Made by a program: the position numbers and the translations under genes
Part shown: positions 1 to 64,000 of the stretch, one piece after another
How the letters are laid out: each line of letters begins with the position of its first letter
Position numbering within the stretch: position 1 is the stretch's first letter
Assembly: GCA_024655905.1 (NCBI GenBank)
Contig: JANLFP010000004.1
Coordinates: 145,643 to 209,642, forward strand
From: Tepidanaerobacteraceae bacterium
Lineage (GTDB): Bacteria; Bacillota; Thermosediminibacteria; Thermosediminibacterales; Tepidanaerobacteraceae
Length of the DNA: 64,000 bases
Reading direction: 5' to 3'
Notes under the pieces: model-generated
Database searches by the model: none
Told to the model about the DNA's origin: nothing
The model's input: the letters and a program-made list of their open reading frames with translations, nothing else

Positions 1-652
1 TTTTATATAATTTGTCTTTTGCTTCTTCAGTAAAATATATCATTACATTTCTGCATATAATAAGATCACAATCCCTGGGAAATTTATCGTTCAGCAAATT
101 CAATACACTAAAACTTACTCTTTTTTTTATTTCTTCTTTTAAAATAAAAATATCATCTTTTCTTATGAAATATCTATCAAGTAATTGTGCAGGTATATTA
201 ACCACGCTTTTTATGGGATATACCCCCGCACGAGCGTCTTCAAGAGCTCTTGTATCAATGTCTGTTGCTATAACATCTGCATTAGTAAGTATACCCATTT
301 TAGCAAGCAATAGGGCCACAGAATAGGGTTCTTCTCCGGAAGCGCAAGCAGAACTCCATATTTTTAATTTTTTTTTCTTTGAAATAAGCGTTGGCAATAT
401 TTCATTTTCCAGAACAATCCATTGCGTTGGATTTCTAAAAAATTCAGAAACATTTATGGTGATGTAATCCAAAAATTCTTTAAGATGGTTGTCACTATTT
501 TTTAAAAGGTTAAAATATGAATTATAGTCGCTAAGACCATTTCTTTTTATTAGTGATTCAATACGTCTTTTCATCTGTTTTTCCTTGTATTCAGACAGGT
601 CAATTTTACAAAGATCTTTTATTTGCCCAGTGAAGTCTTTGTATCCATCCAA
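1..652 (-). CDS. cheR: CheR-type protein-glutamate O-methyltransferase (partial, 3' end outside window)
   Basis: Methylates glutamates of chemoreceptors using S-adenosylmethionine, in the cytoplasm. About 217 residues are visible. An N-terminal helical domain (about residues 1-75) is followed by a Rossmann SAM-binding domain with the motif WSSACASGEEPYSVA and, later, CDLIICRNVMIYF, both hallmarks of CheR. The start is a TTG at 652-650, preceded at good distance by GGGAGGG; no better ATG exists upstream, and ATG codons further in would cut into the helical domain. The gene runs off the left edge without a stop. No other chemotaxis gene is in the window, so its partner receptors are unknown. 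Confidence 0.93.
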   Translation of the reverse strand, partial: MDGYKDFTGQIKDLCKIDLSEYKEKQMKRRIESLIKRNGLSDYNSYFNLLKNSDNHLKEFLDYITINVSEFFRNPTQWIVLENEILPTLISKKKKLKIWSSACASGEEPYSVALLLAKMGILTNADVIATDIDTRALEDARAGVYPIKSVVNIPAQLLDRYFIRKDDIFILKEEIKKRVSFSVLNLLNDKFPRDCDLIICRNVMIYFTEEAKDKLYK

Positions 653-706
653 AGCAAACCCTCCCAAACATTTTCCCTGAGATATAATTATAACATAAAT
701 TTTAAT

Positions 707-742
707 AAAAAAAATCCATGATACACATTTCGTGTATCATGG
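707..742 (-). terminator. Rho-independent terminator
   Basis: A perfect 11-bp stem (716-726 with 732-742), 5-nt loop, followed on the minus strand by eight U. It lies between speD and cheR and would isolate cheR from upstream transcription. Confidence 0.85.
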
Positions 743-823
743 GGGCTAAATGTAAAGGGGGTCTTCGATATTTTAATATAACCATAATCCTTCTTTTTAT
801 TCAAACAAAAACATATAAAAACA

Positions 824-856
824 GAAAAATGCGCGATTTACGTTCACGCATTTTTC
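824..856 (-). terminator. Hairpin, probable speD terminator
   Basis: A 10-bp inverted repeat (824-833 with 847-856) with a 13-nt loop, followed on the minus strand by T-rich sequence, about 60 nt after the speD stop. It is weaker than the hairpin at 707-742; the two may act in series. Confidence 0.5.
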
Positions 857-914
857 CTGCTAAACATATTCAAATTTGAAGGATTTTTTAAAACTCAAAA
901 AAAATCCCCTTTCT

Positions 915-1289
915 TTAAAAATTAACCACTTTTACAGGTTTTTCAAAGATACCCCTTTTTACTTCAGTAGCAGTCATATGGCCGGCATTAAATTTTTCTG
1001 AGATATAGTTACATGCATCCCAAGGGTTAACTCTTTCACCGCATGTAAATACGTCTACTGCGGCATATCCCAGTTCTGGCCAGGTGTGTATGGCAAGATG
1101 AGATTCAGAAATAACCACGACTCCGCTAACGCCCTGGGGACTAAATTTATGAAATGCAACTTCTCTTACTTCCGCTCCGGCTTCCAATGCTGCTTTAACC
1201 AGAATTTCTTCGATTAATTCTCTGTCGTTTAAAACATTTGAATCGCAATCATAAATCTCAGCCAAAATATGACGCCCCAAAGATTTCAT
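915..1289 (-). CDS. speD: S-adenosylmethionine decarboxylase proenzyme (class 1B)
   Basis: Makes decarboxylated AdoMet, the aminopropyl donor for spermidine synthase (speE at 10.3-11.1 kb). The protein has 124 residues, the usual size for the prokaryotic class 1B enzyme. The self-cleavage site that generates the pyruvoyl cofactor is visible as E62-S63-H64 within [13 protein letters not shown], with His68 and Cys83 as the expected processing and catalytic residues. The gene stands alone, with its own promoter at 1338-1365 and terminators behind it, although the other spe genes form an operon 8 kb upstream. Its ATG is 13 nt from the GAGGGGG ribosome site, which instead fits a three-codon ORF whose stop overlaps this start (ATGA). 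Confidence 0.96.
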
Positions 1290-1297
1290 TTTTCCAT
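1286..1297 (-). other. Three-codon upstream ORF (Met-Glu-Lys-stop) overlapping the speD start
   Basis: ATG GAA AAA TGA. The ATG is 5 nt from GAGGGGG (1309-1303), ideal spacing, and the TGA shares bases with the speD ATG. This arrangement suggests translational coupling or reinitiation. The ORF is seen directly; a regulatory role is inference. Confidence 0.45.
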
Positions 1298-1337
1298 CAA
1301 TACCCCCTCATTTAAAAATTAAATTCAATCAAATTAC

Positions 1338-1365
1338 ATTTTAGCAGATTATCCTTGTTTGTCAA
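1338..1365 (-). promoter_or_regulatory. Sigma-A promoter of speD
   Basis: TTGACA at 1365-1360 and TAAAAT at 1343-1338 with a 16-nt spacer; the -10 is preceded by TGC, an extended -10. The predicted transcript start is about 40 nt before the speD ATG. Confidence 0.75.
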
Positions 1366-1418
1366 TAGATTCTCTAAAAATCTTTTGTATTTTATGATAG
1401 ACAAGGATTTATATTAGT

Positions 1419-2462
1419 TTATATGCTGATACCTCTGTTTTTCACCCAATTATATGTTTTTCCTTCAATTATTATTGGTCTTTTTCTAAGATCGCTAATG
1501 TTATTAGCTCCCAGCATAGCCATACATAAAATAAGTTCGTTTTTTATTTCTAAAATACGTTTTTTTAAAGCTTCTGACCCTTTTTCTAAAAGTATATAAA
1601 GAAACAATCCAGCAAAAGCAGCGGCTTTTGCGCCAATCGCAAGAGATTTTGCCACATCAAGGCCGTTTTTAAGTCCCCCTGAACAGATTATATCAGCCTT
1701 ATTTCCCACTTTATATACTACTTCCAATAAACTTGCAGGCGTTGGGATTCCCCAGTTCTGCAAATTATTTGATTTTTTTCTCCTTCTTTTGTTTTCAATG
1801 GTTATAAAATTTGTGCCTCCATATCCTCCAATATCTATGATTTTTACGCCGTTTGCTACTAAAATCTCTGCCTCTTCCATGGCTATTCCAAAACCTACTT
1901 CTTTTAAGATAACAGGTACATTTAAATATCGAATAATTTTTCTTATATTGTCCAGAGTTCCTTCGAAATTTTTTCGCCCTTCCCGCATTACGATTTCTTG
2001 TGGTGCATTTAAATGTATTTGCAATGCATCTGCCTTTATCATTTCAACAGCTTTAAGTGCATCTTCTACTGAAGCATTAGACCCTATATTGGCAAAGATT
2101 ATGCCATTAGGATTTATCTTTCTTACAATTTTAAAACTTGAAGCACTGACTGGGTCATTTAGTGCTATTTTTTGCGAGCCTACGGCCATGGCCAGATCAA
2201 GATCACGAGCAATCTCTGCGAGTTTGCTATTTATAATATTTGCCTTATAAAAACCTCCGGTTATAGCATTTATTATTATTGGAGCAGTTAATTTTATATT
2301 GCCTAATTCGGTGGACAAATCGATTTTATTAATATCAACTTGTGTTAAACAATTATGCACCAATGTTATATCATCGAACACATTTCTAGTCATGTTTTTT
2401 TCCAGGAGAAGACTGTATTTTATATGCTCTCTTTTTCTTTTTTTTCTGATATCGTCACTCAT
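1419..2462 (-). CDS. fni: Type 2 isopentenyl-diphosphate delta-isomerase (FMN-dependent)
   Basis: Interconverts IPP and DMAPP for isoprenoid synthesis. The 347-residue length fits the family. Family motifs include the N-terminal RKREHIKYSL, the TAPIIINAITGG segment, the glycine-rich DIGGYGGTNF FMN-phosphate loop and CSGGLKNGLD near residue 260. It lies 27 nt after the IspH-S1 gene, so the last step of the MEP pathway and the isomerase appear to be co-transcribed. IspH already yields both IPP and DMAPP, so the isomerase balances the pool. Confidence 0.95.
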   Translation of the reverse strand: MSDDIRKKRKREHIKYSLLLEKNMTRNVFDDITLVHNCLTQVDINKIDLSTELGNIKLTAPIIINAITGGFYKANIINSKLAEIARDLDLAMAVGSQKIALNDPVSASSFKIVRKINPNGIIFANIGSNASVEDALKAVEMIKADALQIHLNAPQEIVMREGRKNFEGTLDNIRKIIRYLNVPVILKEVGFGIAMEEAEILVANGVKIIDIGGYGGTNFITIENKRRRKKSNNLQNWGIPTPASLLEVVYKVGNKADIICSGGLKNGLDVAKSLAIGAKAAAFAGLFLYILLEKGSEALKKRILEIKNELILCMAMLGANNISDLRKRPIIIEGKTYNWVKNRGISI

Positions 2463-2489
2463 GCCAGAACCCTTTAAAAAAAAGGGCGT

Positions 2490-4526
2490 TTAAACCCCCT
2501 TTTTTTCATTGTTATCTTCGCTTTTTTCGAAGACATTGCCCAACATATCTCCAATGGTAACAACCTCGTCGTTTGTAGCTTGAAAATCTTCCCTGTTCAC
2601 CGGTTTTTCATTTGCTTCTTTTATACTAAGGCTTATTTTTCTACCCTTGGCATTAATGTCCATTATTTTTACATTAACTGAATCTCCAATTTTTAAAATT
2701 GCATCAGGGCTCGGTATATGTTCTTTTGAAATCTGCGATATGTGCACAAGACCTTCCACACCGGGTTCAAGTTCAACAAAAGCGCCGAAACTTACTAGAT
2801 TCACTACTTTTCCTTCAACCACAGAACCTACCTTGTATTTTTCTTCTAAGTTATCCCATGGATTTGGCATAATCTGTTTTAGACCCAGGGAAATCCGACC
2901 ACGTTCTCGATCAATTTTCAGAACTTTTACTTCAACCTCCTGATCTTCTTTTAAAATTTCATTAGGATGCTTTACCTTTTGCCAAGACAGATCCGAAACA
3001 TGTATAAGGCCATCTACGCCACCGATATCTACAAAGGCGCCAAAATCAGTCAGTCTTTTTACCTTGCCCTTTATAATCTGACCTTCTTCTATGGCAGCCC
3101 AGGTTTTTTCTTTCAATCTTTCCCTCTCTTCTTCAAGCAAGATTTTATGAGATAGTACTACACGGTTTTTATTCTTATCAATTTCTATAATTTTTAATTT
3201 TAAGTTCTTGCCTACATATACTGATAAATCGGGTACAAATTTTAAGTCAACATGAGAAGCTGGAATAAATCCGGTAATTCCGTTGACATTTGCCAGAAGG
3301 CCGCCTTTAACAGCTTCTGTAACCACACCTTCAACGGCATAATTTTTTTCAAATGATTCTTCTATGTTAGTCCATGCATTGATGGCATCGGCTTTCTTTT
3401 TTGATAAAATAAGGTTCCCTTCTTTATCTTCAGTTTTTAATACATAAACTTTAATAGTATCTCCAACCTTTACAATTTCTCCAGGGTTTTCAACGGGCTT
3501 ATTTGAAAGTTCATTTAACGGTATAATTCCATCGGATTTATATCCCACATTGACGAGCACTTCATTATTGCTGACCTTTACCACTGTACCATCTATTACA
3601 GTATTTTCTATAATATCTGCAAAGGTTTCTTCATATTCAATTCCCCCTTCCTCCTGAATTTCATTTTTCATGTTACCTATTTCCTTGTTGATTTCTTCCA
3701 TTTTAGATATAACCTCCTTTATAATCCAATCAGGTGTTGAAGCACCTGCGGTAATCCCTACTTTATAAGCATAATCAAACCAATTTTTTTGAATTTCTTC
3801 TGCGGTTTCTATATGATAAACCACTGCTCCGGCATTCCTGCATATATTTACCAATTTATTAGTATTAGAACTGTTTCGGCCTCCTATTACAAGCATTATA
3901 TCTGCTTGCTTCGCTACTTTTTCGGATGCTTCTTGCCTTTGTCGCGTTGCATTGCATATGGTATTAAAAAAAACTGCTATATTTAGCTTTGCCTTAAGAA
4001 TATTCATTATCCTATTAACATTTTCTTCGGTTTGAGTTGTTTGAACAACCACACCGACTTTTTTGGTTGTAAAAAAATTTTCTGCATCTTCTATGTTTTC
4101 TATAACTTTCACATTGCCTTTACACCAACTTTTGATACCCGCAACTTCAGGATGACGAGGATCGCCTATTATGATGACCATGTAATCTTTTTCCGATAAA
4201 TAAGCCGCTTTGTCCTGAACCATTTTAACAAAAGGACAGGTTGCGTCAATAATATTAAAACCTCGGTTTAAAGCCATGTTTATTAAATGCGGCCCTACTC
4301 CATGAGTCCTTATTATTAAATTGCATTTTTCCTTTATTTCATCAATATTTGCGGGAATAATACCCCTTTTTTTGAGTTCGCCCACAACCTGAGGGTTATG
4401 AATTATGGGGCCGAGAGTATAAGCTTTTTCGCCTTTTTTTATAAGGTTTTCTGCGATTTCTATCGCTCTTTTTACACCAAAACAAAAACCTGCATGTTCT
4501 GCTATAAGTAATTGCAATTGGTTCAC
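2490..4526 (-). CDS. ispH: 4-hydroxy-3-methylbut-2-enyl diphosphate reductase fused to four S1 RNA-binding domains
   Basis: Residues 1 to about 285 form IspH (LytB), the 4Fe-4S enzyme that converts HMBPP to IPP and DMAPP. The motif HAGFCFGVKRA carries the first cluster cysteine; the others sit in DATCPFV and in FFNTICNATRQRQ. Residues about 305-650 hold four S1/OB repeats, of the kind found in ribosomal protein S1; repeats three and four carry the typical DFGAFVDIGG and SFGAFVELEPG signatures. The fusion is a known arrangement in Clostridia and may supply the S1 function. It follows plsC by 105 nt. The stop codon sits within a short G/C-rich inverted repeat followed by T8, a weak terminator candidate before fni. 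Confidence 0.96.
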   Translation of the reverse strand: MNQLQLLIAEHAGFCFGVKRAIEIAENLIKKGEKAYTLGPIIHNPQVVGELKKRGIIPANIDEIKEKCNLIIRTHGVGPHLINMALNRGFNIIDATCPFVKMVQDKAAYLSEKDYMVIIIGDPRHPEVAGIKSWCKGNVKVIENIEDAENFFTTKKVGVVVQTTQTEENVNRIMNILKAKLNIAVFFNTICNATRQRQEASEKVAKQADIMLVIGGRNSSNTNKLVNICRNAGAVVYHIETAEEIQKNWFDYAYKVGITAGASTPDWIIKEVISKMEEINKEIGNMKNEIQEEGGIEYEETFADIIENTVIDGTVVKVSNNEVLVNVGYKSDGIIPLNELSNKPVENPGEIVKVGDTIKVYVLKTEDKEGNLILSKKKADAINAWTNIEESFEKNYAVEGVVTEAVKGGLLANVNGITGFIPASHVDLKFVPDLSVYVGKNLKLKIIEIDKNKNRVVLSHKILLEEERERLKEKTWAAIEEGQIIKGKVKRLTDFGAFVDIGGVDGLIHVSDLSWQKVKHPNEILKEDQEVEVKVLKIDRERGRISLGLKQIMPNPWDNLEEKYKVGSVVEGKVVNLVSFGAFVELEPGVEGLVHISQISKEHIPSPDAILKIGDSVNVKIMDINAKGRKISLSIKEANEKPVNREDFQATNDEVVTIGDMLGNVFEKSEDNNEKKGV

Positions 4527-4631
4527 TTCCCAATCTTAGTATTAGCAACATGAAATATTTGATACAAGCAGTTATTCTATAAATATATGCACAATTCCTG
4601 CTAAAGTAAGATAATTTATGCGGATAATAAT

Positions 4632-5213
4632 TTATATAGACATTAATTTGGATACTTCTTTGAAGATAGTAATACTAATTTCTTTTAATTTGCGGGAATT
4701 AATAGCATCTTCGGTTATTTCAATATCTATGGGTTTCCCTATTGCCACCTCAACCCGGGAAAACCATCTGTAATTCCCTTTTATCGCAACGGGTACCATT
4801 ACGGCATTCTTGCATTTGGTATAAATCATAGCAATACCTGGTTCAGGGTCCAACAGTACACCCGTCCTGCTTCTTGTCCCTTCCGGAAAAATACCAAGCA
4901 CTTTGTTTTCTTTCAGTACCTGAATACATCTTTTTATAGCGTTCCTATCAGCAGACCCCCGCTTTACTGGAAAAGCATTTATATTTTTTAATATAAATCC
5001 TAAAATAGGTATTTTAAACAACTCTTCTTTTGCCATGAAATATACCGGTCTTTTCAAGATACAGCCAATAATTACAGGATCCCACATGCTTCTATGATTT
5101 GAATAAACTATGACAGGGCCCTTTTCCGGAAAATGCTCCATTCCTGTTGTTCTTATTTTAAAAAGAACTGATATTGCTATAGTGCATAAAAATTTAGCAA
5201 TACTGTAAAGCAT
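4632..5213 (-). CDS. plsC: 1-acyl-sn-glycerol-3-phosphate acyltransferase
   Basis: Adds the second acyl chain to lysophosphatidate at the membrane. The acyltransferase block I is seen as NHRSMWDP (HxxxxD) and block III as FPEGTRSR. I chose the ATG at 5213 because GGGGAGG stands directly before it; a longer frame from 5249 would overlap cmk by 35 nt. From this start the protein has 193 residues, normal for bacterial PlsC. It begins 1 nt after the cmk stop, so the pair is probably translationally coupled. The order cmk-plsC-ispH/S1 is common in Clostridia. Confidence 0.93.
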   Translation of the reverse strand: MLYSIAKFLCTIAISVLFKIRTTGMEHFPEKGPVIVYSNHRSMWDPVIIGCILKRPVYFMAKEELFKIPILGFILKNINAFPVKRGSADRNAIKRCIQVLKENKVLGIFPEGTRSRTGVLLDPEPGIAMIYTKCKNAVMVPVAIKGNYRWFSRVEVAIGKPIDIEITEDAINSRKLKEISITIFKEVSKLMSI

Positions 5214-5214
5214 A

Positions 5215-5862
5215 CTATCCTCCCCTTCTGACATGTGATATAATTTCATTCGCTACTTCAGGTATGGACTTATAGGTTGTGTCTATTATAATGGCATCTT
5301 GCGCAGCTGAAAGAGGAGAATGCTCCCTCTGGCTATCTTGCAGGTCTCTCTCTCTGATTTCCTTTTCGATTTGGCGAACATCCACAATCTGCCCTTTGCT
5401 TTTAAGCTCCTTAAAACGTCTTCTCGCCCTTTCTTTTATTTCTGCTGTTAAAAAAAATTTATACTCCGCATCGGGCAGTACTATAGTTCCAATATCCCGG
5501 CCATCCATAACTACACCTTTTTTTTCAGCCATTTTTTTTTGTATTTCCACTAAAAAAAATCTAACTTCCGGAATTTGGGCAATTTTGGATACGTTTTGGG
5601 AAATTTGTCTGTCCCTAATTTTATCGGTTACATCATTTCCATCTAGAAATACTTTATTGTTCTTCATTTCAATACTCGTATTTTTAATCGTTTCAATTAT
5701 TTGATGAGCACTTTTTATATTATTCATCACAGTCTTTAGCGTAAAAGCTCTATACATTGCTCCGGTATCGATATATGTCATATTCAGTTTTTCCGCCACA
5801 ATTCTTGCTATAGTGCTCTTACCCGCTCCCGCCGGCCCGTCAATTGCAATATTAAAACGCAT
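5215..5862 (-). CDS. cmk: Cytidylate kinase
   Basis: Phosphorylates CMP and dCMP with ATP. The Walker A loop GPAGAGKST is at residues 9-17; the NMP-binding TYIDTGAMYRA and the MDGRDIGTIV segment follow, as in the short bacterial CMP kinase family. Length 215 residues is standard. It precedes plsC without a gap and follows aroH by 85 nt. Confidence 0.97.
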   Translation of the reverse strand: MRFNIAIDGPAGAGKSTIARIVAEKLNMTYIDTGAMYRAFTLKTVMNNIKSAHQIIETIKNTSIEMKNNKVFLDGNDVTDKIRDRQISQNVSKIAQIPEVRFFLVEIQKKMAEKKGVVMDGRDIGTIVLPDAEYKFFLTAEIKERARRRFKELKSKGQIVDVRQIEKEIRERDLQDSQREHSPLSAAQDAIIIDTTYKSIPEVANEIISHVRRGG

Positions 5863-5947
5863 ATGTTCACTCCCTTATACCGCAAGATAGATTTTCGAAA
5901 ATTAAAGCGCCAGGCATCCCACGTAAACAGACAAATTTACCGCCGCG

Positions 5948-6310
5948 TTATGACATCAGATCCGGTCTTAATTTTGCAGCATCTTCTAAATATACATGCT
6001 TTATATCTTCAATATTTTTTTCAGTATTGAATACGATTAATACTCTTATACATTTATTTAAACTGTTGTCCACTTCCGGTTGTGACACATCCAGCAAAGG
6101 AACCATGTCAAGCCCTATTTCTCTTGCAGCCCGGGCAGGAAAAACAGCGTTTAAATCAGATGTGATGCTGAAAATAATAAAACATATGTCATCTTTTTTT
6201 ATGCCGTTTCTTATTATTATTTCATTGAGGAGCTTTTTTGTAGCTTCCAAAATCTCCTCCGAATTATTTTTAGCAACCGTTATAGCTCCTCTTACTCCTC
6301 TGGTTTTCAT
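5948..6310 (-). CDS. aroH: Monofunctional chorismate mutase, AroH class
   Basis: Converts chorismate to prephenate for Phe/Tyr synthesis. From the chosen ATG at 6310 (GAGGTGA before it) the protein has 120 residues, the size of the trimeric AroH type. The N-terminus MKTRGVRGAITV carries the Arg7 equivalent; FPARAAREIGL and CIRVLI supply the other active-site positions known from the Bacillus enzyme. A longer frame from 6373 would overlap the preceding oxidoreductase gene and is less likely. No other aromatic pathway gene is nearby. Confidence 0.93.
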   Translation of the reverse strand: MKTRGVRGAITVAKNNSEEILEATKKLLNEIIIRNGIKKDDICFIIFSITSDLNAVFPARAAREIGLDMVPLLDVSQPEVDNSLNKCIRVLIVFNTEKNIEDIKHVYLEDAAKLRPDLMS

Positions 6311-6356
6311 TAATATCACCTCGATAAAAGTAAAAAACGTTTTCAAATTCATTTTA

Positions 6357-7592
6357 TTAATTTCCTGCAGCATTCATCCCCGCAAGCCAACCTGTTGAAA
6401 AAGCTGCCTGCAAATTATAGCCCCCTGTTAAACCATCCACATCTATAACTTCACCTGCAAAAAACAACCCTTTAATTAATTTTGACTCCATGGTTTTGGG
6501 ATCTATTTCCTTCACCGACACCCCACCCCTTGTGACAATAGCTTCATTTCGCCTGCATCCTATAATCGATATTCTCAAGTCAGAAAGGTTTTTTAAAATC
6601 CTCTGTTTTTCTTCACGTGTTATTTGATTCACGGTCTTTTCCGGATTAATTTGGCAGAGATTTATAAATACTGGAATCATTTTTTGGGGTAAAAGATCAT
6701 CAAGAGAATTTTTAAATTTTTTTCTTGCATGTCGTTTAAGTTCCCTTTCCAGCCTCGCACTTAGTTTATCCCAATCTAAAGCCGGCTTTAAATTTATCGA
6801 GAGTTGTATCTGTTTGCCAAGATGCTCCACCACATCCCGGCTGAGTGTCAATATGGCAGGACCCGATACTCCAAAATGAGTAAATATCATTTCGCCAAAA
6901 ATAGATTTCTTTTTTTTACTATTTAAATAAAATGCAACTTCTATGTTCTTCAAATTCAATCCTTGAAGTTGTTTTATCCATTCTTCACCAGTTATCAGCG
7001 GTACCAGTGAAGGCATAAGAGGGGTAACAGTATGGCCCGCCTGACGTGCCAATTCATATCCATCACCGGTTGAGCCGGTTGAGGGATATGAAAGACCCCC
7101 GGTAGCAACTACCACACTGTCACAATAAAAAATATCTTCATCATTAAAAAGTTTTATAGCTCTAATGCAGTCTTTCTCTATAATCAATTGCTTTACCCGG
7201 TTATTATATCTTATTGATACACCTGCATCAAGAATTGCCCTTTCTAACATCTTTACAACATCTAGAGATTTGTCTGTTACTGGAAAAACTCTACCGCCCC
7301 GTTCAACTTTTGTTTTCAATCCTATGTTGTCAAAAAAAGCAATTAAATCGGTATTCGAAAACCTCGAAAGAGCTTTATATAAAAACTTACCGTTGCCAGG
7401 AATGTTTTCGATAAAACCTTCGATATTTTTTATATTGGTAAGATTGCAACGACCTTTGCCCGATATTAAAATTTTTCGTGCCAGATTTGGATTCCTTTCA
7501 AAAAGCCATACCCTAGCACCATTTCGTGCTGCTTGATATGCAGCCATCAAGCCTGCGGCTCCGCCTCCTATTATTGCAACAGTCTTATTCAT
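6357..7592 (-). CDS. NAD(P)/FAD-dependent oxidoreductase, HI0933/YhiN/BaiN family
   Basis: A flavoprotein of 411 residues. The FAD-binding motif GGGAAGLMAAYQAA is at residues 9-22, followed by the family signature ISGKGRCNLTN and a C-terminal AGEVIDVDGLTGGYNLQ that closes the FAD site. The family includes the bile-acid reductase BaiN, but most members have no proven substrate and none is implied here. It is 12 nt after the preceding unknown gene and probably part of the speE-to-fni run. Overall family assignment is firm, role unknown. Confidence 0.92.
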   Translation of the reverse strand: MNKTVAIIGGGAAGLMAAYQAARNGARVWLFERNPNLARKILISGKGRCNLTNIKNIEGFIENIPGNGKFLYKALSRFSNTDLIAFFDNIGLKTKVERGGRVFPVTDKSLDVVKMLERAILDAGVSIRYNNRVKQLIIEKDCIRAIKLFNDEDIFYCDSVVVATGGLSYPSTGSTGDGYELARQAGHTVTPLMPSLVPLITGEEWIKQLQGLNLKNIEVAFYLNSKKKKSIFGEMIFTHFGVSGPAILTLSRDVVEHLGKQIQLSINLKPALDWDKLSARLERELKRHARKKFKNSLDDLLPQKMIPVFINLCQINPEKTVNQITREEKQRILKNLSDLRISIIGCRRNEAIVTRGGVSVKEIDPKTMESKLIKGLFFAGEVIDVDGLTGGYNLQAAFSTGWLAGMNAAGN

Positions 7593-7604
7593 AACATCAT
7601 CCTG

Positions 7605-8066
7605 CTACTTTTTTATCTTTTTAGAAAAAAGCAATAGCTGATTTTTAAATTCCTCATTCATTTTAAATAGTATTCTCTCTAAATCTTTGTTGGTTATTAA
7701 CATTTGAGGAGGTTCAATTATTTCAAGCTTTCTGAACTCTTCCCTCATAATAAATTTTACCATATCTTCTATTGAATCTGCATTAACCGTCAGAAAGGCA
7801 GGAGCAAAAGCCACTCTCTCATTTAAGTTTTCGTCAAAGATTATGTAAGGTTCGGCAGAAATATCATAGTCTTCAAAATATATGCCCTGCAACGGAATAT
7901 TTTTTAGCAGTGTTATCTGTTCATCACGGGTGTCTTGAGCTGATTGCTCCATGGATTTGCCTCCAAAGAGAAACCTTCCGGGTTTGTATTCTCCCCTGAA
8001 ATCAAATCTAACTTTAAACTTAATTTTACTCTGGACCACTTCATCTCCCAATTTAACTTTAACCAT
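7605..8066 (-). CDS. Conserved-looking protein of unknown function
   Basis: 153 residues; I do not recognise the family. No signal peptide or membrane segment is visible. The protein mixes charged and hydrophobic stretches with a C-terminal helical, Lys-rich segment (about residues 115-153). The ATG has a strong GGAGG site at good spacing and the frame sits tightly (17 nt) behind the orphan ABC ATPase and 12 nt before the BaiN-like gene, so it is very likely real and co-transcribed. Interior hydrophobic strand-like segments suggest a soluble, compact domain. Confidence 0.75.
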   Translation of the reverse strand: MVKVKLGDEVVQSKIKFKVRFDFRGEYKPGRFLFGGKSMEQSAQDTRDEQITLLKNIPLQGIYFEDYDISAEPYIIFDENLNERVAFAPAFLTVNADSIEDMVKFIMREEFRKLEIIEPPQMLITNKDLERILFKMNEEFKNQLLLFSKKIKK

Positions 8067-8083
8067 AATTTGGTCCTCCGCTT

Positions 8084-9331
8084 TTATAAAAAACTTTTTA
8101 TTTCATCAAAGCAATGCAAAATCACCGCATCTTTCCTGATGTCGTAATAAAACTGTAAGGCTTCACCGTTGGTATAATCTCTCGATTCAATGTTTGTTTC
8201 TTCAACAAAAAAAATCTTCTTTCTTAAATGCAATATCTTTTTTAGACATATGAGATTTTTTAAATTGCCAAATCCAAAAGGTACATTCGTTAGAATTATT
8301 GCATCGGCATTTGAAATGTATTTTATATTTTCAGCAATTTTGTCGTCAGAGATGGGGGAAAAAGGCGCTTCTTCAATCACAGAAAAACCCAGCATTTTGG
8401 CGGTCAGCCAATCGGTATCCCCTTTATTAAGTACACCAGCGGAAACTTCATATCCTCTATTCTTAAGATAATTGAGAACCCTTTTCCCTTCTCCACCCCC
8501 ACAGATAACATGGACCCTATTAAATTGTTTTGGCGAATTTAAATTTCCCCGTTGACCTAAAAACTCAATTAAAGGTCGTTTGAAATCTTCTTGAATACGT
8601 ATTTTTACATCGATATTAAAAACTTCTCTAATGTTTTTTTCATTTATGACATCGATTAAAGGCCCCATTTCATATATTTTATGGTCTTTTAACAGTATAA
8701 TTTTATCGCAAAACATTGAAGCAAGATTTATATCATGCAAAACAGCAATAACTGTTATGCTCCGTTTTAGACAAAGGTTTTTAAGCAATCCCAGAAGTTC
8801 CCACTGATAACTTATATCAAGATGGGAAGTCGGTTCGTCTAAAAGAAGTAGTTCCGGTTCTTGTGCTAGAGCTCTGGCTATAAAGACCCTTTGTCTTTCT
8901 CCCCCGCTCAATTCAAGCACGTTTTTTTGCCTTAAATGCCAGATATCCATGTATTTCATATACTCTTCAGCAATGGCAAAATCCCTTTCCTTTTCTGCTT
9001 CAAAAATGGTAAGGTGAGGATTCCGCCCCATCAAAACTACCTGCTCAACCGTAAAATTCGTTTCTAAAGATGTATCTTGCGGCACAGTAGCAACATATTT
9101 TGCCAGAATCCCTGGTTTAAATGTTTTTATGTCAATGCTGTTTAAATATATAGTTCCGCTTTGGGGTGTTAACCATTTATTGATATTCTTTAATAGAGTT
9201 GTTTTGCCGCAACCGTTAGGTCCAAGAATGCCCACAAAATCCCTGGCAAATATATCCATATCAATATCGCGCAAAACTTCTGTATCATGGTATTTATAAT
9301 TAAGTCTTTCAATTTTTAACAGCAATGACAT
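8084..9331 (-). CDS. FecE/BtuD-type ABC ATPase with a C-terminal extra domain
   Basis: Residues 1 to about 255 form an ABC ATPase of the iron-siderophore/cobalamin import class: Walker A GPNGCGKTTLLK, signature ELSGGERQRV, Walker B LLLLDEPTSHLD and the switch His in AVLHDIN. A further 150 residues follow, starting at VHVICGGGEGKRVL and looking like a Rossmann-type domain with a glycine-rich loop. No permease or binding protein gene is adjacent. The start at 9331 has AGGTGA 7 nt upstream; a longer frame from 9352 overlaps speB. It sits directly after speB, so a link with polyamines or with metal/corrinoid import elsewhere is possible but unproven. Confidence 0.88.
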   Translation of the reverse strand: MSLLLKIERLNYKYHDTEVLRDIDMDIFARDFVGILGPNGCGKTTLLKNINKWLTPQSGTIYLNSIDIKTFKPGILAKYVATVPQDTSLETNFTVEQVVLMGRNPHLTIFEAEKERDFAIAEEYMKYMDIWHLRQKNVLELSGGERQRVFIARALAQEPELLLLDEPTSHLDISYQWELLGLLKNLCLKRSITVIAVLHDINLASMFCDKIILLKDHKIYEMGPLIDVINEKNIREVFNIDVKIRIQEDFKRPLIEFLGQRGNLNSPKQFNRVHVICGGGEGKRVLNYLKNRGYEVSAGVLNKGDTDWLTAKMLGFSVIEEAPFSPISDDKIAENIKYISNADAIILTNVPFGFGNLKNLICLKKILHLRKKIFFVEETNIESRDYTNGEALQFYYDIRKDAVILHCFDEIKSFL

Positions 9332-9345
9332 ATTATATTCACCTG

Positions 9346-10200
9346 TTAGCATACTGCTATCAAAACTTCTCTGAGTATTTTAGCTGCAAGAATAGAAGTC
9401 CTTTCCGATAAGTCGCTAGGAGGCGATACTTCTACCAGATCAAAACCAACAATGTTGATATTTTTAAAACAAGAAACCACATCGAGAATATCCTGAGAAC
9501 TGCAGCCTCCAGGTTCTGGAGTTCCTGTGCCTGGGGCGAAAGCCGGATCGATCACATCTATGTCAAGCGTGACATAAACAGGTCTTTGCTTTAATTCTTG
9601 CATAGTTTCCAAAAATGGTTTTTTTACATTCACTGGATTCATACGGGTATGTTCTTTTGCAAAAACAAATTCTTCTTTGATTCCTGATCTTATTCCAAAC
9701 TGGTAAAGATGCTTTTCATTCAAATGTTCACATACTCTTCTTAAGACTGTGGCGTGAGAAAATCTTTCTCCAAAAAAGGTGTCTCTTAAGTCTGCATGAG
9801 CGTCAAAATGCAAGACGACCAGGTCTTTATACTTCTTTGAAACTTGTTTTATGATGGGGTATGTTATAAGATGTTCGCCTCCAAGATAAACCGGTATTTT
9901 GCCGTCATCAAGCAATTTTGCCGTAACCTGCTCAATTATCTCAAGGCTTTTTTTAACATTTCCAAAGGGGATGTCCACATCACCAGCATCAAAATAATCC
10001 TTCTCGTTCAACGAGTCATCGGCATATATGCTATAATCTTCAAGACCGTATGATACTTCCCTAATCTTTCTCGGCCCCATGCGGGTTCCTGGTCTGAAAC
10101 TTACCGTAAAATCCATCGGAACCCCTATCAAGACCGCTTTAGCTTTATCATAGTTGGCCTTTGCCCTAAGAAACTTTCCCTGATCAATCAAATATTTCAT
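9346..10200 (-). CDS. speB: Agmatinase (arginase/ureohydrolase family)
   Basis: Hydrolyses agmatine to putrescine and urea, with a binuclear Mn centre. The metal ligands are visible in GGEH, FDAHADLRD, and DIDVIDPAF, and the family motif SHATVLRR is present. I place the start at ATG 10200 (284 residues) because AAGGAG precedes it and the family usually begins near there; the open frame extends to a TTG at 10230 that has no ribosome site. It follows speE and so supplies putrescine for spermidine synthesis; an arginine decarboxylase is not in the window. Confidence 0.93.
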   Translation of the reverse strand: MKYLIDQGKFLRAKANYDKAKAVLIGVPMDFTVSFRPGTRMGPRKIREVSYGLEDYSIYADDSLNEKDYFDAGDVDIPFGNVKKSLEIIEQVTAKLLDDGKIPVYLGGEHLITYPIIKQVSKKYKDLVVLHFDAHADLRDTFFGERFSHATVLRRVCEHLNEKHLYQFGIRSGIKEEFVFAKEHTRMNPVNVKKPFLETMQELKQRPVYVTLDIDVIDPAFAPGTGTPEPGGCSSQDILDVVSCFKNINIVGFDLVEVSPPSDLSERTSILAAKILREVLIAVC

Positions 10201-10306
10201 AAGCTCTATTTTCTCCTTATATTTATGCAAAAATATGGATGAATTTTATTGCTCATTGCATGCTGTTTGCATAGGCTTTTTGTGCCGGGCTTGCCAGGCG
10301 TAGAGG

Positions 10307-11131
10307 TTAGTTAGAAATAGCCTTTTTAACGAATGGCGGCAATGCAAAACAGCCCTTATGTATTTCACGGGAGTAATATTTAGTGTCAATGCCCGGGATT
10401 GCCTCAAAATCTATGGATGCAGGTTCTATGGTTTTGGAACCCAGCGTAAATGTCCAGTAAGCTCCTGGGTAAGTAGGGATTACTGCCGTGTAAATGCTAG
10501 TATATTTAAATAATGAAGAAATATCACTGCTTACACGTTTTAAAAACTCACCGTAGAAAAACGGGGATTCTGTTTGAGCTACCATTATTCCATCTTCATT
10601 CAAGGCATTAAAAACATTTTCATAGAAATCCTTTGAAAACAGCCCAACTGCTGGACCTAATGGATCTGTGGAATCAATAATAATGACATCATATCCCGCA
10701 TTCATTTTAACAAATTCAATACCATCTTCGAAAAATATTTTGGTACGGGGATCCGAAAAACCCGAACTCAAAGTGGGGAAGAATTTTTTTGAGGCTTCCA
10801 CTACCTGTTCATCTATTTCAACAAGATGCACTTCTTTTACAGGATGTTTAAGAATTTCCCGTACGGTCCCACCATCACCCCCACCTATAACAAGCACTTT
10901 TTTAGGAGATTTGTGTGTAAAAAGCGGGACATGGGATATCATCTCATGGTAAATAAATTCGTCTTTTGTCGTAAGCTGTACCACATCATCCAAAGTCATT
11001 ACCATGCCCATATCTTCGTTTTCAAAAACGGAAAGTGATTGATATGGCGTTTTTATAGAATATAGCATATTTTTTATTCTTAGTGAGAATTTAACGTTTT
11101 TAGATTGATACTCAGAAAACCACAATTCCAT
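10307..11131 (-). CDS. speE: Spermidine synthase (putrescine aminopropyltransferase)
   Basis: Transfers the aminopropyl group from decarboxylated AdoMet to putrescine. The nucleotide loop GGGDGGTVREIL and the catalytic-Asp segment IIIDSTDPLGPA are typical, as is the QTESPFF motif. From ATG 11131 (AGAGGTG, 6 nt upstream) the protein has 274 residues. It is the first gene of the spe operon, with a promoter at 11168-11196; its co-substrate enzyme speD lies apart at 0.9 kb. Confidence 0.96.
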   Translation of the reverse strand: MELWFSEYQSKNVKFSLRIKNMLYSIKTPYQSLSVFENEDMGMVMTLDDVVQLTTKDEFIYHEMISHVPLFTHKSPKKVLVIGGGDGGTVREILKHPVKEVHLVEIDEQVVEASKKFFPTLSSGFSDPRTKIFFEDGIEFVKMNAGYDVIIIDSTDPLGPAVGLFSKDFYENVFNALNEDGIMVAQTESPFFYGEFLKRVSSDISSLFKYTSIYTAVIPTYPGAYWTFTLGSKTIEPASIDFEAIPGIDTKYYSREIHKGCFALPPFVKKAISN

Positions 11132-11167
11132 TTTTAACACCTCTTTGTACAGTTTTCATTCGCAAAA

Positions 11168-11196
11168 ATTATATCAGATATATATAAAATATTCAA
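11168..11196 (-). promoter_or_regulatory. Sigma-A promoter of the speE operon
   Basis: TTGAAT at 11196-11191 and TATAAT at 11173-11168 with exactly 17 nt between them, on the minus strand, about 40 nt before the speE start. Confidence 0.8.
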
Positions 11197-11240
11197 ATGC
11201 ACCGCATTCATCTTAATAAAATTATGCTGGTTTTGTGCTT

Positions 11241-11702
11241 TTATGGTTTGCAATGTATATTGTTAAAAAACTCTTTTACATCGAGTTCCATTACGCTTGA
11301 CTCTTTGGGACACATACCCTTGAACTGTTTTGAAGATTTACATCTTTCATCAATGTTTTCTCTTGAAATGGGTCTAAATCCGATTTTTTTAAAAAATTCT
11401 CCGGCAGTTTGAGTAAATAAAAACAACTTTCTTATGTCCCTGCGATCGGCAAAATTTATCACAGCCCTTACAAGACCGTTGCCCAGGTTCTGGCGCTGAT
11501 ATTCCGGCAGTACGGCTACCGATCGCAAAACGGCAACATCTTTATAGACTTCAAGCCCTGCTGTTGCTACAAGTGAGCCATCCATTTCCATTACCATAAA
11601 ATAATCAACATAATCCTCAATGTCTGTTGATAGATTGACTCTGGATAATATTTGTTTTATTCGTGGTACATCTGTGGTTGAAGCCCTGCGTATAAATACC
11701 AA
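11241..11702 (-). CDS. GNAT-family N-acetyltransferase, ArsN2/NAGS-like
   Basis: 153 residues with a GNAT core: the acetyl-CoA loop is in VLPEYQRQNLGNGL (the Q/RxxGxG/A signature), and the end (FFKKIGFRP, SSKQFKGMCPKESSVMEL) resembles small acetyltransferases such as ArsN2 and the acetyltransferase part of N-acetylglutamate synthase. The start is a TTG at 11702 with AAGGAGGGG before it. The substrate is not known. It is separated from speE by the speE promoter. Confidence 0.85.
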   Translation of the reverse strand: MVFIRRASTTDVPRIKQILSRVNLSTDIEDYVDYFMVMEMDGSLVATAGLEVYKDVAVLRSVAVLPEYQRQNLGNGLVRAVINFADRRDIRKLFLFTQTAGEFFKKIGFRPISRENIDERCKSSKQFKGMCPKESSVMELDVKEFFNNIHCKP

Positions 11703-11720
11703 AAAGACCCCTCCTTATAT

Positions 11721-12434
11721 TCAAAGGTTTTTTATATATTCTATTTCTTTGGGTGTCATAAATCTCCATTGCCCGGGCTTGAGACCTTTTAGCGAAAGCA
11801 TGCCTATTTGCGTTCTCCTAAGATAAATGACCGGATTGCCAACAGCTTTGCACATCCGCCTGATCTGTCTTTTTTTGCCCTCGTGGATTTTTATCTCTAT
11901 AATCGTATATTCATCTTCGAATTTTATTATTCTAACACTTGCAGGCGCCGCAAATCCATCTTCCAGTTTTATGCCTTTCTCGAACAAACGTATTTGTTGA
12001 TTGCCTATCCTTCCTTTAACAAAAGCTAAATATGTTTTTTCTATTTCATGTTTTGGATGGGTCAGTTTATAAGTCAATTCTCCATCGTTGGTAAGTATTA
12101 GAAGACCTTCAGTGTCCTTATCAAGGCGGCCCACAGGGTAGACCCTTTCTTTGAGGCCCTTCAAAAGATCGATTACAGCAGGCCTGCCGAAAGGGTCTTT
12201 TACTGTGGTTACAATTCCAATGGGCTTGTTCATCAGAATATATAAATGGTGTTGCTTTATACTACATATATTTCCATCCAATTTTATTTCATCTACGTCC
12301 GAATCTATTTTAACGCCCAGTTCTTTTACTACTTTGCCATTAACTTGAACCCTACCGTCCAGTATTAACTTTTCACTTGCTCTCCGGGATGCGATTCCGG
12401 CATATGCTAAAAATTTTTGCAACCTTATTTTCAA
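11721..12434 (-). CDS. rluB: rRNA pseudouridine synthase, RluB/RsuA family
   Basis: Isomerises a specific uridine in ribosomal RNA. An N-terminal S4 RNA-binding domain (residues 2-60, RLQKFLAYAGIASRRASEKLI) precedes a catalytic domain with the conserved Asp in GRLDKDTEGLL. Length 237 is normal. By similarity of layout it is RluB-like, but RsuA or RluE specificity cannot be excluded from sequence alone. In many Clostridia it neighbours scpB; here it borders the accessory cluster instead. Confidence 0.92.
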   Translation of the reverse strand: MKIRLQKFLAYAGIASRRASEKLILDGRVQVNGKVVKELGVKIDSDVDEIKLDGNICSIKQHHLYILMNKPIGIVTTVKDPFGRPAVIDLLKGLKERVYPVGRLDKDTEGLLILTNDGELTYKLTHPKHEIEKTYLAFVKGRIGNQQIRLFEKGIKLEDGFAAPASVRIIKFEDEYTIIEIKIHEGKKRQIRRMCKAVGNPVIYLRRTQIGMLSLKGLKPGQWRFMTPKEIEYIKNL

Positions 12435-12448
12435 TTAAAAACTCTCCC

Positions 12449-13771
12449 TTAAAATCTATTATTATACATTCCCACTGCTTTTTCCTGCTTGAACATAAGG
12501 TTTTCGTTAAAAATTCCTGCCAAACCTAATTTTGCAACTCTATCCTTTATGATTTCAGGCGATGTTTCATAGATGCCTAATTGTTTCATCCTTTCAAAAT
12601 ATATTGAGCCCGCAAATGTAAATCTTTTATAAAGCCCGTTTTCCGTCTTTAACTGCTCATTTACATATGAAATTATATCTCCAATGGCCAAAGCTCGAGG
12701 CAATTTAATAAGTTCCATATTTAATGCCTTTCTGACGCTGTTGTTCCCTGCTAGAATTCCTGTGCATATCGCTTCTGTATGTCCGATAAATGGTCCCGAT
12801 TTTTCACCTGCACAAAAGAGGTTATTAAGCCCTAATACCTGCAGATAATCATTTCTTGGAGCCATGGCCATATATCTTATAGAATTTCCTTTTCCTGCGG
12901 CATATGGATCCTCAAACCTGGCATTTTCAAATCCTTCGATTTTTCTAAGTTCTTCCAACGGGAAAAAAGGTGTCATCAATTTGGCATATCCAGTGTCCAG
13001 AAGGATAATGTTTTGCGCGTATTCTTCTAGCGCATATTGTTGGCAAACTTTCATGGATAATTTTTCTCTATTAATAAATCTTTCCGGTAACTTGACTACA
13101 ACAACTCCTTTTTCATCCAACTGACTTTTTATATTATCTCCCAAAGTATCTTTATTTAATTTGCAAGACCCGCTCATAGCTCCAAAAATGTCAACAGAAC
13201 GCCTTCCTACCAAGTCTTCCACACCTGCTTTCTTGCTTATGCTTACTCTCGGGCCATATGCAGGGCATCTTTGTATGCACATGGAACAACCATTGCCGTA
13301 TTTCAAACAGTTCCCCATAGGTCCGGACGAGCCGGTTGTTTCAATAAATACATCTCCTTCTATTATATCATCGTTTGCAAGTATAATCCCCTGTATAATA
13401 TTATCCCTGATTTTTACATCTACTGCGCGTGACTTAAATTTAATATTTACGCCTATATCCTCTAAAAATTTTCTAATTTTAGGTTCTATTTTTGTGACAT
13501 CATACAGAGTAGCGTGCTTATGCCCGGGAAAATCTACATTTTTATGTTTTGCCGTACTGTCGCATATCTGGAAAAGCTCGCCAGCTCCCAAAGCAATTGC
13601 CTCTTCTGCTGCGGTAAATCTACCGTTGTTGCGTATTATGCCTCCAACAAGGCCACATCCCAAAAGCATATCAGTTTTTTCTAGTATGGTTACATTTGCG
13701 CCGGCTTTTTTTGCTGCCAGAGCGGCTCCACAACCGGCCCACCCTCCACCTATGATTATTACTTCAACCAT
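12449..13771 (-). CDS. FAD-dependent oxidoreductase with CxxCxxxC motif, paralogue 1
   Basis: 440 residues. The N-terminal dinucleotide fold GGGWAGCGAALAAKKAG (residues 8-24) and later LFCAGEKSGPFIGHTEA show a GidA/TrmFO-like flavoprotein. Around residue 155-175 it has GNCLKYGNGCSMCIQRCPAYG, a cysteine-rich stretch that could ligate an Fe-S cluster or form a redox disulfide. It is closely related by eye to the gene at 21273-22556, over the full length. The start lies 3 nt after the stop of the Fe-S/FAD reductase gene, so the two proteins probably form one electron-transfer unit. Substrate unknown; I infer an amino-acid or amine oxidation or reduction from context. Confidence 0.82.
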   Translation of the reverse strand: MVEVIIIGGGWAGCGAALAAKKAGANVTILEKTDMLLGCGLVGGIIRNNGRFTAAEEAIALGAGELFQICDSTAKHKNVDFPGHKHATLYDVTKIEPKIRKFLEDIGVNIKFKSRAVDVKIRDNIIQGIILANDDIIEGDVFIETTGSSGPMGNCLKYGNGCSMCIQRCPAYGPRVSISKKAGVEDLVGRRSVDIFGAMSGSCKLNKDTLGDNIKSQLDEKGVVVVKLPERFINREKLSMKVCQQYALEEYAQNIILLDTGYAKLMTPFFPLEELRKIEGFENARFEDPYAAGKGNSIRYMAMAPRNDYLQVLGLNNLFCAGEKSGPFIGHTEAICTGILAGNNSVRKALNMELIKLPRALAIGDIISYVNEQLKTENGLYKRFTFAGSIYFERMKQLGIYETSPEIIKDRVAKLGLAGIFNENLMFKQEKAVGMYNNRF

Positions 13772-13774
13772 TTT

Positions 13775-14725
13775 TCACCCTCCCAACACTTGTTCGCTCC
13801 CGAGCTGAATTTTGCATAGATGTATCAATTCTCCGTCAATCATAGACTCGCAACTTCCGCAAATTCCTTCTCCACAGCACAATTGATAATTGTTTGAGAT
13901 TACCAGAGGTATTTTATAGCCGACTTTATTTAGAACATTCTGTATAAATTTGTGTTGAGCATCAGAACCGCAACTGTATATGAAATCCGTTTCGCTTTTT
14001 TCAATTATTTCTTTTAGACGAATCTTGTGGAATGAACTGTTTAAATCAAAAACTTGAAACTCAATTCCCAATTTGTTTATTTCTTTTTCGACTAGATTTA
14101 CTTTTAGATTTCCGGGGTCCAATAAAACGGTAATTCTGTTGTTTCCTCTTAAAAGGTTCTTTACTACTGGTAGTAGAGATGCCTGACCTATTCCCCTTCC
14201 GATTACAATCCAATTTTTATTGTAACTTGATTTTATATGCTTCAAACCAAAAAGTCCGTTCCAATACGGGCCTCTGATGAGAATAGCGTTTTCAGATATA
14301 GCAAGGGCCTTGGATTTAGGACCTATTATATTTATAGCAAAAGTCAGATGTTTTTTCGATTCATCCACATCCATTACGCAAAGCGGCACATCATAATATT
14401 CTAAGAAATTTGCTGGTCTTAAAAAAGCAAAGGCTCCCGGTTGATTATAAGCTCTGATAAGAGAATCGGAAGGAATTTCGATTGTGAGTGTAAAGAGTCT
14501 GTCATTAATATATTTTTTCTCGGCAATTGTAACACATAACGATTTTCTTTCTTCTATTTTACCATTTGCCCATATATATTCCTGATATACACAAATCCCC
14601 TGCCATTTACAATCACAATATTCCTTCCCCTGCAGAATGGAACAAATAAGGCAATTATCTGTTTTAGCCAGATAGCAAGGACAATATTGAGAACCGGCAT
14701 CTATGCAATAATAGTTGAAAGCCAT
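13775..14725 (-). CDS. FAD/NAD-binding reductase with 2Fe-2S motif (PyrK-like), Cys-rich N-terminus
   Basis: Electron-transfer protein of the ferredoxin-NADP reductase superfamily, similar in layout to PyrK, the electron-transfer subunit of dihydroorotate dehydrogenase B. An FNR core occupies about residues 55-285 (FAD strand near PGAFAFLRPA, NAD part with WIVIGRGIGQASLLP). The C-terminal CCGEGICGSCESM plus a final HLCK supply the 2Fe-2S ligands. Unusually the first 50 residues carry eight cysteines, including YCPC, CLIC and YCDC. The ATG at 14725 has AGAGGTG upstream. It is the first gene of a two-gene unit with the FAD paralogue; a terminator lies just upstream at 14816-14842. Confidence 0.82.
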   Translation of the reverse strand: MAFNYYCIDAGSQYCPCYLAKTDNCLICSILQGKEYCDCKWQGICVYQEYIWANGKIEERKSLCVTIAEKKYINDRLFTLTIEIPSDSLIRAYNQPGAFAFLRPANFLEYYDVPLCVMDVDESKKHLTFAINIIGPKSKALAISENAILIRGPYWNGLFGLKHIKSSYNKNWIVIGRGIGQASLLPVVKNLLRGNNRITVLLDPGNLKVNLVEKEINKLGIEFQVFDLNSSFHKIRLKEIIEKSETDFIYSCGSDAQHKFIQNVLNKVGYKIPLVISNNYQLCCGEGICGSCESMIDGELIHLCKIQLGSEQVLGG

Positions 14726-14815
14726 TTCGCCCACCTCTTGTTAAAAAGATAAAGTTCATTAATAATCTATTCAAATAGTGCAAAATAGGTGAATAGCAAA
14801 ATTGATATATAGCAA

Positions 14816-14842
14816 AAAACTGATCCCAATTGGAATCAGTTT
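14816..14842 (-). terminator. Rho-independent terminator overlapping the stop of the dehydrogenase gene
   Basis: Stem of AAAACTGAT with ATCAGTTTT flanking a CCAATTGG core, one mismatch, followed by TTTTTT on the minus strand. The TGA stop of the gene ending at 14836 lies inside the stem. It ends the mutase operon. Confidence 0.8.
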
Positions 14843-15516
14843 TGATTTTCCTCAAGCTTGGCAATGATTTCCATTGCAAATGGTCCCGCATCTCCTATGG
14901 CATAAGCATTCATGGTGCCACAAGCCACATTTCTGACGGCAAAGCCGAAATATTCCTCAGGTATATCAAGTTGTTTTAGCCTGTTTTGAATATTATATGC
15001 TGCTTTTATTCCTTCTTCGCTGGCAATGCGATTTATTTCCTTCACAATCTTTTCCGGGCCGAATTTGACGGGTCCCAAATTGCCGAAGATTTGTGCGGTT
15101 TTTTTACGGGCATCTCCATCTCCTCCATCTATAAGAATAAGCGGAAGTTCGCCAGAATCTATCTGAATAGCATGGCCGACGATTTTTGCCGAAACAAGTT
15201 TGCAACAACCACTTAGAGAATTAAAGGCTTCTAATGGTGTATCGGTGGATATGTTAATTAAAATATGATCTTTTCTTAAAAAAGGTTTAACTTCATTTAC
15301 GAATTTAGGAATTGCTGCGGCCGGTAGAGCCACTATTATAAAATCAACGTCTGGAATAAGAGAGTATTCAGAAGTACTTTCCACTCCCAGTTTAGAAGCC
15401 AATAATCCGCATCTGCGCAAATCTCTGTCAATAAGTATAAGCTTATATTTTCCAGAAAATTTTTTTGCAAGAAGCGAACCCATCCTGCCGGTTCCGATAA
15501 TGGTTATTGTTTCCAT
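14836..15516 (-). CDS. NAD(P)-binding protein, ProC/prephenate-dehydrogenase-like fold
   Basis: 226 residues. The dinucleotide motif GTGRMGSLLAKKF (residues 8-20) and the DRDLRR acidic/basic end of strand two point to NAD or NADP binding. The rest (VALPAAAIPKFVNEV; a helical C-terminal part) resembles pyrroline-5-carboxylate reductase and F420-dependent NADP reductase relatives. It lies against the P-loop NTPase gene without a gap (stop and start adjacent) and is last in the mutase operon. I infer that it oxidises or reduces the mutase product or a later intermediate, as 3,5-diaminohexanoate dehydrogenase does after lysine 5,6-aminomutase, but it is not a recognisable homologue of that enzyme. 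Confidence 0.75.
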   Translation of the reverse strand: METITIIGTGRMGSLLAKKFSGKYKLILIDRDLRRCGLLASKLGVESTSEYSLIPDVDFIIVALPAAAIPKFVNEVKPFLRKDHILINISTDTPLEAFNSLSGCCKLVSAKIVGHAIQIDSGELPLILIDGGDGDARKKTAQIFGNLGPVKFGPEKIVKEINRIASEEGIKAAYNIQNRLKQLDIPEEYFGFAVRNVACGTMNAYAIGDAGPFAMEIIAKLEENQN

Positions 15517-16608
15517 TCAACATTTGCCTCCTTTTAGGTTGGCTTTTATTAAAGATAACAGCAAATCTGTACCTTCCATTTTTACATCGACAACGGGAAT
15601 CGGAATTGCTTGCCTCATACTGGCGAGAAGTTCCTTTGCATCAACAAAACCGGCTTCATAATTATTTCTTTCAAAATTGTATATAGGGTAAAAAGGATTG
15701 ACACTTACTGCTAAAATAGGCAGTTTTTTTATAACATTTATCCTTCCGCCGCAATTTATAAGTATTTTAATTTCATACAATATGTTTTCAGGATTTCCGC
15801 CTGCTATTATCTTTATGGGGTCTTTTATTATCAATGTCCTGTTTTGCCATGTATTTCTCATATTTCTGTTTAGTTCACTGAGCATATTTTCCGAAATTAA
15901 TGCAGGAATATACAGTAAATCAAATTCTTCCAAATGCCATAATATTTTTTCTACATCTTTCTTATCCAGCAATGAACCATATTCTAACGTTTTTACTATA
16001 CTTCTGCCCTTTTTAAGAAGACAGATTCTTGTCTGCTCGCTCAACAATCTCTTTTCTTCAATTTTTGCTTCGGATAAATTGAAAAGCTCATAATACGCTC
16101 TGGTTTCATTTACCAATTCTTTGATGTTGGTATTCCTTGCAGCTCCAGTAGCTAGTATTATGCAGTCAGTTACCACCATGGGGGCTATCCTATTTAACGC
16201 TCCATCAACAATTACAATATTTACACCAAATTTTTTTGTCAGCAAATCTAAAACCGATTTAAGTTCCCCGCTCTTATTAGGACCCGCTATAACCGCAAGA
16301 CCGTCTTTTATAATTTTTATAATAACGATTCGTCCCAAAGGAGTTATGATATCCGTTGATTCAAGTATTTGAAATTCTGCAGTGCCGGAATCAAGACATT
16401 TTTTTGCCGTAGCCGCAATTGAACCTTTTTTTAACAAGAGGCGAGGTTTGGGGAGGCCTGTTATATTGTCAATTTCTTCTCCGTCATAACCTATACTGGT
16501 TATACCGACAGAAACTTTGTTTTTGTACAATTCTTCCAATATTGCAGAGGTAGTGGTTGTTTTGCCGGTATTCTTAGCAGTACCTGCTGCTCCGATTATA
16601 AAAGCCAT
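15517..16608 (-). CDS. P-loop NTPase, candidate mutase reactivase (KamB-like)
   Basis: 363 residues. Walker A GTAKNTGKT spans residues 9-17, with an Asp in VNIVIVDGALNR as Walker B-like; the fold recalls the dethiobiotin synthetase/CobQ group. It starts 18 nt after the cobalamin mutase gene. Lysine 5,6-aminomutase operons carry two accessory genes, kamB and kamC, annotated as a reactivating system; I infer that this NTPase plays the KamB role. The MutS-like KamC partner is not in the window. The assignment rests on context and P-loop only, so confidence in the role is modest while confidence in the NTPase is high. Confidence 0.7.
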   Translation of the reverse strand: MAFIIGAAGTAKNTGKTTTTSAILEELYKNKVSVGITSIGYDGEEIDNITGLPKPRLLLKKGSIAATAKKCLDSGTAEFQILESTDIITPLGRIVIIKIIKDGLAVIAGPNKSGELKSVLDLLTKKFGVNIVIVDGALNRIAPMVVTDCIILATGAARNTNIKELVNETRAYYELFNLSEAKIEEKRLLSEQTRICLLKKGRSIVKTLEYGSLLDKKDVEKILWHLEEFDLLYIPALISENMLSELNRNMRNTWQNRTLIIKDPIKIIAGGNPENILYEIKILINCGGRINVIKKLPILAVSVNPFYPIYNFERNNYEAGFVDAKELLASMRQAIPIPVVDVKMEGTDLLLSLIKANLKGGKC

Positions 16609-16626
16609 TTTTATAGTCCTCCGAAG

Positions 16627-18444
16627 CTACTTTTTTATTACCGTACCTCTTCCTGCCCGTCCCGGATAAGCTCCTTCTTCCCTGCTGCCCAGCAATCCCT
16701 TGTATAGCGCGTCAATAAAATTGCCGTTTTGGACAATAGATTCAAGTACATTTTCAATACCTCTTTCTATTTCATAAGCCCATTTTTCTGCTGAATCCGT
16801 GGGAACAATTCCTGATTTGCCAAAGAACCTAAAGGCGGATTGTGTGGCTTTCAATGTATCTATTCTTGCAGCGACTGAAATCGGACCACCGGAAAATGCT
16901 TCGTCCGCCGACGCAATTGAAATGCCGTCAACACCGAGCGAAGAAGCCAGAGATGCATGCAGTGCTGTCATTAAAGACGACTGGACACGATCTTCCGTTT
17001 GGGTTAAAAATCCTATAGGTGCACCGCACCAAATAGGTGCATTTACTATATTTCTAAGGCAAAGAATTTTTGCAGCATTAAAATCAACATAATTATCCTG
17101 CATCTGGCCACTGACCATAACTTCAGGAGAATAGCAGAACAGGGGCTGCAAAATTGGTTTCCCACCCAGTCTCAATCCCAGTTTGGAAACTATCAGCATG
17201 CCTGCAAAGGCTTTATAAGCTGGAACACCGCAGAGTTCCTCGTTTGTGACCACGTCAAATGGCATGTTGAATTCTGCAGCGTATTTTATGGCACAAACTG
17301 CATCTACAGTAAGCCGCTCCGGGTCTGTACCACCTCCCAGAGAACCGTAAGCAATATTTATTTTTGTGAGATCTGCTCCGATTATGCCTGCCAGCAGCAC
17401 CGTCTCTGGCGTGTTTAAGCCTCGATGGGCTCTTACCTGCCATAAAGTGAATGGACTTAAGGAATCTTTTATCCGTTTTAGGTTTTCATAGGTTATGACA
17501 GAGCCGTCTTCTTCATGGGTGATATAACCTTCAAAAAAACCTTCTGTTCTGGCTCCCCATGATGGATCAAAATGTACAGCTCCATCAGCACCCCATGCCT
17601 CGCAGGATTTTATATGAGCTATATCCATGAAAGGGCAGCCGGTGCCGTATTGAATAAAAACTAATGGATTTTTATCGGCATGTTGCAGTTTCAAAGGATT
17701 CATCCTTGAATTGGTTTCATTTACATATGTCTCAAGAGCTTTTAATTCCTCAGGCAGGAGAGGTCTTGTTTTTTCTCTGTATTTACCTGCCTCATAAAAA
17801 TCCTTTACAATTTTGTCGCACAGTTTGGCATATTCCAGCCGCAGACTTTGTCTTTCCGATTCGTTCGATGTTTTTAATATTTGTCTCCTCAGCTCAGCCC
17901 TTTGTATGGCTGATGTAGTTTTATCGCTAACATAATCAATTATTCCATCAACTATCTTATCCAGAAGTTGTTCAATTGATTTATTTTTAAAAGAATAGTC
18001 GTATCCTCGAGTGATATCTTTTTTTGCCTTTTTACCTCTTATTTCATCAGGTACATACTCACGGCCTTCCACAAATGCTACAGCCTCTTCTACTGTTGTA
18101 CCGGGGCCAAAACCTGCGTCAAATCCAAGTTCTGCAGCAAGTTCAGGTCGTATTGCCATGCCGCCGATCCCGATTTTCACCTTATCTCGTATACCCGCTG
18201 CTTCAGCAAGGTCGACAAATCTTCCAAGAATTTCTGCAACTCCATAGCCTAGAGTTCTGCTTATTAAAACTACATCGACATTGTTATCTATAATTGCCTT
18301 TATGATTTCTTCCTGAGAATAATCCGGAGGCAAAAGTAAAGCATCATGCCCTGCTCGCTCCAGCCCCCTTTTTATCATTTTCAATCCTATATCATGTACT
18401 GGATCAAGAGGTGCTAAAAGAACTTTTTTTCTTTCAAATGACAT
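16627..18444 (-). CDS. Cobalamin-dependent aminomutase-like protein: N-terminal B12 Rossmann domain fused to KamD-like TIM barrel
   Basis: 605 residues. Residues 1-130 form a B12-binding Rossmann domain: LDPVHDIG (D14, H17, G20) is the lower-ligand motif, followed by LISRTL, IGIGG and LGFDAGFGPGT, the last very like the end of KamE and OraE. Residues about 140-245 are helical and charged. Residues about 258-600 resemble the TIM barrel of lysine 5,6-aminomutase alpha: NPLVFIQYGTG, AWGADGAVHFDPSW, the EGFFEGY segment, ADEAFSGG and a final YKGLLG...PGRAGRG. The D-to-H spacing is one longer than the usual DxHxxG, and the insertion that carries the PLP-binding lysine in KamE and OraE is absent. 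In the known enzymes the Rossmann domain is C-terminal to the barrel or on another chain. Substrate unknown. Confidence 0.75.
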   Translation of the reverse strand: MSFERKKVLLAPLDPVHDIGLKMIKRGLERAGHDALLLPPDYSQEEIIKAIIDNNVDVVLISRTLGYGVAEILGRFVDLAEAAGIRDKVKIGIGGMAIRPELAAELGFDAGFGPGTTVEEAVAFVEGREYVPDEIRGKKAKKDITRGYDYSFKNKSIEQLLDKIVDGIIDYVSDKTTSAIQRAELRRQILKTSNESERQSLRLEYAKLCDKIVKDFYEAGKYREKTRPLLPEELKALETYVNETNSRMNPLKLQHADKNPLVFIQYGTGCPFMDIAHIKSCEAWGADGAVHFDPSWGARTEGFFEGYITHEEDGSVITYENLKRIKDSLSPFTLWQVRAHRGLNTPETVLLAGIIGADLTKINIAYGSLGGGTDPERLTVDAVCAIKYAAEFNMPFDVVTNEELCGVPAYKAFAGMLIVSKLGLRLGGKPILQPLFCYSPEVMVSGQMQDNYVDFNAAKILCLRNIVNAPIWCGAPIGFLTQTEDRVQSSLMTALHASLASSLGVDGISIASADEAFSGGPISVAARIDTLKATQSAFRFFGKSGIVPTDSAEKWAYEIERGIENVLESIVQNGNFIDALYKGLLGSREEGAYPGRAGRGTVIKK

Positions 18445-18461
18445 TTATTTTCCTCCCCGAA

Positions 18462-18686
18462 TTAATTTTTTAACCAGCCGTAACGATCACCGGGCTTATA
18501 AACATAACCCCTTAGCCTGACCCTGGCGCCGGGGCCTTGATGCTGACAAAAAACAATATTTACATCTTTAAATCCCAATTCATCCATAAGCTGAATTGAT
18601 AGTTTTTTCCCTTCTTCTTCATCTTTGCATACAATGAATGTCTCCAGATCTACAGCATCCATTATTCTTTCCATAGCTTTTGACAT
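18462..18686 (-). CDS. Small mutase subunit resembling the KamE/OraE dimerisation domain
   Basis: 74 residues from ATG 18686, which has AGGAGG 7 nt upstream (a longer frame from 18710 has none). The sequence pattern KLSIQLMDELGFKDVNIVF then ARVRLRGYV matches, by eye, the alpha/beta dimerisation domain that precedes the B12 domain in lysine 5,6-aminomutase beta and in ornithine aminomutase OraE. It lies 17 nt before the 605-residue mutase, so the gene pair reproduces the order dimerisation domain, Rossmann, barrel. It is not OraS. I infer it is the second subunit of the mutase. Confidence 0.65.
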   Translation of the reverse strand: MSKAMERIMDAVDLETFIVCKDEEEGKKLSIQLMDELGFKDVNIVFCQHQGPGARVRLRGYVYKPGDRYGWLKN

Positions 18687-18702
18687 TATTAAGCCTCCTT
18701 TG

Positions 18703-18717
18703 CTCATCATAGATGAG
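18703..18717 (-). promoter_or_regulatory. Palindromic operator candidate CTCATC-N3-GATGAG (mutase operon)
   Basis: Perfect 6-bp arms with a 3-nt centre, 16 nt before the small-subunit start codon and directly after a -10-like TATACT (18724-18719). The same arms and spacer occur at 25062-25076. Confidence 0.6.
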
Positions 18718-18796
18718 GAGTATAATTTAAATAAAAATTAGCTTATCACGCAGCCAATACTTTCAAATTATATTTTAACAAATTAAAAGCTGTTAA

Positions 18797-19546
18797 TCAA
18801 TTATCGCTATTAAAATTTTCATCATTATATACTATTTCCCAATATTTTTTCACATCTTTTGCAAGATTTTCAATATGGCGCACCATTGCTTTTTCCGCCA
18901 TATCGGCATTTCTGGAAACAATAGCTTGAAAAATATTTTTATGATCCAGAAGCACGGTGCTCCTTACTTCTTTTCTTATATATTCTAAAATCGGAGATAT
19001 TTGTCCATGCTGTCGTATTAAATCCATTGCAGCATCAAGAACTCTATTTTTTGCGGCCTGGGATATGGCTTTATGAAATTTAATATCATCGTCCGCAATA
19101 GATAAGCCCTTATCTACATGCTCTTGCTGAATATTTATTATTTCTTCCATCTCCTCTATTTCTTTTGCAGTTATAAACTGCGCGGCAAGTTTTGCCAGCT
19201 GGCTTTCTATTGCTTTTCGCGCAATTAATATATCCAATAGTTCCTGTTTACCGGTGACTTTTATAGCGTTTACCAGTTCATTACCATAATGATTTATGCG
19301 GTATTCCTGCTCCAATTCCTTTAATTTTTTTTGACCGACTGAAGTTAAATTTCTTCCCTTGAATCCGACTTTTTCAGTATATCCCTTATTATCGAGTTCT
19401 CTCAATATTCTTCCAGTTGTAGCTTCGCTTATATTAAACCCCTGCATTATTAAATTGTCGCGTATAAAACCGGAGCCTACGGGTATTTGTGAATTTGCAA
19501 TTATTTTCATGATGATATATATTAGTCGCTGCTTCTCCAGTAACAT
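18797..19546 (-). CDS. Transcriptional regulator: winged-helix N-terminus plus FCD ligand-binding domain
   Basis: 249 residues from ATG 19546 (GGGGGGAG upstream). The first 75 residues look like an HTH_12/NrpR-type winged helix (QGFNISEATTGRILRELDNKGY), not the usual GntR head. Residues about 95-240 form an all-helical FCD domain (ARKAIESQLAKLAA, DDIKFHKAISQAAKN, LDHKNIFQAI, RHIENL) whose Asp and His residues usually bind a metal and an organic acid or amino acid. It is placed between the permease and the mutase operon, so it is the natural candidate to bind the palindromes at 18703 and 25062. The separate 211-nt gap upstream holds its promoter but no clear motif. Confidence 0.78.
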   Translation of the reverse strand: MLLEKQRLIYIIMKIIANSQIPVGSGFIRDNLIMQGFNISEATTGRILRELDNKGYTEKVGFKGRNLTSVGQKKLKELEQEYRINHYGNELVNAIKVTGKQELLDILIARKAIESQLAKLAAQFITAKEIEEMEEIINIQQEHVDKGLSIADDDIKFHKAISQAAKNRVLDAAMDLIRQHGQISPILEYIRKEVRSTVLLDHKNIFQAIVSRNADMAEKAMVRHIENLAKDVKKYWEIVYNDENFNSDN

Positions 19547-19793
19547 TTTCTCCCCCCAAATGTCATTAAATTTAATTTTCAACTTTATTATACATTACTT
19601 TTTGTTTAAAAAAAATATTTTTTTACAATCCGGCAACCTTATTTTGTTTTAGTAAAGCTTTCCTAAAAAGATTAATAGTCACAACAAATCCCACCATGTT
19701 ATAATTTAACAAAGGAGTTATTTCTTTAATCGGATGGGAATTGTGTGACTAATTTTATGCCAATTTTTTATATTGTTTTCATGTATTTATATT

Positions 19794-21179
19794 TTAGAGA
19801 ATAAAAATCGCTGCGATGGTAGTTATTATCAAACCAACAACAACAGGTATGAAATTCTTTCTGGCGAGGTCATTCGGATCAACCCCGGCAATTGCTGCTA
19901 CCGGAATAATTCCCCATGGTATTATTGTTCCGCCTCCGACCCATACTGCAGAAATCTGTCCTAATGCCCCCAGCGTAGCTTTATCGACATGTATTGCTGT
20001 ACTGAAAGTTTGAGCTAAAGATCCTACTAAAGGAAGACCAGAAAAACCTGAACCATCCAATCCGGTGATGCCTCCTATTATCATTTGAATAAATGCTACA
20101 GGAATTTTGCTTAGAGGGACTGCCTGTGAAAGCGCAATTCCCAAATCTGATAAGAGACCCGTTGCCTGAGGACCTAAAATGGCTTTTGCTGTAGATTCGG
20201 AACCAAGAAAGAAAAATCCTCCAATGATTATAACCGGTGCAAAAACTTTCATTCCAAATAAAAACCCTTCTCTGATGTAATCGGTAATTTTTTCAAGTGA
20301 ATCGGCGCCAAATCCAAGCAATGAAATAACAGAAGTAATGACCAGGGCGGTTCCACCGATTAGCGCAGTGGCATCTCCTCCTCTTAATTTATACTTTAAA
20401 AGCAGAATAACGTCAATTAAAAATAAGATTATAAATAATGCTGCACCAATATATGATACAGAAGTAAATTTTGCGTTTTTTTGTTTTTCATCGGCTTTTT
20501 CGTATACTAGCCTGTGAGTTTCATTTTCGGTTTTTTGCCGAGTCAAATCCCTTTTGACAAATATATAAGATAAAACGCTTGTAGTTATTGCCATGGTGAG
20601 CCATAATGGGAAACTGGCACTCATTACAGGAGTGGCTGAAGCAAAACCTGCAGCTTTTGCAGTTATGGCGGGAGCTCCCTGGATTACATAATCTCCTGAT
20701 AATCCGATACCGTGGCCAAATATGTTCATTGCTACTGCAGCTCCCATAACTGAAAGACCGGCCCTGACTGCTATAGGTAGCATAATGGCGCCAATCAAAG
20801 CAACCGCAGGTGAAGGCCATATGAACAGTGTAACAATAAGCATGACAAAACCCAAAACCCAAAACGCTATATCCGGATTAATCATTATCCTTGCTGCAGG
20901 TCTCATAATAATATAATCGCTGCCCACATCACCCATAGCTTTGGACATTGCCACCACCAGTCCGATTACAGTTATCAATCCCAGAAATTCTGTGCCTGCA
21001 GCAATTAAAGCATTGAATAGAACCTGGACTGATTTCCATATATTACCTGTTGATACAAAACCTACTAGCAAAATTCCTATTACACAAGGTAAAACAGTAT
21101 CTCTTCTTAGAGCCATAGTTGCTATTATAACGATCACCATTCCAAAATATACCCAGTGTATAGCAGAAAGTTGAACCAT
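19794..21179 (-). CDS. Multi-spanning permease of the ion-transporter/GntP-like type
   Basis: 461 residues with about 11 to 12 hydrophobic helices spread over the whole length and a charged cytoplasmic loop near residues 210-235 (KRDLTRQKTENE). Conserved-looking glycine-rich re-entrant segments (IIGGITGLDGSGFSGLP; AVWVGGGTIIPWGIIP) suggest a secondary carrier of the gluconate/dicarboxylate/NhaC superfamily. Exact family and substrate cannot be read. It sits between the PLP/FAD genes and the regulator, so I infer import of the cluster's amino-acid or amine substrate. Confidence 0.75.
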   Translation of the reverse strand: MVQLSAIHWVYFGMVIVIIATMALRRDTVLPCVIGILLVGFVSTGNIWKSVQVLFNALIAAGTEFLGLITVIGLVVAMSKAMGDVGSDYIIMRPAARIMINPDIAFWVLGFVMLIVTLFIWPSPAVALIGAIMLPIAVRAGLSVMGAAVAMNIFGHGIGLSGDYVIQGAPAITAKAAGFASATPVMSASFPLWLTMAITTSVLSYIFVKRDLTRQKTENETHRLVYEKADEKQKNAKFTSVSYIGAALFIILFLIDVILLLKYKLRGGDATALIGGTALVITSVISLLGFGADSLEKITDYIREGFLFGMKVFAPVIIIGGFFFLGSESTAKAILGPQATGLLSDLGIALSQAVPLSKIPVAFIQMIIGGITGLDGSGFSGLPLVGSLAQTFSTAIHVDKATLGALGQISAVWVGGGTIIPWGIIPVAAIAGVDPNDLARKNFIPVVVGLIITTIAAIFIL

Positions 21180-21217
21180 TATTTCCCCTCCAAAAAATAA
21201 AATAAAAATATAAACAA

Positions 21218-21242
21218 AAAAGGGTCAAATTTATGACCCCTT
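21218..21242 (-). terminator. Rho-independent terminator
   Basis: GGGTCA with TGACCC (6 bp, 6-nt loop) and TTTTTT on the minus strand, between FAD paralogue 2 and the permease. Confidence 0.8.
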
Positions 21243-21272
21243 TATTATTATTATTTTCATATATCCTGTTTA

Positions 21273-22556
21273 TTATACTATTTGCTGATTGAAAAAGTTT
21301 ATCATACCCACTTTTTCCACTCTCTGTCGAATAGTGTCAACATCTGTGGTGTAAAGACCAAGCTGCTTCATTCTCTCAAAATACACTGAACCCGAAAAAG
21401 TGTATTTTTTGGATATTCCTTCTTCTGTTTTCATTTGTTCCTTTACATATGCAATAGCATCACCGACAGCCAGTTCGGTAGGTATTTGCACCAATTCTTT
21501 ACCTATCGCAAATCTTACAGCGTTTGTTCCTGCAAGTGTACCGGTGCAAATTGCTTCTGTATGACCTACCAGCGGACCCGCTTTTTCTCCACCGCAGAAA
21601 AGATTGTCTACTCCCTCTGTTTTTAAATAATTATCTCTTGGAGAAATAGCCAAATATCTCATAGAATTACCTTTATTACCGGCATATGGATCTTCATACC
21701 TTGCATTTTCAAATCCCGGAATTCTGCGCAAATTTTCCAGAGGGAAAAATGGCGTCATCAATTTTGCATGACCGGTATCCAGCAATACAACGTTTTCGAT
21801 GAATTCCTTTAAAGCATATTGCTGACAGGCTTTTTTATTTAAAATGTCCGCTCCTTCTCTCACTTCTTCCGGAACAGGTACAACCGCTACACCGGTCGAG
21901 TTTAGCCTATCCACGATTTCTTTGGATAGTGAATCCTTATGGAGTTTACATGAACCGCTCATGGCGCCGTAAGTTCCATCGGCCTTTTTTGCCATCATTT
22001 CTTTAACACCCATTTTGCCAGCCACACTTATCCGGGGACCGTAGCTCGGGCATCTGATAATACACATGGCGCATCCATTCCCATATTTCGCACAGTTGCC
22101 CTGCGGGCCCGCCGTACCGGTGCATTCCACAAAAACATCGCCTTCAAATATTTCTTCCTCGTCTGTAATCACGGCTAAAATTTTACTGCCTTGAGCTTCC
22201 ACATCTTTTACCCTGGCTTCTGTATGAATTTCAACCCCCGCATTCAATAAAACCTTTTTTACAGCGGGTTCTACCCTTGCCACATCATAAAGGGTCGCAT
22301 GCTTATGACCGGGGAATTCAATATTCTTATGGCGGGCTACTTCATCTGTCACATGGAATAATTCTCCCGCACCCATTGCTATCATTTCTTCCGTCGCGGT
22401 AAATCTTCCGTTGTTTCTCATTATCCCGCCTACCAAACCAGTTCCCAGCAACATATCCGTTCTTTCTAGCAAAACTACATCAGCACCAGCTTTTTTTGCA
22501 GCCAGTGCTGCAGCACAACCGGACCATCCACCACCGATTACTACTACTTTTGGCAT
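21273..22556 (-). CDS. FAD-dependent oxidoreductase with CxxCxxxC motif, paralogue 2
   Basis: 427 residues, close to the 440-residue protein at 12449-13771 from end to end (for example TDMLLGTGLVGGIMRNNGRF and ECTGTAGPQGNCAKYGNG, then CAMCIIRCPSYGPR). GGGWSGCAAALAAKKAG near residue 7 binds FAD. It lies 62 nt after the PLP-enzyme gene, with a strong hairpin between. Two copies in one cluster, one coupled to the PyrK-like reductase and one to the PLP enzyme, suggest two related redox steps or alternative partners. Substrate unknown. Confidence 0.82.
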   Translation of the reverse strand: MPKVVVIGGGWSGCAAALAAKKAGADVVLLERTDMLLGTGLVGGIMRNNGRFTATEEMIAMGAGELFHVTDEVARHKNIEFPGHKHATLYDVARVEPAVKKVLLNAGVEIHTEARVKDVEAQGSKILAVITDEEEIFEGDVFVECTGTAGPQGNCAKYGNGCAMCIIRCPSYGPRISVAGKMGVKEMMAKKADGTYGAMSGSCKLHKDSLSKEIVDRLNSTGVAVVPVPEEVREGADILNKKACQQYALKEFIENVVLLDTGHAKLMTPFFPLENLRRIPGFENARYEDPYAGNKGNSMRYLAISPRDNYLKTEGVDNLFCGGEKAGPLVGHTEAICTGTLAGTNAVRFAIGKELVQIPTELAVGDAIAYVKEQMKTEEGISKKYTFSGSVYFERMKQLGLYTTDVDTIRQRVEKVGMINFFNQQIV

Positions 22557-22584
22557 TATTTTCCCTCCCTGTTATTTTAGGAAA

Positions 22585-22610
22585 ATGCCAAAGGGCCTTC
22601 CCTTTGGCAT
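22585..22610 (-). terminator. Strong intra-operon hairpin (attenuator or terminator)
   Basis: Perfect 11-bp stem ATGCCAAAGGG with CCCTTTGGCAT and a 4-nt loop, but only a short T stretch (TTTTCC) on the minus strand. It stands between the PLP enzyme and FAD paralogue 2 and may lower expression or stabilise the upstream mRNA. Confidence 0.65.
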
Positions 22611-22618
22611 CAAAACTT

Positions 22619-24085
22619 TTACTCAATAAAACCGCTATATTTAGCGACAATTTCCATCAATTTGACCAGAGCTTTCACAGCATATCTGAAATTCTGTTCT
22701 ATTATTTGACCGTTCTCGTCGGTAGTTCCGAGACCCGGTGAAATCATAATATTTGCATCATAGGCTACAGTCGGAATTACACCCATTGAGCCCATTCCGC
22801 TCTGGAATATGTTGGTTCCGGAATACATGTCTTCTATGGAGAAGATGGGCAGCCCCATTTCATTGCCGTTCCAAGTGTTTTCATAGTTCACTTCAACAGC
22901 TCTTGAATTGTATGATTTTGTGATGATCAAACCCTTTTTAATCTTTGGATGAATCTGATCAAATTCCTCTTTAACAATATTGTACATATCGTCTACAGGT
23001 TTTGTTAATTCTTCAGGATTATCCCGCAATTCCTTTAAGGCAGCAATTATTCCCAGTAGAGCTTCCTTCCCTGGATCATTTGTAACATAAGCTGCTTTGC
23101 CATAAGACGCCGTGGTGCCATATCTGTCGCCGTGCATGCCCAGGGCCCGCCTGATTGGAACCATAAATTCTTCCTTGCCAACAATCAAGCCAGCTGTAGT
23201 AGATTCACTAGCTTTATCAAGGCTGTATATAATTACATCTGCACCACTTTTTCTTATATCGTGACCTATGAAAGGAACACCCCAAGCATTGTCAATTACA
23301 TATGGCACATCATAATCATGAGCGATTTGTGCAAGTTTTTTCTGCAGCATCGGGGTACCATCAGTATCTTTTACGCCATACCCATAGCCGGGAGTATCAT
23401 AACCCAGCGAAGTGATACCGGTCAGCATGGCGGCATGTCTTTCTGCAATAGTATTTATCTTATTTGCGGAAGCTTCAGGGTCAACTTTTGTTAATTGTAT
23501 CGTTGGATGGTATTTAATCCCGTGAACTGAATAATCTGCACCAACCAATGGAACCATATACACGCTGGTGTTGTTCTGACGCTTACCGTAAAATCCCAAT
23601 TCGCCTGCTGTAGATCCTCTATCTGCAAGAATATCTTTAAATCTGCCGGGGAAAGGCCTGCCATACCCTCCGTGATGGTGCAGATGCTTTTCGTACGGAA
23701 TGATATAACGCGCCTGGTAACTGTCACCTCTGCCTTGCATTGGTGGTGTAAACAAAGCATCAAAAGTAACCCATAATCCCGCCTCGCATGTGTTTACAGG
23801 TGCAACGTCGTAATCATCCCCATAAACATCTTTGACTATAGAACGAATTTCATCTACCAATTTTGCCAGTGGAATAACCTCTGTACTGCCTTTATCTAAA
23901 GCTTCTCTGACTTTTTTTGTAAGAGGAGAAGGGCAACCAGAAATAGCTCCTGTCAAACCAAATTTTCCTCTCAATTCAGCAGGAATACCTATTTCATCGG
24001 CCGCTTTTTTTGCTTCGGCATAAATATTGGGGATATTGGCTTGTAAGAATCTGTACATCTCAAATTTCTTTGTGAACTTAGCCAT
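22619..24085 (-). CDS. Fold-type-I PLP-dependent enzyme of unrecognised specificity
   Basis: 488 residues. The fold-type-I signature is visible: Asp265 in PYVIDNAWG and the probable Schiff-base lysine K291 in IIYSLDKASEST, 26 residues later. A His-rich turn EKHLHHHGGYGRP lies near residue 132-143. The family looks related to SelA/SepSecS-like and Cys/Met-metabolism enzymes but I cannot name it. It starts 17 nt after the RidA-like gene; such proteins clear reactive enamines made by PLP beta-eliminating enzymes, so elimination, deamination or transamination chemistry is a reasonable inference. It does not resemble OrtB or the ornithine racemase of the ornithine pathway. Confidence 0.78.
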   Translation of the reverse strand: MAKFTKKFEMYRFLQANIPNIYAEAKKAADEIGIPAELRGKFGLTGAISGCPSPLTKKVREALDKGSTEVIPLAKLVDEIRSIVKDVYGDDYDVAPVNTCEAGLWVTFDALFTPPMQGRGDSYQARYIIPYEKHLHHHGGYGRPFPGRFKDILADRGSTAGELGFYGKRQNNTSVYMVPLVGADYSVHGIKYHPTIQLTKVDPEASANKINTIAERHAAMLTGITSLGYDTPGYGYGVKDTDGTPMLQKKLAQIAHDYDVPYVIDNAWGVPFIGHDIRKSGADVIIYSLDKASESTTAGLIVGKEEFMVPIRRALGMHGDRYGTTASYGKAAYVTNDPGKEALLGIIAALKELRDNPEELTKPVDDMYNIVKEEFDQIHPKIKKGLIITKSYNSRAVEVNYENTWNGNEMGLPIFSIEDMYSGTNIFQSGMGSMGVIPTVAYDANIMISPGLGTTDENGQIIEQNFRYAVKALVKLMEIVAKYSGFIE

Positions 24086-24102
24086 TTTGAAATTCCTCCC
24101 GA

Positions 24103-24561
24103 TTATTTTATTTTTACAATAATTTCCACTTCGCAGGTTGCATCCATAGGAAGTTCGCTAACACCCACTGCGGACCGCGCATGAGTTCCGGCGTCGCCAA
24201 AAATCTGGCTTAGCAATTCAGAAGCACCATTTATGACTTTGGGCTGCTGGTTGAAGCCATCGGCACTGTTTACAAATCCGACCACTTTTATTATTTTTTC
24301 AACATTATCAAGACTTCCGGCCAGGGATTTAACAATGCTCAGGCAGTTTAGTGCACAGATTTTGGCCGCATCATAGGCGTCTTCAATTGTAACTTCTCTG
24401 CCGACTTTTCCCTTGTACTTCAGCTCACCATTTACAAAAGGAATCTGACCAGCTGTATAGATATACTTTTCAACTTTTACCCCCGGAACATAGGCTGCTA
24501 CCGGCTTTGGCGGCTCAGGCAAATTGATTCCCAATTCCTGAAGTTTCTTTTCAAATGACAA
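24103..24561 (-). CDS. RidA-family protein (enamine/imine deaminase-like)
   Basis: 152 residues of the Rid/YjgF fold: YTAGQIPFVNGEL near residue 35 and HARSAVGVSELPMDATCEVE near the C-terminus, which contains the conserved Arg that binds the carboxylate. Archetypal RidA hydrolyses 2-aminoacrylate and related enamines released by PLP enzymes. The extra N-terminal 20 residues and overall length resemble the longer Rid subfamilies rather than RidA itself. It lies between the unknown 140-residue gene and the PLP enzyme. Confidence 0.88.
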   Translation of the reverse strand: MSFEKKLQELGINLPEPPKPVAAYVPGVKVEKYIYTAGQIPFVNGELKYKGKVGREVTIEDAYDAAKICALNCLSIVKSLAGSLDNVEKIIKVVGFVNSADGFNQQPKVINGASELLSQIFGDAGTHARSAVGVSELPMDATCEVEIIVKIK

Positions 24562-24628
24562 TTATATACACCTCCCTTCGATAAATATTATTAATTTATT
24601 TTTTTCCATAATAACTCTTTTATTCTTT

Positions 24629-25051
24629 TTATCCAATTATTATTTCGTCATCCAGTTGCAAGTTTCTTTCTTTGCCGGAAATGCGCTCGTTACAGTATAC
24701 AATAATATTATAATGATTTGGCATATGAGTTTCATCAAAACCCGCTATTTTTCCCACAATATTTCCCGCTATTTTTACTTCGTCTCCAACTACGATTACG
24801 CTGCTTTCTTTTACGGCAAAAAAACCTATATAGGCAATTTTATTTACTATATCGCCTGGTTTCTTGGATTCGTCGGTAATAATCACTTCATGCACTTCAT
24901 GTTTTAAAAGGCATCGCGAAGGTTGAGTTATGAGTTTCAAGCCGCGTTCTTCGTATTTCCCATCAAGGACCACTACAAGATTTCCTTTTAAAGGTTTTTT
25001 TCTAAAATAGGGGTTTGTTTTAAACATCCCTGTCTTGTATGGATCATTCAT
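24629..25051 (-). CDS. Small protein of unknown function, first gene of the RidA-PLP-FAD unit
   Basis: 140 residues from ATG 25051, chosen because AGGAGG lies 6 nt upstream; the open frame to 25171 is not needed. It appears soluble and beta-rich (VVVLDGKYEERGL, VIITDESKKPGDIV, VVGDEVKIAGNIVGK, LQLDDEIIIG), with two KIAGN/DGKIAG-like repeats that suggest a small barrel fold. I do not recognise the family. Its leader contains the second copy of the CTCATC-N3-GATGAG palindrome, which ties it to the mutase operon. Confidence 0.7.
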   Translation of the reverse strand: MNDPYKTGMFKTNPYFRKKPLKGNLVVVLDGKYEERGLKLITQPSRCLLKHEVHEVIITDESKKPGDIVNKIAYIGFFAVKESSVIVVGDEVKIAGNIVGKIAGFDETHMPNHYNIIVYCNERISGKERNLQLDDEIIIG

Positions 25052-25061
25052 ATTAGTCCTC

Positions 25062-25076
25062 CTCATCAATGATGAG
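25062..25076 (-). promoter_or_regulatory. Palindromic operator candidate CTCATC-N3-GATGAG (RidA-PLP-FAD unit)
   Basis: Same 6-bp arms and 3-nt centre as at 18703-18717. It ends 10 nt before the start codon and overlaps the AGGAGG ribosome site by two bases, so binding could block initiation of transcription or translation. Confidence 0.6.
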
Positions 25077-25212
25077 CTATATTGTTTATTAAAGTATTCT
25101 ACATTTTTATTGAATATCCTTCTCGTAAAAAAAATTTTTTTCGACATGCGTGATGCAAAACGCATCATCATCAGATGAATGAAAATATTTATCTATATTT
25201 TGGGATAGCTTT

Positions 25213-26346
25213 CTATGATGGAACATAAGATGTTTCTGTCATCTTGAGCCATTCTCTAATCATTTTATAAAAAATATCTAATAATGTTTTTTCACGTATG
25301 TCCTGCGCGGATATCAGATTGGTTTTATATACATATTTTCCGTTTATATAAATATAAATTTCACCTATGGATTGATTTTTAATTATCGGAGCAGAAACGC
25401 TATCCGGGACTGATATCTTTAGTTCTACAACCTCTTTTTCCGCAATAGGCAGAAAAACATCCTCAGCAGCCGCCAGCGGAGCTCTATCGAGCATTCCGTT
25501 CTTTACTTTAACCGTGGCGTACAGTTCGCTTTTTGTAACGACTTTCATATATTTAAAATGTGAAAACCCATAGTTTAATAAAGCATAAGAATCTCCAAAA
25601 TGATCTTTGCTGCCTAAAACTACTGATATCAATTGATAACCATTTTTCATAGCAGATGCGACAAGACATCTGCCTGCATTCCCAGTGTATCCGGTTTTAA
25701 TGCCAACTATTTCTGAGTTTTTCCATAAAAGCCTGTTGGTATTGTAAATATGCCTTGTATAGCTGCCATCATTTATAACTTTGTCTCTTGTTTTTACTAT
25801 TTCACGAAATACAGGGATCCTCCAAGCATATTTTGCAATAATCGCCAGATCCCTTGCTGTAGTATAGTGTCCCGGTTCATCAAGACCGTGGGGATTCATA
25901 AAATGTGTATTGAATGCCCCGATTTCTCTAGCTTTTAAATTCATTAAATATACAAAATTTTTTTCGCTGCCGCTAATATGTTCAGCAATTGCTATTGCAG
26001 CATCATTTCCAGATGGTAAAAGAAGCCCATAAAGCATATTCTCTAAAGACATTGCTTCCCCCACTCTAAGGTAAAATGATGAACCACCAATTGAGGAGGC
26101 TTTGCTGCTTACTTTGACTTTTGAACTGAGAACTCCTTTTTCAATAGCCACTATTGCCGTCATAATTTTGGTTGTACTGGCCATAGCCCTTCTTTCTTCA
26201 GAATTCTTTTCAATCAATATTCTTCCGGTAACAGGTTCGAGCAAAACATATGATTGTGCCTCTATATTTGGTATTGTGCTGGCTTTTGCATAGCAAGAAA
26301 ATAATGCAGTAAAAACAAGCCAAAAAATAAAGATTTTTTTAAGCAC
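25213..26346 (-). CDS. D-alanyl-D-alanine carboxypeptidase (PBP5/DacF family)
   Basis: Trims the terminal D-Ala of peptidoglycan stem peptides outside the membrane. A signal peptide covers the first 22 residues (KKIFIFWLVFTALFSCYA). The penicillin-binding motifs are SxxK in MASTTKIM, SGN in LPSGNDAA and KTG in IKTGYTG. Residues after about 290 form the C-terminal beta domain, ending in an amphipathic helix. The start is GTG with GGAGGG 7 nt upstream. The SD lies in an inverted repeat with 26407-26419. This is a second copy beside dacF at 39.4 kb. Confidence 0.94.
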   Translation of the reverse strand: MLKKIFIFWLVFTALFSCYAKASTIPNIEAQSYVLLEPVTGRILIEKNSEERRAMASTTKIMTAIVAIEKGVLSSKVKVSSKASSIGGSSFYLRVGEAMSLENMLYGLLLPSGNDAAIAIAEHISGSEKNFVYLMNLKAREIGAFNTHFMNPHGLDEPGHYTTARDLAIIAKYAWRIPVFREIVKTRDKVINDGSYTRHIYNTNRLLWKNSEIVGIKTGYTGNAGRCLVASAMKNGYQLISVVLGSKDHFGDSYALLNYGFSHFKYMKVVTKSELYATVKVKNGMLDRAPLAAAEDVFLPIAEKEVVELKISVPDSVSAPIIKNQSIGEIYIYINGKYVYKTNLISAQDIREKTLLDIFYKMIREWLKMTETSYVPS

Positions 26347-26350
26347 AAAA

Positions 26351-26419
26351 AATCCCTCCAGCTAAACTTATTCTTGGTTCATTATCTTAAATTCATTCAC
26401 AATAATAGTTGGAGGGATT
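26351..26419 (-). promoter_or_regulatory. Inverted repeat that can pair with the ribosome site of the carboxypeptidase gene
   Basis: A 13-base arm at 26407-26419 matches 26351-26363 in inverted orientation with one mismatch. On the minus strand the downstream arm contains the GGAGGG Shine-Dalgarno. It may act as an SD lid, or as a terminator of the gene ending at 26431 since six T follow. Confidence 0.5.
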
Positions 26420-26430
26420 ACCAATATTGT

Positions 26431-26835
26431 TTATTCATAGAAAATATTGCATCCGAATTCCTTTGCAATTTTTTCTGCTTCCTTCACGTCTTCCTCACTC
26501 CATATGGACCATCCCCCTTTTAATATGCCATTTACGTATATTTCAACCTTATCCTTTTTAAATATCATAAGTTTTTCATGTCTCTGCTTCATTTGAGCCA
26601 CCTGGCGCTTTACGGCCTCTTCAGGATCGATCTCTAGTACTTTCAAGGCAATGAATATGCAGGACAATGCATCTTCCAATTCCCTTTTTGCCTTATCCCG
26701 TTCATTTTTTAAAAGCGCTTTCAAAGATTCTGCAACTTCTTCATTTAAATGACTTACAGCTTCTTTTGGATCGGTTGTTTGATATTTCCGATTTTCCCAA
26801 ATTAACTCTACGGCTTTTCTCAGTTCCATCAGCAT
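26431..26835 (-). CDS. MazG-like nucleotide pyrophosphohydrolase domain protein
   Basis: About 134 residues. The helical MazG-type metal site is seen as HLNEEVAESLKALL followed by KRELEDALSCIFIAL (ExxE...ExxD). The last 35 residues (VNGILKGGWSIWSEEDV) form a separate small tail. MazG-like proteins hydrolyse NTPs or dNTPs. The start at 26835 (ATG, GGGAG upstream) and the ATG at 26829 are equally plausible. Neighbours are gerW and the carboxypeptidase; no functional link is visible. Confidence 0.8.
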   Translation of the reverse strand: MLMELRKAVELIWENRKYQTTDPKEAVSHLNEEVAESLKALLKNERDKAKRELEDALSCIFIALKVLEIDPEEAVKRQVAQMKQRHEKLMIFKKDKVEIYVNGILKGGWSIWSEEDVKEAEKIAKEFGCNIFYE

Positions 26836-26917
26836 CACCTCTCCCGAATTTTTCTATAATAATAGCATTATTTATTATAATAAACATTAAGCACCGTTTT
26901 TGCAATAAAAAATCAGG

Positions 26918-27334
26918 CTACCTCGCCTGAACAGTAATTGTTTCATTATTTTTTTTTAATACACTCTTCAATTGATCCAAAATTTGCGGTGCTATATCTA
27001 TAATTCTTTCAATCATCGCATTCTGAGTCACCGGTAAAAGCCTTATCTGGCCCTGACCTACAACCATGAACGCTACAGGCTGTACAGACACCCCCGCACC
27101 GCTACCTCCGCCGAAAGGATAACTTTGCTGACTGCCTTTGTCGTTATCTTGTGAAGTTTTTAAATTAAATTCTCCTCCCCCCGCGGCAAAACCAAAAGTG
27201 ACTTTTGATACAGGTATTATAACACTTCCATCTGGTGTTTCTACCGCATCTCCCACTATTGTATTCACATCTACCATTTCTTTTATACTTTCCATTGAGG
27301 TTTTTATTAAACTTTCAATGGGATGACCATCCAT
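26918..27334 (-). CDS. gerW: GerW/YtfJ family sporulation protein
   Basis: 138 residues. The family core IESLIKTSMESIKEMVDVNTIVGD starts the protein (split here: ESLIKTSMESIKEM, then VDVNTIVGD), followed by IIPVSKVTFGFAAGGGEF and a Gly/Ser-rich loop FGGGSGAGVSV. In Bacillus, GerW is needed for proper spore germination; the gene overlaps ytfI by 20 nt, as it is adjacent there too. Soluble, forespore or spore located by analogy. Confidence 0.92.
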   Translation of the reverse strand: MDGHPIESLIKTSMESIKEMVDVNTIVGDAVETPDGSVIIPVSKVTFGFAAGGGEFNLKTSQDNDKGSQQSYPFGGGSGAGVSVQPVAFMVVGQGQIRLLPVTQNAMIERIIDIAPQILDQLKSVLKKNNETITVQAR

Positions 27335-27995
27335 ACTCCTTCGCTCTCCTTAGTTTAATATTACTTCGCCGAGAGAACATCCAAATTGCAGAAAAAAATA
27401 AACCTGCAATAATAATATGAGCGATTCTCGCTTCAAATATACCTGTGAATAATATTTGAATTGATTTTGATCTCTTATAGTCCGTGATTACTTTTATTGA
27501 AGCAGAAGATTTTTTGAAATCAAGATAATATGACATCATGCTTAAAACAAAATATATGAAACCCCATATTCCACCGGCGATTATTCCAGAAATTGCAGGA
27601 TCTTCCATGCCAAATTTAATATCGATACGTATATTTATAAGCTTTACGGTTCTTAAAAATAGCTTGGCAGCGTATTTAAACCTTTTAATCTGTTGAAACA
27701 ATTCTTTTATAAAATTTGCTAACATAGCCAATCTTAGCTTTAAAGGCAAGACTACATTTTTTTTGTTTAGTTTATTTTTTGATAAATTCACTTCAAAAGC
27801 CACAAAAGGAATAAAATTTCTTATATAAAATATCATCTCTGGAATCTTAAAATTCATCTTTATTATTTTTAAATAAACAATAGAAATTTCAATATGTTCG
27901 TCTGAATCGTCCTTGTTAAACAATAAATAGAATTTAACAGGAGAAAAAATAAAAAGAGAAAAAATCAAGGCAAATAATATGTAAATCAATCGCAA
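27315..27995 (-). CDS. DUF2953 membrane protein (YtfI-like)
   Basis: 226 residues. One hydrophobic helix at the N-terminus (LIYILFALIFSLFIF) and two more near residues 145-160 and 190-210 frame a basic domain. Pairing with gerW and downstream of scpAB is the classical arrangement of this sporulation-related family. Biochemical role unknown. Confidence 0.82.
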   Translation of the reverse strand: MRLIYILFALIFSLFIFSPVKFYLLFNKDDSDEHIEISIVYLKIIKMNFKIPEMIFYIRNFIPFVAFEVNLSKNKLNKKNVVLPLKLRLAMLANFIKELFQQIKRFKYAAKLFLRTVKLINIRIDIKFGMEDPAISGIIAGGIWGFIYFVLSMMSYYLDFKKSSASIKVITDYKRSKSIQILFTGIFEARIAHIIIAGLFFSAIWMFSRRSNIKLRRAKEYGWSSH

Positions 27996-28047
27996 TCCCC
28001 TTCGACTTTTTCTCTTATTTTATGGAAAATGATGCAAAAAATACATG

Positions 28048-28551
28048 TTAACTTTTTTTAATGTCTTCGATGGATGTTAATCCAAAATATTCCATGCAAT
28101 AATCCGTCGCACCGTATAAAATAGGGCGTCCTGGCGTATCGCGACGACCGATTTCGCGAATTAGGTTTTTATCCTGAAGACTGCTTAAAGCTTTTTCAAC
28201 ATTGACGCCTCTTATGGCTTCAATTTCAGTTCTTGTTATAGGCTGTTTGAAAAGGATTATAGCAAGAGTTTCTAGTGCAGCCTTTGATAGCTGCGAATTT
28301 ATTTTCGGCTTAAAAATTTTTTCTATAAAACAAAAAATCTCCGGTTTCGTTGTGAGCCTTATACTGTTTCCTACACGCGATAACATAATACCTCTTGAAG
28401 GTGAAGCGTATTCTTCCTGCAGCTTTTGTATTGCGCACAAAAACTCCTCTTCCGATACTTCTAGATGCCTGCATAATTCTCCAATATTGAAAGGATCGCC
28501 CGATACAAATAATATTCCTTCTATCACTGCCATCAGCTTATTTTTTTCCAT
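28048..28551 (-). CDS. scpB: Segregation and condensation protein B
   Basis: 167 residues with two winged-helix domains (EGILFVSGDPFNIGEL at the start; GVNVEKALSSLQDKNLI in the second). Binds ScpA and SMC to form the condensin-like chromosome loader. Overlaps scpA by 19 nt. Confidence 0.95.
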   Translation of the reverse strand: MEKNKLMAVIEGILFVSGDPFNIGELCRHLEVSEEEFLCAIQKLQEEYASPSRGIMLSRVGNSIRLTTKPEIFCFIEKIFKPKINSQLSKAALETLAIILFKQPITRTEIEAIRGVNVEKALSSLQDKNLIREIGRRDTPGRPILYGATDYCMEYFGLTSIEDIKKS

Positions 28552-29294
28552 TTCGGGCCTCCTTTTCTTACAACCAAAATATCATCAAAAATATTTTTCT
28601 GGGCTGCAAATATCTTGTTCATTTTAATCAATTCCAATATTGCCAGGAACGTAACAATAAGCTCCATCTTAGAATAATTTTTATTAATCAATCTGCTGAA
28701 AAAAATTTTTGATTTTACTGCAACAATTTTATATATTTCTTTTATTCTTTTTGACAGGGGATATGGGTCTTTTGATAAGATCTGCGTGGTATTTTGTTGT
28801 TTCTTCTTTGACGTTAAATTTAAAAAAATCGATTTTATATAGTCTATATTTATATCAGATATTTTGAATGATTCTCCATTCCATAAATATGAAAGATCTT
28901 CAGGAGTCCTTTTGAATATTTTCCTCTGCTCTTCTTCGCGAGTTTTTAGAATTTCTGCTATATCCTTATATTTTTTATATTCCACCAGCATGTCAACCAG
29001 TTCTTTTCTCGGATCAATTTCGTCAACTCCAACCGCTAGTTCCATCTGCATCTGATTGTTTTTTGCCCCAGGAAGCAACATTTTGGATTTGATACTCAGT
29101 AAAGTAGCAGCCATTACCAAAAACTCACTGGCGAGGTCCAATTGATTTTCTTTCATTTCTTTCAGGCATTCCATATATTGATCAGTCAACCGAGCAATTG
29201 GAATATCATAAATATCAATTTGGTTTTTTTCTATAAGATGAAAAAGCAAATCAAAAGGACCTTCGAAAGCTGCCAATTTTATGTTCAGTGCCAT
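28533..29294 (-). CDS. scpA: Segregation and condensation protein A (kleisin)
   Basis: 253 residues. The kleisin N-terminus FEGPFDLLFHLIEKNQIDIYD is split here as FEGPFDLLFHLIEKN and QIDIYDIPIARLTDQY; the C-terminal winged helix follows the charged linker. It bridges SMC heads together with ScpB. Follows the site-2 protease gene by 22 nt. Confidence 0.95.
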   Translation of the reverse strand: MALNIKLAAFEGPFDLLFHLIEKNQIDIYDIPIARLTDQYMECLKEMKENQLDLASEFLVMAATLLSIKSKMLLPGAKNNQMQMELAVGVDEIDPRKELVDMLVEYKKYKDIAEILKTREEEQRKIFKRTPEDLSYLWNGESFKISDINIDYIKSIFLNLTSKKKQQNTTQILSKDPYPLSKRIKEIYKIVAVKSKIFFSRLINKNYSKMELIVTFLAILELIKMNKIFAAQKNIFDDILVVRKGGPKWKKIS

Positions 29295-29316
29295 AATCGC
29301 TCACCCGCAAATATGC

Positions 29317-29940
29317 TTAAAACCTAAGAAGTACTATATTTGCCAACGTATCCAATCCAGCATGGACGAAAGAGATTAAAGGATTAAGGATAACACTCAA
29401 AATTCCAAAGTACGCCAGAATAATGAGAATAAATGGACCATAGACTTCCAAATTCGAAAAGATATATGCCTCTCTCCCTGGCAGAATACTTATTATAATT
29501 TTGGAACCGTCGAGAGGAGGAATGGGTATGAGATTAAAAACAGCCAGAACAAGATTATAAATAAAAAGTACTTGTAAAAATGCTGAAAAGATTCCACTCG
29601 ATAATGAACCTGTCTTTATAAAAATCAGTGTGATAAAGGCCAGAAGCAGGTTGGAAAGAGGGCCAGCCAGCGATACGAGCAATATGCCCTTTCTTGGATT
29701 TGTATAATATGAAGGATTTATTTGAACCGGTTTTGCCCATCCAAAACGAAAAATCCAAAGCATCAATAACCCGACAGGATCAAGATGCGCCATTGGATTC
29801 AACGACAGCCGACCGGTCCATCTAGGCGTGGGATCTCCCAATGCATCCGACACTTTAGCATGAGCATATTCATGAAAAGTAATTGCCATTAATAATGCAG
29901 GAATCCTTAAAAGCATTTCCGCACCGAAAAGATTTGTCAT
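29317..29940 (-). CDS. Site-2 protease family (M50) integral membrane metalloprotease
   Basis: 207 residues, five to six membrane segments. The zinc-binding HEYAH (HExxH) is at residues about 23-27 and the third ligand region NPMAHLDPVG follows near residue 47. This short YwhC-like group is commonly found in front of scpA in Firmicutes. Substrate unknown; not SpoIVFB, which has CBS domains. Confidence 0.92.
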   Translation of the reverse strand: MTNLFGAEMLLRIPALLMAITFHEYAHAKVSDALGDPTPRWTGRLSLNPMAHLDPVGLLMLWIFRFGWAKPVQINPSYYTNPRKGILLVSLAGPLSNLLLAFITLIFIKTGSLSSGIFSAFLQVLFIYNLVLAVFNLIPIPPLDGSKIIISILPGREAYIFSNLEVYGPFILIILAYFGILSVILNPLISFVHAGLDTLANIVLLRF

Positions 29941-30004
29941 GAATTCTTCTTCCTTTCTTTTTCTGTATGATATCCCTATAGCATTATATCATTTAAGTCA
30001 AAAT

Positions 30005-30030
30005 GAAAAAAGTGCGCTTTTTATACGCAC
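30005..30030 (-). terminator. lysA terminator
   Basis: GTGCG with CGCAC (30026-30030 and 30012-30016 on the minus strand), loop of 9 nt, followed by six T, 8 nt after the lysA stop. Confidence 0.7.
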
Positions 30031-30037
30031 ATTAAAA

Positions 30038-31363
30038 TTAAGCAAAAGAAATGGATTTGTTACTTGCTTTAAATATTTCTTTTCTCAACAGGTCTTCATA
30101 GGTTTCTCTCTGGACCATCAAATCGGCGCATGAATTTTTTACAAATACCACAGCAGGCCTCGGGAGCATATTATAATTACTGGACATTGTAAAATGATAT
30201 GCTCCAGTGCAAAAAACAGCAAGGATATCTCCCGGTGAAACCCGTGGCAGCTCCACATCCCATACAAGCATATCGCCGGACTCGCAGCACTTACCTGCGA
30301 CTGAGACCCTCTCTTCTGGAGCTTTTCCTGCTTTATTTGCAATTATGGCACTGTACTTGGCTCCATATAATGCAGGTCTGATATTATCATTCATGCCTCC
30401 ATCAACGCTTATATATTTCCTTATACCCGGTATATTTTTAATTGAGCCTACAGTATAAAGTGTGGTCCCTGCCGCCCCCACTATAGCTCTTCCGGGTTCG
30501 ATCAAAATCTTAGGAATCTTTATGTTTAGTTTTTCACACCATGTTTTTACCGAATATACCAGAGTTCCCAAATAATCTTCGACAGAAAGGGGGTTATCAC
30601 TTTCAACATATTTAATGCCAAATCCGCCTCCAAAATCTATTTCTCTAATCTCAACGCCAAACTTTTCCCGTACATCACTGATGAATTTAAGCATTACTTC
30701 CGCCGTCATATTAAACGGTTCTCTTTCAAATATTTGAGATCCTATATGGCAGTGGAATCCCATGAGTTTGATGCCTTTCAAACTGAGAGCATGTTCTACC
30801 GCCATCACTGCATGGCCATTTTCAAGACCGAATCCGAATTTTGAATCTATCTGACCGGTTTTGATGTAATCATGCGTATGTGCCTCTATACCCGGTGTAA
30901 TCCTTAAAAGAATCTTTATCCTGTTGCGCCATTTCTTTGCAAGGTCTTTCAACATTTCCAGTTCGTAAAAGTTGTCTACTATAATTCTGGCCACACCATA
31001 CTCCACAGCCATTTTGAGTTCTTCATAGGATTTATTGTTGCCGTGGAAATAAATCCTGTTAGCTGGAAAACCTGCTCTGATGGCACAGTAGAGTTCACCG
31101 CCAGATACTACATCCAGACTGAGGCCTTCTTCTTCGATAATTTTGCACATGCCCATTGTCAGAAAGGCTTTGCCGGCATAGATTACTTCGCTGTCTCTGT
31201 GAAGTCGTTGCAATGTCTGTTTATATAAACGGCAGTTTTGCCTAATATATTCTTCGTCCATTAAATAAAGGGGTGTGCCAAATTCTTTTGCCAGGTCTAC
31301 TGTGTCGCAGCCACCAATCTCCAAATGATTTAATTCATTAATTCTCGCAGTGCCAAATAGCAT
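30038..31363 (-). CDS. lysA: Diaminopimelate decarboxylase
   Basis: Last step of lysine synthesis, meso-DAP to lysine, PLP-dependent (fold type III). The PLP lysine is in VIYAGKAFLT (near residue 64); HCHIGSQIFE binds the phosphate region and KCCESGDML carries the catalytic Cys of the C-terminal domain. 441 residues, normal. It is under the lysine riboswitch at 31606-31790, so lysine should shut it off. Confidence 0.97.
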   Translation of the reverse strand: MLFGTARINELNHLEIGGCDTVDLAKEFGTPLYLMDEEYIRQNCRLYKQTLQRLHRDSEVIYAGKAFLTMGMCKIIEEEGLSLDVVSGGELYCAIRAGFPANRIYFHGNNKSYEELKMAVEYGVARIIVDNFYELEMLKDLAKKWRNRIKILLRITPGIEAHTHDYIKTGQIDSKFGFGLENGHAVMAVEHALSLKGIKLMGFHCHIGSQIFEREPFNMTAEVMLKFISDVREKFGVEIREIDFGGGFGIKYVESDNPLSVEDYLGTLVYSVKTWCEKLNIKIPKILIEPGRAIVGAAGTTLYTVGSIKNIPGIRKYISVDGGMNDNIRPALYGAKYSAIIANKAGKAPEERVSVAGKCCESGDMLVWDVELPRVSPGDILAVFCTGAYHFTMSSNYNMLPRPAVVFVKNSCADLMVQRETYEDLLRKEIFKASNKSISFA

Positions 31364-31506
31364 TAATATTCTCCTTTCAATTAAAAATCTTTTTATTATT
31401 TAATTTCATACTCTACCAGCCATAGTTTTTTAATTGTTTAAATAAGATGTGTGAAGACCTAAATTAAGGAATATATTTGCCCTTCTGCATATTCAAAAAT
31501 AAAAAA

Positions 31507-31531
31507 GCAACCGCAGATATTTGCCGGTTGC
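31507..31531 (-). terminator. Riboswitch-linked terminator 2
   Basis: GCAACCG with CGGTTGC (7 bp) followed by TTTTTT on the minus strand. Its loop repeats the sequence of terminator 1, GGCAAATATCT. Confidence 0.8.
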
Positions 31532-31540
31532 AAACAAAAA

Positions 31541-31567
31541 GACAACCGTAGATATTTGCCGGTTGTC
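31541..31567 (-). terminator. Riboswitch-linked terminator 1
   Basis: GACAACCG with CGGTTGTC (8 bp) followed by TTTTTG on the minus strand. Its GGCAAATATC can alternatively pair with GGTATTTGCC (31590-31581), which would prevent hairpin formation. Confidence 0.8.
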
Positions 31568-31605
31568 ATAAACTTTTTAAGGCAAATACCTCCTCTCTTT
31601 CCCTA

Positions 31606-31790
31606 AACTGAAGTAGCGCTCCACCAAAAAAATCGGGATTTTTCTGGTGACAGTCTCATACCTATTCGATATGAGCCCAGCACAGTTTTCTGGAAAAAAC
31701 TGCACTTCGGCGGTGACCCCTTTTTCTATGCTTCATAGGCTTCCGGCCTTTGCAAAGATACTCTTGATGCACCGCGCCTCTACCTCAACT
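31606..31790 (-). ncRNA. Lysine riboswitch (L-box) aptamer
   Basis: The minus strand carries the L-box conserved blocks in order: GAGGTAGAGGCGC, AAGAGTA, GCCGAAG, GCTGGGC, GACTGTCACC, and GGAGCGCTAC. The P1 helix is visible: 31790-31780 pairs over 11 bp (with G-U pairs) with 31616-31606. Five helices radiate from the core. It is followed by two tandem terminators and then lysA, so lysine binding should favour termination. The promoter is at 31827-31855. Confidence 0.96.
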
Positions 31791-31826
31791 CTTTTCGAGA
31801 TGAGGTTCTTTATTAAATTTGTATAA

Positions 31827-31855
31827 ATATTACATGATATATTATGTTTTGTCAA
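31827..31855 (-). promoter_or_regulatory. Sigma-A promoter of the lysine riboswitch-lysA transcript
   Basis: TTGACA (31855-31850) and TAATAT (31832-31827) with a 17-nt spacer; the transcript start would be about 30 nt before the P1 helix. Confidence 0.85.
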
Positions 31856-31890
31856 GTATAATTTTTAATTAATAATAATTGTAAATTATT

Positions 31891-32865
31891 TCAAACGGCG
31901 ATCGATGAGGACCATTTTCCGCATTTATCTCCCCATCTCGCCATTATCTTGTCATCCCGGTATATTTGAATTATTTCACAGCAGTTCGCACAACCTTTGC
32001 ATTCAAAACTTTTTACCTTGTAATCTTTAAGCGCGACATTAAATCCATAGAAATTTGTCTTTTTGCTTTTGCTTTGCATTATATATCTCCTCGCCAGTAT
32101 GGCTGCTCCTATAGCACCCATTACATTATAGTGTTGTGGCACTGTAATACTCATGCCCAGTTCTTCTTCAAAAGCCTTTTTAATGCCTAAATTGGTAGCA
32201 ACGCCCCCCTGGAACAGCACCGGAGGTCTTATTTCCTTCCCCTTCGCTACATTAGACAGATAATTTCTAACCAAAGCCTGACACAAACCATAAATCACAT
32301 CTTCAATTTTATAACCCATCTGTTGTTTATGAATCATATCTGATTCTGCGAAAACTGCACATCGACCTGCTATCCTCGTAGGAACTGTAGAAGTAAGAGC
32401 CATTTTACCGAATTCTTCTATAGGAATTCCCAATCTTTGAGCTTGTCTATCCAGAAAGGAGCCTGTACCAGCTGCGCATACTGTATTCATTGCGAAATCT
32501 GCAACTATTTTATTTCTTATTAGAATAATTTTTGAATCCTGACCGCCTATTTCTAGGATGGTCTGTGTATCGGGGTATTCCTCAAGTGATGCCACGGCAT
32601 GTGTAGTTATTTCATTTTTAACTATGTCCGCTCCCACCAGAACCGACGCCAGTTGTCTCCCGCTTCCTGTAGTACCAACGGCTAATATTTCTATTGAGCT
32701 GTTAAATTCGTCATTCAATATTTTTAATCCTTTTACAATAACGTCAATGGGTTTTCCCGCGGTATTTAAGTATAATTTTTCTATAACATCATTTTCTTCA
32801 TTAATTAAAACAAGTTTTGTGCTTACTGAACCTACATCAATGCCCAATGAACATTTCATTTTCAT
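31891..32865 (-). CDS. Acyl-CoA dehydratase activase (BcrA/BadF/BzdA/HgdC family ATPase)
   Basis: 324 residues. The acetate/sugar-kinase-type ATP fold is visible: GIDVGSVSTKLVLI at the start, GTTGSGRQLA, ILEIGGQDSKII and the cluster-ligating region VCAAGTGSFLDRQA with CAVFAESDM; in HgdC the cysteines bind a 4Fe-4S cluster that donates an electron to a 2-hydroxyacyl-CoA dehydratase. The C-terminal 50 residues add four Cys (ECKGCANCC, GDKCGKW). No dehydratase is nearby; with the next two genes it forms the split form of the very large activase-like proteins of Clostridia. Overlaps the next gene by 29 nt. Confidence 0.9.
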   Translation of the reverse strand: MKMKCSLGIDVGSVSTKLVLINEENDVIEKLYLNTAGKPIDVIVKGLKILNDEFNSSIEILAVGTTGSGRQLASVLVGADIVKNEITTHAVASLEEYPDTQTILEIGGQDSKIILIRNKIVADFAMNTVCAAGTGSFLDRQAQRLGIPIEEFGKMALTSTVPTRIAGRCAVFAESDMIHKQQMGYKIEDVIYGLCQALVRNYLSNVAKGKEIRPPVLFQGGVATNLGIKKAFEEELGMSITVPQHYNVMGAIGAAILARRYIMQSKSKKTNFYGFNVALKDYKVKSFECKGCANCCEIIQIYRDDKIMARWGDKCGKWSSSIAV

Positions 32866-33949
32866 TTTGTACCTCCGATTTGTATTTAATCATGTCAACA
32901 AATGCCTCAATTCGAGTTCTCAAACCAGCTTCAGCAGCATGTTCATCGAGCACTAGCGTCATTGCAGGCATCAAATATTTTCTGCTTGCGCTGGGGAGAA
33001 CACTCTTAGCCACTATTTCGGGCATACAAGTGAAAGGCAAAAGTTGTATTATTCCGTTAAAACCTTCTTTTGCGCATTTTGCCACATATGCTATGCTCTC
33101 TTGCCCATGACCCCCTATAAAGCAATTTATAAAAGGTTTTGACGAGTCAAGAAATTCTTTGTGTTCTCTGGGCTTTAAAAACGCTGGAAAAAGATTGTGT
33201 CTCACCCAATCCGTAATATATATACTTCTGTGAACTTCAACTCCAATTTCACCGAGCTGTTTTTCAATATTGAGGTTCGCAAATGGTTCTAAAATTGTGT
33301 AAATCTCACCCGTTAAACCAATTCTGGGCGAATCTGAATTAGTAAGAATTAAATCGCGAAACATTATTTCTATCTGCTTTTGTATATTTTTTATTCCTGT
33401 CAGAGTCATCACATCTCCAATCAGCTTTATCGACTTTTTATAAAACTTGTCCGTTTCACCTTCAAATTTTTCGCGTGGTCTTGCTCTGCAAGCCATCATA
33501 TCCAGTTCATCAAGCAACTTAGCTTTTTGCCAGGCAAGTCTTGCGGCATATATCAAATTATTATAAGAATAAATTTTTTTATTTGTAATCATTTCTAACT
33601 TTTTAAACAATTCCCATAGGTGACCTTTGGGAGGATCAAATACAACCATATTGAATTTATAACCCGCATCTTTCAATATTTCTCTTTGAACTTCGGCATA
33701 GTATCCAAATCTGCATGGCCCGATTCCTCCGGCCATGATTATAGTGTCTGCTCCTTTTTCCAAAGCTTCTATATAGTTTCCTATATTTATTTTCAGAGGA
33801 AGGCATGCAAATTCAGGTGAGTATTTTATACCAAGCTCGAGTGTTCTTTTACTGCAAGCAGGCGGCACCACCACATCCACTTCCAGACACTCGAAAAAAC
33901 TTTTTAAAGGGATATACATATTACCTAAGTGAGGAAAAGTTACTTTCAC
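32837..33949 (-). CDS. Acyl-CoA dehydratase activase-related protein (DUF2229/HgdB-like), copy A
   Basis: 370 residues. The motif YSPEFACLPLKINIGNY with an invariant Cys, the later GGIGPCRFGYYAEVQREIL and LLPFTCMPEIVAK, and the terminal LDEHAAEAGLRTRIEAFVD are typical of the DUF2229-containing partner proteins of activases. The start is GTG with GGGAG 8 nt upstream. It overlaps both neighbours (29 nt each), implying tight stoichiometry. The cysteines could hold an Fe-S cluster. Substrate unknown. Confidence 0.85.
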   Translation of the reverse strand: MKVTFPHLGNMYIPLKSFFECLEVDVVVPPACSKRTLELGIKYSPEFACLPLKINIGNYIEALEKGADTIIMAGGIGPCRFGYYAEVQREILKDAGYKFNMVVFDPPKGHLWELFKKLEMITNKKIYSYNNLIYAARLAWQKAKLLDELDMMACRARPREKFEGETDKFYKKSIKLIGDVMTLTGIKNIQKQIEIMFRDLILTNSDSPRIGLTGEIYTILEPFANLNIEKQLGEIGVEVHRSIYITDWVRHNLFPAFLKPREHKEFLDSSKPFINCFIGGHGQESIAYVAKCAKEGFNGIIQLLPFTCMPEIVAKSVLPSASRKYLMPAMTLVLDEHAAEAGLRTRIEAFVDMIKYKSEVQNENEMFIGH

Positions 33950-34934
33950 TTGTCAATCTCCCTTCGAGTATATCAAAAAATGCCTCCAGTCTCGTATTAA
34001 ACCCCGCTTCTCCCGAATGTTCATCCAGATTCAAATATAAAAAAGGCAATTTATATTCCTTTTCAACTCTGCGTTCAAGAAGTTCTCCCACTAAAGAGTC
34101 AGGGCCGCATCCAAAAGATGCTACGCTTATTATGCCATCAACCTTTTCATTATCCAAAAAATAAAAGGCACTTCCGAGAATATTTCTGCCAAGAGTCCAG
34201 AACATTTCTTTTGATAATTTTTTTGCCCCCTGGAATATTTTTTTTTCGCTTAACATTTCATAAGTAATTATCTTTACATTATATAATTTTAATTTTTTTA
34301 TCAGATTCATGCTTATATAGTCGTCATACAGATTATAAGGATGTCCCAGCAACAATACTTTAAAACATGGTTTTGATTGATTTGTTATAGTTTTGAAATT
34401 ATTATCATCATAATTTAAAATCTCATTATTAAATACCTCGGTCGGAATCTTCCGGTATAGCCGAATATAATTTTTGTAGAAAGCAAAATTTTTTATTGCC
34501 ACGAAATATGCTTTTAAAACTTCTGCCCTAGATTTATTCAAAAATTTACCTATTTTAAAAAAGTGTTCAAGTATGCTGGCTTTTTTGTTGTATAGGTCAA
34601 GTTTTATATCTATTATTGGAGGCAAATCATTCAAATTGAATTTTATCATTTCAGGTAAACCCAGAAATTTTGGACATATATACCTTCCCGGCTCAATACT
34701 GACTATTCTCGGGATAAAAATAGCGTCAACCTTTTCTGCAAGATCCATTACATGACCGTGAAATACTTTCACCGGAAGGCATGCATCGTCCACTGCGGCT
34801 TCTACACCCATTTTTATTGTTACTTTATTTGTAGGATTTGATAAAATGACTTCTTGCTCCAGCTCTTTAAAAAATTTTTCCCATAACGGAAAATAATAAT
34901 AATAAAATAGTGCTCTTGGGATTCCTATTTTCAT
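33921..34934 (-). CDS. Acyl-CoA dehydratase activase-related protein (DUF2229-like), copy B
   Basis: 338 residues from ATG 34934; the family N-terminus KIGIPRALFYYYYFPLW begins there, and a longer frame to 35030 shows no support. Like copy A it has DDACLPVKVFHGHV, a GCGPDSL Cys loop and the terminal LDEHSGEAGFNTRLEAFFD. Together with copy A and the ATPase it reconstitutes the architecture of the 1400-residue activase-like proteins. It is the first gene of the trio, 81 nt after the stop of the small membrane protein's frame region. Confidence 0.85.
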   Translation of the reverse strand: MKIGIPRALFYYYYFPLWEKFFKELEQEVILSNPTNKVTIKMGVEAAVDDACLPVKVFHGHVMDLAEKVDAIFIPRIVSIEPGRYICPKFLGLPEMIKFNLNDLPPIIDIKLDLYNKKASILEHFFKIGKFLNKSRAEVLKAYFVAIKNFAFYKNYIRLYRKIPTEVFNNEILNYDDNNFKTITNQSKPCFKVLLLGHPYNLYDDYISMNLIKKLKLYNVKIITYEMLSEKKIFQGAKKLSKEMFWTLGRNILGSAFYFLDNEKVDGIISVASFGCGPDSLVGELLERRVEKEYKLPFLYLNLDEHSGEAGFNTRLEAFFDILEGRLTSESNFSSLR

Positions 34935-35014
34935 AATTTTATTAATACACCTCATAACCGTTTTATTACCTACTATTTCCATATTGTTAAAGACTATACA
35001 AATTACAAATAATA

Positions 35015-35395
35015 TTACTTTTCCGCCCAAAAAAGAGAGAAAATTAGCAGTCTAAAAATTGATATTTTGATCATTATTACTGGCCACGGTTTTTTAAAAC
35101 AGGCAAAAGGATTAACTGCATCTATCCAGGAAACTTTATCATGCTTCAAAAGACCAAAACCAATAGTAAATAAAAAAAGAGGATCAATTAAATATAAAAT
35201 ATCTTTACCTGACGAATTCCATGTAATAGAGGAAAAAATTCCTCCAGCAATTACTTCTGTTACTTTTAAACTCAGTGCCGTAGAAATTGAAACAAAAAGC
35301 CCTAATTCTACTGCGGAAATGGCCATAACTATAAACCAATAGCGCGGACTTACAATCAATATTGATAGAAGAATCCCGGTTATGTCTAAAAACAT
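35015..35395 (-). CDS. Small integral membrane protein following spoVAE
   Basis: 126 residues with about four hydrophobic helices (ITGILLSILIV; WFIVMAISAVELGLF; YLIDPLFLFTIGFGL; PVIMIKISIFRLLIF). GGAGAAC stands before the ATG, 10 nt after spoVAE. I do not recognise the family; its place at the end of the spoVA operon suggests a sporulation role. Confidence 0.65.
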   Translation of the reverse strand: MFLDITGILLSILIVSPRYWFIVMAISAVELGLFVSISTALSLKVTEVIAGGIFSSITWNSSGKDILYLIDPLFLFTIGFGLLKHDKVSWIDAVNPFACFKKPWPVIMIKISIFRLLIFSLFWAEK

Positions 35396-35405
35396 TTTGT
35401 TCTCC

Positions 35406-35759
35406 TTACTTTGATTTTGGATTAAATAGTAAAGACATTAAATATCCAAATACCACTGCGGCCGTTATTCCGGCTGCAGCAGAAGTGAGGCCTCCTGTGA
35501 ATATCCCGAGAAAACCGCGTTTGTCTACATCTTCAATTACTCCTCTTACAAGCGTGTGTCCAAAACCGGTAAGCGGTATGGTCGCTCCAGCCTTGCCTAT
35601 TTCTACCAAGGGTTCATAAAGCCCCAAACCGCTCAATACCGCTCCAAGAGTAACAAATAATACCAGAACATGCGCGGGAGACAATTTAGTCGCATCCATC
35701 AGAACCTGACCGATAGCGCAAATTGCGCCTCCAACAATGAAAGCCATAACATAATCCAT
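35406..35759 (-). CDS. spoVAE: Stage V sporulation protein AE (SpoVAEb)
   Basis: 117 residues, three to four membrane helices. Part of the SpoVA channel in the spore inner membrane that takes up and releases dipicolinic acid. It shares with SpoVAC the pattern VGGAICAIGQVLMD and LTGFGHTLVRG. Confidence 0.94.
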   Translation of the reverse strand: MDYVMAFIVGGAICAIGQVLMDATKLSPAHVLVLFVTLGAVLSGLGLYEPLVEIGKAGATIPLTGFGHTLVRGVIEDVDKRGFLGIFTGGLTSAAAGITAAVVFGYLMSLLFNPKSK

Positions 35760-35777
35760 TTATAAAACTCCTCCGGT

Positions 35778-36788
35778 TTAAAGGTTTTCAATTGCAACCG
35801 CATGAGCTATGCATGGTATTGTTTCACCCTGTTGTATACTTGTAGTGCTCAAAAGCGCTCCTGTAGCCACCAATAAAACGCTATTGTATTTGCCATTTAT
35901 CATCTCTTTGTAAAGATAACCACAGGTCACTACTGCAGCGCATGCACAACCACTACCACCTGAATGTACATCCTGCTCCGGGTGGAATATCATTAGGCCG
36001 CAATCCGAATATTTATTTGTAACGTCAAAACCTTTCCATTTCATAAGTTCTTCTGCGATATCTTTTCCCACACTGGCTAAATCTCCGGTAATAATTAAAT
36101 CATAGTCGTCGGGAGTTCTTTTGGTGTCATTAAAATGCTGCAATATAACATCAACTGCGGCTGGTGCCATCGCAGAACCCATATCATTAGAATTCGTCTG
36201 GCCCATATCTATTACTTTACCGGTCGTGGCATATGTTATCCTTGGATTTTTCGGTTTTGATGAAATCACCACCGCCCCTGCCCCCGTGACAGTCCATTGA
36301 GCCGAAGGCGGTCTTTGATTGCCTAGTTCTAAAGGATACCTGTACTGTCTTTCAGCAGTGCAGTAATGACTTGAAGTCGCTACTACGAGGTTGTCTGCAA
36401 ACCCTCCATCAATGATTTTTGCCCCCAAACTCATTCCTTCTGATATTGTCGAACAGGCCCCATATATTCCATAAAATGGCAACCCCAATTCTCTCGCGGC
36501 AAAACCTGCTGAAATAATCTGGTTTAAAAGATCTCCCGCTATAAAGTACTCAATATTAGAATATGGAACCTTGCTGTTCTTGATAGCCATTTCTACTGCT
36601 TCTTTTAGCATTTTTCTTTCAGATTTTTCCCAACTTTTTTCTTGATACATATTATCATTTAAAATGATGTCAAAATAATCTTTCAGCGGTCCCTGGCCTT
36701 CTTTCGGTCCGACAATTGATGCTGTAGCCAGGATTGAAGGAGGGTTCTGAAATTTTACTGTCTGCAAACCCATTTTTTTTGCTGCCAA
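35778..36788 (-). CDS. spoVAD: Stage V sporulation protein AD
   Basis: 336 residues, thiolase-like fold; in Bacillus it binds dipicolinic acid on the spore inner membrane. Typical segments are ASIVGPKEGQGPL, AGDLLNQIISAGFAARELGLPF (shown in part) and HSGGSGCACAAVV. The start is a TTG with GGAGG upstream. Confidence 0.95.
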   Translation of the reverse strand: MAAKKMGLQTVKFQNPPSILATASIVGPKEGQGPLKDYFDIILNDNMYQEKSWEKSERKMLKEAVEMAIKNSKVPYSNIEYFIAGDLLNQIISAGFAARELGLPFYGIYGACSTISEGMSLGAKIIDGGFADNLVVATSSHYCTAERQYRYPLELGNQRPPSAQWTVTGAGAVVISSKPKNPRITYATTGKVIDMGQTNSNDMGSAMAPAAVDVILQHFNDTKRTPDDYDLIITGDLASVGKDIAEELMKWKGFDVTNKYSDCGLMIFHPEQDVHSGGSGCACAAVVTCGYLYKEMINGKYNSVLLVATGALLSTTSIQQGETIPCIAHAVAIENL

Positions 36789-36802
36789 ACTATGTTTACC
36801 TC

Positions 36803-37252
36803 CTATAGCTTGAATAAATAATAAATTAATCCTATAATGAACGCCGAAGTCATACCATAAACCAGAACAGGCCCCGCTACTACAAACATTTTAGATGCTA
36901 CTCCGAAGACATAACCCTCCCTTTTAAATTCCATGGCGGGTGAAACTATTGAATTGGCAAAGCCGGTTATAGGAATAATTGAACCTGCTCCAGCCTTTTT
37001 GCCAATTTTATCATAAATACCCAGGCCGGTAAGAAAAGCCCCCAAGAAAACCATTGTAGCAGATGTTGGAGCACCTGCTTCTTTTATACTAAAACCTCTT
37101 GAAACAAAAAAGTTCATTATACCCTGACCTATGACGCAAATCAGGCCGCCTACCAAAAAAGCCATAAATATATTTTTAATATAGGGAGGTTTTGGCTTTT
37201 TTAGATTAACTAAATTTTGATAATCTTGCTGTTCTTTTGTTAGTTTCTGCAT
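36803..37252 (-). CDS. spoVAC: Stage V sporulation protein AC
   Basis: 149 residues with four membrane helices; mechanosensitive-type component of the SpoVA dipicolinate channel. GGLICVIGQGIMNFF and GSIIPITGFANSIVSP are family signatures. First gene of the spoVAC-AD-AE unit. Confidence 0.95.
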   Translation of the reverse strand: MQKLTKEQQDYQNLVNLKKPKPPYIKNIFMAFLVGGLICVIGQGIMNFFVSRGFSIKEAGAPTSATMVFLGAFLTGLGIYDKIGKKAGAGSIIPITGFANSIVSPAMEFKREGYVFGVASKMFVVAGPVLVYGMTSAFIIGLIYYLFKL

Positions 37253-37272
37253 ATATTCCCTTCTTTTTACGG

Positions 37273-37299
37273 TTTAAAAACGAGCACTTTAGTGCCCGT
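37273..37299 (-). terminator. Rho-independent terminator after the dodecin gene
   Basis: ACGGGCAC/GTGCTCGT stem (8 bp, one mismatch, 4-nt loop) with T5 on the minus strand; separates the dodecin from spoVAC. Confidence 0.78.
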
Positions 37300-37303
37300 T
37301 TTT

Positions 37304-37516
37304 TTAGGATTCTGTTGAACCATCTACCTTGAACGCAATTGCTACATCGGCTTTATACTCAATAATTTTTCCGTTTTGAACATTTGCTGTGTTATTTAAT
37401 ACTTCTACTCCGGAAATATTTCTTATAGTCTTGCTGGCATCTTTTACTGCATTTTCTACAGCTTCTTGCCAGCTGTTTTTTGACTCTCCCACTACTTCTA
37501 CAATTTTAACAGTCAT
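37304..37516 (-). CDS. Dodecin family flavin-binding protein
   Basis: 70 residues. The short beta-alpha-beta-beta pattern (KIVEVVGESKNSWQEAVENA, then IRNISGVEVLN, then YKADVAIAFKV) is that of dodecins, which assemble as 12-mers to store or quench flavins. Good GGAGGAG site. Overlaps the upstream membrane protein by 4 nt. Confidence 0.88.
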   Translation of the reverse strand: MTVKIVEVVGESKNSWQEAVENAVKDASKTIRNISGVEVLNNTANVQNGKIIEYKADVAIAFKVDGSTES

Positions 37517-37713
37517 AAAAATTCTCCTCCTTTGTATGAAGTTACGATTTTATTTTTTCCCTTCAACTGACTGTTATTCTTTAAATAGAATACAAGTTTG
37601 GCGCTTTTTGGCATTCTGTAATAATATATATTCTTCGTAATTAAAAGTCCAGAAACCGCAAACAATATTAATATTGTTATTATAAGAGCAATTCTTCTTC
37701 GAATCATATTCAC
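37513..37713 (-). CDS. Small single-span membrane protein
   Basis: 66 residues with a basic start (MNMIRRR) and one hydrophobic helix (ALIITILILFAVSGLLI), then a basic soluble tail. GTG start, GAGGTGA upstream. It overlaps the dodecin gene (ATGA-type overlap), so they are probably co-expressed. No family recognised. Confidence 0.6.
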   Translation of the reverse strand: MNMIRRRIALIITILILFAVSGLLITKNIYYYRMPKSAKLVFYLKNNSQLKGKNKIVTSYKGGEFL

Positions 37714-37762
37714 AAGTGATTCACCTCTTGTTTATTATTGTTTTTAATAAAAATTTTTATTC

Positions 37763-37785
37763 AAAAAAAAAGCCGTTCTTCGGCT
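37763..37785 (-). terminator. sigF operon terminator
   Basis: AGCCG with CGGCT (5-nt loop) followed by nine T on the minus strand, 9 nt after sigF. Confidence 0.85.
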
Positions 37786-37794
37786 ACAATATAT

Positions 37795-38517
37795 TCAAAA
37801 AAGTAATTCCCTTATTTTATTTAATATTTTTTTTTCCATTCTTGATACCTGTACTTGAGTTATTCCCAAAGCTGCGGCAACTTCCATCTGCGTTTTGTCT
37901 TGAAAATATCTTAATATTATAATCTGCCTTTCTTCCTTTTTTAATTTTGACAATGCTTCTTTCAAAGCTATTCTATCCAACCATTGATTTTGATTCACTT
38001 CACTATAGGAGAGCTGATCAATATAATAAAGCGGAGCTCCTTCATCTTGAAAAGCCACATCATTTAATGAAATCGGCATTTGAGAAGATTCCATAGCCAT
38101 TACCAATTCTTCAGGAGATATATTAATTTCTTTTGCCAATTCATTTACAGTCGGTTCTCTATCCAGTAATTTCGACAGTGTTTCTCTGGCTTTTTGTACT
38201 TTTACTGACAGTTCCTTTAAAGATCTGGAAACTTTAACAGGTCTATCGTCTCTTAAAAATCTGCGAATTTCCCCCATTATCATGGGAACTGCATATGTAG
38301 AAAACTTTACATTGTATGAAAAATCGAATTTTTCAATCGCTTTGAGCAATCCTATGCTGCCTATCTGAAATAAGTCTTCCAATTCATAACCACGGTTATT
38401 AAACCTTTTTACTATACTCCAAACAAGGCCAAGGTTTAAGGCCACAAAATCATCTTTTGCTTTGCTATCTCCCTGTTTGGCTTTTTTTAATAACTCCATG
38501 GAATCATTCGAATTCAT
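37795..38517 (-). CDS. sigF: RNA polymerase sporulation sigma factor F
   Basis: 240 residues with sigma regions 2 (EDLFQIGSIGLLKAIEKFD), 3 and 4 (QDKTQMEVAAALGITQVQVSRMEKK, shown for location only in part). Forespore-specific first sigma factor, held inactive by SpoIIAB. The position after spoIIAA-spoIIAB is the classical operon. Confidence 0.97.
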   Translation of the reverse strand: MNSNDSMELLKKAKQGDSKAKDDFVALNLGLVWSIVKRFNNRGYELEDLFQIGSIGLLKAIEKFDFSYNVKFSTYAVPMIMGEIRRFLRDDRPVKVSRSLKELSVKVQKARETLSKLLDREPTVNELAKEINISPEELVMAMESSQMPISLNDVAFQDEGAPLYYIDQLSYSEVNQNQWLDRIALKEALSKLKKEERQIIILRYFQDKTQMEVAAALGITQVQVSRMEKKILNKIRELLF

Positions 38518-38522
38518 AGATA

Positions 38523-38960
38523 TTACCTCTGAATCCTGTCAGTAATATTTTTAGCCATTTTTACCACAGTCCCGACCCCGGGAGCAGATTCTACTTCGAG
38601 TTCATCCATAAAGTTTTCCATGATGGTAAAACCCATACCCGACCTGTCCTGTTCCGGTTTAGAAGTCCACAGCGGTTGTCGTGCCATTTCTATGTCTTCT
38701 ATGCCTTTTCCCCAATCCTGTATTACAATTTCTATCCTGTCTTTATAAAGCCTTGCCTGTATCCTGATTATCCCCGACTTATCTTCATATCCATGAATTA
38801 TTGAATTAGTTACAGCCTCAGATACAGCAGTTTTTATATCAGAGAGATGGTCCAGCGTTAGATCCAGCTGAGATGCAAAAGCAGCTATGACCACTCTTGC
38901 AAAAGCTACATTTTCTGATTTGCTTAGAAAATCAAGCTGTATTTCATTTAATAATTCCAT
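38523..38960 (-). CDS. spoIIAB: Anti-sigma F factor / serine kinase SpoIIAB
   Basis: 145 residues, GHKL-type ATPase: [13 protein letters not shown] is the N box and WGKGIEDIE plus [12 protein letters not shown] the G boxes. Binds sigma F and phosphorylates SpoIIAA. Confidence 0.97.
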
Positions 38961-38972
38961 AATATCAACTCC

Positions 38973-39308
38973 CTACATTTTTTCTGTTGCATCTTTCTCT
39001 TCATTGTAGTAATGAAGTATGTTAAAAATACCAGACATTTCAAATATTTTCCTTATCTTCGCATTAACATTTGATACTCCAACAGTACCTCCGATTTTTC
39101 GCAGAGTCTTGTAATAACCTATTATCATCCCAACACCCGAGCTATCCATAAATGTAACATTTTTAAAATTAAATAACATTTTTTTAATATATTTTTTTTG
39201 GAAATAATCATCAATCTGTGTTTTCACTAAATTAGATGTGTGATGATCTATTTCTCCTTTTAAATTAACTGTCATCATATCACCCGAAATTTTAATGATT
39301 GAGTTCAA
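38973..39308 (-). CDS. spoIIAA: Anti-sigma F factor antagonist SpoIIAA
   Basis: 111 residues, STAS fold; the regulatory phospho-serine is Ser57 in FMDSSGVGMI. Dephosphorylated by SpoIIE (not in this window) it frees sigma F. A sigma-H promoter lies 33 nt upstream. Confidence 0.96.
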   Translation of the reverse strand: MNSIIKISGDMMTVNLKGEIDHHTSNLVKTQIDDYFQKKYIKKMLFNFKNVTFMDSSGVGMIIGYYKTLRKIGGTVGVSNVNAKIRKIFEMSGIFNILHYYNEEKDATEKM

Positions 39309-39340
39309 GCTGCTCCCCTCCCCCTATGTATATGATAATA

Positions 39341-39369
39341 ATATTCTACAATCTTAAGGAAAATCCTGC
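39341..39369 (-). promoter_or_regulatory. Sigma-H promoter of spoIIAA-spoIIAB-sigF
   Basis: GCAGGATTT (39369-39361), 11-nt spacer, GTAGAATAT (39349-39341): a full match to the RnAGGAwww / RnnGAATww consensus of sigma H. Confidence 0.8.
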
Positions 39370-39375
39370 TAATCA

Positions 39376-39414
39376 TAAAAAAGCACAGCTTGCGCTTTTT
39401 TAATGAAGCTGTGC
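39376..39414 (-). terminator. dacF terminator
   Basis: 9-bp stem (39406-39414 with 39383-39391), loop of 14 nt, followed by TTTTTT on the minus strand. It allows partial read-through into spoIIAA at most. Confidence 0.75.
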
Positions 39415-39429
39415 GTCGAAGAAATAATG

Positions 39430-40599
39430 TTAAAAGCTGAACCATCTTTCAAGAATTCTTTTAACCATATCCATCATGCTTGCTTTTTTAACGTTCTGAG
39501 AAACGACAAGCATGACCTCAGCAATTTTTTTGCCATTTTGTTCAGCCATGAGTTTGCCAACTACCTGCCCTTTATTAAGTGGCGCAACTAATTTATTTGG
39601 AGCTTCAATCCTTGTATTTATTCCACTTTCTTTACCTTTCTCCGTTAAAATACTCAAATCGTTTTCTGCTATTAAGTTCACTTCTTTTATTAAACCTTTT
39701 TCTACAGGCAATATTTTCTGCACGGAACCTTTTTTTGCTATCAAAATGGAATTGAAATGACCAAAACCGTAATCTAGCAATTTAACCGTATCTTCAAACC
39801 GCTGGCTTGAATTTTCTCCGCCCATTACGACAGAAATCAACCTGAAATCCCCTCTTTTTGCAGTACCGGCAAAACAATAACCCGCCTTTTGATGAAAACC
39901 GGTCTTTATTCCATCGAGGCCTTCATATTTGCCCAACAATTTATTGGTGTTTGCCAGCATTGTGGCATCTCGCTTTTTGTCTGTATGTTCAAGATAATCC
40001 ATCCACATTGTGGACCAGGTGAAAAATTTGGGGTATTTCAATAGCTCCCTTGACATCATTGCTATGTCGTATGCGCTGGAATAATGATTTTGCTCCGAAA
40101 GCCCATGCGGATTCATAAAATTGGTATTTTTAAGGCCAAGAGCTTTGGCTTTGTCATTCATCATTTTCACAAAGCCTTCAACACTGCCACCGATGTATTC
40201 AGCTACGGCTACTGAAGCATCATTAGCGGAAGCTATGGTAATACACTTCAAAAGTGTTTCAAGAGTTTGCTCTTCACCCGGACCTAAAAATACCTGACTG
40301 CCCCCAGTTCTCCATGCTCTTTCACTGATTTTTATTTTATCTTCCAATTTAACTTTGCCTTGATCAAGGGCTTCAAATGCTAGTAGTAGTGTCATAATTT
40401 TTGTAATACTGGCGGGTTCAAGCATCTGATGAGAATTCTTGTCAAAAATGACGGTTCCGGTACCAGCATCAATTAAAACGGCTGAAGGTGATTTTATTTC
40501 AGGCTGAGTTTGAGCAAGAGCCAAACTGCTAACGTCAAAAATAATTAGATTAATTATTATTAAAAATATTACCAGCCTTTTTTTTGCAAATAAAACCAT
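39430..40599 (-). CDS. dacF: D-alanyl-D-alanine carboxypeptidase DacF
   Basis: About 389 residues from ATG 40599 (GGGAGG 10 nt upstream), with a signal peptide ending near SLALA. Motifs: PASITKIM (SxxK), SANDASV (SxN), GIKTGFHQ (KTG). Gene order dacF-spoIIAA matches Bacillus, where DacF sets cross-linking of the spore cortex from the forespore side. Confidence 0.95.
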   Translation of the reverse strand: MVLFAKKRLVIFLIIINLIIFDVSSLALAQTQPEIKSPSAVLIDAGTGTVIFDKNSHQMLEPASITKIMTLLLAFEALDQGKVKLEDKIKISERAWRTGGSQVFLGPGEEQTLETLLKCITIASANDASVAVAEYIGGSVEGFVKMMNDKAKALGLKNTNFMNPHGLSEQNHYSSAYDIAMMSRELLKYPKFFTWSTMWMDYLEHTDKKRDATMLANTNKLLGKYEGLDGIKTGFHQKAGYCFAGTAKRGDFRLISVVMGGENSSQRFEDTVKLLDYGFGHFNSILIAKKGSVQKILPVEKGLIKEVNLIAENDLSILTEKGKESGINTRIEAPNKLVAPLNKGQVVGKLMAEQNGKKIAEVMLVVSQNVKKASMMDMVKRILERWFSF

Positions 40600-40685
40600 A
40601 ATAAACATTCCTCCCTTTGTATATAGATTTTCCAATGGGAGGGAATGTTATTCAGAGCATTTACAGCCTAATTATAATTACAAGT

Positions 40686-41492
40686 TTAAATGCGTTTTAT
40701 AATTTCTTTCAAAAGCATTGCAAGCATTTCTTCTGATTTTTTTGCAACTTCAATTACTTCTTTATGGCTCAGTTCATGAGGATAAATGCCTGCAGCCATA
40801 TTTGTAATGCATGAGATAGCTAGCACCTTCATTCCGCATTGCCTCGCGATAATAACTTCCGGAACGGTTGACATTCCTACAGCATCAGCACCAATTGTTT
40901 TTAACATTCTTATTTCCGCTGGAGTTTCGTAGCTGGGGCCGGTTAAACATGCATACACTCCTTCACGCAGAGGCAAGTTTAGGCTTTGAGCTGCTGATTT
41001 TGCAATTTCCCTTAATTCCGGGCTGTAAGCTTGACTCATATCAACAAATCGTGGGCCCATATCCTCAGGTCCAATTAAAGGGTTGTTGCCCAAGAGATTT
41101 ATATGGTCGCATATTATCATAAGGTCGCCGGGCTTAAAATCATTATTGATACCTCCAGAAGCATTGGTTATTATCAAATTCTTAATTCCAAGTTGATTTA
41201 ATACATATACAGGAAAAACTACCTTCTTTAAATTATATCCTTCGTAGTAATGTATTCGACCCTGCATTACTGCAGCAGTTACACCTTCGATTTTGCCAAA
41301 AACCAGTTTCCCGGCATGCCCGCTGACAGTTGAAACAGGGAAATTAGGAATATCGCAAAAATTAATTTCTATGGAATCCTTAATCAAATCTACTATACCA
41401 CCCAAGCCAGACCCCAGGATTAAACCTATATCAGGCCGAAGGTTTAATCGAATTTTAATGGCATTAACGGCTTCTTCAATCATTTTTTTCAC
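40686..41492 (-). CDS. punA: Purine-nucleoside phosphorylase
   Basis: 268 residues of the trimeric PNP family: LGSGLGGIVDLI near the start, MQGRIHYYEGY, TNASGGIN and GMSTVPEVIIAR. Splits purine (deoxy)nucleosides to base and (deoxy)ribose 1-phosphate, the substrate of deoB next door. GTG start with GGAGG upstream. Confidence 0.96.
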   Translation of the reverse strand: MKKMIEEAVNAIKIRLNLRPDIGLILGSGLGGIVDLIKDSIEINFCDIPNFPVSTVSGHAGKLVFGKIEGVTAAVMQGRIHYYEGYNLKKVVFPVYVLNQLGIKNLIITNASGGINNDFKPGDLMIICDHINLLGNNPLIGPEDMGPRFVDMSQAYSPELREIAKSAAQSLNLPLREGVYACLTGPSYETPAEIRMLKTIGADAVGMSTVPEVIIARQCGMKVLAISCITNMAAGIYPHELSHKEVIEVAKKSEEMLAMLLKEIIKRI

Positions 41493-41539
41493 GTTATCCT
41501 GCCTCCTCGCTAGTATAAAAATTAGTTAAAAGAGTCTGT

Positions 41540-42724
41540 TTATTTCATAAAAATTTCTCCAGCGAAACTTTGGCCAAAAGTTAATTTTCCAAGATTGAAT
41601 ATATCAGAAATTGTGGCTCCAATATCTGCGAAAGTTTTCCTAACACCGAGGTTTTTCCCGGAAATAAAACGTTCATTTTTACTGAATACTACAAGCGGTG
41701 TATATTCCCTTGAATGGTCAGTGCTCTTGGTGGTGGGATCACAACCGTGATCAGCAGTTATAATCAGTAAATCCCGTGAATTTAAGTTTGAGAGAATTTC
41801 CAAAAGATTTTTGTCAAAAAACTCTAATGCGTTTTTATATCCGCGAACATCGTTGCGGTGACCGTATAAAGTATCAAAGTCTCCAAGGTTTGCAAATAAT
41901 ATGCCTTTAAAACTTTTTTTTGCATAATTTATTATCACTTTTATTCCTTCATCATTACGCGTTGTATGAATATAATCGGTAATACCTCGACCGCTAAATA
42001 TATCATTAATTTTTCCTACACCGATTACTTTAAAGCCATATTCAACAGCTTTATCCAGCACTGTATCACGAGGAGGAGGAAGAGAAAAATCTTTCCTTCT
42101 TTCAGTCCTTGAAAAATTCTCCGGGGATGTTCCTATAAAGGGCCTCGCAATTACCCTTCCCACAGCATGCCTACCGGTTAAAATATTTCGAGCAGTTTGG
42201 CAAATTCGATAAAGCTCTTCCACGGGTATAATATTTTCATGGGCTGCAATTTGAAATACGCTATCAGCAGAAGTATATACAATAGGCATTCCTGTTTTCA
42301 TATGTTCCATACCTAATTTTTTTATTATTTCAGTCCCCGAAGCTGCAACATTTCCAATTACTTTTTTGCCTATAGCTTTTTCAAACCTCTCTATCACTTC
42401 ATCCGGAAAGCCATTGGGATAAGTTGGAAATGGATTTTTTGATATTATGCCCATCATTTCCCAATGGCCTGTGGTGGTATCTTTTCCTCTGGATATCTCC
42501 GCACATTTTCCAAAACAACCCACCGGATTCTTTACCGGTTCGACTCCTTCGATGGGGAAAATATTTCCTAAACCCAATTTTCCGAGGTTTGGCAGTTTAA
42601 GACCGCCAACAGCTTTAGCCGTATTTGCAAGAGTATTGCTCCCCTCGTCTCCAAAATCATGAGCATCCGGTAATTCTCCAATGCCTACACTGTCCAGCAC
42701 AATAAGCAAAATTTTTTCAATCAT
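41540..42724 (-). CDS. deoB: Phosphopentomutase
   Basis: 394 residues from ATG 42724 (GGAGG upstream). Alkaline-phosphatase-like metal sites [14 protein letters not shown] and [12 protein letters not shown], plus [12 protein letters not shown], mark DeoB. Converts (deoxy)ribose 1-phosphate to the 5-phosphate, following the phosphorylase. Confidence 0.97.
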
Positions 42725-42740
42725 GCATCCATGCCTCCTC

Positions 42741-43628
42741 TTATGCTCTGGGGTGGGTCTTATCATACACTTCCTTTATTTTGCTCTTTGTTATATGTGT
42801 ATATATCTGTGTGGTGGATATATCAGCATGTCCCAACATTTCCTGAACGGACCTCAAATCAGCGCCATTTTCCAGAAGATGCGTAGCAAACGAATGGCGC
42901 AAAGTGTGAGGTGTAATTTTTTTTAAAATACCGGCTTCTTGTGCGTATTTCCTGATGATTTTCCAGAAACCCTGCCTTGTCAATGCTTTTCCCCGGTGAT
43001 TCAGAAATAGGGTTTTTTCGTCCTGCTCTTTCAATATCTTTGGTCTGACATCATTAATATATTTTTTTAGATATTTCAAAGCCACAGAACCAACGGGGAC
43101 AATTCTTTCTTTGGCACCTTTTCCAAAACACCGTAAATATCCCATTTCAATGTTTATATCTTCAACTTTGATACATATCAATTCAGATACTCTTATACCT
43201 GTAGCATATAAGAGCTCAAGCATGGTTTTATCTCTCACCCCCCATACATTGGAAATATCAGGCTGATTCAAAAGCTGTTCCACTTCAGTAAAAGTTAAAA
43301 CTCTCGGAAGACGATGTTCGAGTTTGGGCGCATCCAGATTTATAGTTGGATCTTTTTCAGCAAAACGCTCCATCACAAGAAAGTGGTGAAAAGACTTTAT
43401 GGCAGCACAGGCCCTGGATATACTGGCACTGGCTTTGCCTTTTTTTTGCATTAAAATTAAATACGACACTATGACCGTCCTTGTAATAAAATTAATATCA
43501 GTCATGTTATGCATTTTTAAATAAGTTATGTAACTTTTCAAATCTCTTCTATATGAATTTATAGTATTTTTCGATAACCCTCTTTCTACCGAAATAAACT
43601 CAATATATTTTCTCAATAGTTCATCCAT
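42741..43628 (-). CDS. xerD: Site-specific tyrosine recombinase XerD
   Basis: 295 residues. The catalytic set is complete: Arg in [22 protein letters not shown] (HxxR), GHADIST (His), and the nucleophile Tyr in TTQIYTHIT. Resolves chromosome dimers at dif; the order xerD-deoB-punA is conserved in Firmicutes, so this is housekeeping, not a mobile integrase. Confidence 0.95.
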
Positions 43629-43692
43629 AATATTCCTCCCCTCGTTATCATTATTAAATATTCAATAAAAACCACTTGATTCCTTCTCAAAT

Positions 43693-43721
43693 AAAAAAGC
43701 TCCAAAACTATTTTTTTGGAG
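43693..43721 (-). terminator. spoIIM terminator
   Basis: CTCCAAAA with TTTTGGAG (8 bp, 6-nt loop) followed by CTTTTTT on the minus strand. The next 80 nt to spoIIM are plain AT-rich. Confidence 0.8.
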
Positions 43722-43795
43722 TATTTATTCCACAGCAATAATATAATCGCATTAAAAATATATATAAATAAATAATAATTATAATTAATATGTAA

Positions 43796-44422
43796 TTATA
43801 TATAAGACGTTATAAATCTGATAAATACCGGTGAAATATATCCTTCTATCAATCCTGCCAACACTAGAATGGTACAGAAAATAAAGTTATATAAGAAATA
43901 ACCTAACAAAAGATGTGAAAAATTTTCAGAATAATGCCATAGCCTGCTTCTTACAATCGTTAAAGAAAGGACCATTGCTGCCACTCCTATAGAAATAATA
44001 GAAGGTATTATAAGAATATTTTGAGGAAGAATGGATAAAACCGAAAATAGAATGCCTTTAATTCCCATGCTTCTGATAAAAAAGCCCACTGTATATCCCA
44101 GTATGAAACCCCTGAAAAAAATGATAATCAGAATTAGCGGCAGCCCAATTATTGTCAAGCCGAGCACACACAACATTGCAGCAGTTTTTAAATTGTTTGA
44201 GATTGATAGATAAAATATTGCAGTTGAATCTACATCAATATTTTTTGCGTTAGCAAAAAAACTGTTTATAAAATTCAACACAGTCTGTGTTTGCACATCA
44301 GACATCATATTGACTGCTATGCTTCCACCAAGAATGCCCCCGATGAAAAAAATAGTTATGCTAACATAAAGCGTTAAATTTTTTTTAAAATAATTCATAA
44401 AGATTCTGGGGAAATAATTCAA
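43796..44422 (-). CDS. spoIIM: Stage II sporulation protein M
   Basis: 208 residues, about five membrane helices. Part of the SpoIIDMP machine that dissolves septal peptidoglycan during engulfment. The start is a TTG at 44422 with GGAGGG in front; the ATG at 44443 overlaps that ribosome site. Recognisable by SFFANAKNIDVDS and GFILGYTVGFFIRSMG. Confidence 0.93.
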   Translation of the reverse strand: MNYFPRIFMNYFKKNLTLYVSITIFFIGGILGGSIAVNMMSDVQTQTVLNFINSFFANAKNIDVDSTAIFYLSISNNLKTAAMLCVLGLTIIGLPLILIIIFFRGFILGYTVGFFIRSMGIKGILFSVLSILPQNILIIPSIISIGVAAMVLSLTIVRSRLWHYSENFSHLLLGYFLYNFIFCTILVLAGLIEGYISPVFIRFITSYI

Positions 44423-44515
44423 TAATATCCCTCCCCCGTCCATTTCATAAAAAATATTATGCTGGCCGGAAGAAGAATATGATTTTTATATATATTTCAT
44501 TCTATTTTTTCTATT

Positions 44516-45064
44516 TTATTCTATTTTTCCCAATTTTAATATATTATAAACCAGCAACAAACCAGAAATTGTTTTGGCATCCTTTATTTCTCCATGATAT
44601 ATCTTTTTTAATGCTTGTTCTATAGGAATCACTTTCAGCTCGATAAATTCATCTTCGTCTGCAAGCTTTTTTTTATTCTCAAGATTCCTGGCGAGATATA
44701 AATACATTTTTTCACTCGAAAAACCGGGTGAGGTGTAAAAAGCCGTGATATAACGCAAACTGCCGGCAAAAAATCCGGTTTCCTCCATGAGTTCCCTTTG
44801 AGCACAAATTTCCGGACATTCCCCCTTTTCCAGTTTTCCTGCTGGGATTTCAAGAAGCTCTTCTTCCACAGGTTTTCTGAATTGTTTAACCATCAATACC
44901 TCTTTTTTTTCATTTAATGCTACAACGGCAACGGCTCCAGGGTGTTCTACTATTTCCCTTGAAGATGTTTTTCCGTTGGGAAGTTTTACCTCATCGAGAC
45001 GGAGATTCAAAATCTTGCCTGAATAGATTAGTCTGGAATCTATTGTATTCTCATAAAATTGCAT
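44516..45064 (-). CDS. nudF: ADP-ribose pyrophosphatase (Nudix hydrolase)
   Basis: 182 residues from ATG 45064 (GGGAG upstream). The Nudix box is ELMEETGFFAGSL preceded by GKLEKGE. Hydrolyses ADP-ribose to AMP and ribose 5-phosphate. Usual neighbour of spoIIM and xerD in Clostridia. Confidence 0.95.
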   Translation of the reverse strand: MQFYENTIDSRLIYSGKILNLRLDEVKLPNGKTSSREIVEHPGAVAVVALNEKKEVLMVKQFRKPVEEELLEIPAGKLEKGECPEICAQRELMEETGFFAGSLRYITAFYTSPGFSSEKMYLYLARNLENKKKLADEDEFIELKVIPIEQALKKIYHGEIKDAKTISGLLLVYNILKLGKIE

Positions 45065-45140
45065 TCCAACATCTCCCAAAAAACATATTTATTATTTTTA
45101 TGCATATAATATTGTAAAACAAATTAGAGAGGCGGTAAAG

Positions 45141-45269
45141 ATGGAATATATAATTTTTAAACATGGTATTTATCTTATAGGAAAATCAAGTGATATATTA
45201 TCTTTTTTAAGACAAAAAGCACGGTTGTACAAAACCATATCTGAAATGCTTGCTGATGAATTAAATTAA
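45141..45269 (+). CDS. 42-codon ORF, the only plus-strand gene candidate
   Basis: Protein of 42 residues (starts MEYIIFKHGIYLIGK, ends SEMLADELN), mixed amphipathic, with a hydrophobic beta-like start and a charged helix. AGAGGCGG lies 5 nt before the ATG and a TATAAT (45105-45110) lies 24 nt before that site. The hairpin at 45277-45296 follows its stop by 7 nt and could serve both this gene and the convergent spo0A. I do not know the family. Coding quality is suggestive, not proven. Confidence 0.6.
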   Translation: MEYIIFKHGIYLIGKSSDILSFLRQKARLYKTISEMLADELN

Positions 45270-45276
45270 AATTGAA

Positions 45277-45296
45277 AAGCGCGTAACTACGCGCTT
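45277..45296 (-). terminator. spo0A terminator with the stop codon in its loop
   Basis: AAGCGCG with CGCGCTT, 7 bp, loop of 6 nt containing the TAG stop of spo0A; TTTTC follows on the minus strand. It lies between convergent genes and may be bidirectional. Confidence 0.75.
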
Positions 45297-46078
45297 AAAC
45301 CGTTTTTTCTTTCCATCCGAAGCTTATCGGAAATCATTGCTATGAATTCGGAATTTGTCGGTTTGCCTTTGTCCTTGGGTATCGTGTACCCAAAAAGGTT
45401 ATTTATAGTTTCTATGCAGCCCCTATTCCATGCTACTTCTATAGCGTGTCTTATAGCCCTTTCAACCCTGCTCGGCGTTGTATTAAACTTGCTGGCAATA
45501 GTTGGATAAAGAACTTTTGTAACAGCAGAAAGAAGTTCTACGTTGTTTATAACCATGTATATGGCTTCTCTGAGGTAAAAATAGCCTTTTATATGAGCTG
45601 GCACACCAATTTCATGGATTATATTGGTTATATCTATTTCTAAAGTATCCTTTCGCTCACCGTAACTGGTTGTATTTCTTTGCTTTTTTGTATTAAAACT
45701 ATTTTCCGTGATTTCCCTGACTCTTTCTACAAGAATATTCAGATCGAATGGTTTTACAATGTAATACGCAGCTCCCAGATTAATTGCTTTCTGGGTAATT
45801 TTATCCTGTCCAACTGCTGAAAGCACTACAATATTTGGTTTTTTAGGATTATTAGCCAGTTTTTCTATAACTCCCAACCCGTCAAGATTTGGCATTATGA
45901 GGTCAAGTATAAGTACATCGGGTGATAATTCTTCTACTTTGTCCAGAACATCCAAGCCGTCATAAGCAATACCGATTACATCCATATCGTTTTCATTTTG
46001 GAAAAATTCCTGAAGCATACTGCAGAATTCTTTGTTGTCATCTGCAATTAATAACCTAATTTTTTTTGTATCTTTCAA
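45287..46078 (-). CDS. spo0A: Sporulation master response regulator Spo0A
   Basis: 263 residues. Receiver domain with Asp13/Asp14, phospho-acceptor Asp59 in VLILDLIMP and Lys in IVKPFD; C-terminal effector domain with the DNA-recognition helix [20 protein letters not shown] start with GGGGGG upstream. Controlled by the sigma-H promoter at 46115-46143. Confidence 0.97.
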
Positions 46079-46114
46079 GAAAAACCCCCCTTATTTTGTA
46101 AATTATATTTTTTA

Positions 46115-46143
46115 ATATTCGACAAACTATGGAATATTCCTCC
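46115..46143 (-). promoter_or_regulatory. Sigma-H promoter of spo0A, overlapping a possible 0A box
   Basis: GGAGGAATA (46143-46135), 11-nt spacer, GTCGAATAT (46123-46115), the sigma-H consensus. The -10 region includes TGTCGAA (46124-46118), identical to the Spo0A-binding 0A box, so phosphorylated Spo0A could occlude or tune its own promoter. Confidence 0.75.
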
Positions 46144-46161
46144 TATAATACCAAATAATGT

Positions 46162-47478
46162 TTAAAAATTTTTCATTACCTGTGTTTCTGATTCTAATTT
46201 TGATACCTCATCCATCATCCATTCAGCAAATATTCCATATCCTCTTGTAGGATCATTGACAAAAACGTGAGTTACAGCTCCAACAAGATATCCATCCTGA
46301 ATAATCGGACTTCCGCTCATTCCTTGAATTATGCCACCAGTTTTTTCCAGTAATTTAGGATCCGTGATTTTTACTATCATGCCTTTACCATCCGGATAAG
46401 TTTGCCGCATAATTTTTTGAATTTCTATTTCATATTTCTCTATTTTTTCCCCGTAAATTACAGTTAAAATACTGGCTTTCCCTTCATGAACCTGTGATAT
46501 GGGTGCTACCGGCAGTGAGTTGTAAAATGGATTTTGAAAATTAATGTATGATTTGCCGAAAATTCCATAAGGAGTGTTTGCCAGGATATTTCCTATTATC
46601 TTATCTTCTTGGACAAACATGCCTTTTTTTTCACCCGGTTGATTTTTCCTGCCAGGGTCTATTGATGTCACTTTAGCTCTTATTATTTCACCTTCACCTA
46701 TTTCAATGATTTTTCCCGTATCAGCGTCCGAAATAATATGCCCGAGCGCACCGTAATATCCGGTTCGTGGATCGTAAAACGTTAATGTTCCTACACCCGC
46801 AGCTATATCCCTCACCCACAATCCAATTTGAAAAACTCCAGATGAGCTTTTTACTGCATTCAAATTTATATTAAAAATTTTGTCGTTTCTCTTGATGGAA
46901 AGAATCATGGTTTTTTCTTGATTTTCATTCGCTATCCTTGACAACTCCTCTGCCTGAAATATTCTTTGGTGATTTACCATGAAAATAGTGTCTCCTATTT
47001 CTATGCCTGCCTCTCTGGCAGGATTGTGCCTTTTGCCATTTTCGTCTATAACCGAAGCAAATCCAACTACTATAACTCCGTTCGGCCTTAACTTTACGCC
47101 CAAAGAATGTCCTCCTGGAATGATTCTAGTCTCAGGTAAAACATGGACTTTCATTTTTTTTACAGGAATTACACCAAAAAGCCTGAATTCCAAATTATAT
47201 GTCCCAAGTTTTGACGATTGAATGACAACAGGATTTTTCAAATTTAAATATAATCTATCTTTTACTTGAGAACCATTTATTGTCAAAAAATTGTTTTCGT
47301 TACAAAATAATTGAAGACTCATAGGAATATTGAGTTTGATTTCCTGTTTTTTACCCTCAATTATTCTGATTTCGTTCGGTAAATCATAATAACCGTAATA
47401 ATTTAGAACAAACGCAAAGAATATAATGATCAAAGCTATAAAAATACCTAAATTTTTTTTTGATATTTCTTTTTGCAA
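46162..47478 (-). CDS. spoIVB: SpoIVB peptidase (S55) with PDZ domain
   Basis: 438 residues from the TTG at 47478, which has AAGGAGTG 5 nt upstream. One N-terminal membrane anchor (LGIFIALIIIFFAFVL), a PDZ domain near residues 95-180 and the serine peptidase domain with His in YGALGHIIS and Ser in IQGMSGSPI. Secreted from the forespore, it triggers sigma-K activation in the mother cell. Adjacent to spo0A as usual. Confidence 0.95.
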   Translation of the reverse strand: MQKEISKKNLGIFIALIIIFFAFVLNYYGYYDLPNEIRIIEGKKQEIKLNIPMSLQLFCNENNFLTINGSQVKDRLYLNLKNPVVIQSSKLGTYNLEFRLFGVIPVKKMKVHVLPETRIIPGGHSLGVKLRPNGVIVVGFASVIDENGKRHNPAREAGIEIGDTIFMVNHQRIFQAEELSRIANENQEKTMILSIKRNDKIFNINLNAVKSSSGVFQIGLWVRDIAAGVGTLTFYDPRTGYYGALGHIISDADTGKIIEIGEGEIIRAKVTSIDPGRKNQPGEKKGMFVQEDKIIGNILANTPYGIFGKSYINFQNPFYNSLPVAPISQVHEGKASILTVIYGEKIEKYEIEIQKIMRQTYPDGKGMIVKITDPKLLEKTGGIIQGMSGSPIIQDGYLVGAVTHVFVNDPTRGYGIFAEWMMDEVSKLESETQVMKNF

Positions 47479-47573
47479 AATATCACTCCTTATTGCGGCA
47501 TAAATATAGGGTCTGAAAAATAACATAACCTTTAAAAAATCTTTTTATACCGCAACAAAAAAGTAATTTTTGC

Positions 47574-47600
47574 AAAAAAATAAGCCTTTCATTCAGGCTT
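47574..47600 (-). terminator. recN terminator with the stop codon in its loop
   Basis: AAGCCT with AGGCTT (6 bp), the recN TGA lies in the loop, and seven T follow after one A on the minus strand. Confidence 0.75.
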
Positions 47601-49325
47601 TTTTAAGGATTTTGTTTTTTTTGCCATTTCTAACATTTCTTTGGCATGAGTTAATGTATTTTCGGTAATTTTTGCTCCACCGAGCATCCTTGCTAGTTCT
47701 TTAACCCTTTCGGAACCGCTTAACTCCAACACTTGCGTGAAAGTCGCTCCGTTCTCAGTTTGTTTTCTTATTAAAAAATGATTGTCTCCAAGACTTGCTA
47801 TCTGAGGCGAATGGGTCACGCATAAAACCTGATGGCTTCTGGCTACCATTGAAAGTTTTTCTCCGACTACTTGCGCTGCCCTACCTCCGATGCCCGTATC
47901 AATTTCATCAAAAATAAGGCAAGGAATATTATCCACTTTTGCCATAATGTTTTTTAATGCTAGCATGATGCGTGATGTTTCTCCGCCGGAAATAATCTTT
48001 GACAGAGGTTTTAACGGTTCCCCCGGATTGGTGGAAATCATGAATTCCACCCGGTCGAAACCCTCTTCAGTGATATTAACTCTTGTTTTGTCTATTTCAA
48101 TACCGTCATCATCAGGGTCTTTAGTGAAATTTACAGAGAACTTGACATCTTTCATTCCGAGTTCTTTAAGTTCCTCTGAAATATCATGCTCAAGCTTTTG
48201 TGCAGTTTGCACTCTTAGCATGTGAAGGCACATGGCTTTTTCTATAAGTTTGGATGTTATATCTTTCAATTTTGAATGTAAATTATTGATTTCCTCATCG
48301 ATGTTATATACTTCTTCCAACCGTGCGGCGGCTTGCTCTTTATAACTTATGAGTTCGCTTATAGTCATATTATATTTTGATTTAAGCCGGTCTATCAGTT
48401 CGAGTCTCAACTGTAATTCATTAAGTCTTTGTGGATCAAATTCTATAGAGTCGCGTAAAGCTCTAACGTTGGAAGCCAGATCTTCAAATTCATACAGCAT
48501 ATTTTTTAAAAAATCAAGGAATGAGTCAACAGCCCTGTAATAGCTCCTTATTTCTTCAAAGCCAGTTATTATTTTATTAATACCATCCACTATAGATGGA
48601 ACATCTTCTCCACGGTACAGAATATTGTAACTTGATTCCAAAACATGAAATATCTTTTCTGAATTCTGTAAGATTTGTTTTTCTTCCTCAAGCAATTCAT
48701 CTTCATTCGGTTGTAAAGAAGCTTTTTCTATTTCGTCAACTTCGAACTTCAATCTGTCCTTTTGCTTGATAAATTCAGATCTTTTTTTATTCATCTCTTG
48801 AATCATCCCGATAAGATGTCGGTATTCTCTGTAATATTCCGATACTTGTTTTTTTGCCTGGGAAATATCTTCATATCCGAGCAAATCCAGCAATTTTATG
48901 TGATTCTGGCTGTCAAGGAGAGATTGATGTTGATGTTGACCATGTATATCTATTAAATGCTTGCCTACTCTCTTTAAAACGGAGGTAGGAACTAGCTTCC
49001 CATTTATATGGCAGAAGTTTCTCCCCTGACATGTTATCTCTCTATCTATAAAAAGCAGTTCATCTTCTTTTTCTATTCCGTACTCTTTAAGTATTTTCGC
49101 TATATTATCATTGTTGCAGTCAAAAACAGCTTCAATTGTGGAACTTTGTTTACCCGTTCTGATATATTCAATGGATGCCCTTTCTCCAATAAGCATACTT
49201 ATTGCATCAATAATAATTGATTTTCCGGCTCCCGTCTCACCCGTTAGAATATTTAAACCAGTTTTAAAATTTATCTCAATATCATCTATCAATGCAAAGT
49301 TTTTTATATGGAGCTTAAGGAGCAT
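47589..49325 (-). CDS. recN: DNA repair protein RecN
   Basis: 578 residues, SMC-like. Walker A GETGAGKSIIIDAI near residue 29, long coiled coils (about 150-360), signature KIISGGETSRIMLA and Walker B CLIFDEIDTGIGG. Tethers broken DNA ends. Follows argR by 12 nt. Confidence 0.97.
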   Translation of the reverse strand: MLLKLHIKNFALIDDIEINFKTGLNILTGETGAGKSIIIDAISMLIGERASIEYIRTGKQSSTIEAVFDCNNDNIAKILKEYGIEKEDELLFIDREITCQGRNFCHINGKLVPTSVLKRVGKHLIDIHGQHQHQSLLDSQNHIKLLDLLGYEDISQAKKQVSEYYREYRHLIGMIQEMNKKRSEFIKQKDRLKFEVDEIEKASLQPNEDELLEEEKQILQNSEKIFHVLESSYNILYRGEDVPSIVDGINKIITGFEEIRSYYRAVDSFLDFLKNMLYEFEDLASNVRALRDSIEFDPQRLNELQLRLELIDRLKSKYNMTISELISYKEQAAARLEEVYNIDEEINNLHSKLKDITSKLIEKAMCLHMLRVQTAQKLEHDISEELKELGMKDVKFSVNFTKDPDDDGIEIDKTRVNITEEGFDRVEFMISTNPGEPLKPLSKIISGGETSRIMLALKNIMAKVDNIPCLIFDEIDTGIGGRAAQVVGEKLSMVARSHQVLCVTHSPQIASLGDNHFLIRKQTENGATFTQVLELSGSERVKELARMLGGAKITENTLTHAKEMLEMAKKTKSLKKPE

Positions 49326-49337
49326 TCAAATGCCTCC

Positions 49338-49784
49338 TTATTTTATAATGTTTTCAAATTTCTCGACAATATCTTTTACCACCGATTTTGAACTTGCAAC
49401 AACCAAAATGGTATTGTCTCCAGCGATAGTGCCAATGATTTCATTCCAGTTTAAACCGTCTATGGCTTCAGCTGCAGCTGAAGCTGTGCCTGAAAGGGTT
49501 TTGATGACGATAAGGTTTTCGGAAGATACTATGCTGATAATAGATTCTCTCAACATTCTGAGAAGTTTGTCAGAAATATATGCAGTCCTATCCGGTTCGG
49601 CATAACAGTAATGTTCCTTATCCCGTAATACCTTTATTAATCGCAATTCCTTAATATCCCGGGAAACCGTGGCTTGAGTGACATTGAAACCCTGTTTTCT
49701 CAATTCTTCCGCCAATTCCTCTTGGGTTTCAATTGGTTTTTCTTTAATTATTTCCCTTATCTTCATGTGTCTTTTAGCTTTCAA
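49338..49784 (-). CDS. argR: Arginine repressor ArgR/AhrC
   Basis: 148 residues. N-terminal winged helix (KIREIIKEKPIETQEEL; VTQATVSRDIKEL) and C-terminal arginine-binding hexamerisation domain (GTIAGDNTILVV). Start is TTG at 49784 with AGGAGG 7 nt upstream. Confidence 0.96.
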   Translation of the reverse strand: MKAKRHMKIREIIKEKPIETQEELAEELRKQGFNVTQATVSRDIKELRLIKVLRDKEHYCYAEPDRTAYISDKLLRMLRESIISIVSSENLIVIKTLSGTASAAAEAIDGLNWNEIIGTIAGDNTILVVASSKSVVKDIVEKFENIIK

Positions 49785-49795
49785 AAGGATACCTC

Positions 49796-50659
49796 CTACT
49801 CTCTAAAATTGACCTCTGTCAATTTTTTTCTTAAAATATCGTAAAAACATCTTTTCTTAATTCTTATAAGCCTTGTGTGGTAATCGGACCTTTTCACGAT
49901 TACCTCATCCCCCGGCAGAAGTCTATAGCCCTGTTGTCCGTCCACGGTTAGCATTGTTTCGGGGTGTTCGGCAATTACTTGAATTTTTATGATATCATCT
50001 TTTGAAATTACTATCGACCTGCTTCGAAGAGTATGTGGGCATATGGGCGTTAGCAATATAAGTTCCATATTCGGATTAATTATAGGCCCGCCTGCGGAAA
50101 GAGAATAAGCTGTAGAGCCAGTAGGCGTAGAAACTATAAGACCATCTGAAGGATATGTGTCAATATATGCTTCGTTGGAAAAAACCTTTAATCTAATTAA
50201 TCTAGCAAAAGGTCCTTTTGTTATCACTGCATCATTCAAGGTTATAAATCTTTCCAACACACGATTTTTTCTGACAACCTGTGCCTCCAGCATCATCCTC
50301 GTATCAATAAAAAATTTGCTTGCAATAAATTTTTCCAGATCTTTATATAAATCTGGAAGTTCTATTTCCGTCAAAAAACCCATATGTCCCATGTTTATGC
50401 CAAGTATGGGAACTTCATACGGTGCAAGCTGCCTCGCAAGGTTAAGCAGGGTTCCGTCACCTCCAAGTGTAACGGCGCAATCGATTTCATTAAAGATTTT
50501 ATTGCTTGCAATACGAATAAAAGTCCCCTCCAAATGTTCTGAAACATTTTCGGGCAATAAAACCCTGTACCCTTTTTCATGTAGCCAGCTAATTATAGCG
50601 TTCGTAACTCGAACAGAATTTTTTTTTGAGAGATTCGGAAATAAACCAATTGTTTTCAT
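49796..50659 (-). CDS. nadK: NAD kinase
   Basis: 287 residues from ATG 50659 (AGGAGTGG upstream). Carries the GGDGT loop (VTLGGDGTLLN), the NMGHMGFLTE segment and the TPTGSTAYSLSAGGP signature. Makes NADP from NAD. Starts 2 nt after the stop of the preceding gene. Confidence 0.96.
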   Translation of the reverse strand: MKTIGLFPNLSKKNSVRVTNAIISWLHEKGYRVLLPENVSEHLEGTFIRIASNKIFNEIDCAVTLGGDGTLLNLARQLAPYEVPILGINMGHMGFLTEIELPDLYKDLEKFIASKFFIDTRMMLEAQVVRKNRVLERFITLNDAVITKGPFARLIRLKVFSNEAYIDTYPSDGLIVSTPTGSTAYSLSAGGPIINPNMELILLTPICPHTLRSRSIVISKDDIIKIQVIAEHPETMLTVDGQQGYRLLPGDEVIVKRSDYHTRLIRIKKRCFYDILRKKLTEVNFRE

Positions 50660-50661
50660 GG

Positions 50662-51183
50662 TTAACCACTCCTGGATAAAAAACCTATGACAAATCCTGC
50701 AAAGAGAAAAACAGCACACCATACCAAATTGCATATGTTAAAAGGATGTTCATCGTTTGCAATAGAATACTCTACCTTTCTTATTTTATTTTTTTCCATA
50801 TCAATCAGAAGAAGACCACCGGGTTTATAAACCAGATAATATTCTAGAAGCTGCCTTCGTGTATCTATTGATTTAAGCGACGGAGCAGATTCACCTGATT
50901 TTACTTCTGCAACAAACGTTTTATTGCCTTTTTTTACAATCATATCAGCTTTAACAGTAGCTTTATACGGTTTATCATCAACAAAAACCGTATAAGTATT
51001 TTCCTTTTGAATATCAATAATTTCAAAACCGTTTTTTTTCAATAACTCCACTGCTTTAATTTCGCTTTTTTTAGCCCTGTTAATTCTTTTGTTTGTTTTT
51101 AATTTTTTAATGTACCTTAAATACGATACCGTAATTATGGCACCGATAATTATCCCGGAAATAATATAATAGATATAGCTCAT
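50662..51183 (-). CDS. Membrane-anchored PD-(D/E)xK nuclease-like protein
   Basis: 173 residues. Membrane helix at each end (YIISGIIIGAIITVSYL; LVWCAVFLFAGFVIGFL) enclosing a domain with the nuclease-like pattern ATVKADMIVKKGNKTFVAEVKSG, where D and the E-x-K fit a PD-(D/E)xK core. GAGGG site before the ATG. Position between tlyA and nadK is found in related Clostridia; role unknown. Could be an inactive nuclease fold used as a scaffold. Confidence 0.72.
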   Translation of the reverse strand: MSYIYYIISGIIIGAIITVSYLRYIKKLKTNKRINRAKKSEIKAVELLKKNGFEIIDIQKENTYTVFVDDKPYKATVKADMIVKKGNKTFVAEVKSGESAPSLKSIDTRRQLLEYYLVYKPGGLLLIDMEKNKIRKVEYSIANDEHPFNICNLVWCAVFLFAGFVIGFLSRSG

Positions 51184-51218
51184 TAAATTACCCTCTTTAC
51201 AATAATTCTACAAAAAAA

Positions 51219-52040
51219 TCAGTTTTCCTTTCGATGGAATAATTGTAAATGAGCGTTTTCAACAACTTTTTCTATATTTATTATTCCATTCTGTCTTGGA
51301 ATTTTTTTAAACCATCCTAAAAACTCAATATTTCCACGCGGGCCGGTAATAGGTGAAAAATCTATACCCCATTCGAAAAAATTGTTTTGATTGGCGCTTT
51401 TTATGACTCTAGCAATTGCTTTTTTATGCAAGTCCCGCTTCCTTACCACACCGTTCTTGCCGACATCTTTTCTCTCGACTTCAAACTGAGGTTTTATTAA
51501 TACCACTAAATCCCCTTCAATTTTTAATAAATTATAAAATGTATTAAAAACTACAGAAAGAGATATGAAAGAAAGATCGGCAGTTATAATGTCCACTACC
51601 TGTCCTATATCCTCAAGCTTTAAATAACGTACATTGGTTTTTTCCATTACTACTACTCTTGGGTCGTTTCTTAACCGGTAATCAAGTTGACCATAACCCA
51701 CATCTACAGCAAAAACTCTTTTGGCGCCGTTTTTTAAAAGGCAGTCTGTAAAACCTCCAGTGGAAGCCCCGGCATCTATAATGACTTTATCTTTGGGCTT
51801 TACGTCAAAAACTGAAAGAGCTTTTTCCAGTTTCAATCCACCTCTACTGACAAAAGGCATTGCCTTGCCTTTTACTTCGATATCAACATCCATGCTTACC
51901 ATGGTTCCAGGTTTATCAATCATCCTGCCATTTATATAAATCTTGCCTGACATAATTTCTGCTTTTGCTCTTTCTCTGCTGGGAAAGCATCCTCTTTGAA
52001 CTAAAAGCATATCCAGTCTTTCTTTTGGGCTGCGCATCAT
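51219..52040 (-). CDS. tlyA: TlyA family rRNA 2'-O-methyltransferase
   Basis: About 273 residues. N-terminal S4 domain (RLDMLLVQRGCFPSRERAKAE shown for location in part) and FtsJ-like SAM domain with DAGASTGGFTDCLL and the K-D-K-E set (DVGYGQLDYRL, ITADLSFIS, VLIKPQFEV). The exact start (52052, 52046 or 52040) is uncertain; GGGG precedes all. Follows oapA by 15 nt. Confidence 0.94.
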   Translation of the reverse strand: MMRSPKERLDMLLVQRGCFPSRERAKAEIMSGKIYINGRMIDKPGTMVSMDVDIEVKGKAMPFVSRGGLKLEKALSVFDVKPKDKVIIDAGASTGGFTDCLLKNGAKRVFAVDVGYGQLDYRLRNDPRVVVMEKTNVRYLKLEDIGQVVDIITADLSFISLSVVFNTFYNLLKIEGDLVVLIKPQFEVERKDVGKNGVVRKRDLHKKAIARVIKSANQNNFFEWGIDFSPITGPRGNIEFLGWFKKIPRQNGIINIEKVVENAHLQLFHRKEN

Positions 52041-52055
52041 TACCATCCCCAAATA

Positions 52056-52688
52056 TTACTTGCTACTATAGTTGCCTGAAAAAAAATCAATTCCTAATTC
52101 TTTTTTCAATATATATAAAAAGAAAGCTACATTGTAAACTATTCTTTTTGAATTTTTTAAGGCAATTCCTTTCCCTATAGCTTTGCCACCTATAGTCAAA
52201 GTTGAGATGGCCGCTGCTACAAGAATACTTACAACCGTTTCATTTATGCTCTTTGCTGCAACAAGTGTTTTTATCACAATGGCAGCACCTGCTGTGCCGC
52301 TTATTATACCACAAATGTCTCCAACTACATCATTACAAAAATTTGATACAATATCTGCGTTGCGTATCAATTTTACTGCTTCTTTTCCACCGGGAACTTT
52401 ATCTGCAGCCATGGCATGAAAAGGAGTTTCACTGGCTGAAGTAACGGAAATGCCTATAATGTCAAATAAAATACCTATTATTATTATTAAGAGCAGTAGA
52501 AAAACAGAAAATATTGTATTTGCCTTATTCAAAATGGTTTCCGATATAAAACTAAAAAAAACGGACAACGCAAAAGCTAGGAAAAAAACCCGATATACCC
52601 ATTTTGCTTTTGTGTTTCCGCCAATTTCAATATTCTTTCCTTTTCTTTTTGTTTTCCCGGAACTATTCTTTTTTGAGCAAGGACTCAA
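52056..52688 (-). CDS. oapA: OLE-associated protein A (OapA)
   Basis: 210 residues, about four membrane segments (KAKWVYRVFFLAFALSVFF, FSVFLLLLIIIIGILFDII region, then weaker ones near 120-165). Family segment DIIGISVTSASETPFHAMAAD. OapA binds OLE RNA and brings it to the membrane in Bacillus halodurans, where the complex matters for cold, alcohol and Mg stress. Start is TTG at 52688 with a perfect AGGAGG 7 nt upstream. The OLE RNA lies directly upstream in the same transcript. Confidence 0.9.
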   Translation of the reverse strand: MSPCSKKNSSGKTKRKGKNIEIGGNTKAKWVYRVFFLAFALSVFFSFISETILNKANTIFSVFLLLLIIIIGILFDIIGISVTSASETPFHAMAADKVPGGKEAVKLIRNADIVSNFCNDVVGDICGIISGTAGAAIVIKTLVAAKSINETVVSILVAAAISTLTIGGKAIGKGIALKNSKRIVYNVAFFLYILKKELGIDFFSGNYSSK

Positions 52689-52711
52689 CTTTAAACCTCC
52701 TGCGCATTTAC

Positions 52712-53317
52712 CGAAACAGGTGGCAGTGAATTGAGTAAATTTTGCGGCTTAGGTCCAGCTGGATTTCCCAGGAAGGCATCTCGTCGTCGCCGACAAGACG
52801 GTTCCCCTTTAAGCCCGCCTTTGCCATGTCGCCATAAGCAATGCTAGATTACCACTTAGTCCACACTGTAATCCTCAATTCACTTCCATATGGAACAGTC
52901 TAGGGGTTTTCCCCACCAAAATCCATCTTCCCTTAGCCTCTTTTGCAAAAAGGGTTTCAAAGGGTATCCCCTAAGACTCAAATTGGCCAATTTAAGTCTT
53001 AGCCTAAATGCCTTTTTCCACCCTTTTCGCTTCAAGGCAGGCTACACTGCACCCAACATGTAATCGAATGCAGGTTCACACCCCAAGCCATAACTACTAA
53101 AAATTATCAGTTACAAACTTGGGTCTCCACGGAAGTAGGGTCAACGCCCACATGCCATTGCAGATCGCCCCATCTTCCTTACTCCCAGCACCAACCCCCG
53201 ACTGGGCGTCGGCAGCCAGCACCAGGAACTTCATCGATGTGCCCTTGACGGATTTTTAGCCCCGCCTTCAGGGAAGCGATTTTGACTAGAATACTGTACC
53301 ACCTGTTTTTCGATTCG
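52712..53317 (-). ncRNA. ole: OLE RNA (ornate, large, extremophilic)
   Basis: A 600-nt non-coding, GC-richer region in a 754-nt gap between ispA and oapA. The ends pair: minus-strand ACAGGTGG...CAGT near 53307-53293 with ACTG-CCACCTGT at 52727-52714, closing one large structure. Inside, an 8-bp stem with a GCGA tetraloop (52779-52798) and a long hairpin around 52972-53004 are visible. Place and partner protein match the known OLE locus (ispA, OLE, oapA, tlyA). No ORF of note in it. A promoter stands at its 5' end. Confidence 0.92.
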
Positions 53318-53323
53318 AAATTT

Positions 53324-53352
53324 ATTATATCATAAAAAAAAATCACCTTCAA
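53324..53352 (-). promoter_or_regulatory. Sigma-A promoter of the OLE-oapA transcript
   Basis: TTGAAG (53352-53347), 17-nt spacer, TATAAT (53329-53324); the predicted start is near 53317, just before the terminal stem of the OLE RNA. Confidence 0.75.
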
Positions 53353-53442
53353 ACCGATAATAAGCTCCTATTAGCCAAAAAGAAAGGCTTAAAAACATAT
53401 AACCTGTTTATTATCAATGCTGAACTATGATTAGCCCAATAC

Positions 53443-54330
53443 CTAATATCGTCTTTCTTTCAAAAACTCAATCAGCTGGATAAAAAACCAATTGTTATCA
53501 AACGATGATATTAAATCTTTGGCTTCCTTACAAAGTTTTTCGACCATTTGAAGCGATTCATCATAACCGAATAAGGAAGGAAATGTGTTCTTATTATTCT
53601 TAGCATCACTACCAACTCGTTTTCCAATTAATTTTTCATCGCCATTTATATCCAGTATGTCATCAATTATCTGGAACAATAAACCAATTCTTTCCCCGTA
53701 ATCATCAATTGTTTTTAAATCTGACTCTGAAGCTTCAGCCAGCCTGGCGCCCGACCATAGTGACGCACTTATCAGGCAACCGGTTTTATGCCTGTCAATA
53801 TATAGCAGGGTTTGTTCATCTATATCTTTGCCAGAAGCATCAATATCAACAGCCTGACCTCCTACCATCCCAAGACTTCCTGCTGCTTTCGAAATTCTGT
53901 CAATAACATCGAGTACAGCTTGCAAAGATATGCCGCTTATTGCAGAGTTTCTTGCAATAATGGAAAAGGCATCGGTCAATAAAGCATCCCCTGCAAGAAG
54001 TGCCATAGCTTCTCCAAAAACCTTATGACACGTGGGTTTTCCTCGCCGTAAATCGTCATTATCCATAACCGGCAGATCGTCATGGATAAGGGAATATGTA
54101 TGTATCATTTCTATACCGCAGGCTGTGGGAATTACTTTTTCGAATGATAATCCAAAAAGTTTTGCACTCTCCATGACTAATATCGGTCTTATTCTTTTTC
54201 CCCCGGCCATAACACTGTAACGTAATGCCTGATGCAATCTTTTCGGAAAAGCTTCTCGGGGTAAATAAAAGTCAAGAGCTGCATCCACTATTTCTGCTTT
54301 CTGTTTAAGTAATTTTTGAAATTCATCCAA
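53443..54330 (-). CDS. ispA: Polyprenyl (farnesyl) diphosphate synthase
   Basis: 295 residues. First Asp-rich motif DDLPVMDNDDLRRG, second motif FQIIDDILD; GGKRIRPIL near residue 45 binds IPP. Start TTG at 54330 with a close GGGAG; overlaps xseB by 8 nt. A dxs gene, common next to ispA, is absent; OLE takes its place. Confidence 0.95.
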   Translation of the reverse strand: MDEFQKLLKQKAEIVDAALDFYLPREAFPKRLHQALRYSVMAGGKRIRPILVMESAKLFGLSFEKVIPTACGIEMIHTYSLIHDDLPVMDNDDLRRGKPTCHKVFGEAMALLAGDALLTDAFSIIARNSAISGISLQAVLDVIDRISKAAGSLGMVGGQAVDIDASGKDIDEQTLLYIDRHKTGCLISASLWSGARLAEASESDLKTIDDYGERIGLLFQIIDDILDINGDEKLIGKRVGSDAKNNKNTFPSLFGYDESLQMVEKLCKEAKDLISSFDNNWFFIQLIEFLKERRY

Positions 54331-54562
54331 TTTCTCCCAAGCCTCCGTTAAATTCTTTTAATGAGATATTTCCGTTCAAGTCTTTAACAAGCACTTCTAT
54401 TTTACCTTCGGCTTCATCCAGTATCTTCGAACAAATTTTTGTAAGTTTGATTCCTTCTTCAAAGAGAGCCAAAGCTTCCTCCAGCGTTAGATCGCCCTTT
54501 TCAAGTCTTGCTGTGATTGTTTCCAGTTTGTTTATAGCTTCTTCATATCTATAATCCGTCAT
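54323..54562 (-). CDS. xseB: Exodeoxyribonuclease VII small subunit
   Basis: 79 residues from ATG 54562 (GGAAAAG upstream). Two-helix protein with YEEAINKLETITARLEKG and LTLEEALALFEEG. Start lies against the xseA stop. Confidence 0.93.
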   Translation of the reverse strand: MTDYRYEEAINKLETITARLEKGDLTLEEALALFEEGIKLTKICSKILDEAEGKIEVLVKDLNGNISLKEFNGGLGEIG

Positions 54563-54563
54563 T

Positions 54564-55775
54564 TTAATCACTTTTCCTTTCCTTACCTTTGATCTTGCAT
54601 ATAAGTCTTCCATCGGAAAGCGTTATTAAAACCATATCATCAAGATTAACATCGTCTATTTTTTTAATTACTTTAAAACCATCTGCATTCTGGCAGATGC
54701 TGTATCCTCTTTGAAGCACAGAAAGAGGATTTAAAGCCTGAAGTTTGTCTATATTAGTTTTAAATTTCACTTTTTTATCTTCCAATAGGATTTCCATATT
54801 TCTAAAAAAATTTCTTAACTGCCTGTCCATTTCCATTCTATAATTTAATATTATATTCTGGGCTTTTGTAAAGGTTGAAGATTTTCGTAGATATTCCAGC
54901 TTTTGTCTTTTTAAATTAATGCTATGGATAGTCGCATTAATTATACGGTTCTTTACCTGCCTCATTTCGTCCCGCAAAATATTTCTTTCGGGGACCACCA
55001 TCTCTCCTGCAGCGGACGGTGTGGGAGCCCTTTTATCGGCTACAAAATCAGCTATAGTAAAATCAGTTTCATGGCCAACAGCCGATATTATCGGAATTTT
55101 TGAGCCGTATATAGATCTAGCTACTTTCTCCTCGTTAAAAGCCCAAAGCTCCTCAATAGATCCCCCGCCCCGCGCCACTATAATAACCTCAACTCCTTCG
55201 ATGTTATTTAAATCGCTAATGGCGGAACATATACTATTGGCTGCATCTTTTCCCTGGACGAGAGTAGGTGCAATAACAATGTTTGCACTTGGAAACCTTC
55301 TTCTTATGACAGTTAGCATATCCCTGACTGCAGCTCCAGTTAGCGAAGTAACCAAACCTATTTTATGAGGCATGAATGGAATGGGTCTTTTTCTTTCGGC
55401 ATCAAAAAGTCCTTCTTTTTCTAGTTTGTTTTTTAACTTTTCAAAAGCAACATGCAATTCTCCAATACCATCAGGTTCCATATCTTCAACATACAGTTGA
55501 TACTCACCAGTTTTATCAAAAACGCTAATTCTCCCGAAAGCTATGACTTTAATACCATTCTCCGGGGTGAAGCCAAGCAATATATTGCTGCTTTTGAACA
55601 TAATACAACGGATTTGTGACTTTTCATCTTTTAGAGTAAAATACATATGGCCTGATATGTGATGCTTAAAATTGGAAATTTCACCTCTTATATATATCTT
55701 TTGAAGCAAATCATTGGATTCTATCATGTTTTTTATTATCTGAGTTACTTCGCTGACGCAAAAAACCGGTTCCAA
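54564..55775 (-). CDS. xseA: Exodeoxyribonuclease VII large subunit
   Basis: 403 residues. N-terminal OB fold (VTQIIKNMIES; RGEISNFKHHISGHMYF) and catalytic domain with ARGGGSIEELWAFN and AVGHETDFTI. TTG start at 55775 with GGGGGG upstream; its first 65 nt overlap the 3' end of nusB. Confidence 0.96.
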   Translation of the reverse strand: MEPVFCVSEVTQIIKNMIESNDLLQKIYIRGEISNFKHHISGHMYFTLKDEKSQIRCIMFKSSNILLGFTPENGIKVIAFGRISVFDKTGEYQLYVEDMEPDGIGELHVAFEKLKNKLEKEGLFDAERKRPIPFMPHKIGLVTSLTGAAVRDMLTVIRRRFPSANIVIAPTLVQGKDAANSICSAISDLNNIEGVEVIIVARGGGSIEELWAFNEEKVARSIYGSKIPIISAVGHETDFTIADFVADKRAPTPSAAGEMVVPERNILRDEMRQVKNRIINATIHSINLKRQKLEYLRKSSTFTKAQNIILNYRMEMDRQLRNFFRNMEILLEDKKVKFKTNIDKLQALNPLSVLQRGYSICQNADGFKVIKKIDDVNLDDMVLITLSDGRLICKIKGKERKSD

Positions 55776-56196
55776 TCTTTTCCCCCCGAAATCTATTTCC
55801 TGTTTCTTCTTTTATCACTCTGCCTAGCAATCCATTAATATATTTATACGACTTTTCATCGCAGTATTTTTTTGACATATCAACAGCTTCGTTTATGGAA
55901 ACACTGTTAGGAATATCATCGCAAAATAGTATTTCATAAATTGCCAGCCTGAGAATATTCCTATCGGTACTGGAAATTCTATCCAGAGACCAAGCGGATG
56001 AATATTTTTGAATGATATTATCTATTACATTGATATTATCAATAGTACCCCTTACCTCTTTAAATACAAAATCATACTGTTCCTTATCGAGATTCTTTGA
56101 CAGCACTATTTCTGCTGCCTCATCAATAGAGTTCCCGCCTTCATGGATAGCATATAACATTTTAAACGCCATCTCTCGCGCCTTTCTTCTGCTCAA
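55711..56196 (-). CDS. nusB: Transcription antitermination factor NusB
   Basis: 161 residues from the TTG at 56196 (AGGAGAG 8 nt upstream), giving the usual start SRRKAREMAFKMLYAI. C-terminal family motif SVSINEAVDMSKKYCDEKS and YINGLLGRV. About 20 extra residues at the end overlap xseA. Confidence 0.94.
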   Translation of the reverse strand: MSRRKAREMAFKMLYAIHEGGNSIDEAAEIVLSKNLDKEQYDFVFKEVRGTIDNINVIDNIIQKYSSAWSLDRISSTDRNILRLAIYEILFCDDIPNSVSINEAVDMSKKYCDEKSYKYINGLLGRVIKEETGNRFRGEKIGTGFLRQRSNSDNKKHDRIQ

Positions 56197-56209
56197 AAAA
56201 AACACTCTC

Positions 56210-56431
56210 CTATTTGGCACCCGGAGGCAAAATTTTATCCAGGTAATCTCTTATACTCATCTTATTTTCAAATAATTCGCCTGTAAAATATCCGACTGCG
56301 GCTGAAAATACTATAAATAATGTTTTAAAAAAACCGAAGACTAATATTATTATGCCTATTAAAAGACCCAGCATAGCTCCCAAAATTTTCCCCTTATGCT
56401 TCCAAAAATCATCATTAGAAAAATAATCCAC
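56210..56431 (-). CDS. DUF2273 small membrane protein
   Basis: 73 residues with two adjacent hydrophobic helices (LGAMLGLLIGIIILVFGFF; TLFIVFSAAVGYFTGEL). Regular companion of AmaP and Asp23 in Firmicutes envelope-stress operons. Confidence 0.88.
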   Translation of the reverse strand: MDYFSNDDFWKHKGKILGAMLGLLIGIIILVFGFFKTLFIVFSAAVGYFTGELFENKMSIRDYLDKILPPGAK

Positions 56432-56444
56432 TTTATTTCCCCCC

Positions 56445-56984
56445 CTATTTTACCATACGTTGTTTAATGTTGGGATTAAAAATATTATCCACCCTCACAT
56501 TAATATCATTCACTGTTATTCCAGCTGTAGTCTCTATATAATTTTTTATAGATTTTTGAAGCGTAGAGGATAATTCTGGAATAACGATATCATAATTTAC
56601 CACTAGATTCAGCAGAACCGAAATGCCATTTGCCTTTTTTTTGATTCGCACCTTTACATCCTTAACATTTTCTACATCATGGGTAATTTTCGATATAAGA
56701 TTTTCTATGGCATTTAGGGAAACGCTGACATTACCAAGGTCGCCTGTATGTATCATTGCCTCAGTAAAATGCCTTGACTTTATTCCGGATAAAAGCAACT
56801 TTAAGCTTATCAGCATTACAGCCAAGCCAACTGCCCCAATCTCCCACCGCCCATAAAAAACAGCAAGTCTTGCCCAAAGAACATCCAATGAAATCATTCT
56901 TGCGGAAAAAAGAATGAGCAATATCGATGCTAATGCCACACATGCGGTATAGATAGTTAAAATAATTCTGTCTAATATATTCAT
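56445..56984 (-). CDS. amaP: Alkaline shock response membrane anchor protein AmaP
   Basis: 179 residues. Two N-terminal helices (IILTIYTACVALASILLIL; WEIGAVGLAVMLISLKLLL) then an Asp23-like soluble domain. It tethers Asp23 to the membrane. Confidence 0.9.
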   Translation of the reverse strand: MNILDRIILTIYTACVALASILLILFSARMISLDVLWARLAVFYGRWEIGAVGLAVMLISLKLLLSGIKSRHFTEAMIHTGDLGNVSVSLNAIENLISKITHDVENVKDVKVRIKKKANGISVLLNLVVNYDIVIPELSSTLQKSIKNYIETTAGITVNDINVRVDNIFNPNIKQRMVK

Positions 56985-57011
56985 TTTCGAACTCCTTTCT
57001 AAGGAAATTAA

Positions 57012-57031
57012 CCCCCTGAACCATCAGGGGG
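57012..57031 (-). terminator. GC-rich hairpin after the Asp23 gene
   Basis: CCCCCTGA with TCAGGGGG, 8 bp, 4-nt loop; poor T tract (TTAATTT), so it may be a partial terminator that adjusts Asp23 to AmaP ratio. Confidence 0.6.
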
Positions 57032-57037
57032 CATTAA

Positions 57038-57430
57038 TCATTTTACCCTGCTTTCTTCCTCTTTCACCGGCTGACCGAAATTTACTCCTTGGACATGAAT
57101 ATTTACTTCAACAACTGAAAGACCCGTCATGTTTTCTATGGCTTTTTTTACATTTTCTTGGACATTCCAGGCCACTTCAGGTATACGCACGCCATAATTT
57201 ACTATGATGTATAAATCTACTGCAGCCTCCTTTTCTCCAACCTCGACTTTAACTCCTTTTGAAAGATTTTTTCGACCTAAAATTTCCGCTATGCCACCTA
57301 CGATACCACCGCTCATACCTGCTACCCCTTCCACTTCAGTGGCAGCAAGACCAGCGATAATACCAACCACTTCATCTGCTATTTTTATAGAACCTTTATC
57401 GCTGCTACTTTCAATTTTATCATTTTCCAT
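57038..57430 (-). CDS. Asp23/Gls24 family envelope stress protein
   Basis: 130 residues from ATG 57430 (GGAGGGG upstream). Family core IKIADEVVGIIAGLAATEVEG (in part) and VDLYIIVNYGVRIPEVAWNVQ. Soluble, held at the membrane by AmaP. Confidence 0.93.
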   Translation of the reverse strand: MENDKIESSSDKGSIKIADEVVGIIAGLAATEVEGVAGMSGGIVGGIAEILGRKNLSKGVKVEVGEKEAAVDLYIIVNYGVRIPEVAWNVQENVKKAIENMTGLSVVEVNIHVQGVNFGQPVKEEESRVK

Positions 57431-57486
57431 TCTATTCCCCTCCAAGTAATCTCTACCTTTTTGCTTTTATTATAACAGATATAACA

Positions 57487-57514
57487 GAAAAAAAAAAGCA
57501 TTACATAATTGCTT
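57487..57514 (-). terminator. spoIIIA operon terminator
   Basis: Short AAGCA/TGCTT stem followed by ten T on the minus strand, right after spoIIIAH. Confidence 0.65.
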
Positions 57515-57522
57515 ATAAACTT

Positions 57523-58074
57523 TCATTTTCTCTCAATGATTGTAATTTTATCTATAGGTATATTTGTTGCTTTTGTTACTATATCTGTAATTTGAGCGAT
57601 TTGCTTGGGTAAAAGCCCCGATGCCTTTATAACCACATTAGCATTATCGTTTGACACAAATATTACAGCATCCTCGAAGCCTTTAGCCTTAATCAGGTTT
57701 TCAACCATCATTTCTTTCTCCACTCTTTGAGATAAAGCTATAAGATCTTTTTGAGCCTGATCTCTTGATTCGCTGGAAGCATTGGCATTGTTTATTAATT
57801 CCCTTAAGTAATCTGCTTCCTGGCTTCTAAGGCGATCTCTTTCAAGTTTATAATCTATAAAAAAATCACTTTGATTTCCTTTTTTAGCCATTTCAGGGTC
57901 GTTTTTTTGCGTTAATTGTGTTTGAGATATTGCTTTTTCCGAATCATTTGATATGGGATTTTTTTCATAAACCACTTTTGGGAGATTTCCTGAAAACATC
58001 ATGTAAACAGAAAGCAGAAAAATAGAGGCAAAAAATATTATCAGAAGCGTTCTCTTTCTCAATAAAAATGCCAT
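57523..58074 (-). CDS. spoIIIAH: Stage III sporulation protein AH
   Basis: 183 residues, N-terminal membrane helix (LLIIFFASIFLLSVYMMF), coiled coil, and C-terminal ring-building EscJ/PrgK-like domain. Pairs with SpoIIQ across the septum. Confidence 0.94.
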   Translation of the reverse strand: MAFLLRKRTLLIIFFASIFLLSVYMMFSGNLPKVVYEKNPISNDSEKAISQTQLTQKNDPEMAKKGNQSDFFIDYKLERDRLRSQEADYLRELINNANASSESRDQAQKDLIALSQRVEKEMMVENLIKAKGFEDAVIFVSNDNANVVIKASGLLPKQIAQITDIVTKATNIPIDKITIIERK

Positions 58075-58092
58075 TTTTCTTCCTCCTCCAAA

Positions 58093-58683
58093 TTATTTTT
58101 GCAATACTTTAATTTTATATACGGGAATATCCAGCACCGTAGACGTGGCTCTTGTTATTTGGTCGATAATTCTTGATGACGAAGCTCCTTCGGCTACGAT
58201 AAGCACGCCTTTAATGGCGGGAGTGGACTTTTTTACCAGCAGAGGTTCATCATCTCCCCCCTTTTGCAGCAGAACTACCTGTCTGTTTGATTGCGTTTCG
58301 ATTGTCGATCTAATCCCTCCTTCACCGTCTTTTTCTTCTGATGTTTTTTGATTGTTAATTGTGTTATAAGCCGGTTCTACCATTACCTCGTTTTCCAGAG
58401 TAATCATTACATTTACATCGCCGACATCAATAACTTTCTTCAGAACATCAGCCAGGTGTTTCTCCAACTTTTCCTCATATGATTGTTCTGATGCATTTTG
58501 AACAGGAGTAACGTTAATGTTCTGTATATCGCCGGATTGAGAACGCCTTGGCGACTCAGTAAATTTAGAGAGTGATAAAAATAAAAAGCCAATTGCAAAA
58601 ATAATTATGAGGTTGAAAATTGCTTTGTTCCTTGGGTTTTTAAGAAAGTTGAGAATAGCTTCAATATTTTGCCGTTCAACCAT
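58093..58683 (-). CDS. spoIIIAG: Stage III sporulation protein AG
   Basis: 196 residues, one membrane helix (FNLIIIFAIGFLFLSL) and a ring-forming domain with SSRIIDQITRATSTVLDIP; forms the large feeding-tube ring between mother cell and forespore. Confidence 0.94.
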   Translation of the reverse strand: MVERQNIEAILNFLKNPRNKAIFNLIIIFAIGFLFLSLSKFTESPRRSQSGDIQNINVTPVQNASEQSYEEKLEKHLADVLKKVIDVGDVNVMITLENEVMVEPAYNTINNQKTSEEKDGEGGIRSTIETQSNRQVVLLQKGGDDEPLLVKKSTPAIKGVLIVAEGASSSRIIDQITRATSTVLDIPVYKIKVLQK

Positions 58684-59318
58684 TATTCTCCCTCCAATTG
58701 TAATTTGATAATATTTTCTGGAATACCTAATTCTGTCTGTAAATATTTTTTCAACTCAATAAGGTCATCTTTATAATCTAATGAATTTCTATTATTGGAT
58801 TCATTTTTATCAATTTTATCGAATTTTACAGAAACTTTCTGAATGTTATTTTTATCTTGCACATTGCTTTTTATTTTAGATATGGGTTTCAAAGATAACG
58901 ATATGTTGACAATTCTTCCAAAATCACTTCTTTCATTTTGTTCTACAATTTCCAAGTTAATATTTTTAACTTCAAATATGTTTTTTTCATTTATGTGATT
59001 CTTTATCAATGATATAAGGTTGTCTTTGTATTGTTTTATAATAAGCTCATTATTAATTTTTTTTATATTATCGGCTTTTTTTGTGATTTCTGCCTGGCTT
59101 ATCAATTGAGTATTGAAATTAATATTATATCCGCTGAAAAAGTTTTCTTTATGAAATAGACCCAGCAGTGGATTTATAATTGATATCATAACGACAAGAC
59201 CCAACAGAACCCTGGCGTACCGTAAATACTTATCGCCGGGTAGAAGAAAGTCTACGACAGTAGTAAATATTACTACTAGAATTATTTGCTTGATCCATGA
59301 ACTCAGAACGCTAAGCAT
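58683..59318 (-). CDS. spoIIIAF: Stage III sporulation protein AF
   Basis: 211 residues, two N-terminal helices (IILVVIFTTVVDFLLPG; LLGLVVMISIINPLLGLF) then a ring-type domain. Confidence 0.92.
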   Translation of the reverse strand: MLSVLSSWIKQIILVVIFTTVVDFLLPGDKYLRYARVLLGLVVMISIINPLLGLFHKENFFSGYNINFNTQLISQAEITKKADNIKKINNELIIKQYKDNLISLIKNHINEKNIFEVKNINLEIVEQNERSDFGRIVNISLSLKPISKIKSNVQDKNNIQKVSVKFDKIDKNESNNRNSLDYKDDLIELKKYLQTELGIPENIIKLQLEGE

Positions 59319-59324
59319 GCCTCG

Positions 59325-60494
59325 TCACCTCATCATAACTGCAATATTGCCTGCGGCCAATATGACTGTTATTGCTACAAAAAACATTATGGCTACAGAA
59401 GCCACAGAAATGAAAATCAACATCAATGAATTTGCCATATCGTTTAAACATCTTACCATTGATTCCTCTCCCAGTGGTTGTATAATTGCTCCTGACATTT
59501 TATATATAATAACTAAGGAAAGTATTTTTAAAACTGGAAAAATTGTAATCAAAAATACGATGAGCATGCCGACAAATCCAATGGCATTTTTTAAAATCAA
59601 AGAGCAACCAACTATTGTATCCACTGTATCCGAGAAAATTCCACCAACAATCGGGATGAAATTTTTTGAAGCAAACTTTGCCGTCCTTACAGCCACACCA
59701 TCAATAGTAGCCGAAGCTGCTCCATTAACAACTAAAATACCGAGAAAAACGCTCAGGAAAAGCCCCAATAAAAAAATACAAATTTGCTTTAAAAATGAAG
59801 CCAATAAAGAAACATGAAATCTATCAGAAAAACTGTTGACAAGACCAAGAACTGCAGTGAAAAAAATAACAGGCAAGAGGACATCCTTTATCCAGGTACT
59901 TGCTGCCGATACCCCTATGAAAATTAAAGGATTTAACACAGCCACCGAGGTAATTCCGCCTGTTGATGCCAACAAAGCTAATATAGTAGGGAGCAATGCT
60001 TGTATAAAACTCACCATTTCTTCTATAGTTTCCTTGCCAACTCTAATAGCCGCAGAAAAACTTTGAATAGCTATAATTGCTAGAATTAGATATATTACAC
60101 TGTATGTAACTTTTCCTACATTGTCGTTTTCAAAGGCACTGTTTATATTTCTCAAAACTGCACAGATTATTGAAAGGGCAATCAACTGGCTTAAGAGTAC
60201 ATAATTTAAAGAAATCTCTCTTAAAATAAATCTTGCAGAACCGTTTATAATTTTCCTAAAATCATATCCCCTTCCGCTACGCATAATTTTTATCATATCC
60301 TTTAACTCATATTGGGGAATATAATTTTCATAGGTTTTATTGATTCTCTCAATAAATGCATCAATATCACTGAGATCCATTTTTTGTAATTGTTCATCTA
60401 TTAATTCTTCATTCATGTCATCAGCTAGAGTCGAATGTGAAAAACAAAACATTGTAAATATCAAAATCGCAATAATAAAAATACATTTTTTCAC
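59325..60494 (-). CDS. spoIIIAE: Stage III sporulation protein AE
   Basis: 389 residues, signal-like N-terminus and about eight membrane helices; family segment VGGIFSDTVDTIVGCSLILKN. Largest membrane component of the SpoIIIA channel. Confidence 0.95.
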   Translation of the reverse strand: MKKCIFIIAILIFTMFCFSHSTLADDMNEELIDEQLQKMDLSDIDAFIERINKTYENYIPQYELKDMIKIMRSGRGYDFRKIINGSARFILREISLNYVLLSQLIALSIICAVLRNINSAFENDNVGKVTYSVIYLILAIIAIQSFSAAIRVGKETIEEMVSFIQALLPTILALLASTGGITSVAVLNPLIFIGVSAASTWIKDVLLPVIFFTAVLGLVNSFSDRFHVSLLASFLKQICIFLLGLFLSVFLGILVVNGAASATIDGVAVRTAKFASKNFIPIVGGIFSDTVDTIVGCSLILKNAIGFVGMLIVFLITIFPVLKILSLVIIYKMSGAIIQPLGEESMVRCLNDMANSLMLIFISVASVAIMFFVAITVILAAGNIAVMMR

Positions 60495-60509
60495 TAAATT
60501 TCTCCCCTT

Positions 60510-60896
60510 TCAGGGAAGTATTTTAATAATAAGGTCCAAAACCGCCATTAAAATAGGCAGTGATAGTAGCAATATCATTATTTTTGCTGCAAATTCAATT
60601 TTAGAAGCTGTAGAAGAAGACCCAGCATCTCTGCATATCTGAGCTCCAAACTCCGCTACATAAGCTATGCCGATTATTTTTAACACTGATGACATGTATA
60701 TCATGTCAATATTTGCTTTCTGTGCTAGGGTCTTTAAAACGTCAACTACTGATATGATCTTTCCGAGCATGAGCAAAAATATGATGGCACCTATTGCGAT
60801 ACTGATTTGGATTCCTATTTCCGGCTTGTCTTCCTTAAGAAGAACTATAAGAATTGTAGCAACAAGGCCTATGCTAACAATTTGGACAATTTCCAT
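60510..60896 (-). CDS. spoIIIAD: Stage III sporulation protein AD
   Basis: 128 residues, four membrane helices; pattern VLKIIGIAYVAEFGAQICRDAG is family specific (quoted in part: GIAYVAEFGAQICRDAG). Confidence 0.95.
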   Translation of the reverse strand: MEIVQIVSIGLVATILIVLLKEDKPEIGIQISIAIGAIIFLLMLGKIISVVDVLKTLAQKANIDMIYMSSVLKIIGIAYVAEFGAQICRDAGSSSTASKIEFAAKIMILLLSLPILMAVLDLIIKILP

Positions 60897-60908
60897 TCAA
60901 GAATCCTC

Positions 60909-61115
60909 CTAATATAACTGGAACATTGTCTTTACGTTTGAAAACAGCTGGCTTATCAGCTGAATTACCATCATCAAAACAATTACTACTCCAACAAGCG
61001 TAGTCATCTGAGCCTGCTCTTTTCTTCCAGCTTCATCCAATACCTTGCTCAATATGGATATTACAATTCCTATCCCTGCAATCTTAAACAAAATATCAAC
61101 GTCCAATTTCAACAC
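60909..61115 (-). CDS. spoIIIAC: Stage III sporulation protein AC
   Basis: 68 residues, two membrane helices (FKIAGIGIVISILSKVL; MTTLVGVVIVLMMVI). Confidence 0.95.
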   Translation of the reverse strand: MLKLDVDILFKIAGIGIVISILSKVLDEAGRKEQAQMTTLVGVVIVLMMVIQLISQLFSNVKTMFQLY

Positions 61116-61125
61116 TCCTTCAAGC

Positions 61126-61647
61126 CTAGCATAATAATAAGAACACCATTATTCCCGATAAAACTCCAAGATATTTCCACATCTTCTCATTTTTTTGCTT
61201 TTCTTCCACAGCAGCAGTTTCCTGTTGATGGAGCCGAGTTAGGGTCATTTTTATATTTTTTATTTGGTCCTGTAGATCTGTAGCCCCTAAATATTTTCCA
61301 AAGTTTGTTAATATTTTAATATCCTCATTGTTTAAGTTTGAATCAAAGATAAAGCCTTTCAAAGCTTTTTCCCACGCCTCATCTGCTGTATAACCGGACC
61401 CATCGGAAATATATTTCATTGTATTCAAAAAAAGCTTTGAAACTTCCTTATCACCTTTTTGTACAATATTTCTCAGAGCTTCTGGCAGCGGGGAATGACC
61501 ATAATTAATCTCAGTTTCCAACATGGATATTGTTGCTTGAAGGCTCTTCAATATTTGGAGCCTTTTTTGATAATATCCAGCTATTATGAAGCCTATCATG
61601 CTGCAAGAAATAATAACCATCAAACCTCCTGAAAACTTAAAAAACAT
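61126..61647 (-). CDS. spoIIIAB: Stage III sporulation protein AB
   Basis: 173 residues from ATG 61647 (GGGTGG upstream). Membrane helix at both ends, GspF-like helical domain between; pairs with the SpoIIIAA ATPase. Confidence 0.93.
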   Translation of the reverse strand: MFFKFSGGLMVIISCSMIGFIIAGYYQKRLQILKSLQATISMLETEINYGHSPLPEALRNIVQKGDKEVSKLFLNTMKYISDGSGYTADEAWEKALKGFIFDSNLNNEDIKILTNFGKYLGATDLQDQIKNIKMTLTRLHQQETAAVEEKQKNEKMWKYLGVLSGIMVFLLLC

Positions 61648-62665
61648 ATGAAGCCACCCTTTCATTCTTATTGAAATAAATATCGTTTAAACTATCGCCA
61701 TCAATAACTTTTTCCAGGCTTCCAACACCGGCACTGAAACCCAGAATAATGTATCTTTTAAAAAAACGACCGTATATTAATTTCTTTATAGTAGGTCTTT
61801 TCTTTAAATCTTCAATATCATTTCCATGGATTGTAGTTATTATTGAAACTCCAGCATTAATTGTATCTTCAATGGCTTTAACATCCTCCGGTCTTCCAAT
61901 TTCATCCGTAGCTATTATTTCCGGAGACATTGACCTTAAAAGCATCATTATGCCTTGAGCCTTGGGACAACCCTCTAGAACATCCGTTCTAAGACCGATA
62001 TCGTTTTGCGGGACTCCATTATGGCAACAGGCAATTTCACATCTTTCATCCACAAGACCGACTTTGAACCCTTTTATGTCAAGCTTTTCTATCCCTGAGC
62101 TCAACTGCCTTATCAAATCTCTCAACAAAGTGGTCTTACCCGCGCCAGGCGGAGATAAAATGAGGGTATTATATATTCCGAATTTTCCATCGACAATGAA
62201 GGGCAACGCTTTGTCTGCCGCTCCAATTATTTCCCGAGCTATTCTGATATTAAATGAAGTTATTGATTTTATGGTTTTTACTGTACCACCTTCGAGAATC
62301 ACTTTCCCTGCGATTCCTACCCTGTGCCCTCCTGGAAGAGTGATGTATCCGCTTTTCAACTCTTCTTCAACTGCATAAATTGATCCCTGACAAATTAATT
62401 GAAATGTTTTATCCATATCATCATTTGATACAATATAAACATTTTCATATTTATCCGTTAATTTTCCGTCAACGGTTACCATAAAATCCTTTCCACCGAA
62501 GCAAAGCATAAGGGGTTTCAAACGCCTTAATCTTATCTCTTCAGGATAATCTGGGAAATTGTGTGCAATACTATTCAATAATTGTCTTAAAGGGAAATAA
62601 AGAAATGGATAAATTTCCAATTCGAGAAGTTCTCTTATTTTTTTATCTTTAGTATTTTTTCCCAT
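61637..62665 (-). CDS. spoIIIAA: Stage III sporulation protein AA (ATPase)
   Basis: 342 residues from ATG 62665 (GGGAGG upstream). Secretion-type ATPase: Walker A SPPGAGKTTLLRDLI, Walker B EIIATDEIGRPEDV. Powers the SpoIIIA channel; first gene of the operon AA to AH, all present and in order. Confidence 0.95.
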   Translation of the reverse strand: MGKNTKDKKIRELLELEIYPFLYFPLRQLLNSIAHNFPDYPEEIRLRRLKPLMLCFGGKDFMVTVDGKLTDKYENVYIVSNDDMDKTFQLICQGSIYAVEEELKSGYITLPGGHRVGIAGKVILEGGTVKTIKSITSFNIRIAREIIGAADKALPFIVDGKFGIYNTLILSPPGAGKTTLLRDLIRQLSSGIEKLDIKGFKVGLVDERCEIACCHNGVPQNDIGLRTDVLEGCPKAQGIMMLLRSMSPEIIATDEIGRPEDVKAIEDTINAGVSIITTIHGNDIEDLKKRPTIKKLIYGRFFKRYIILGFSAGVGSLEKVIDGDSLNDIYFNKNERVASYVF

Positions 62666-62723
62666 ATTCTTGTCCTCCCTTTTTATAAATTTATATTTAA
62701 TAGTCTTCTTTATTATGACATGG

Positions 62724-62762
62724 TACAAAAAATAAAAAAGAGAGTTTTTGCAAACCCTCTTT
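62724..62762 (-). terminator. Rho-independent terminator before spoIIIAA
   Basis: AAAGAGGGTTT with AAACTCTCTTT (11 bp, one G-U), 4-nt loop and TTTTTTATTTTTT on the minus strand; isolates the sporulation operon from the efp unit. Confidence 0.88.
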
Positions 62763-62768
62763 TTAAAG

Positions 62769-63224
62769 TTAATCTAAATCCTTTTGTGCTCGATGTACAT
62801 CAATAATAACTTTACAGTTTGGACATTCAGCCTTCCCATCTTTGCCCACTAGATTTTCATCGATATAAACCGTTTCTTTGCATTCGGGGCATTCCACCTC
62901 TAAGAAATCATCATCGTCAAAAACTAGGTCATCTTCATCATCTTCATCATAAAACTCTTCATCATCATCTTCATCATAATACTCTTCATCATCCTCGTCT
63001 TCATCACCATAATAATCCTCTTCCAACTCGCCTAAATCCTCATCGATGCTTTCAAGATACTCTTGATTTTCCATTACTTTGTCTTCAAGGTCATCAAGCG
63101 CTTCACCCATCTCCATCAAGACATTTATGATTTCCATCATCAGTTTCTTTTCTCTAGAATCAGAAAGTTCCATACCATCTGCAAGACCTTTCACATAGGA
63201 AATTTTTGACTTAAAATCACTCAT
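62769..63224 (-). CDS. CD1247-type protein: helical N-terminus, acidic linker, zinc ribbon
   Basis: 151 residues. Helical residues 1-65, then about 45 residues almost only Asp, Glu and Tyr (EDEDDEEYYDEDDDEEF), then a zinc ribbon with CPEC and CPNC. The N-terminal domain is known from Clostridia (CD1247 family) without function. Lies between efp and spoIIIAA. Confidence 0.85.
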   Translation of the reverse strand: MSDFKSKISYVKGLADGMELSDSREKKLMMEIINVLMEMGEALDDLEDKVMENQEYLESIDEDLGELEEDYYGDEDEDDEEYYDEDDDEEFYDEDDEDDLVFDDDDFLEVECPECKETVYIDENLVGKDGKAECPNCKVIIDVHRAQKDLD

Positions 63225-63244
63225 TTTGCTTACCTCCTCTTGAA

Positions 63245-63802
63245 TTATACTCTGCTTAAATACTCACCTGTTCGGGTATCTACTCTTATGATATCGCCTT
63301 TATTGATAAAAAGGGGAACCTGCACTACCGCACCTGTTTCCAGGGTGGCGGGTTTTGAACCTCCAGTTGCAGTATCGCCCTTGAAGCCCGGTTCTGTTTC
63401 AACGATCTGAAGTTCTACAAAAGTAGGAAGTTCAATTCCAATGGTCACGCCTTCGTAAAACATGACCATAACTTCCATATTTTCTTTTAAATATTTTATA
63501 GAATCCCCTAATTGCTCTTTATTTAAAGGTATCTGTTCAAAAGTTTGGGTATCCATAAAATAATAAGTGTCCCCGCTTTCATACAGATACTGCATGGTCT
63601 TTCGCTCTATTACTGCGCGGCTGAGTTTTTCACCGGCTCTAAAGTTTCTTTCAAAAACCTGCCCGGTTTTAACATTCTTTATCTTGGTTCTTACAAAAGC
63701 TGCCCCCTTACCGGGTTTTACATGCTGAAAATCCACTACCATGAATACATCTCCATCAATTTCTACGGTTATACCTGTCCTTAAATCATTTGTAGAAATC
63801 AT
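63245..63802 (-). CDS. efp: Elongation factor P
   Basis: 185 residues, three beta-barrel domains. The loop [15 protein letters not shown] near residue 29-43 holds the conserved tip residue (Lys32) that reaches the peptidyl transferase centre to relieve proline stalling. GGAGG site before the ATG. A usual neighbour is spoIIIAA in Firmicutes. Confidence 0.97.
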
Positions 63803-64000
63803 TCCAAAATACCTCCTAAAATGCTAATTGAAATAATAATTGTTAGCCTTATTGGGTTTAAATATCAACCATTTCGATTTATAACAACCATATCCTCTAT
63901 CATTCATTAAAACCGCCGTGATTTTCTATGTATATGACCTGTTTTTTAACAAACTTTCTAAGCTGCTCTATTTACATCTTTCCCTAAAAGCCTTGATTTT

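Follow-up and report, generated by a model that had tools for sequence, protein, structure and literature searches.

The described enzymes closest to the locus analysed here are lysine 5,6-aminomutase (LAM), formed by KamD and KamE, and ornithine aminomutase (OAM), formed by OraE and OraS. Their TIM barrel, dimerisation domain and B12-binding Rossmann domain are arranged as barrel / dimer-Rossmann in LAM and as barrel-dimer-Rossmann in OAM. PLP is bound by a lysine of the Rossmann domain, K144 or K629, respectively, and further PLP contacts are made by residues of the LAM barrel, namely, R184, S189, Y236, S238, Y263, R268, and N299 (PMC3958899). The adenosyl group is contacted by E411 in LAM and by E338 in OAM (PMC4413051). 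Until the substrate arrives, the B12 domain of both enzymes is kept in the open state by the lysine-PLP bond (PMC4256349), which is generally regarded as the latch that prevents stray radicals.

The window, that is, the whole stretch of 64,000 nucleotides from a Tepidanaerobacteraceae bacterium that was analysed, contains a gene cassette (Table 1) with two adjacent ORFs for proteins of 74 and 605 residues, termed S74 and MUT605. Profile comparisons and structure models make it probable that both proteins together form one adenosylcobalamin (AdoCbl)-dependent radical mutase, representing a third clade of the LAM/OAM superfamily. The identity of MUT605 as a mutase and its reaction are inferred.

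Table 1. Features of the window, in order of position (res., residues of MUT605)
Feature	Position	Strand	Basis or occurrence
First GidA-like flavoprotein	12449..13771	-	
PyrK-like electron-transfer subunit	13775..14734		
KamB-type reactivase subunit, 363 aa, P-loop	15517..16608	-	NCBIfam NF052386, 253.7 bits, cut-off 210
MUT605, fusion of B12 Rossmann domain, helical segment and TIM barrel, 605 aa	16627..18444	-	
KamD/OraE-type TIM barrel, res. 257-605	16630..17676	-	Foldseek, hhalign
E515, aligned with adenosyl-contacting Glu411 (LAM) / Glu338 (OAM)	16900..16902	-	Invariant
Helical segment, res. 150-256, similar to OraS and to the KamD N-terminus	17677..17997	-	Weak
Rossmann B12-binding domain, KamE type, res. 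1-126	18067..18444	-	Pfam, hhalign, tree
D14-P-V-H17-D-I-G20 motif	18385..18405	-	46-member comparison
S74, free dimerisation domain, 74 aa	18462..18686	-	AlphaFold2, Foldseek, hhalign
FCD-type GntR-family regulator	18797..19582	-	Pfam FCD, 1.1e-21
Polytopic membrane protein, presumed permease	19794..21179	-	No Pfam family above cut-off; 21/59 loci
FAD427, GidA-like flavoprotein with four-Cys motif	21273..22556	-	Pfam GIDA, 4e-36; 44/59 loci
PLP488, SelA/DgaE-like PLP enzyme	22619..24085	-	TIGR01437, 3.6e-11, below curated cut-off
RidA/YjgF-type imine/enamine deaminase	24103..24561	-	Pfam PF14588, 1.8e-24
DUF6917 protein (Gamma180)	24629..25171	-	PF21891, 2.2e-48; 44/59 loci
lysA-like decarboxylase gene	30038..31363		
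Lysine riboswitch, RF00168	31606..31790	-	130 bits
Acyl-CoA dehydratase activase-like gene	31891..33949	-	TIGR00241, 186 bits
Full-length OLE (Ornate Large Extremophilic) RNA, RF01071	52704..53318	-	532.9 bits

Gene layout and domain order

Both ORFs are confirmed where an earlier note, made from this stretch of DNA, had placed them. S74 starts at the ATG at 18686, with the ribosome-binding site AAAGGAGG just before it, and MUT605 starts at the ATG at 18444, just preceded by GGGGAGG, so that 17 bp separate the end of S74 from MUT605. A search of other genomes for this two-gene order, which the note had proposed, placed S74 directly upstream of MUT605 in 97 of the 101 locus copies, between which there is some redundancy. 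The gap was at most 59 bp in all copies except one, and one exception to the adjacency is a cut contig on which the end of S74 is still visible. Natural fusions of the two genes were found in none of the same, partly redundant, 101 copies.

The domain order of the pair is thus dimer / Rossmann-barrel, with S74 as a separate protein and the Rossmann domain fused to the barrel, which fits neither the LAM nor the OAM order. In several genomes, for example, on G012:C9, the OraE profile (NF040743) runs unbroken from S74 through its stop codon, the one stop inside the match, into the Rossmann domain of MUT605, from which it follows that the dimer-Rossmann gene order of KamE and OraE is kept. On this profile evidence, what has changed with respect to OraE is that the gene is split after the dimerisation domain and the barrel has changed ends, which amounts to a circularly permuted OraE order. 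The claim of the note that the domains are rearranged relative to the known enzymes was therefore borne out, and the rearrangement is kept across the phylum.

Domains of S74 and MUT605

When the PDB was searched by sequence alone, the S74 profile returned chance matches only, and a structure-based search was needed. The AlphaFold2 model of S74 (pLDDT 90) had its best Foldseek matches in the PDB to 3kp1, 9q1a_B, 8t0v_C, and 1xrs_B with a probability of 1.00; six of the seven best matches were LAM or OAM chains, at an rmsd of 1.1 to 2.4 and a TM score of up to 0.63 on the query. Alignment by hhalign to the dimerisation domain of KamE gave 94% (E 9e-8), compared with at most 2.5% for the KamD and GlmE controls. 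By model and profile, S74 is thus a homologue of the domain that stands N-terminal in KamE and in the middle of OraE, and the LAM/OAM dimerisation domain is present here as a separate protein. The free dimerisation domain proposed in the note for the 74-residue protein agrees with this fold, the lack of which had been named as a reason to abandon the proposal.

The only Pfam match in MUT605 is the B12-binding domain at residues 13 to 122 (E 3.5e-17). Searches of NCBIfam and the PDB found this Rossmann domain to be closest to KamE (8t0v_C, E 2.5e-15), to which it aligned with an hhalign probability of 99.6% and, in Foldseek, with 37% identity at an rmsd of 2.0. These results are in accord with the KamE-like B12 domain that the note had seen in the first 130 residues, and the axial His characteristic of such domains is retained. 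D14, P15, V16, H17, D18, G20, and K22 are invariant in all 46 members of the family compared, position 19 being variable (D-x-G), and H17 is presumed, by analogy, to be the lower axial cobalt ligand. The motif Asp lies at H-3 in MUT605, as opposed to H-2 in LAM and OAM, as expected from the note's description of a motif one residue longer than DxHxxG. In a tree of Rossmann domains, MUT605, KamE, and OraE form three separate clades that together stand apart from generic corrinoid proteins with a support of 100/99. The "new mutase class" of the note stands to the extent that this tree gives a third clade of the LAM/OAM superfamily; it is not a new fold.

The barrel part of MUT605 had no sequence-family match in the Pfam, NCBIfam, and PDB searches, for which reason an AlphaFold2 model was built from an alignment of 33 relatives (mean pLDDT 87, pTM 0.81). 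Foldseek against the PDB ranked the LAM alpha chain first (1xrs_A, 5.5e-17; 8t0v_A; 9q1a_C), with ornithine aminomutase next (3e-11) and glutamate mutase E close behind. GlmE and OAM score equally well in this search, and the chemistry therefore does not follow from the barrel alone. By hhalign, the barrel matched KamD at 87-89% (E about 4e-6, over about 303 columns), whereas the GlmE control reached 1.5%, so that by sequence profile the barrel is of the KamD/OraE type and not of the GlmE type. The note had described the last 350 residues as a KamD-like barrel and had considered that profile searches might place it in an unrelated family, which they did not.

Between both domains, a helical stretch (residues 138 to 256) showed weak hhalign matches to OraS (80%) and to the N-terminal part of KamD (32%), which match each other at 95%, and the AlphaFold2 model shows helices there. 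A KamD-profile match on G067:C37, considered as support for the KamD N-terminal region, was rejected because it is the coiled coil of a chemotaxis protein (L177). The linker around residues 131 to 140 has low AlphaFold2 confidence, consistent with flexibility.

Distribution of the family

A profile of the MUT605 family was searched in 299 sampled genomes of the phylum of the window. Full-length MUT605 was present in 28 of them with at least 827 bits, and the next matches were KamE proteins at 73 bits; this gap indicates a sharp family boundary with no intermediate. S74 was detected in 27 of these 28 genomes and in none of the others, a pairing that is not due to chance, and PLP488 occurred in all 28 genomes and in one genome without MUT605. 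The hypergeometric probability of these co-occurrences is about 1e-37, without correction for relatedness. PLP488 is thus the obligate genomic partner of MUT605. The 60 related loci are nearly all labelled Bacillota (57-87% identity). The pair in the window is no isolated oddity but belongs to a conserved family. A locus labelled "Sumerlaeota" (L060), considered as a member from outside the phylum, has the same coordinates as G049/L173, which is placed within it, and hence there is no clear case outside the phylum of the window. No description of the family or of DUF6917 was found in the open-access literature, subscription journals lying beyond the search, and the family is widespread and apparently undescribed.

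The genome that has MUT605 without S74 (G044) encodes the most divergent member (48% identity; L167, 8361-10280). It adjoins aldehyde ferredoxin oxidoreductase, isochorismatase-like, and FAD427-like genes and may have another function. In several families (the window, L033, L060, and L198), the cassette occupies a recurrent place, among genes that we take to be scpA/scpB, ytfJ, dacB, spmA/spmB-like, and rluB, which suggests old vertical inheritance; in L014, L017, and L026 it is found among what are presumably mreB/min genes.

Active-site residues and the role of PLP

The spacing between H17 and G32 is 16 residues in all 46 members, with no insertion in any, and therefore the lysine loop of KamE and OraE is absent throughout. 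The residue 11 positions after H17 is Leu in 45 members and Met in one, and no member has a lysine aligned with K144/K629. The missing PLP-lysine segment reported in the note for a single sequence hence applies to the whole family, and the aligned lysine that would have spoken against it did not appear.

The PLP pocket was compared using 32 KamD, 9 OraE, and 46 MUT605 sequences, and the KamD and OraE templates led to the same columns. R184, S189, Y236, S238, and R268 (LAM numbering) are invariant in the 32 KamD and 9 OraE proteins; their MUT605 counterparts are D293, A298, A339, R341, and A/G371 in 45 or 46 of the 46 members. The counterpart of Tyr263 is kept as Y366, the sole one of these six pocket residues to be retained. 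Posteriors were 0.91-0.94 at Y366 and A371 in the KamD alignment and 0.3-0.6 at D293, A339, R341, and E515, and in view of the modest values at some PLP positions this residue mapping is good but not a proof. The adenosyl-contacting Glu is present: E515 is found in 46 of 46 members and is aligned by both templates (posterior 0.3-0.57). Judged by these residues, the adenosyl-handling end of MUT605 appears to be in order, unlike the PLP end. Among the 116 invariant columns of the 46-member alignment, R338, H340, R341, and R377 point to a substrate that is anionic. Catalysis without PLP is, on this comparison, somewhat the likelier reading for MUT605. For the note's proposal of an enzyme that is PLP independent or holds PLP differently, there are thus, besides the absent lysine, five more exchanged PLP contacts.

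The most far-reaching account, to which as a whole we would give an even chance, is that of a PLP-free AdoCbl radical mutase that evolved on the LAM/OAM scaffold or predates it, acting on an unrecognised anionic substrate of the amino acid type in a conserved Bacillota pathway with PLP488 as its obligate partner. Alternatively, MUT605 could be a PLP-dependent aminomutase that anchors PLP differently, the aldimine lysine having moved to the barrel as K361 or K411. Its nearest relatives are all PLP enzymes, both lysines are invariant in 46 of 46 members, and K361, at the end of barrel strand 4, precedes by five residues Y366, which aligns with the PLP-stacking Tyr263. However, the phosphate-binding R184 and R268 are both exchanged, an invariant Asp standing in place of R184, the same is true of S189 and S238, and a barrel lysine is used in no known relative (PMC3958899, PMC4256349), so that we regard such a relocation as possible but rather unlikely. 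It is less probable still that the pair is a usual lysine or ornithine aminomutase whose domain shuffling is of no functional consequence and that it shifts the amino group of a related diamino acid in the same way. The domains and the type of reactivase are indeed the same, but the residues that hold the PLP-substrate aldimine are all changed except one Tyr, the LAM/OAM fermentation genes were not recognised in the cassette, where PLP488, FAD427, and DUF6917 are conserved instead, and some genomes carry LAM or OAM besides the cassette. A corrinoid methyltransferase, in which an MtaC/MttC-like corrinoid domain is fused to a methyltransferase TIM barrel, is very improbable, because, although the HDIG motif is reminiscent of corrinoid proteins and the Rossmann domain also fits MtgC/MtbC profiles, the best structural matches of the barrel are LAM, OAM, GlmE, and MCM and not MttB or MtaB, the Rossmann tree splits MUT605 from the corrinoid class (100/99), and a KamB-type reactivase and a dimerisation domain are present with no methyltransferase activator seen in the cassette.

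The cassette and other features of the window

The KamB-type gene is the next after MUT605 and is the only KamB copy in the genome of the window (G000), in which profile searches found neither KamD nor OraE; its presence speaks for an AdoCbl enzyme that is prone to damage and against a methyltransferase. Two genomes with LAM as well as the cassette (G024 and G135) have two KamB genes each. The MutS-like gene, presumed KamC, that lies beside KamB and KamD in a LAM locus has no dedicated copy in the cassette or in G000. The smallest cassette consists of GntR - S74 - MUT605 - PLP488 (L013, L014, L015, and L017), and among the cassette genes the GntR regulator is found directly upstream of S74 in 29 loci. 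For the membrane protein and the flavoprotein no informative solved relative was found, and no cobalamin riboswitch was detected near the cassette in the window or in seven related loci. PLP488 paralogues without a mutase (L191-L198) were inspected for hints at the substrate, but their neighbourhoods differ and no single substrate is indicated.

The cassette contains two paralogous GidA-like flavoproteins, both of which carry a C-x6-C-x2-C-x3-C-P motif and could hold an Fe-S cluster; the first of them stands alongside the PyrK-like electron-transfer subunit. Elsewhere in the window are a full-length OLE RNA and a lysine riboswitch upstream of the lysA-like decarboxylase gene, the latter being ordinary biosynthetic control with no link to the mutase. 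A further gene is acyl-CoA dehydratase activase-like, and its same-strand neighbours are presumably DUF2229-like genes.

Proposed mechanism and significance

By family resemblance, AdoCbl would bind to MUT605 base-off/His-on at H17, with S74 possibly serving as a dimerising base while the Rossmann domain swings over the barrel. E515, as in OAM, may assist in cleaving the Co-C bond, after which a hydrogen would be taken from the substrate in the barrel by the 5'-deoxyadenosyl radical. This substrate is probably anionic and could be gripped by R338, H340, R341, and R377, and its 1,2-rearrangement would most likely proceed without PLP. The KamB-type protein is predicted to reactivate the damaged holoenzyme. 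Co-occurrence and family names suggest that product or substrate may be shared with PLP488 and that RidA may hydrolyse a released imine.

Since MUT605 lacks the aligned Rossmann lysine, the lysine-PLP latch would be impossible in its LAM/OAM form. A natural test case for radical gating is thus at hand: the scaffold is the same, but it has no such latch, and the B12 domain is attached to the other end of the barrel. The family points to an uncharacterised B12-dependent pathway common to thermophilic, acetogenic, phototrophic, and halophilic Bacillota, and it helps to date when PLP joined B12 in the LAM/OAM superfamily.

Comparison with known systems

With glutamate mutase (GlmE + GlmS), the pair would share an AdoCbl-dependent barrel plus Rossmann domain working without PLP, and GlmE is the next structural neighbour of the MUT605 barrel after LAM and OAM. 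However, similarity between the barrel profiles is not detectable, and glutamate mutase has no dimerisation domain and a separate small B12 subunit. LAM (1xrs, 8t0v, 9q1a) has in common with MUT605/S74 the KamD-type barrel, the KamE-type Rossmann domain, the dimerisation domain and the KamB-type reactivase, as well as equivalents of the cofactor His, Glu411, and Tyr263. It differs in that the MUT605 Rossmann domain is N-terminal to the barrel and the dimerisation domain is a separate protein, in that MUT605 lacks the Lys144 loop and has all of R184/S189/Y236/S238/R268 replaced, and in that its cassette has other neighbour genes and no MutS-like KamC. OAM (3kp1) has the same domains, an equivalent of Glu338, and, in OraS, a possible counterpart of the helical segment; its C-terminal motif GYYPER-NG resembles GAYPGRAG of MUT605. 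In contrast, OraE has the order barrel-dimer-Rossmann, its Lys629 and PLP pocket are absent from MUT605, and the OraS-like part appears to be fused inside MUT605. The MUT605 family reuses known domains and, if it is PLP free with a new substrate, would represent a new reaction class on the LAM/OAM scaffold.

Follow-up and report, generated by a model that had tools for sequence, protein, structure and literature searches.

A regular OLE–oapA locus with a predicted promoter of its own and without dxs in a Tepidanaerobacteraceae bacterium

The OLE–oapA locus and its relatives

The locus analysed here is a regular OLE–oapA locus, built of known parts and representing known biology in a further lineage, the relatives of Tepidanaerobacter and Thermosediminibacter. 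It brings no new mechanism; what it adds is family-wide sequence evidence for transcription of OLE from its own extended −10 promoter, and a lineage with OLE and ispA but without dxs and dxr, a combination that narrows the ways in which OLE might be connected with the synthesis of isoprenoids. The window is the whole stretch of DNA analysed, 64,000 nucleotides of contig JANLFP010000004.1 (GCA_024655905.1). On its minus strand the order is nusB, xseA, xseB, ispA, OLE, oapA, tlyA, the gene of a 173-aa protein, nadK, argR, recN, spoIVB and spo0A. The families from xseA to recN were assigned by family searches, and the flanking genes we take to be nusB, spoIVB and spo0A from their sequence and the gene order. 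A preliminary description had placed the RNA between ispA and oapA/tlyA, and the family searches confirm this order, with ispA upstream and oapA and tlyA downstream. The coordinates of the features are presented in Table 1.

Table 1. Positions of the main features of the OLE–oapA locus in the window
Feature	Position	Strand	Evidence
ispA (farnesyl diphosphate synthase), upstream of OLE	53443–54330	−	Family searches
−35 hexamer TTGAAG	53347–53352	−	Promoter scan; TTGAA + any base, 17-nt spacer in 10/10 group loci
Extended −10, TG-A-TATAAT (TATAAT 53329–53324, TG 53332–53331)	53324–53332	−	Promoter scan
OLE RNA (RF01071), full length	52704–53318	−	Rfam model, 532.9 bits; structure over 73 sequences
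P1 5′ strand AACAGGUGGU, partner 52724–52715	53298–53307	−	RNAalifold covariation
P3/P3.1 5′ strand, rod	53270–53284	−	RNAalifold, helix lengths
P4 hairpin, A-rich loop	53247–53266	−	Rfam model, RNAalifold
P9 loop UUGGCCAA, palindromic	52983–52990	−	Sequence
P3/P3.1 3′ strand	52917–52933	−	RNAalifold, helix lengths
P1 3′ strand GCCACCUGUU	52715–52724	−	RNAalifold covariation
oapA Shine–Dalgarno AGGAGG, 7 nt before TTG, 13 nt after P1	52696–52701	−	Sequence
oapA, 210 aa, OLE-associated membrane protein A	52056–52688	−	Family search, alignments, fold comparison
tlyA, next gene after oapA; dxs normally between oapA and tlyA	51219–52052	−	Family searches, locus comparison

For comparison we used a set of 80 OapA loci, in 78 of which OLE was found by nhmmer; 2,822 OLE matches in Bacillota have been published (PMC11332333). 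Based on the OapA and OLE sequences, the nearest relative of the window is a Thermoanaerobacterales MAG (L016), whose OLE is 93% identical, followed by the Thermosediminibacter and Tepidanaerobacter loci with OLE identities of 80–81%. One locus of the set (L070) has oapA but no OLE next to it, none being found in the 8.8 kb examined, of which 5 kb lie upstream. Concerning the 173-aa protein (50662–51183, minus strand), its position between tlyA and nadK is kept across the window's group, and it shows a sub-threshold match to a Cas4-like nuclease (TIGR00372, E 8.3e-5, cut-off not reached).

Structure of the OLE RNA

OLE is a bacterial RNA of about 600 nt that acts at the cell membrane; it ranks, to our knowledge, among the largest non-coding RNAs of bacteria that lack an assigned biochemical function. 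The structured RNA of the window had been read as OLE, and the covariance model bears this out: RF01071 matches at full length (model positions 1–616 of 616, E 4.3e-154, gathering score 50). A search with the same Rfam model finds a single OLE copy in the genome of 3,195,216 bases.

The structure was derived with RNAalifold from 73 OLE sequences, L043 and five sequences cut at the 5′ end being omitted; helices were named by position, partly after PMC12265935. P1, P2, P3/P3.1, P9 and P10–P12 are recovered de novo with covariation support. The pairing ends of the preliminary description correspond to the end-to-end helix P1, which is paired in 84% of cells with 8/10 pairs covarying and which Rfam's OLE model leaves unpaired. 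The long internal hairpin is P9 with its palindromic loop, and the GNRA hairpin is found as two GCGA loops (52832–52829 and 52790–52787). The loops of P5.1 and P6.1, GCCCA and AUGGCA, a candidate kissing pair, have a complementary triplet in common, recognised by eye only.

Three of these elements have been assigned roles in published work: the GGCC palindrome of the P9 loop is described as the site at which the OLE dimer makes its symmetric kissing-loop contact (PMC12286853), the A-rich loop of P4 as a dimer contact in cryo-EM and the rod of P3 and P3.1 as a proposed membrane-crossing element (both PMC12265935). The window OLE shares all three with the Clostridium acetobutylicum and C. botulinum dimers seen by cryo-EM (PMC12286853, PMC12265935); for the window OLE, the dimer and the membrane crossing are putative. 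The P3/P3.1 helix has 14 bp in the window and 11–16 bp across the 73 sequences (strands of 16–19 and 17–21 nt), its sequence being free and its length nearly fixed. The other core helices are as constant in length or more so, and large variation is seen only in P7–P9. Because most core helices are equally fixed, the length of P3 speaks neither for nor against membrane crossing, and it was rejected as a test for being non-discriminating.

The predicted promoter of OLE

A sigma-A promoter directly before the 5′ end of OLE had been described, and the scan recovers it as TTGAAG-17-TATAAT with an extended −10, ending 5 nt ahead of the OLE match. The transcription start is predicted at about 53317–53315, at the 5′ end of the match. 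Taken together, promoter-like sites show no enrichment in this region over shuffles (13 vs 9.7 ± 2.9); the OLE promoter is the only site with a 10/12 match, and its −35 alone matches at 4/6. The site alone is weak evidence, and the same position was therefore scored in related loci. This was done for 74 of the 79 OLE-bearing sequences (78 loci and the window; five cut at the 5′ end were left out), in the 45 nt that precede the conserved GUGG core and against 50 rounds of dinucleotide-preserving shuffles.

TGnTATAAT is found upstream of the OLE core in 46/74 loci (shuffles: mean 0.4, maximum 2) and exact TATAAT in 49/74, compared with 4.9 in shuffles. All ten loci of the window's group, the window included, combine TTGAA with a 17-nt spacer and TGnTATAAT. 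Compared with L016, the window has the same two hexamers and a diverged spacer. Consensus-like promoters are also present in loci with different upstream genes (L040, L049 and L062). The best-scoring −10 falls below 5/6 matches in 9/74 loci; two of these (L065 and L066) carry TGTTATAAT further upstream, as judged by eye, and the others are without a good promoter. Because of this position and its conservation across loci, a predicted extended −10 promoter of its own is a family trait of OLE, and the putative site in the window is convincing on the same two grounds, weak as it is by itself. An own promoter of OLE is not new: it is already reported for Halalkalibacterium halodurans, where ole lies inside a large operon yet has its own promoter (PMC9723947, citing a 2007 paper).

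The 3′ side of OLE

The start of oapA in the window lies 21 nt past the end of the OLE alignment. A start of oapA was listed for 72 loci and 'no start' for L050, L056, L081, L086, L088 and L089; the statistics of the OLE–oapA gap are rough, several start picks (those giving negative gaps) being plainly wrong.

A hairpin, GCTGATAG-loop-CTATCAGC, with a T-rich run is located directly 3′ of OLE in 15 loci (L026, L027, L028, L030, L032, L033, L034, L036, L042, L053, L054, L063, L067, L069 and L077). The hosts, alkaliphilic clostridia and relatives of these, include Alkaliphilus, Natronincola, Tindallia, Anaerovirgula, Anoxynatronum and Thermohalobacteraceae. Both arms are exact in 14 loci, with one mismatch in L028. 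Two near-duplicate pairs are among the 15, and the arms are identical in 12/13 non-redundant loci, where the mean identity of OLE is 75%. Elsewhere among the 122 loci examined, the motif is found only in L103, which comes from the same genome as L069. The terminator script flagged 17/73 loci and missed L042, though its hairpin was seen by the motif search. The hairpin looks like an intrinsic terminator under sequence selection, or like an additional 3′ part of OLE not recognised before; a literature search for OLE RNA and terminators gave no description of it among the entries listed. The distribution suggests two putative 3′ architectures of OLE, an invariant, terminator-like hairpin in alkaliphilic clostridia and none in the window, and OLE 3′ ends are possibly formed in two different ways.

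OapA, OapB and OapC

The gene adjoining OLE had been named oapA, and this identity holds: it encodes a helical membrane protein of ~21 kDa with the DxxxD motif and a CNNM-like fold. D120 and D124 of the motif are invariant in all 37 OapAs (of 81) that were placed in an alignment, and the motif is present in 81/81 tblastn alignments. The AlphaFold2 model (pLDDT 83.8) is helical and has the CNNM transmembrane fold: it can be superposed on the transmembrane part of archaeal CorB (MtCorB, 7m1t) with Z 13.3 and rmsd 2.4 over 131 residues, and four CorB/CorC entries score Z 11.8–13.3, the next unrelated chain reaching 7.3. Foldseek with the same model gave no match at E 0.001, CorB appearing only at E 0.017. 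Against the CNNM model (PF01595) OapA scores 24.0 bits, under the curated Pfam cut-off of 28.4, and a CNNM match at E≤0.01 is seen in 27/37 OapAs. OapA is like the CNNM/CorB/MpfA Mg2+ transporters in its modelled transmembrane fold and weak sequence match; it differs from them in its score under the Pfam cut-off, its DxxxD motif and the absence of CBS and CorC domains. This agrees with the published view of OapA as CNNM-like but distinct (PMC11332333). No CNNM/MpfA protein other than OapA was found in the genome, matching the published anticorrelation of OLE and MpfA.

Both OapB and OapC, for which the genome was searched, are encoded away from the OLE locus. The KOW model of Pfam retained only L24 and NusG; OapB was located instead by gene position and a PDB match, between map and infA (7k9b, OLE-associated protein B, E 7.3e-14). 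The OapB candidate L096:8156-8452 (minus strand) additionally matches the archaeal ribosomal protein eL14 (E 5.5e-7). The YbxF/OapC homologue is found between two genes which, from their sequence, we take to be rpoC and rpsL.

The system of H. halodurans shares with the window a full-length OLE, an adjoining oapA and an own promoter inside a large operon, as reported in PMC9723947, PMC12265935 and PMC11332333; OapB and OapC encoded elsewhere and the absence of another CNNM protein are also common to both. Unlike it, the window belongs to a clostridial lineage near Tepidanaerobacter and Thermosediminibacter, has no dxs after oapA and has the short gap to oapA given above, and its OLE has the identities to its own group and to L016 already stated.

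The transcription unit and alternative readings

It is very probable, in our assessment, that the locus combines an autonomous OLE–oapA unit, a processed OLE 3′ end, a membrane complex with OapA, OapB and OapC, and a lineage-specific loss of dxs and dxr. The unit would lie inside the nusB–xseA–xseB–ispA…tlyA–nadK–argR–recN cluster. From the sigma-A promoter with its extended −10, transcription would begin at OLE's 5′ end and continue through OLE into oapA. No terminator was found between OLE and oapA in the window, and for this reason the mature 3′ end of OLE is presumably made by processing just outside P1. The RNA would fold into the known structure and dimerise, and OapA, as a CNNM-like helical membrane protein, would hold it at the membrane together with OapB and OapC, which would be supplied from ribosomal-protein operons. 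By analogy with the work on H. halodurans, the complex may help the cell to adapt to Mg2+, to cold, to alcohol and to poor carbon sources. The missing dxs would reflect a lineage-specific loss together with dxr, and no relocation.

Since the scan of the window sequence also found no terminator between ispA and OLE, read-through from ispA is possible, and OLE could come mainly from an xseAB–ispA transcript that is cut at both ends, the promoter-like site being decorative; the corresponding cluster of H. halodurans is reported to be transcribed as one polycistronic RNA (PMC12265935). We regard this as improbable, given an extended −10 at the same place in many more loci than expected by chance, consensus-like promoters behind other upstream genes as well, and the own promoter reported in H. 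halodurans (PMC9723947). Less credible still is a control of oapA translation in cis by OLE folding, in which an unformed P1 would free the 3′ strand CCACCU and mask the AGGAGG. For the window, the calculated pairing between the Shine–Dalgarno and the P1 3′ strand is 0.76 vs 0.41 for shuffled strands; however, across the 29/73 loci with a recognisable Shine–Dalgarno and start the mean is 0.34 vs 0.30 shuffled and only 13/29 exceed their own shuffles, and this candidate was rejected. A dxs gene that has moved elsewhere in the genome or is hidden by an assembly gap might also be suspected, the assembly consisting of 37 contigs and transketolase-type matches being abundant (14 in the genome). Such a gene is very unlikely: genome completeness is 99.98%, the highest score with the Dxs model is 221 bits vs a cut-off of 466, the matches to this model are split transketolases or E1 subunits, and dxr is gone too, all eight group genomes being without both.

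Absence of dxs and dxr

The common order is ispA–OLE–oapA–dxs–tlyA, dxs being directly after oapA in 63/80 loci. In 11/80 loci dxs is absent though tlyA is present, and 6/80 are ambiguous; every one of the eight loci from the window's group that extend to tlyA is among the 11. The preliminary description was right that dxs is missing between ispA and tlyA, but its placing of oapA in the dxs position does not hold: dxs normally follows oapA, and therefore oapA does not stand in place of dxs, which has dropped out behind it. In the genome as a whole, a profile search of the contigs gave no Dxs match above the cut-off, and Dxr is absent in the same kind of search. The dxr gene often sits between cdsA and rseP–ispG; here this interval is occupied by an AI-2E-type transporter. 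IspG is present (521 bits), as is a DRL_cat protein (PF21135, DXR-II). The mevalonate pathway was rejected as an explanation for the missing dxs, neither HMG-CoA synthase (PF08540) nor the reductase (PF00368) being found in the genome; PF08540 misses some archaeal control genomes, which PF00368 detects.

Among 12 genomes compared, 8/8 of the group possess DRL and are without dxs and dxr, and three genomes from outside the group contain dxs and dxr and no DRL. The L080 genome (G010), a MAG, has dxr and DRL, with no dxs above the cut-off and none after oapA. The isoprenoid entry steps appear to have been replaced in the lineage. DXR-II has already been published for Tepidanaerobacter sp. Re1 and Thermosediminibacter oceani (PMC3847144); the accessible part of that article makes no statement on the loss of dxs. 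Because a mutated E1 of E. coli PDH is reported to replace DXS (PMC3424233), an E1-type source of DXP is possible, and a DRL–E1 operon may by analogy be such a source, a catabolic role being equally possible. A tentative and rather doubtful reading is that the lineage has lost Dxs and Dxr, that DXR-II (DRL) feeds the MEP pathway and that a thiamine enzyme other than Dxs, possibly the E1 pair adjacent to DRL, makes DXP. If this is true, OLE–oapA has been kept beside ispA while the dxs neighbour was lost, and the frequently remarked gene link of OLE to isoprenoids would therefore be independent of local DXP synthesis.

Concerning the neighbourhood of DRL, it adjoins glucitol-type PTS genes in most of the 12 DRL stretches and E1-alpha in 5/12 (G000, G002, G004, G005 and G006), the identities of the neighbours being Pfam-checked in G000 only. 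In the Tepidanaerobacter/Thermosediminibacter group (G000 and its relatives L099 and L108–L119) DRL is often part of a glucitol-PTS type operon, and a pyruvate/acetoin-dehydrogenase E1 pair is located next to it in several group genomes.
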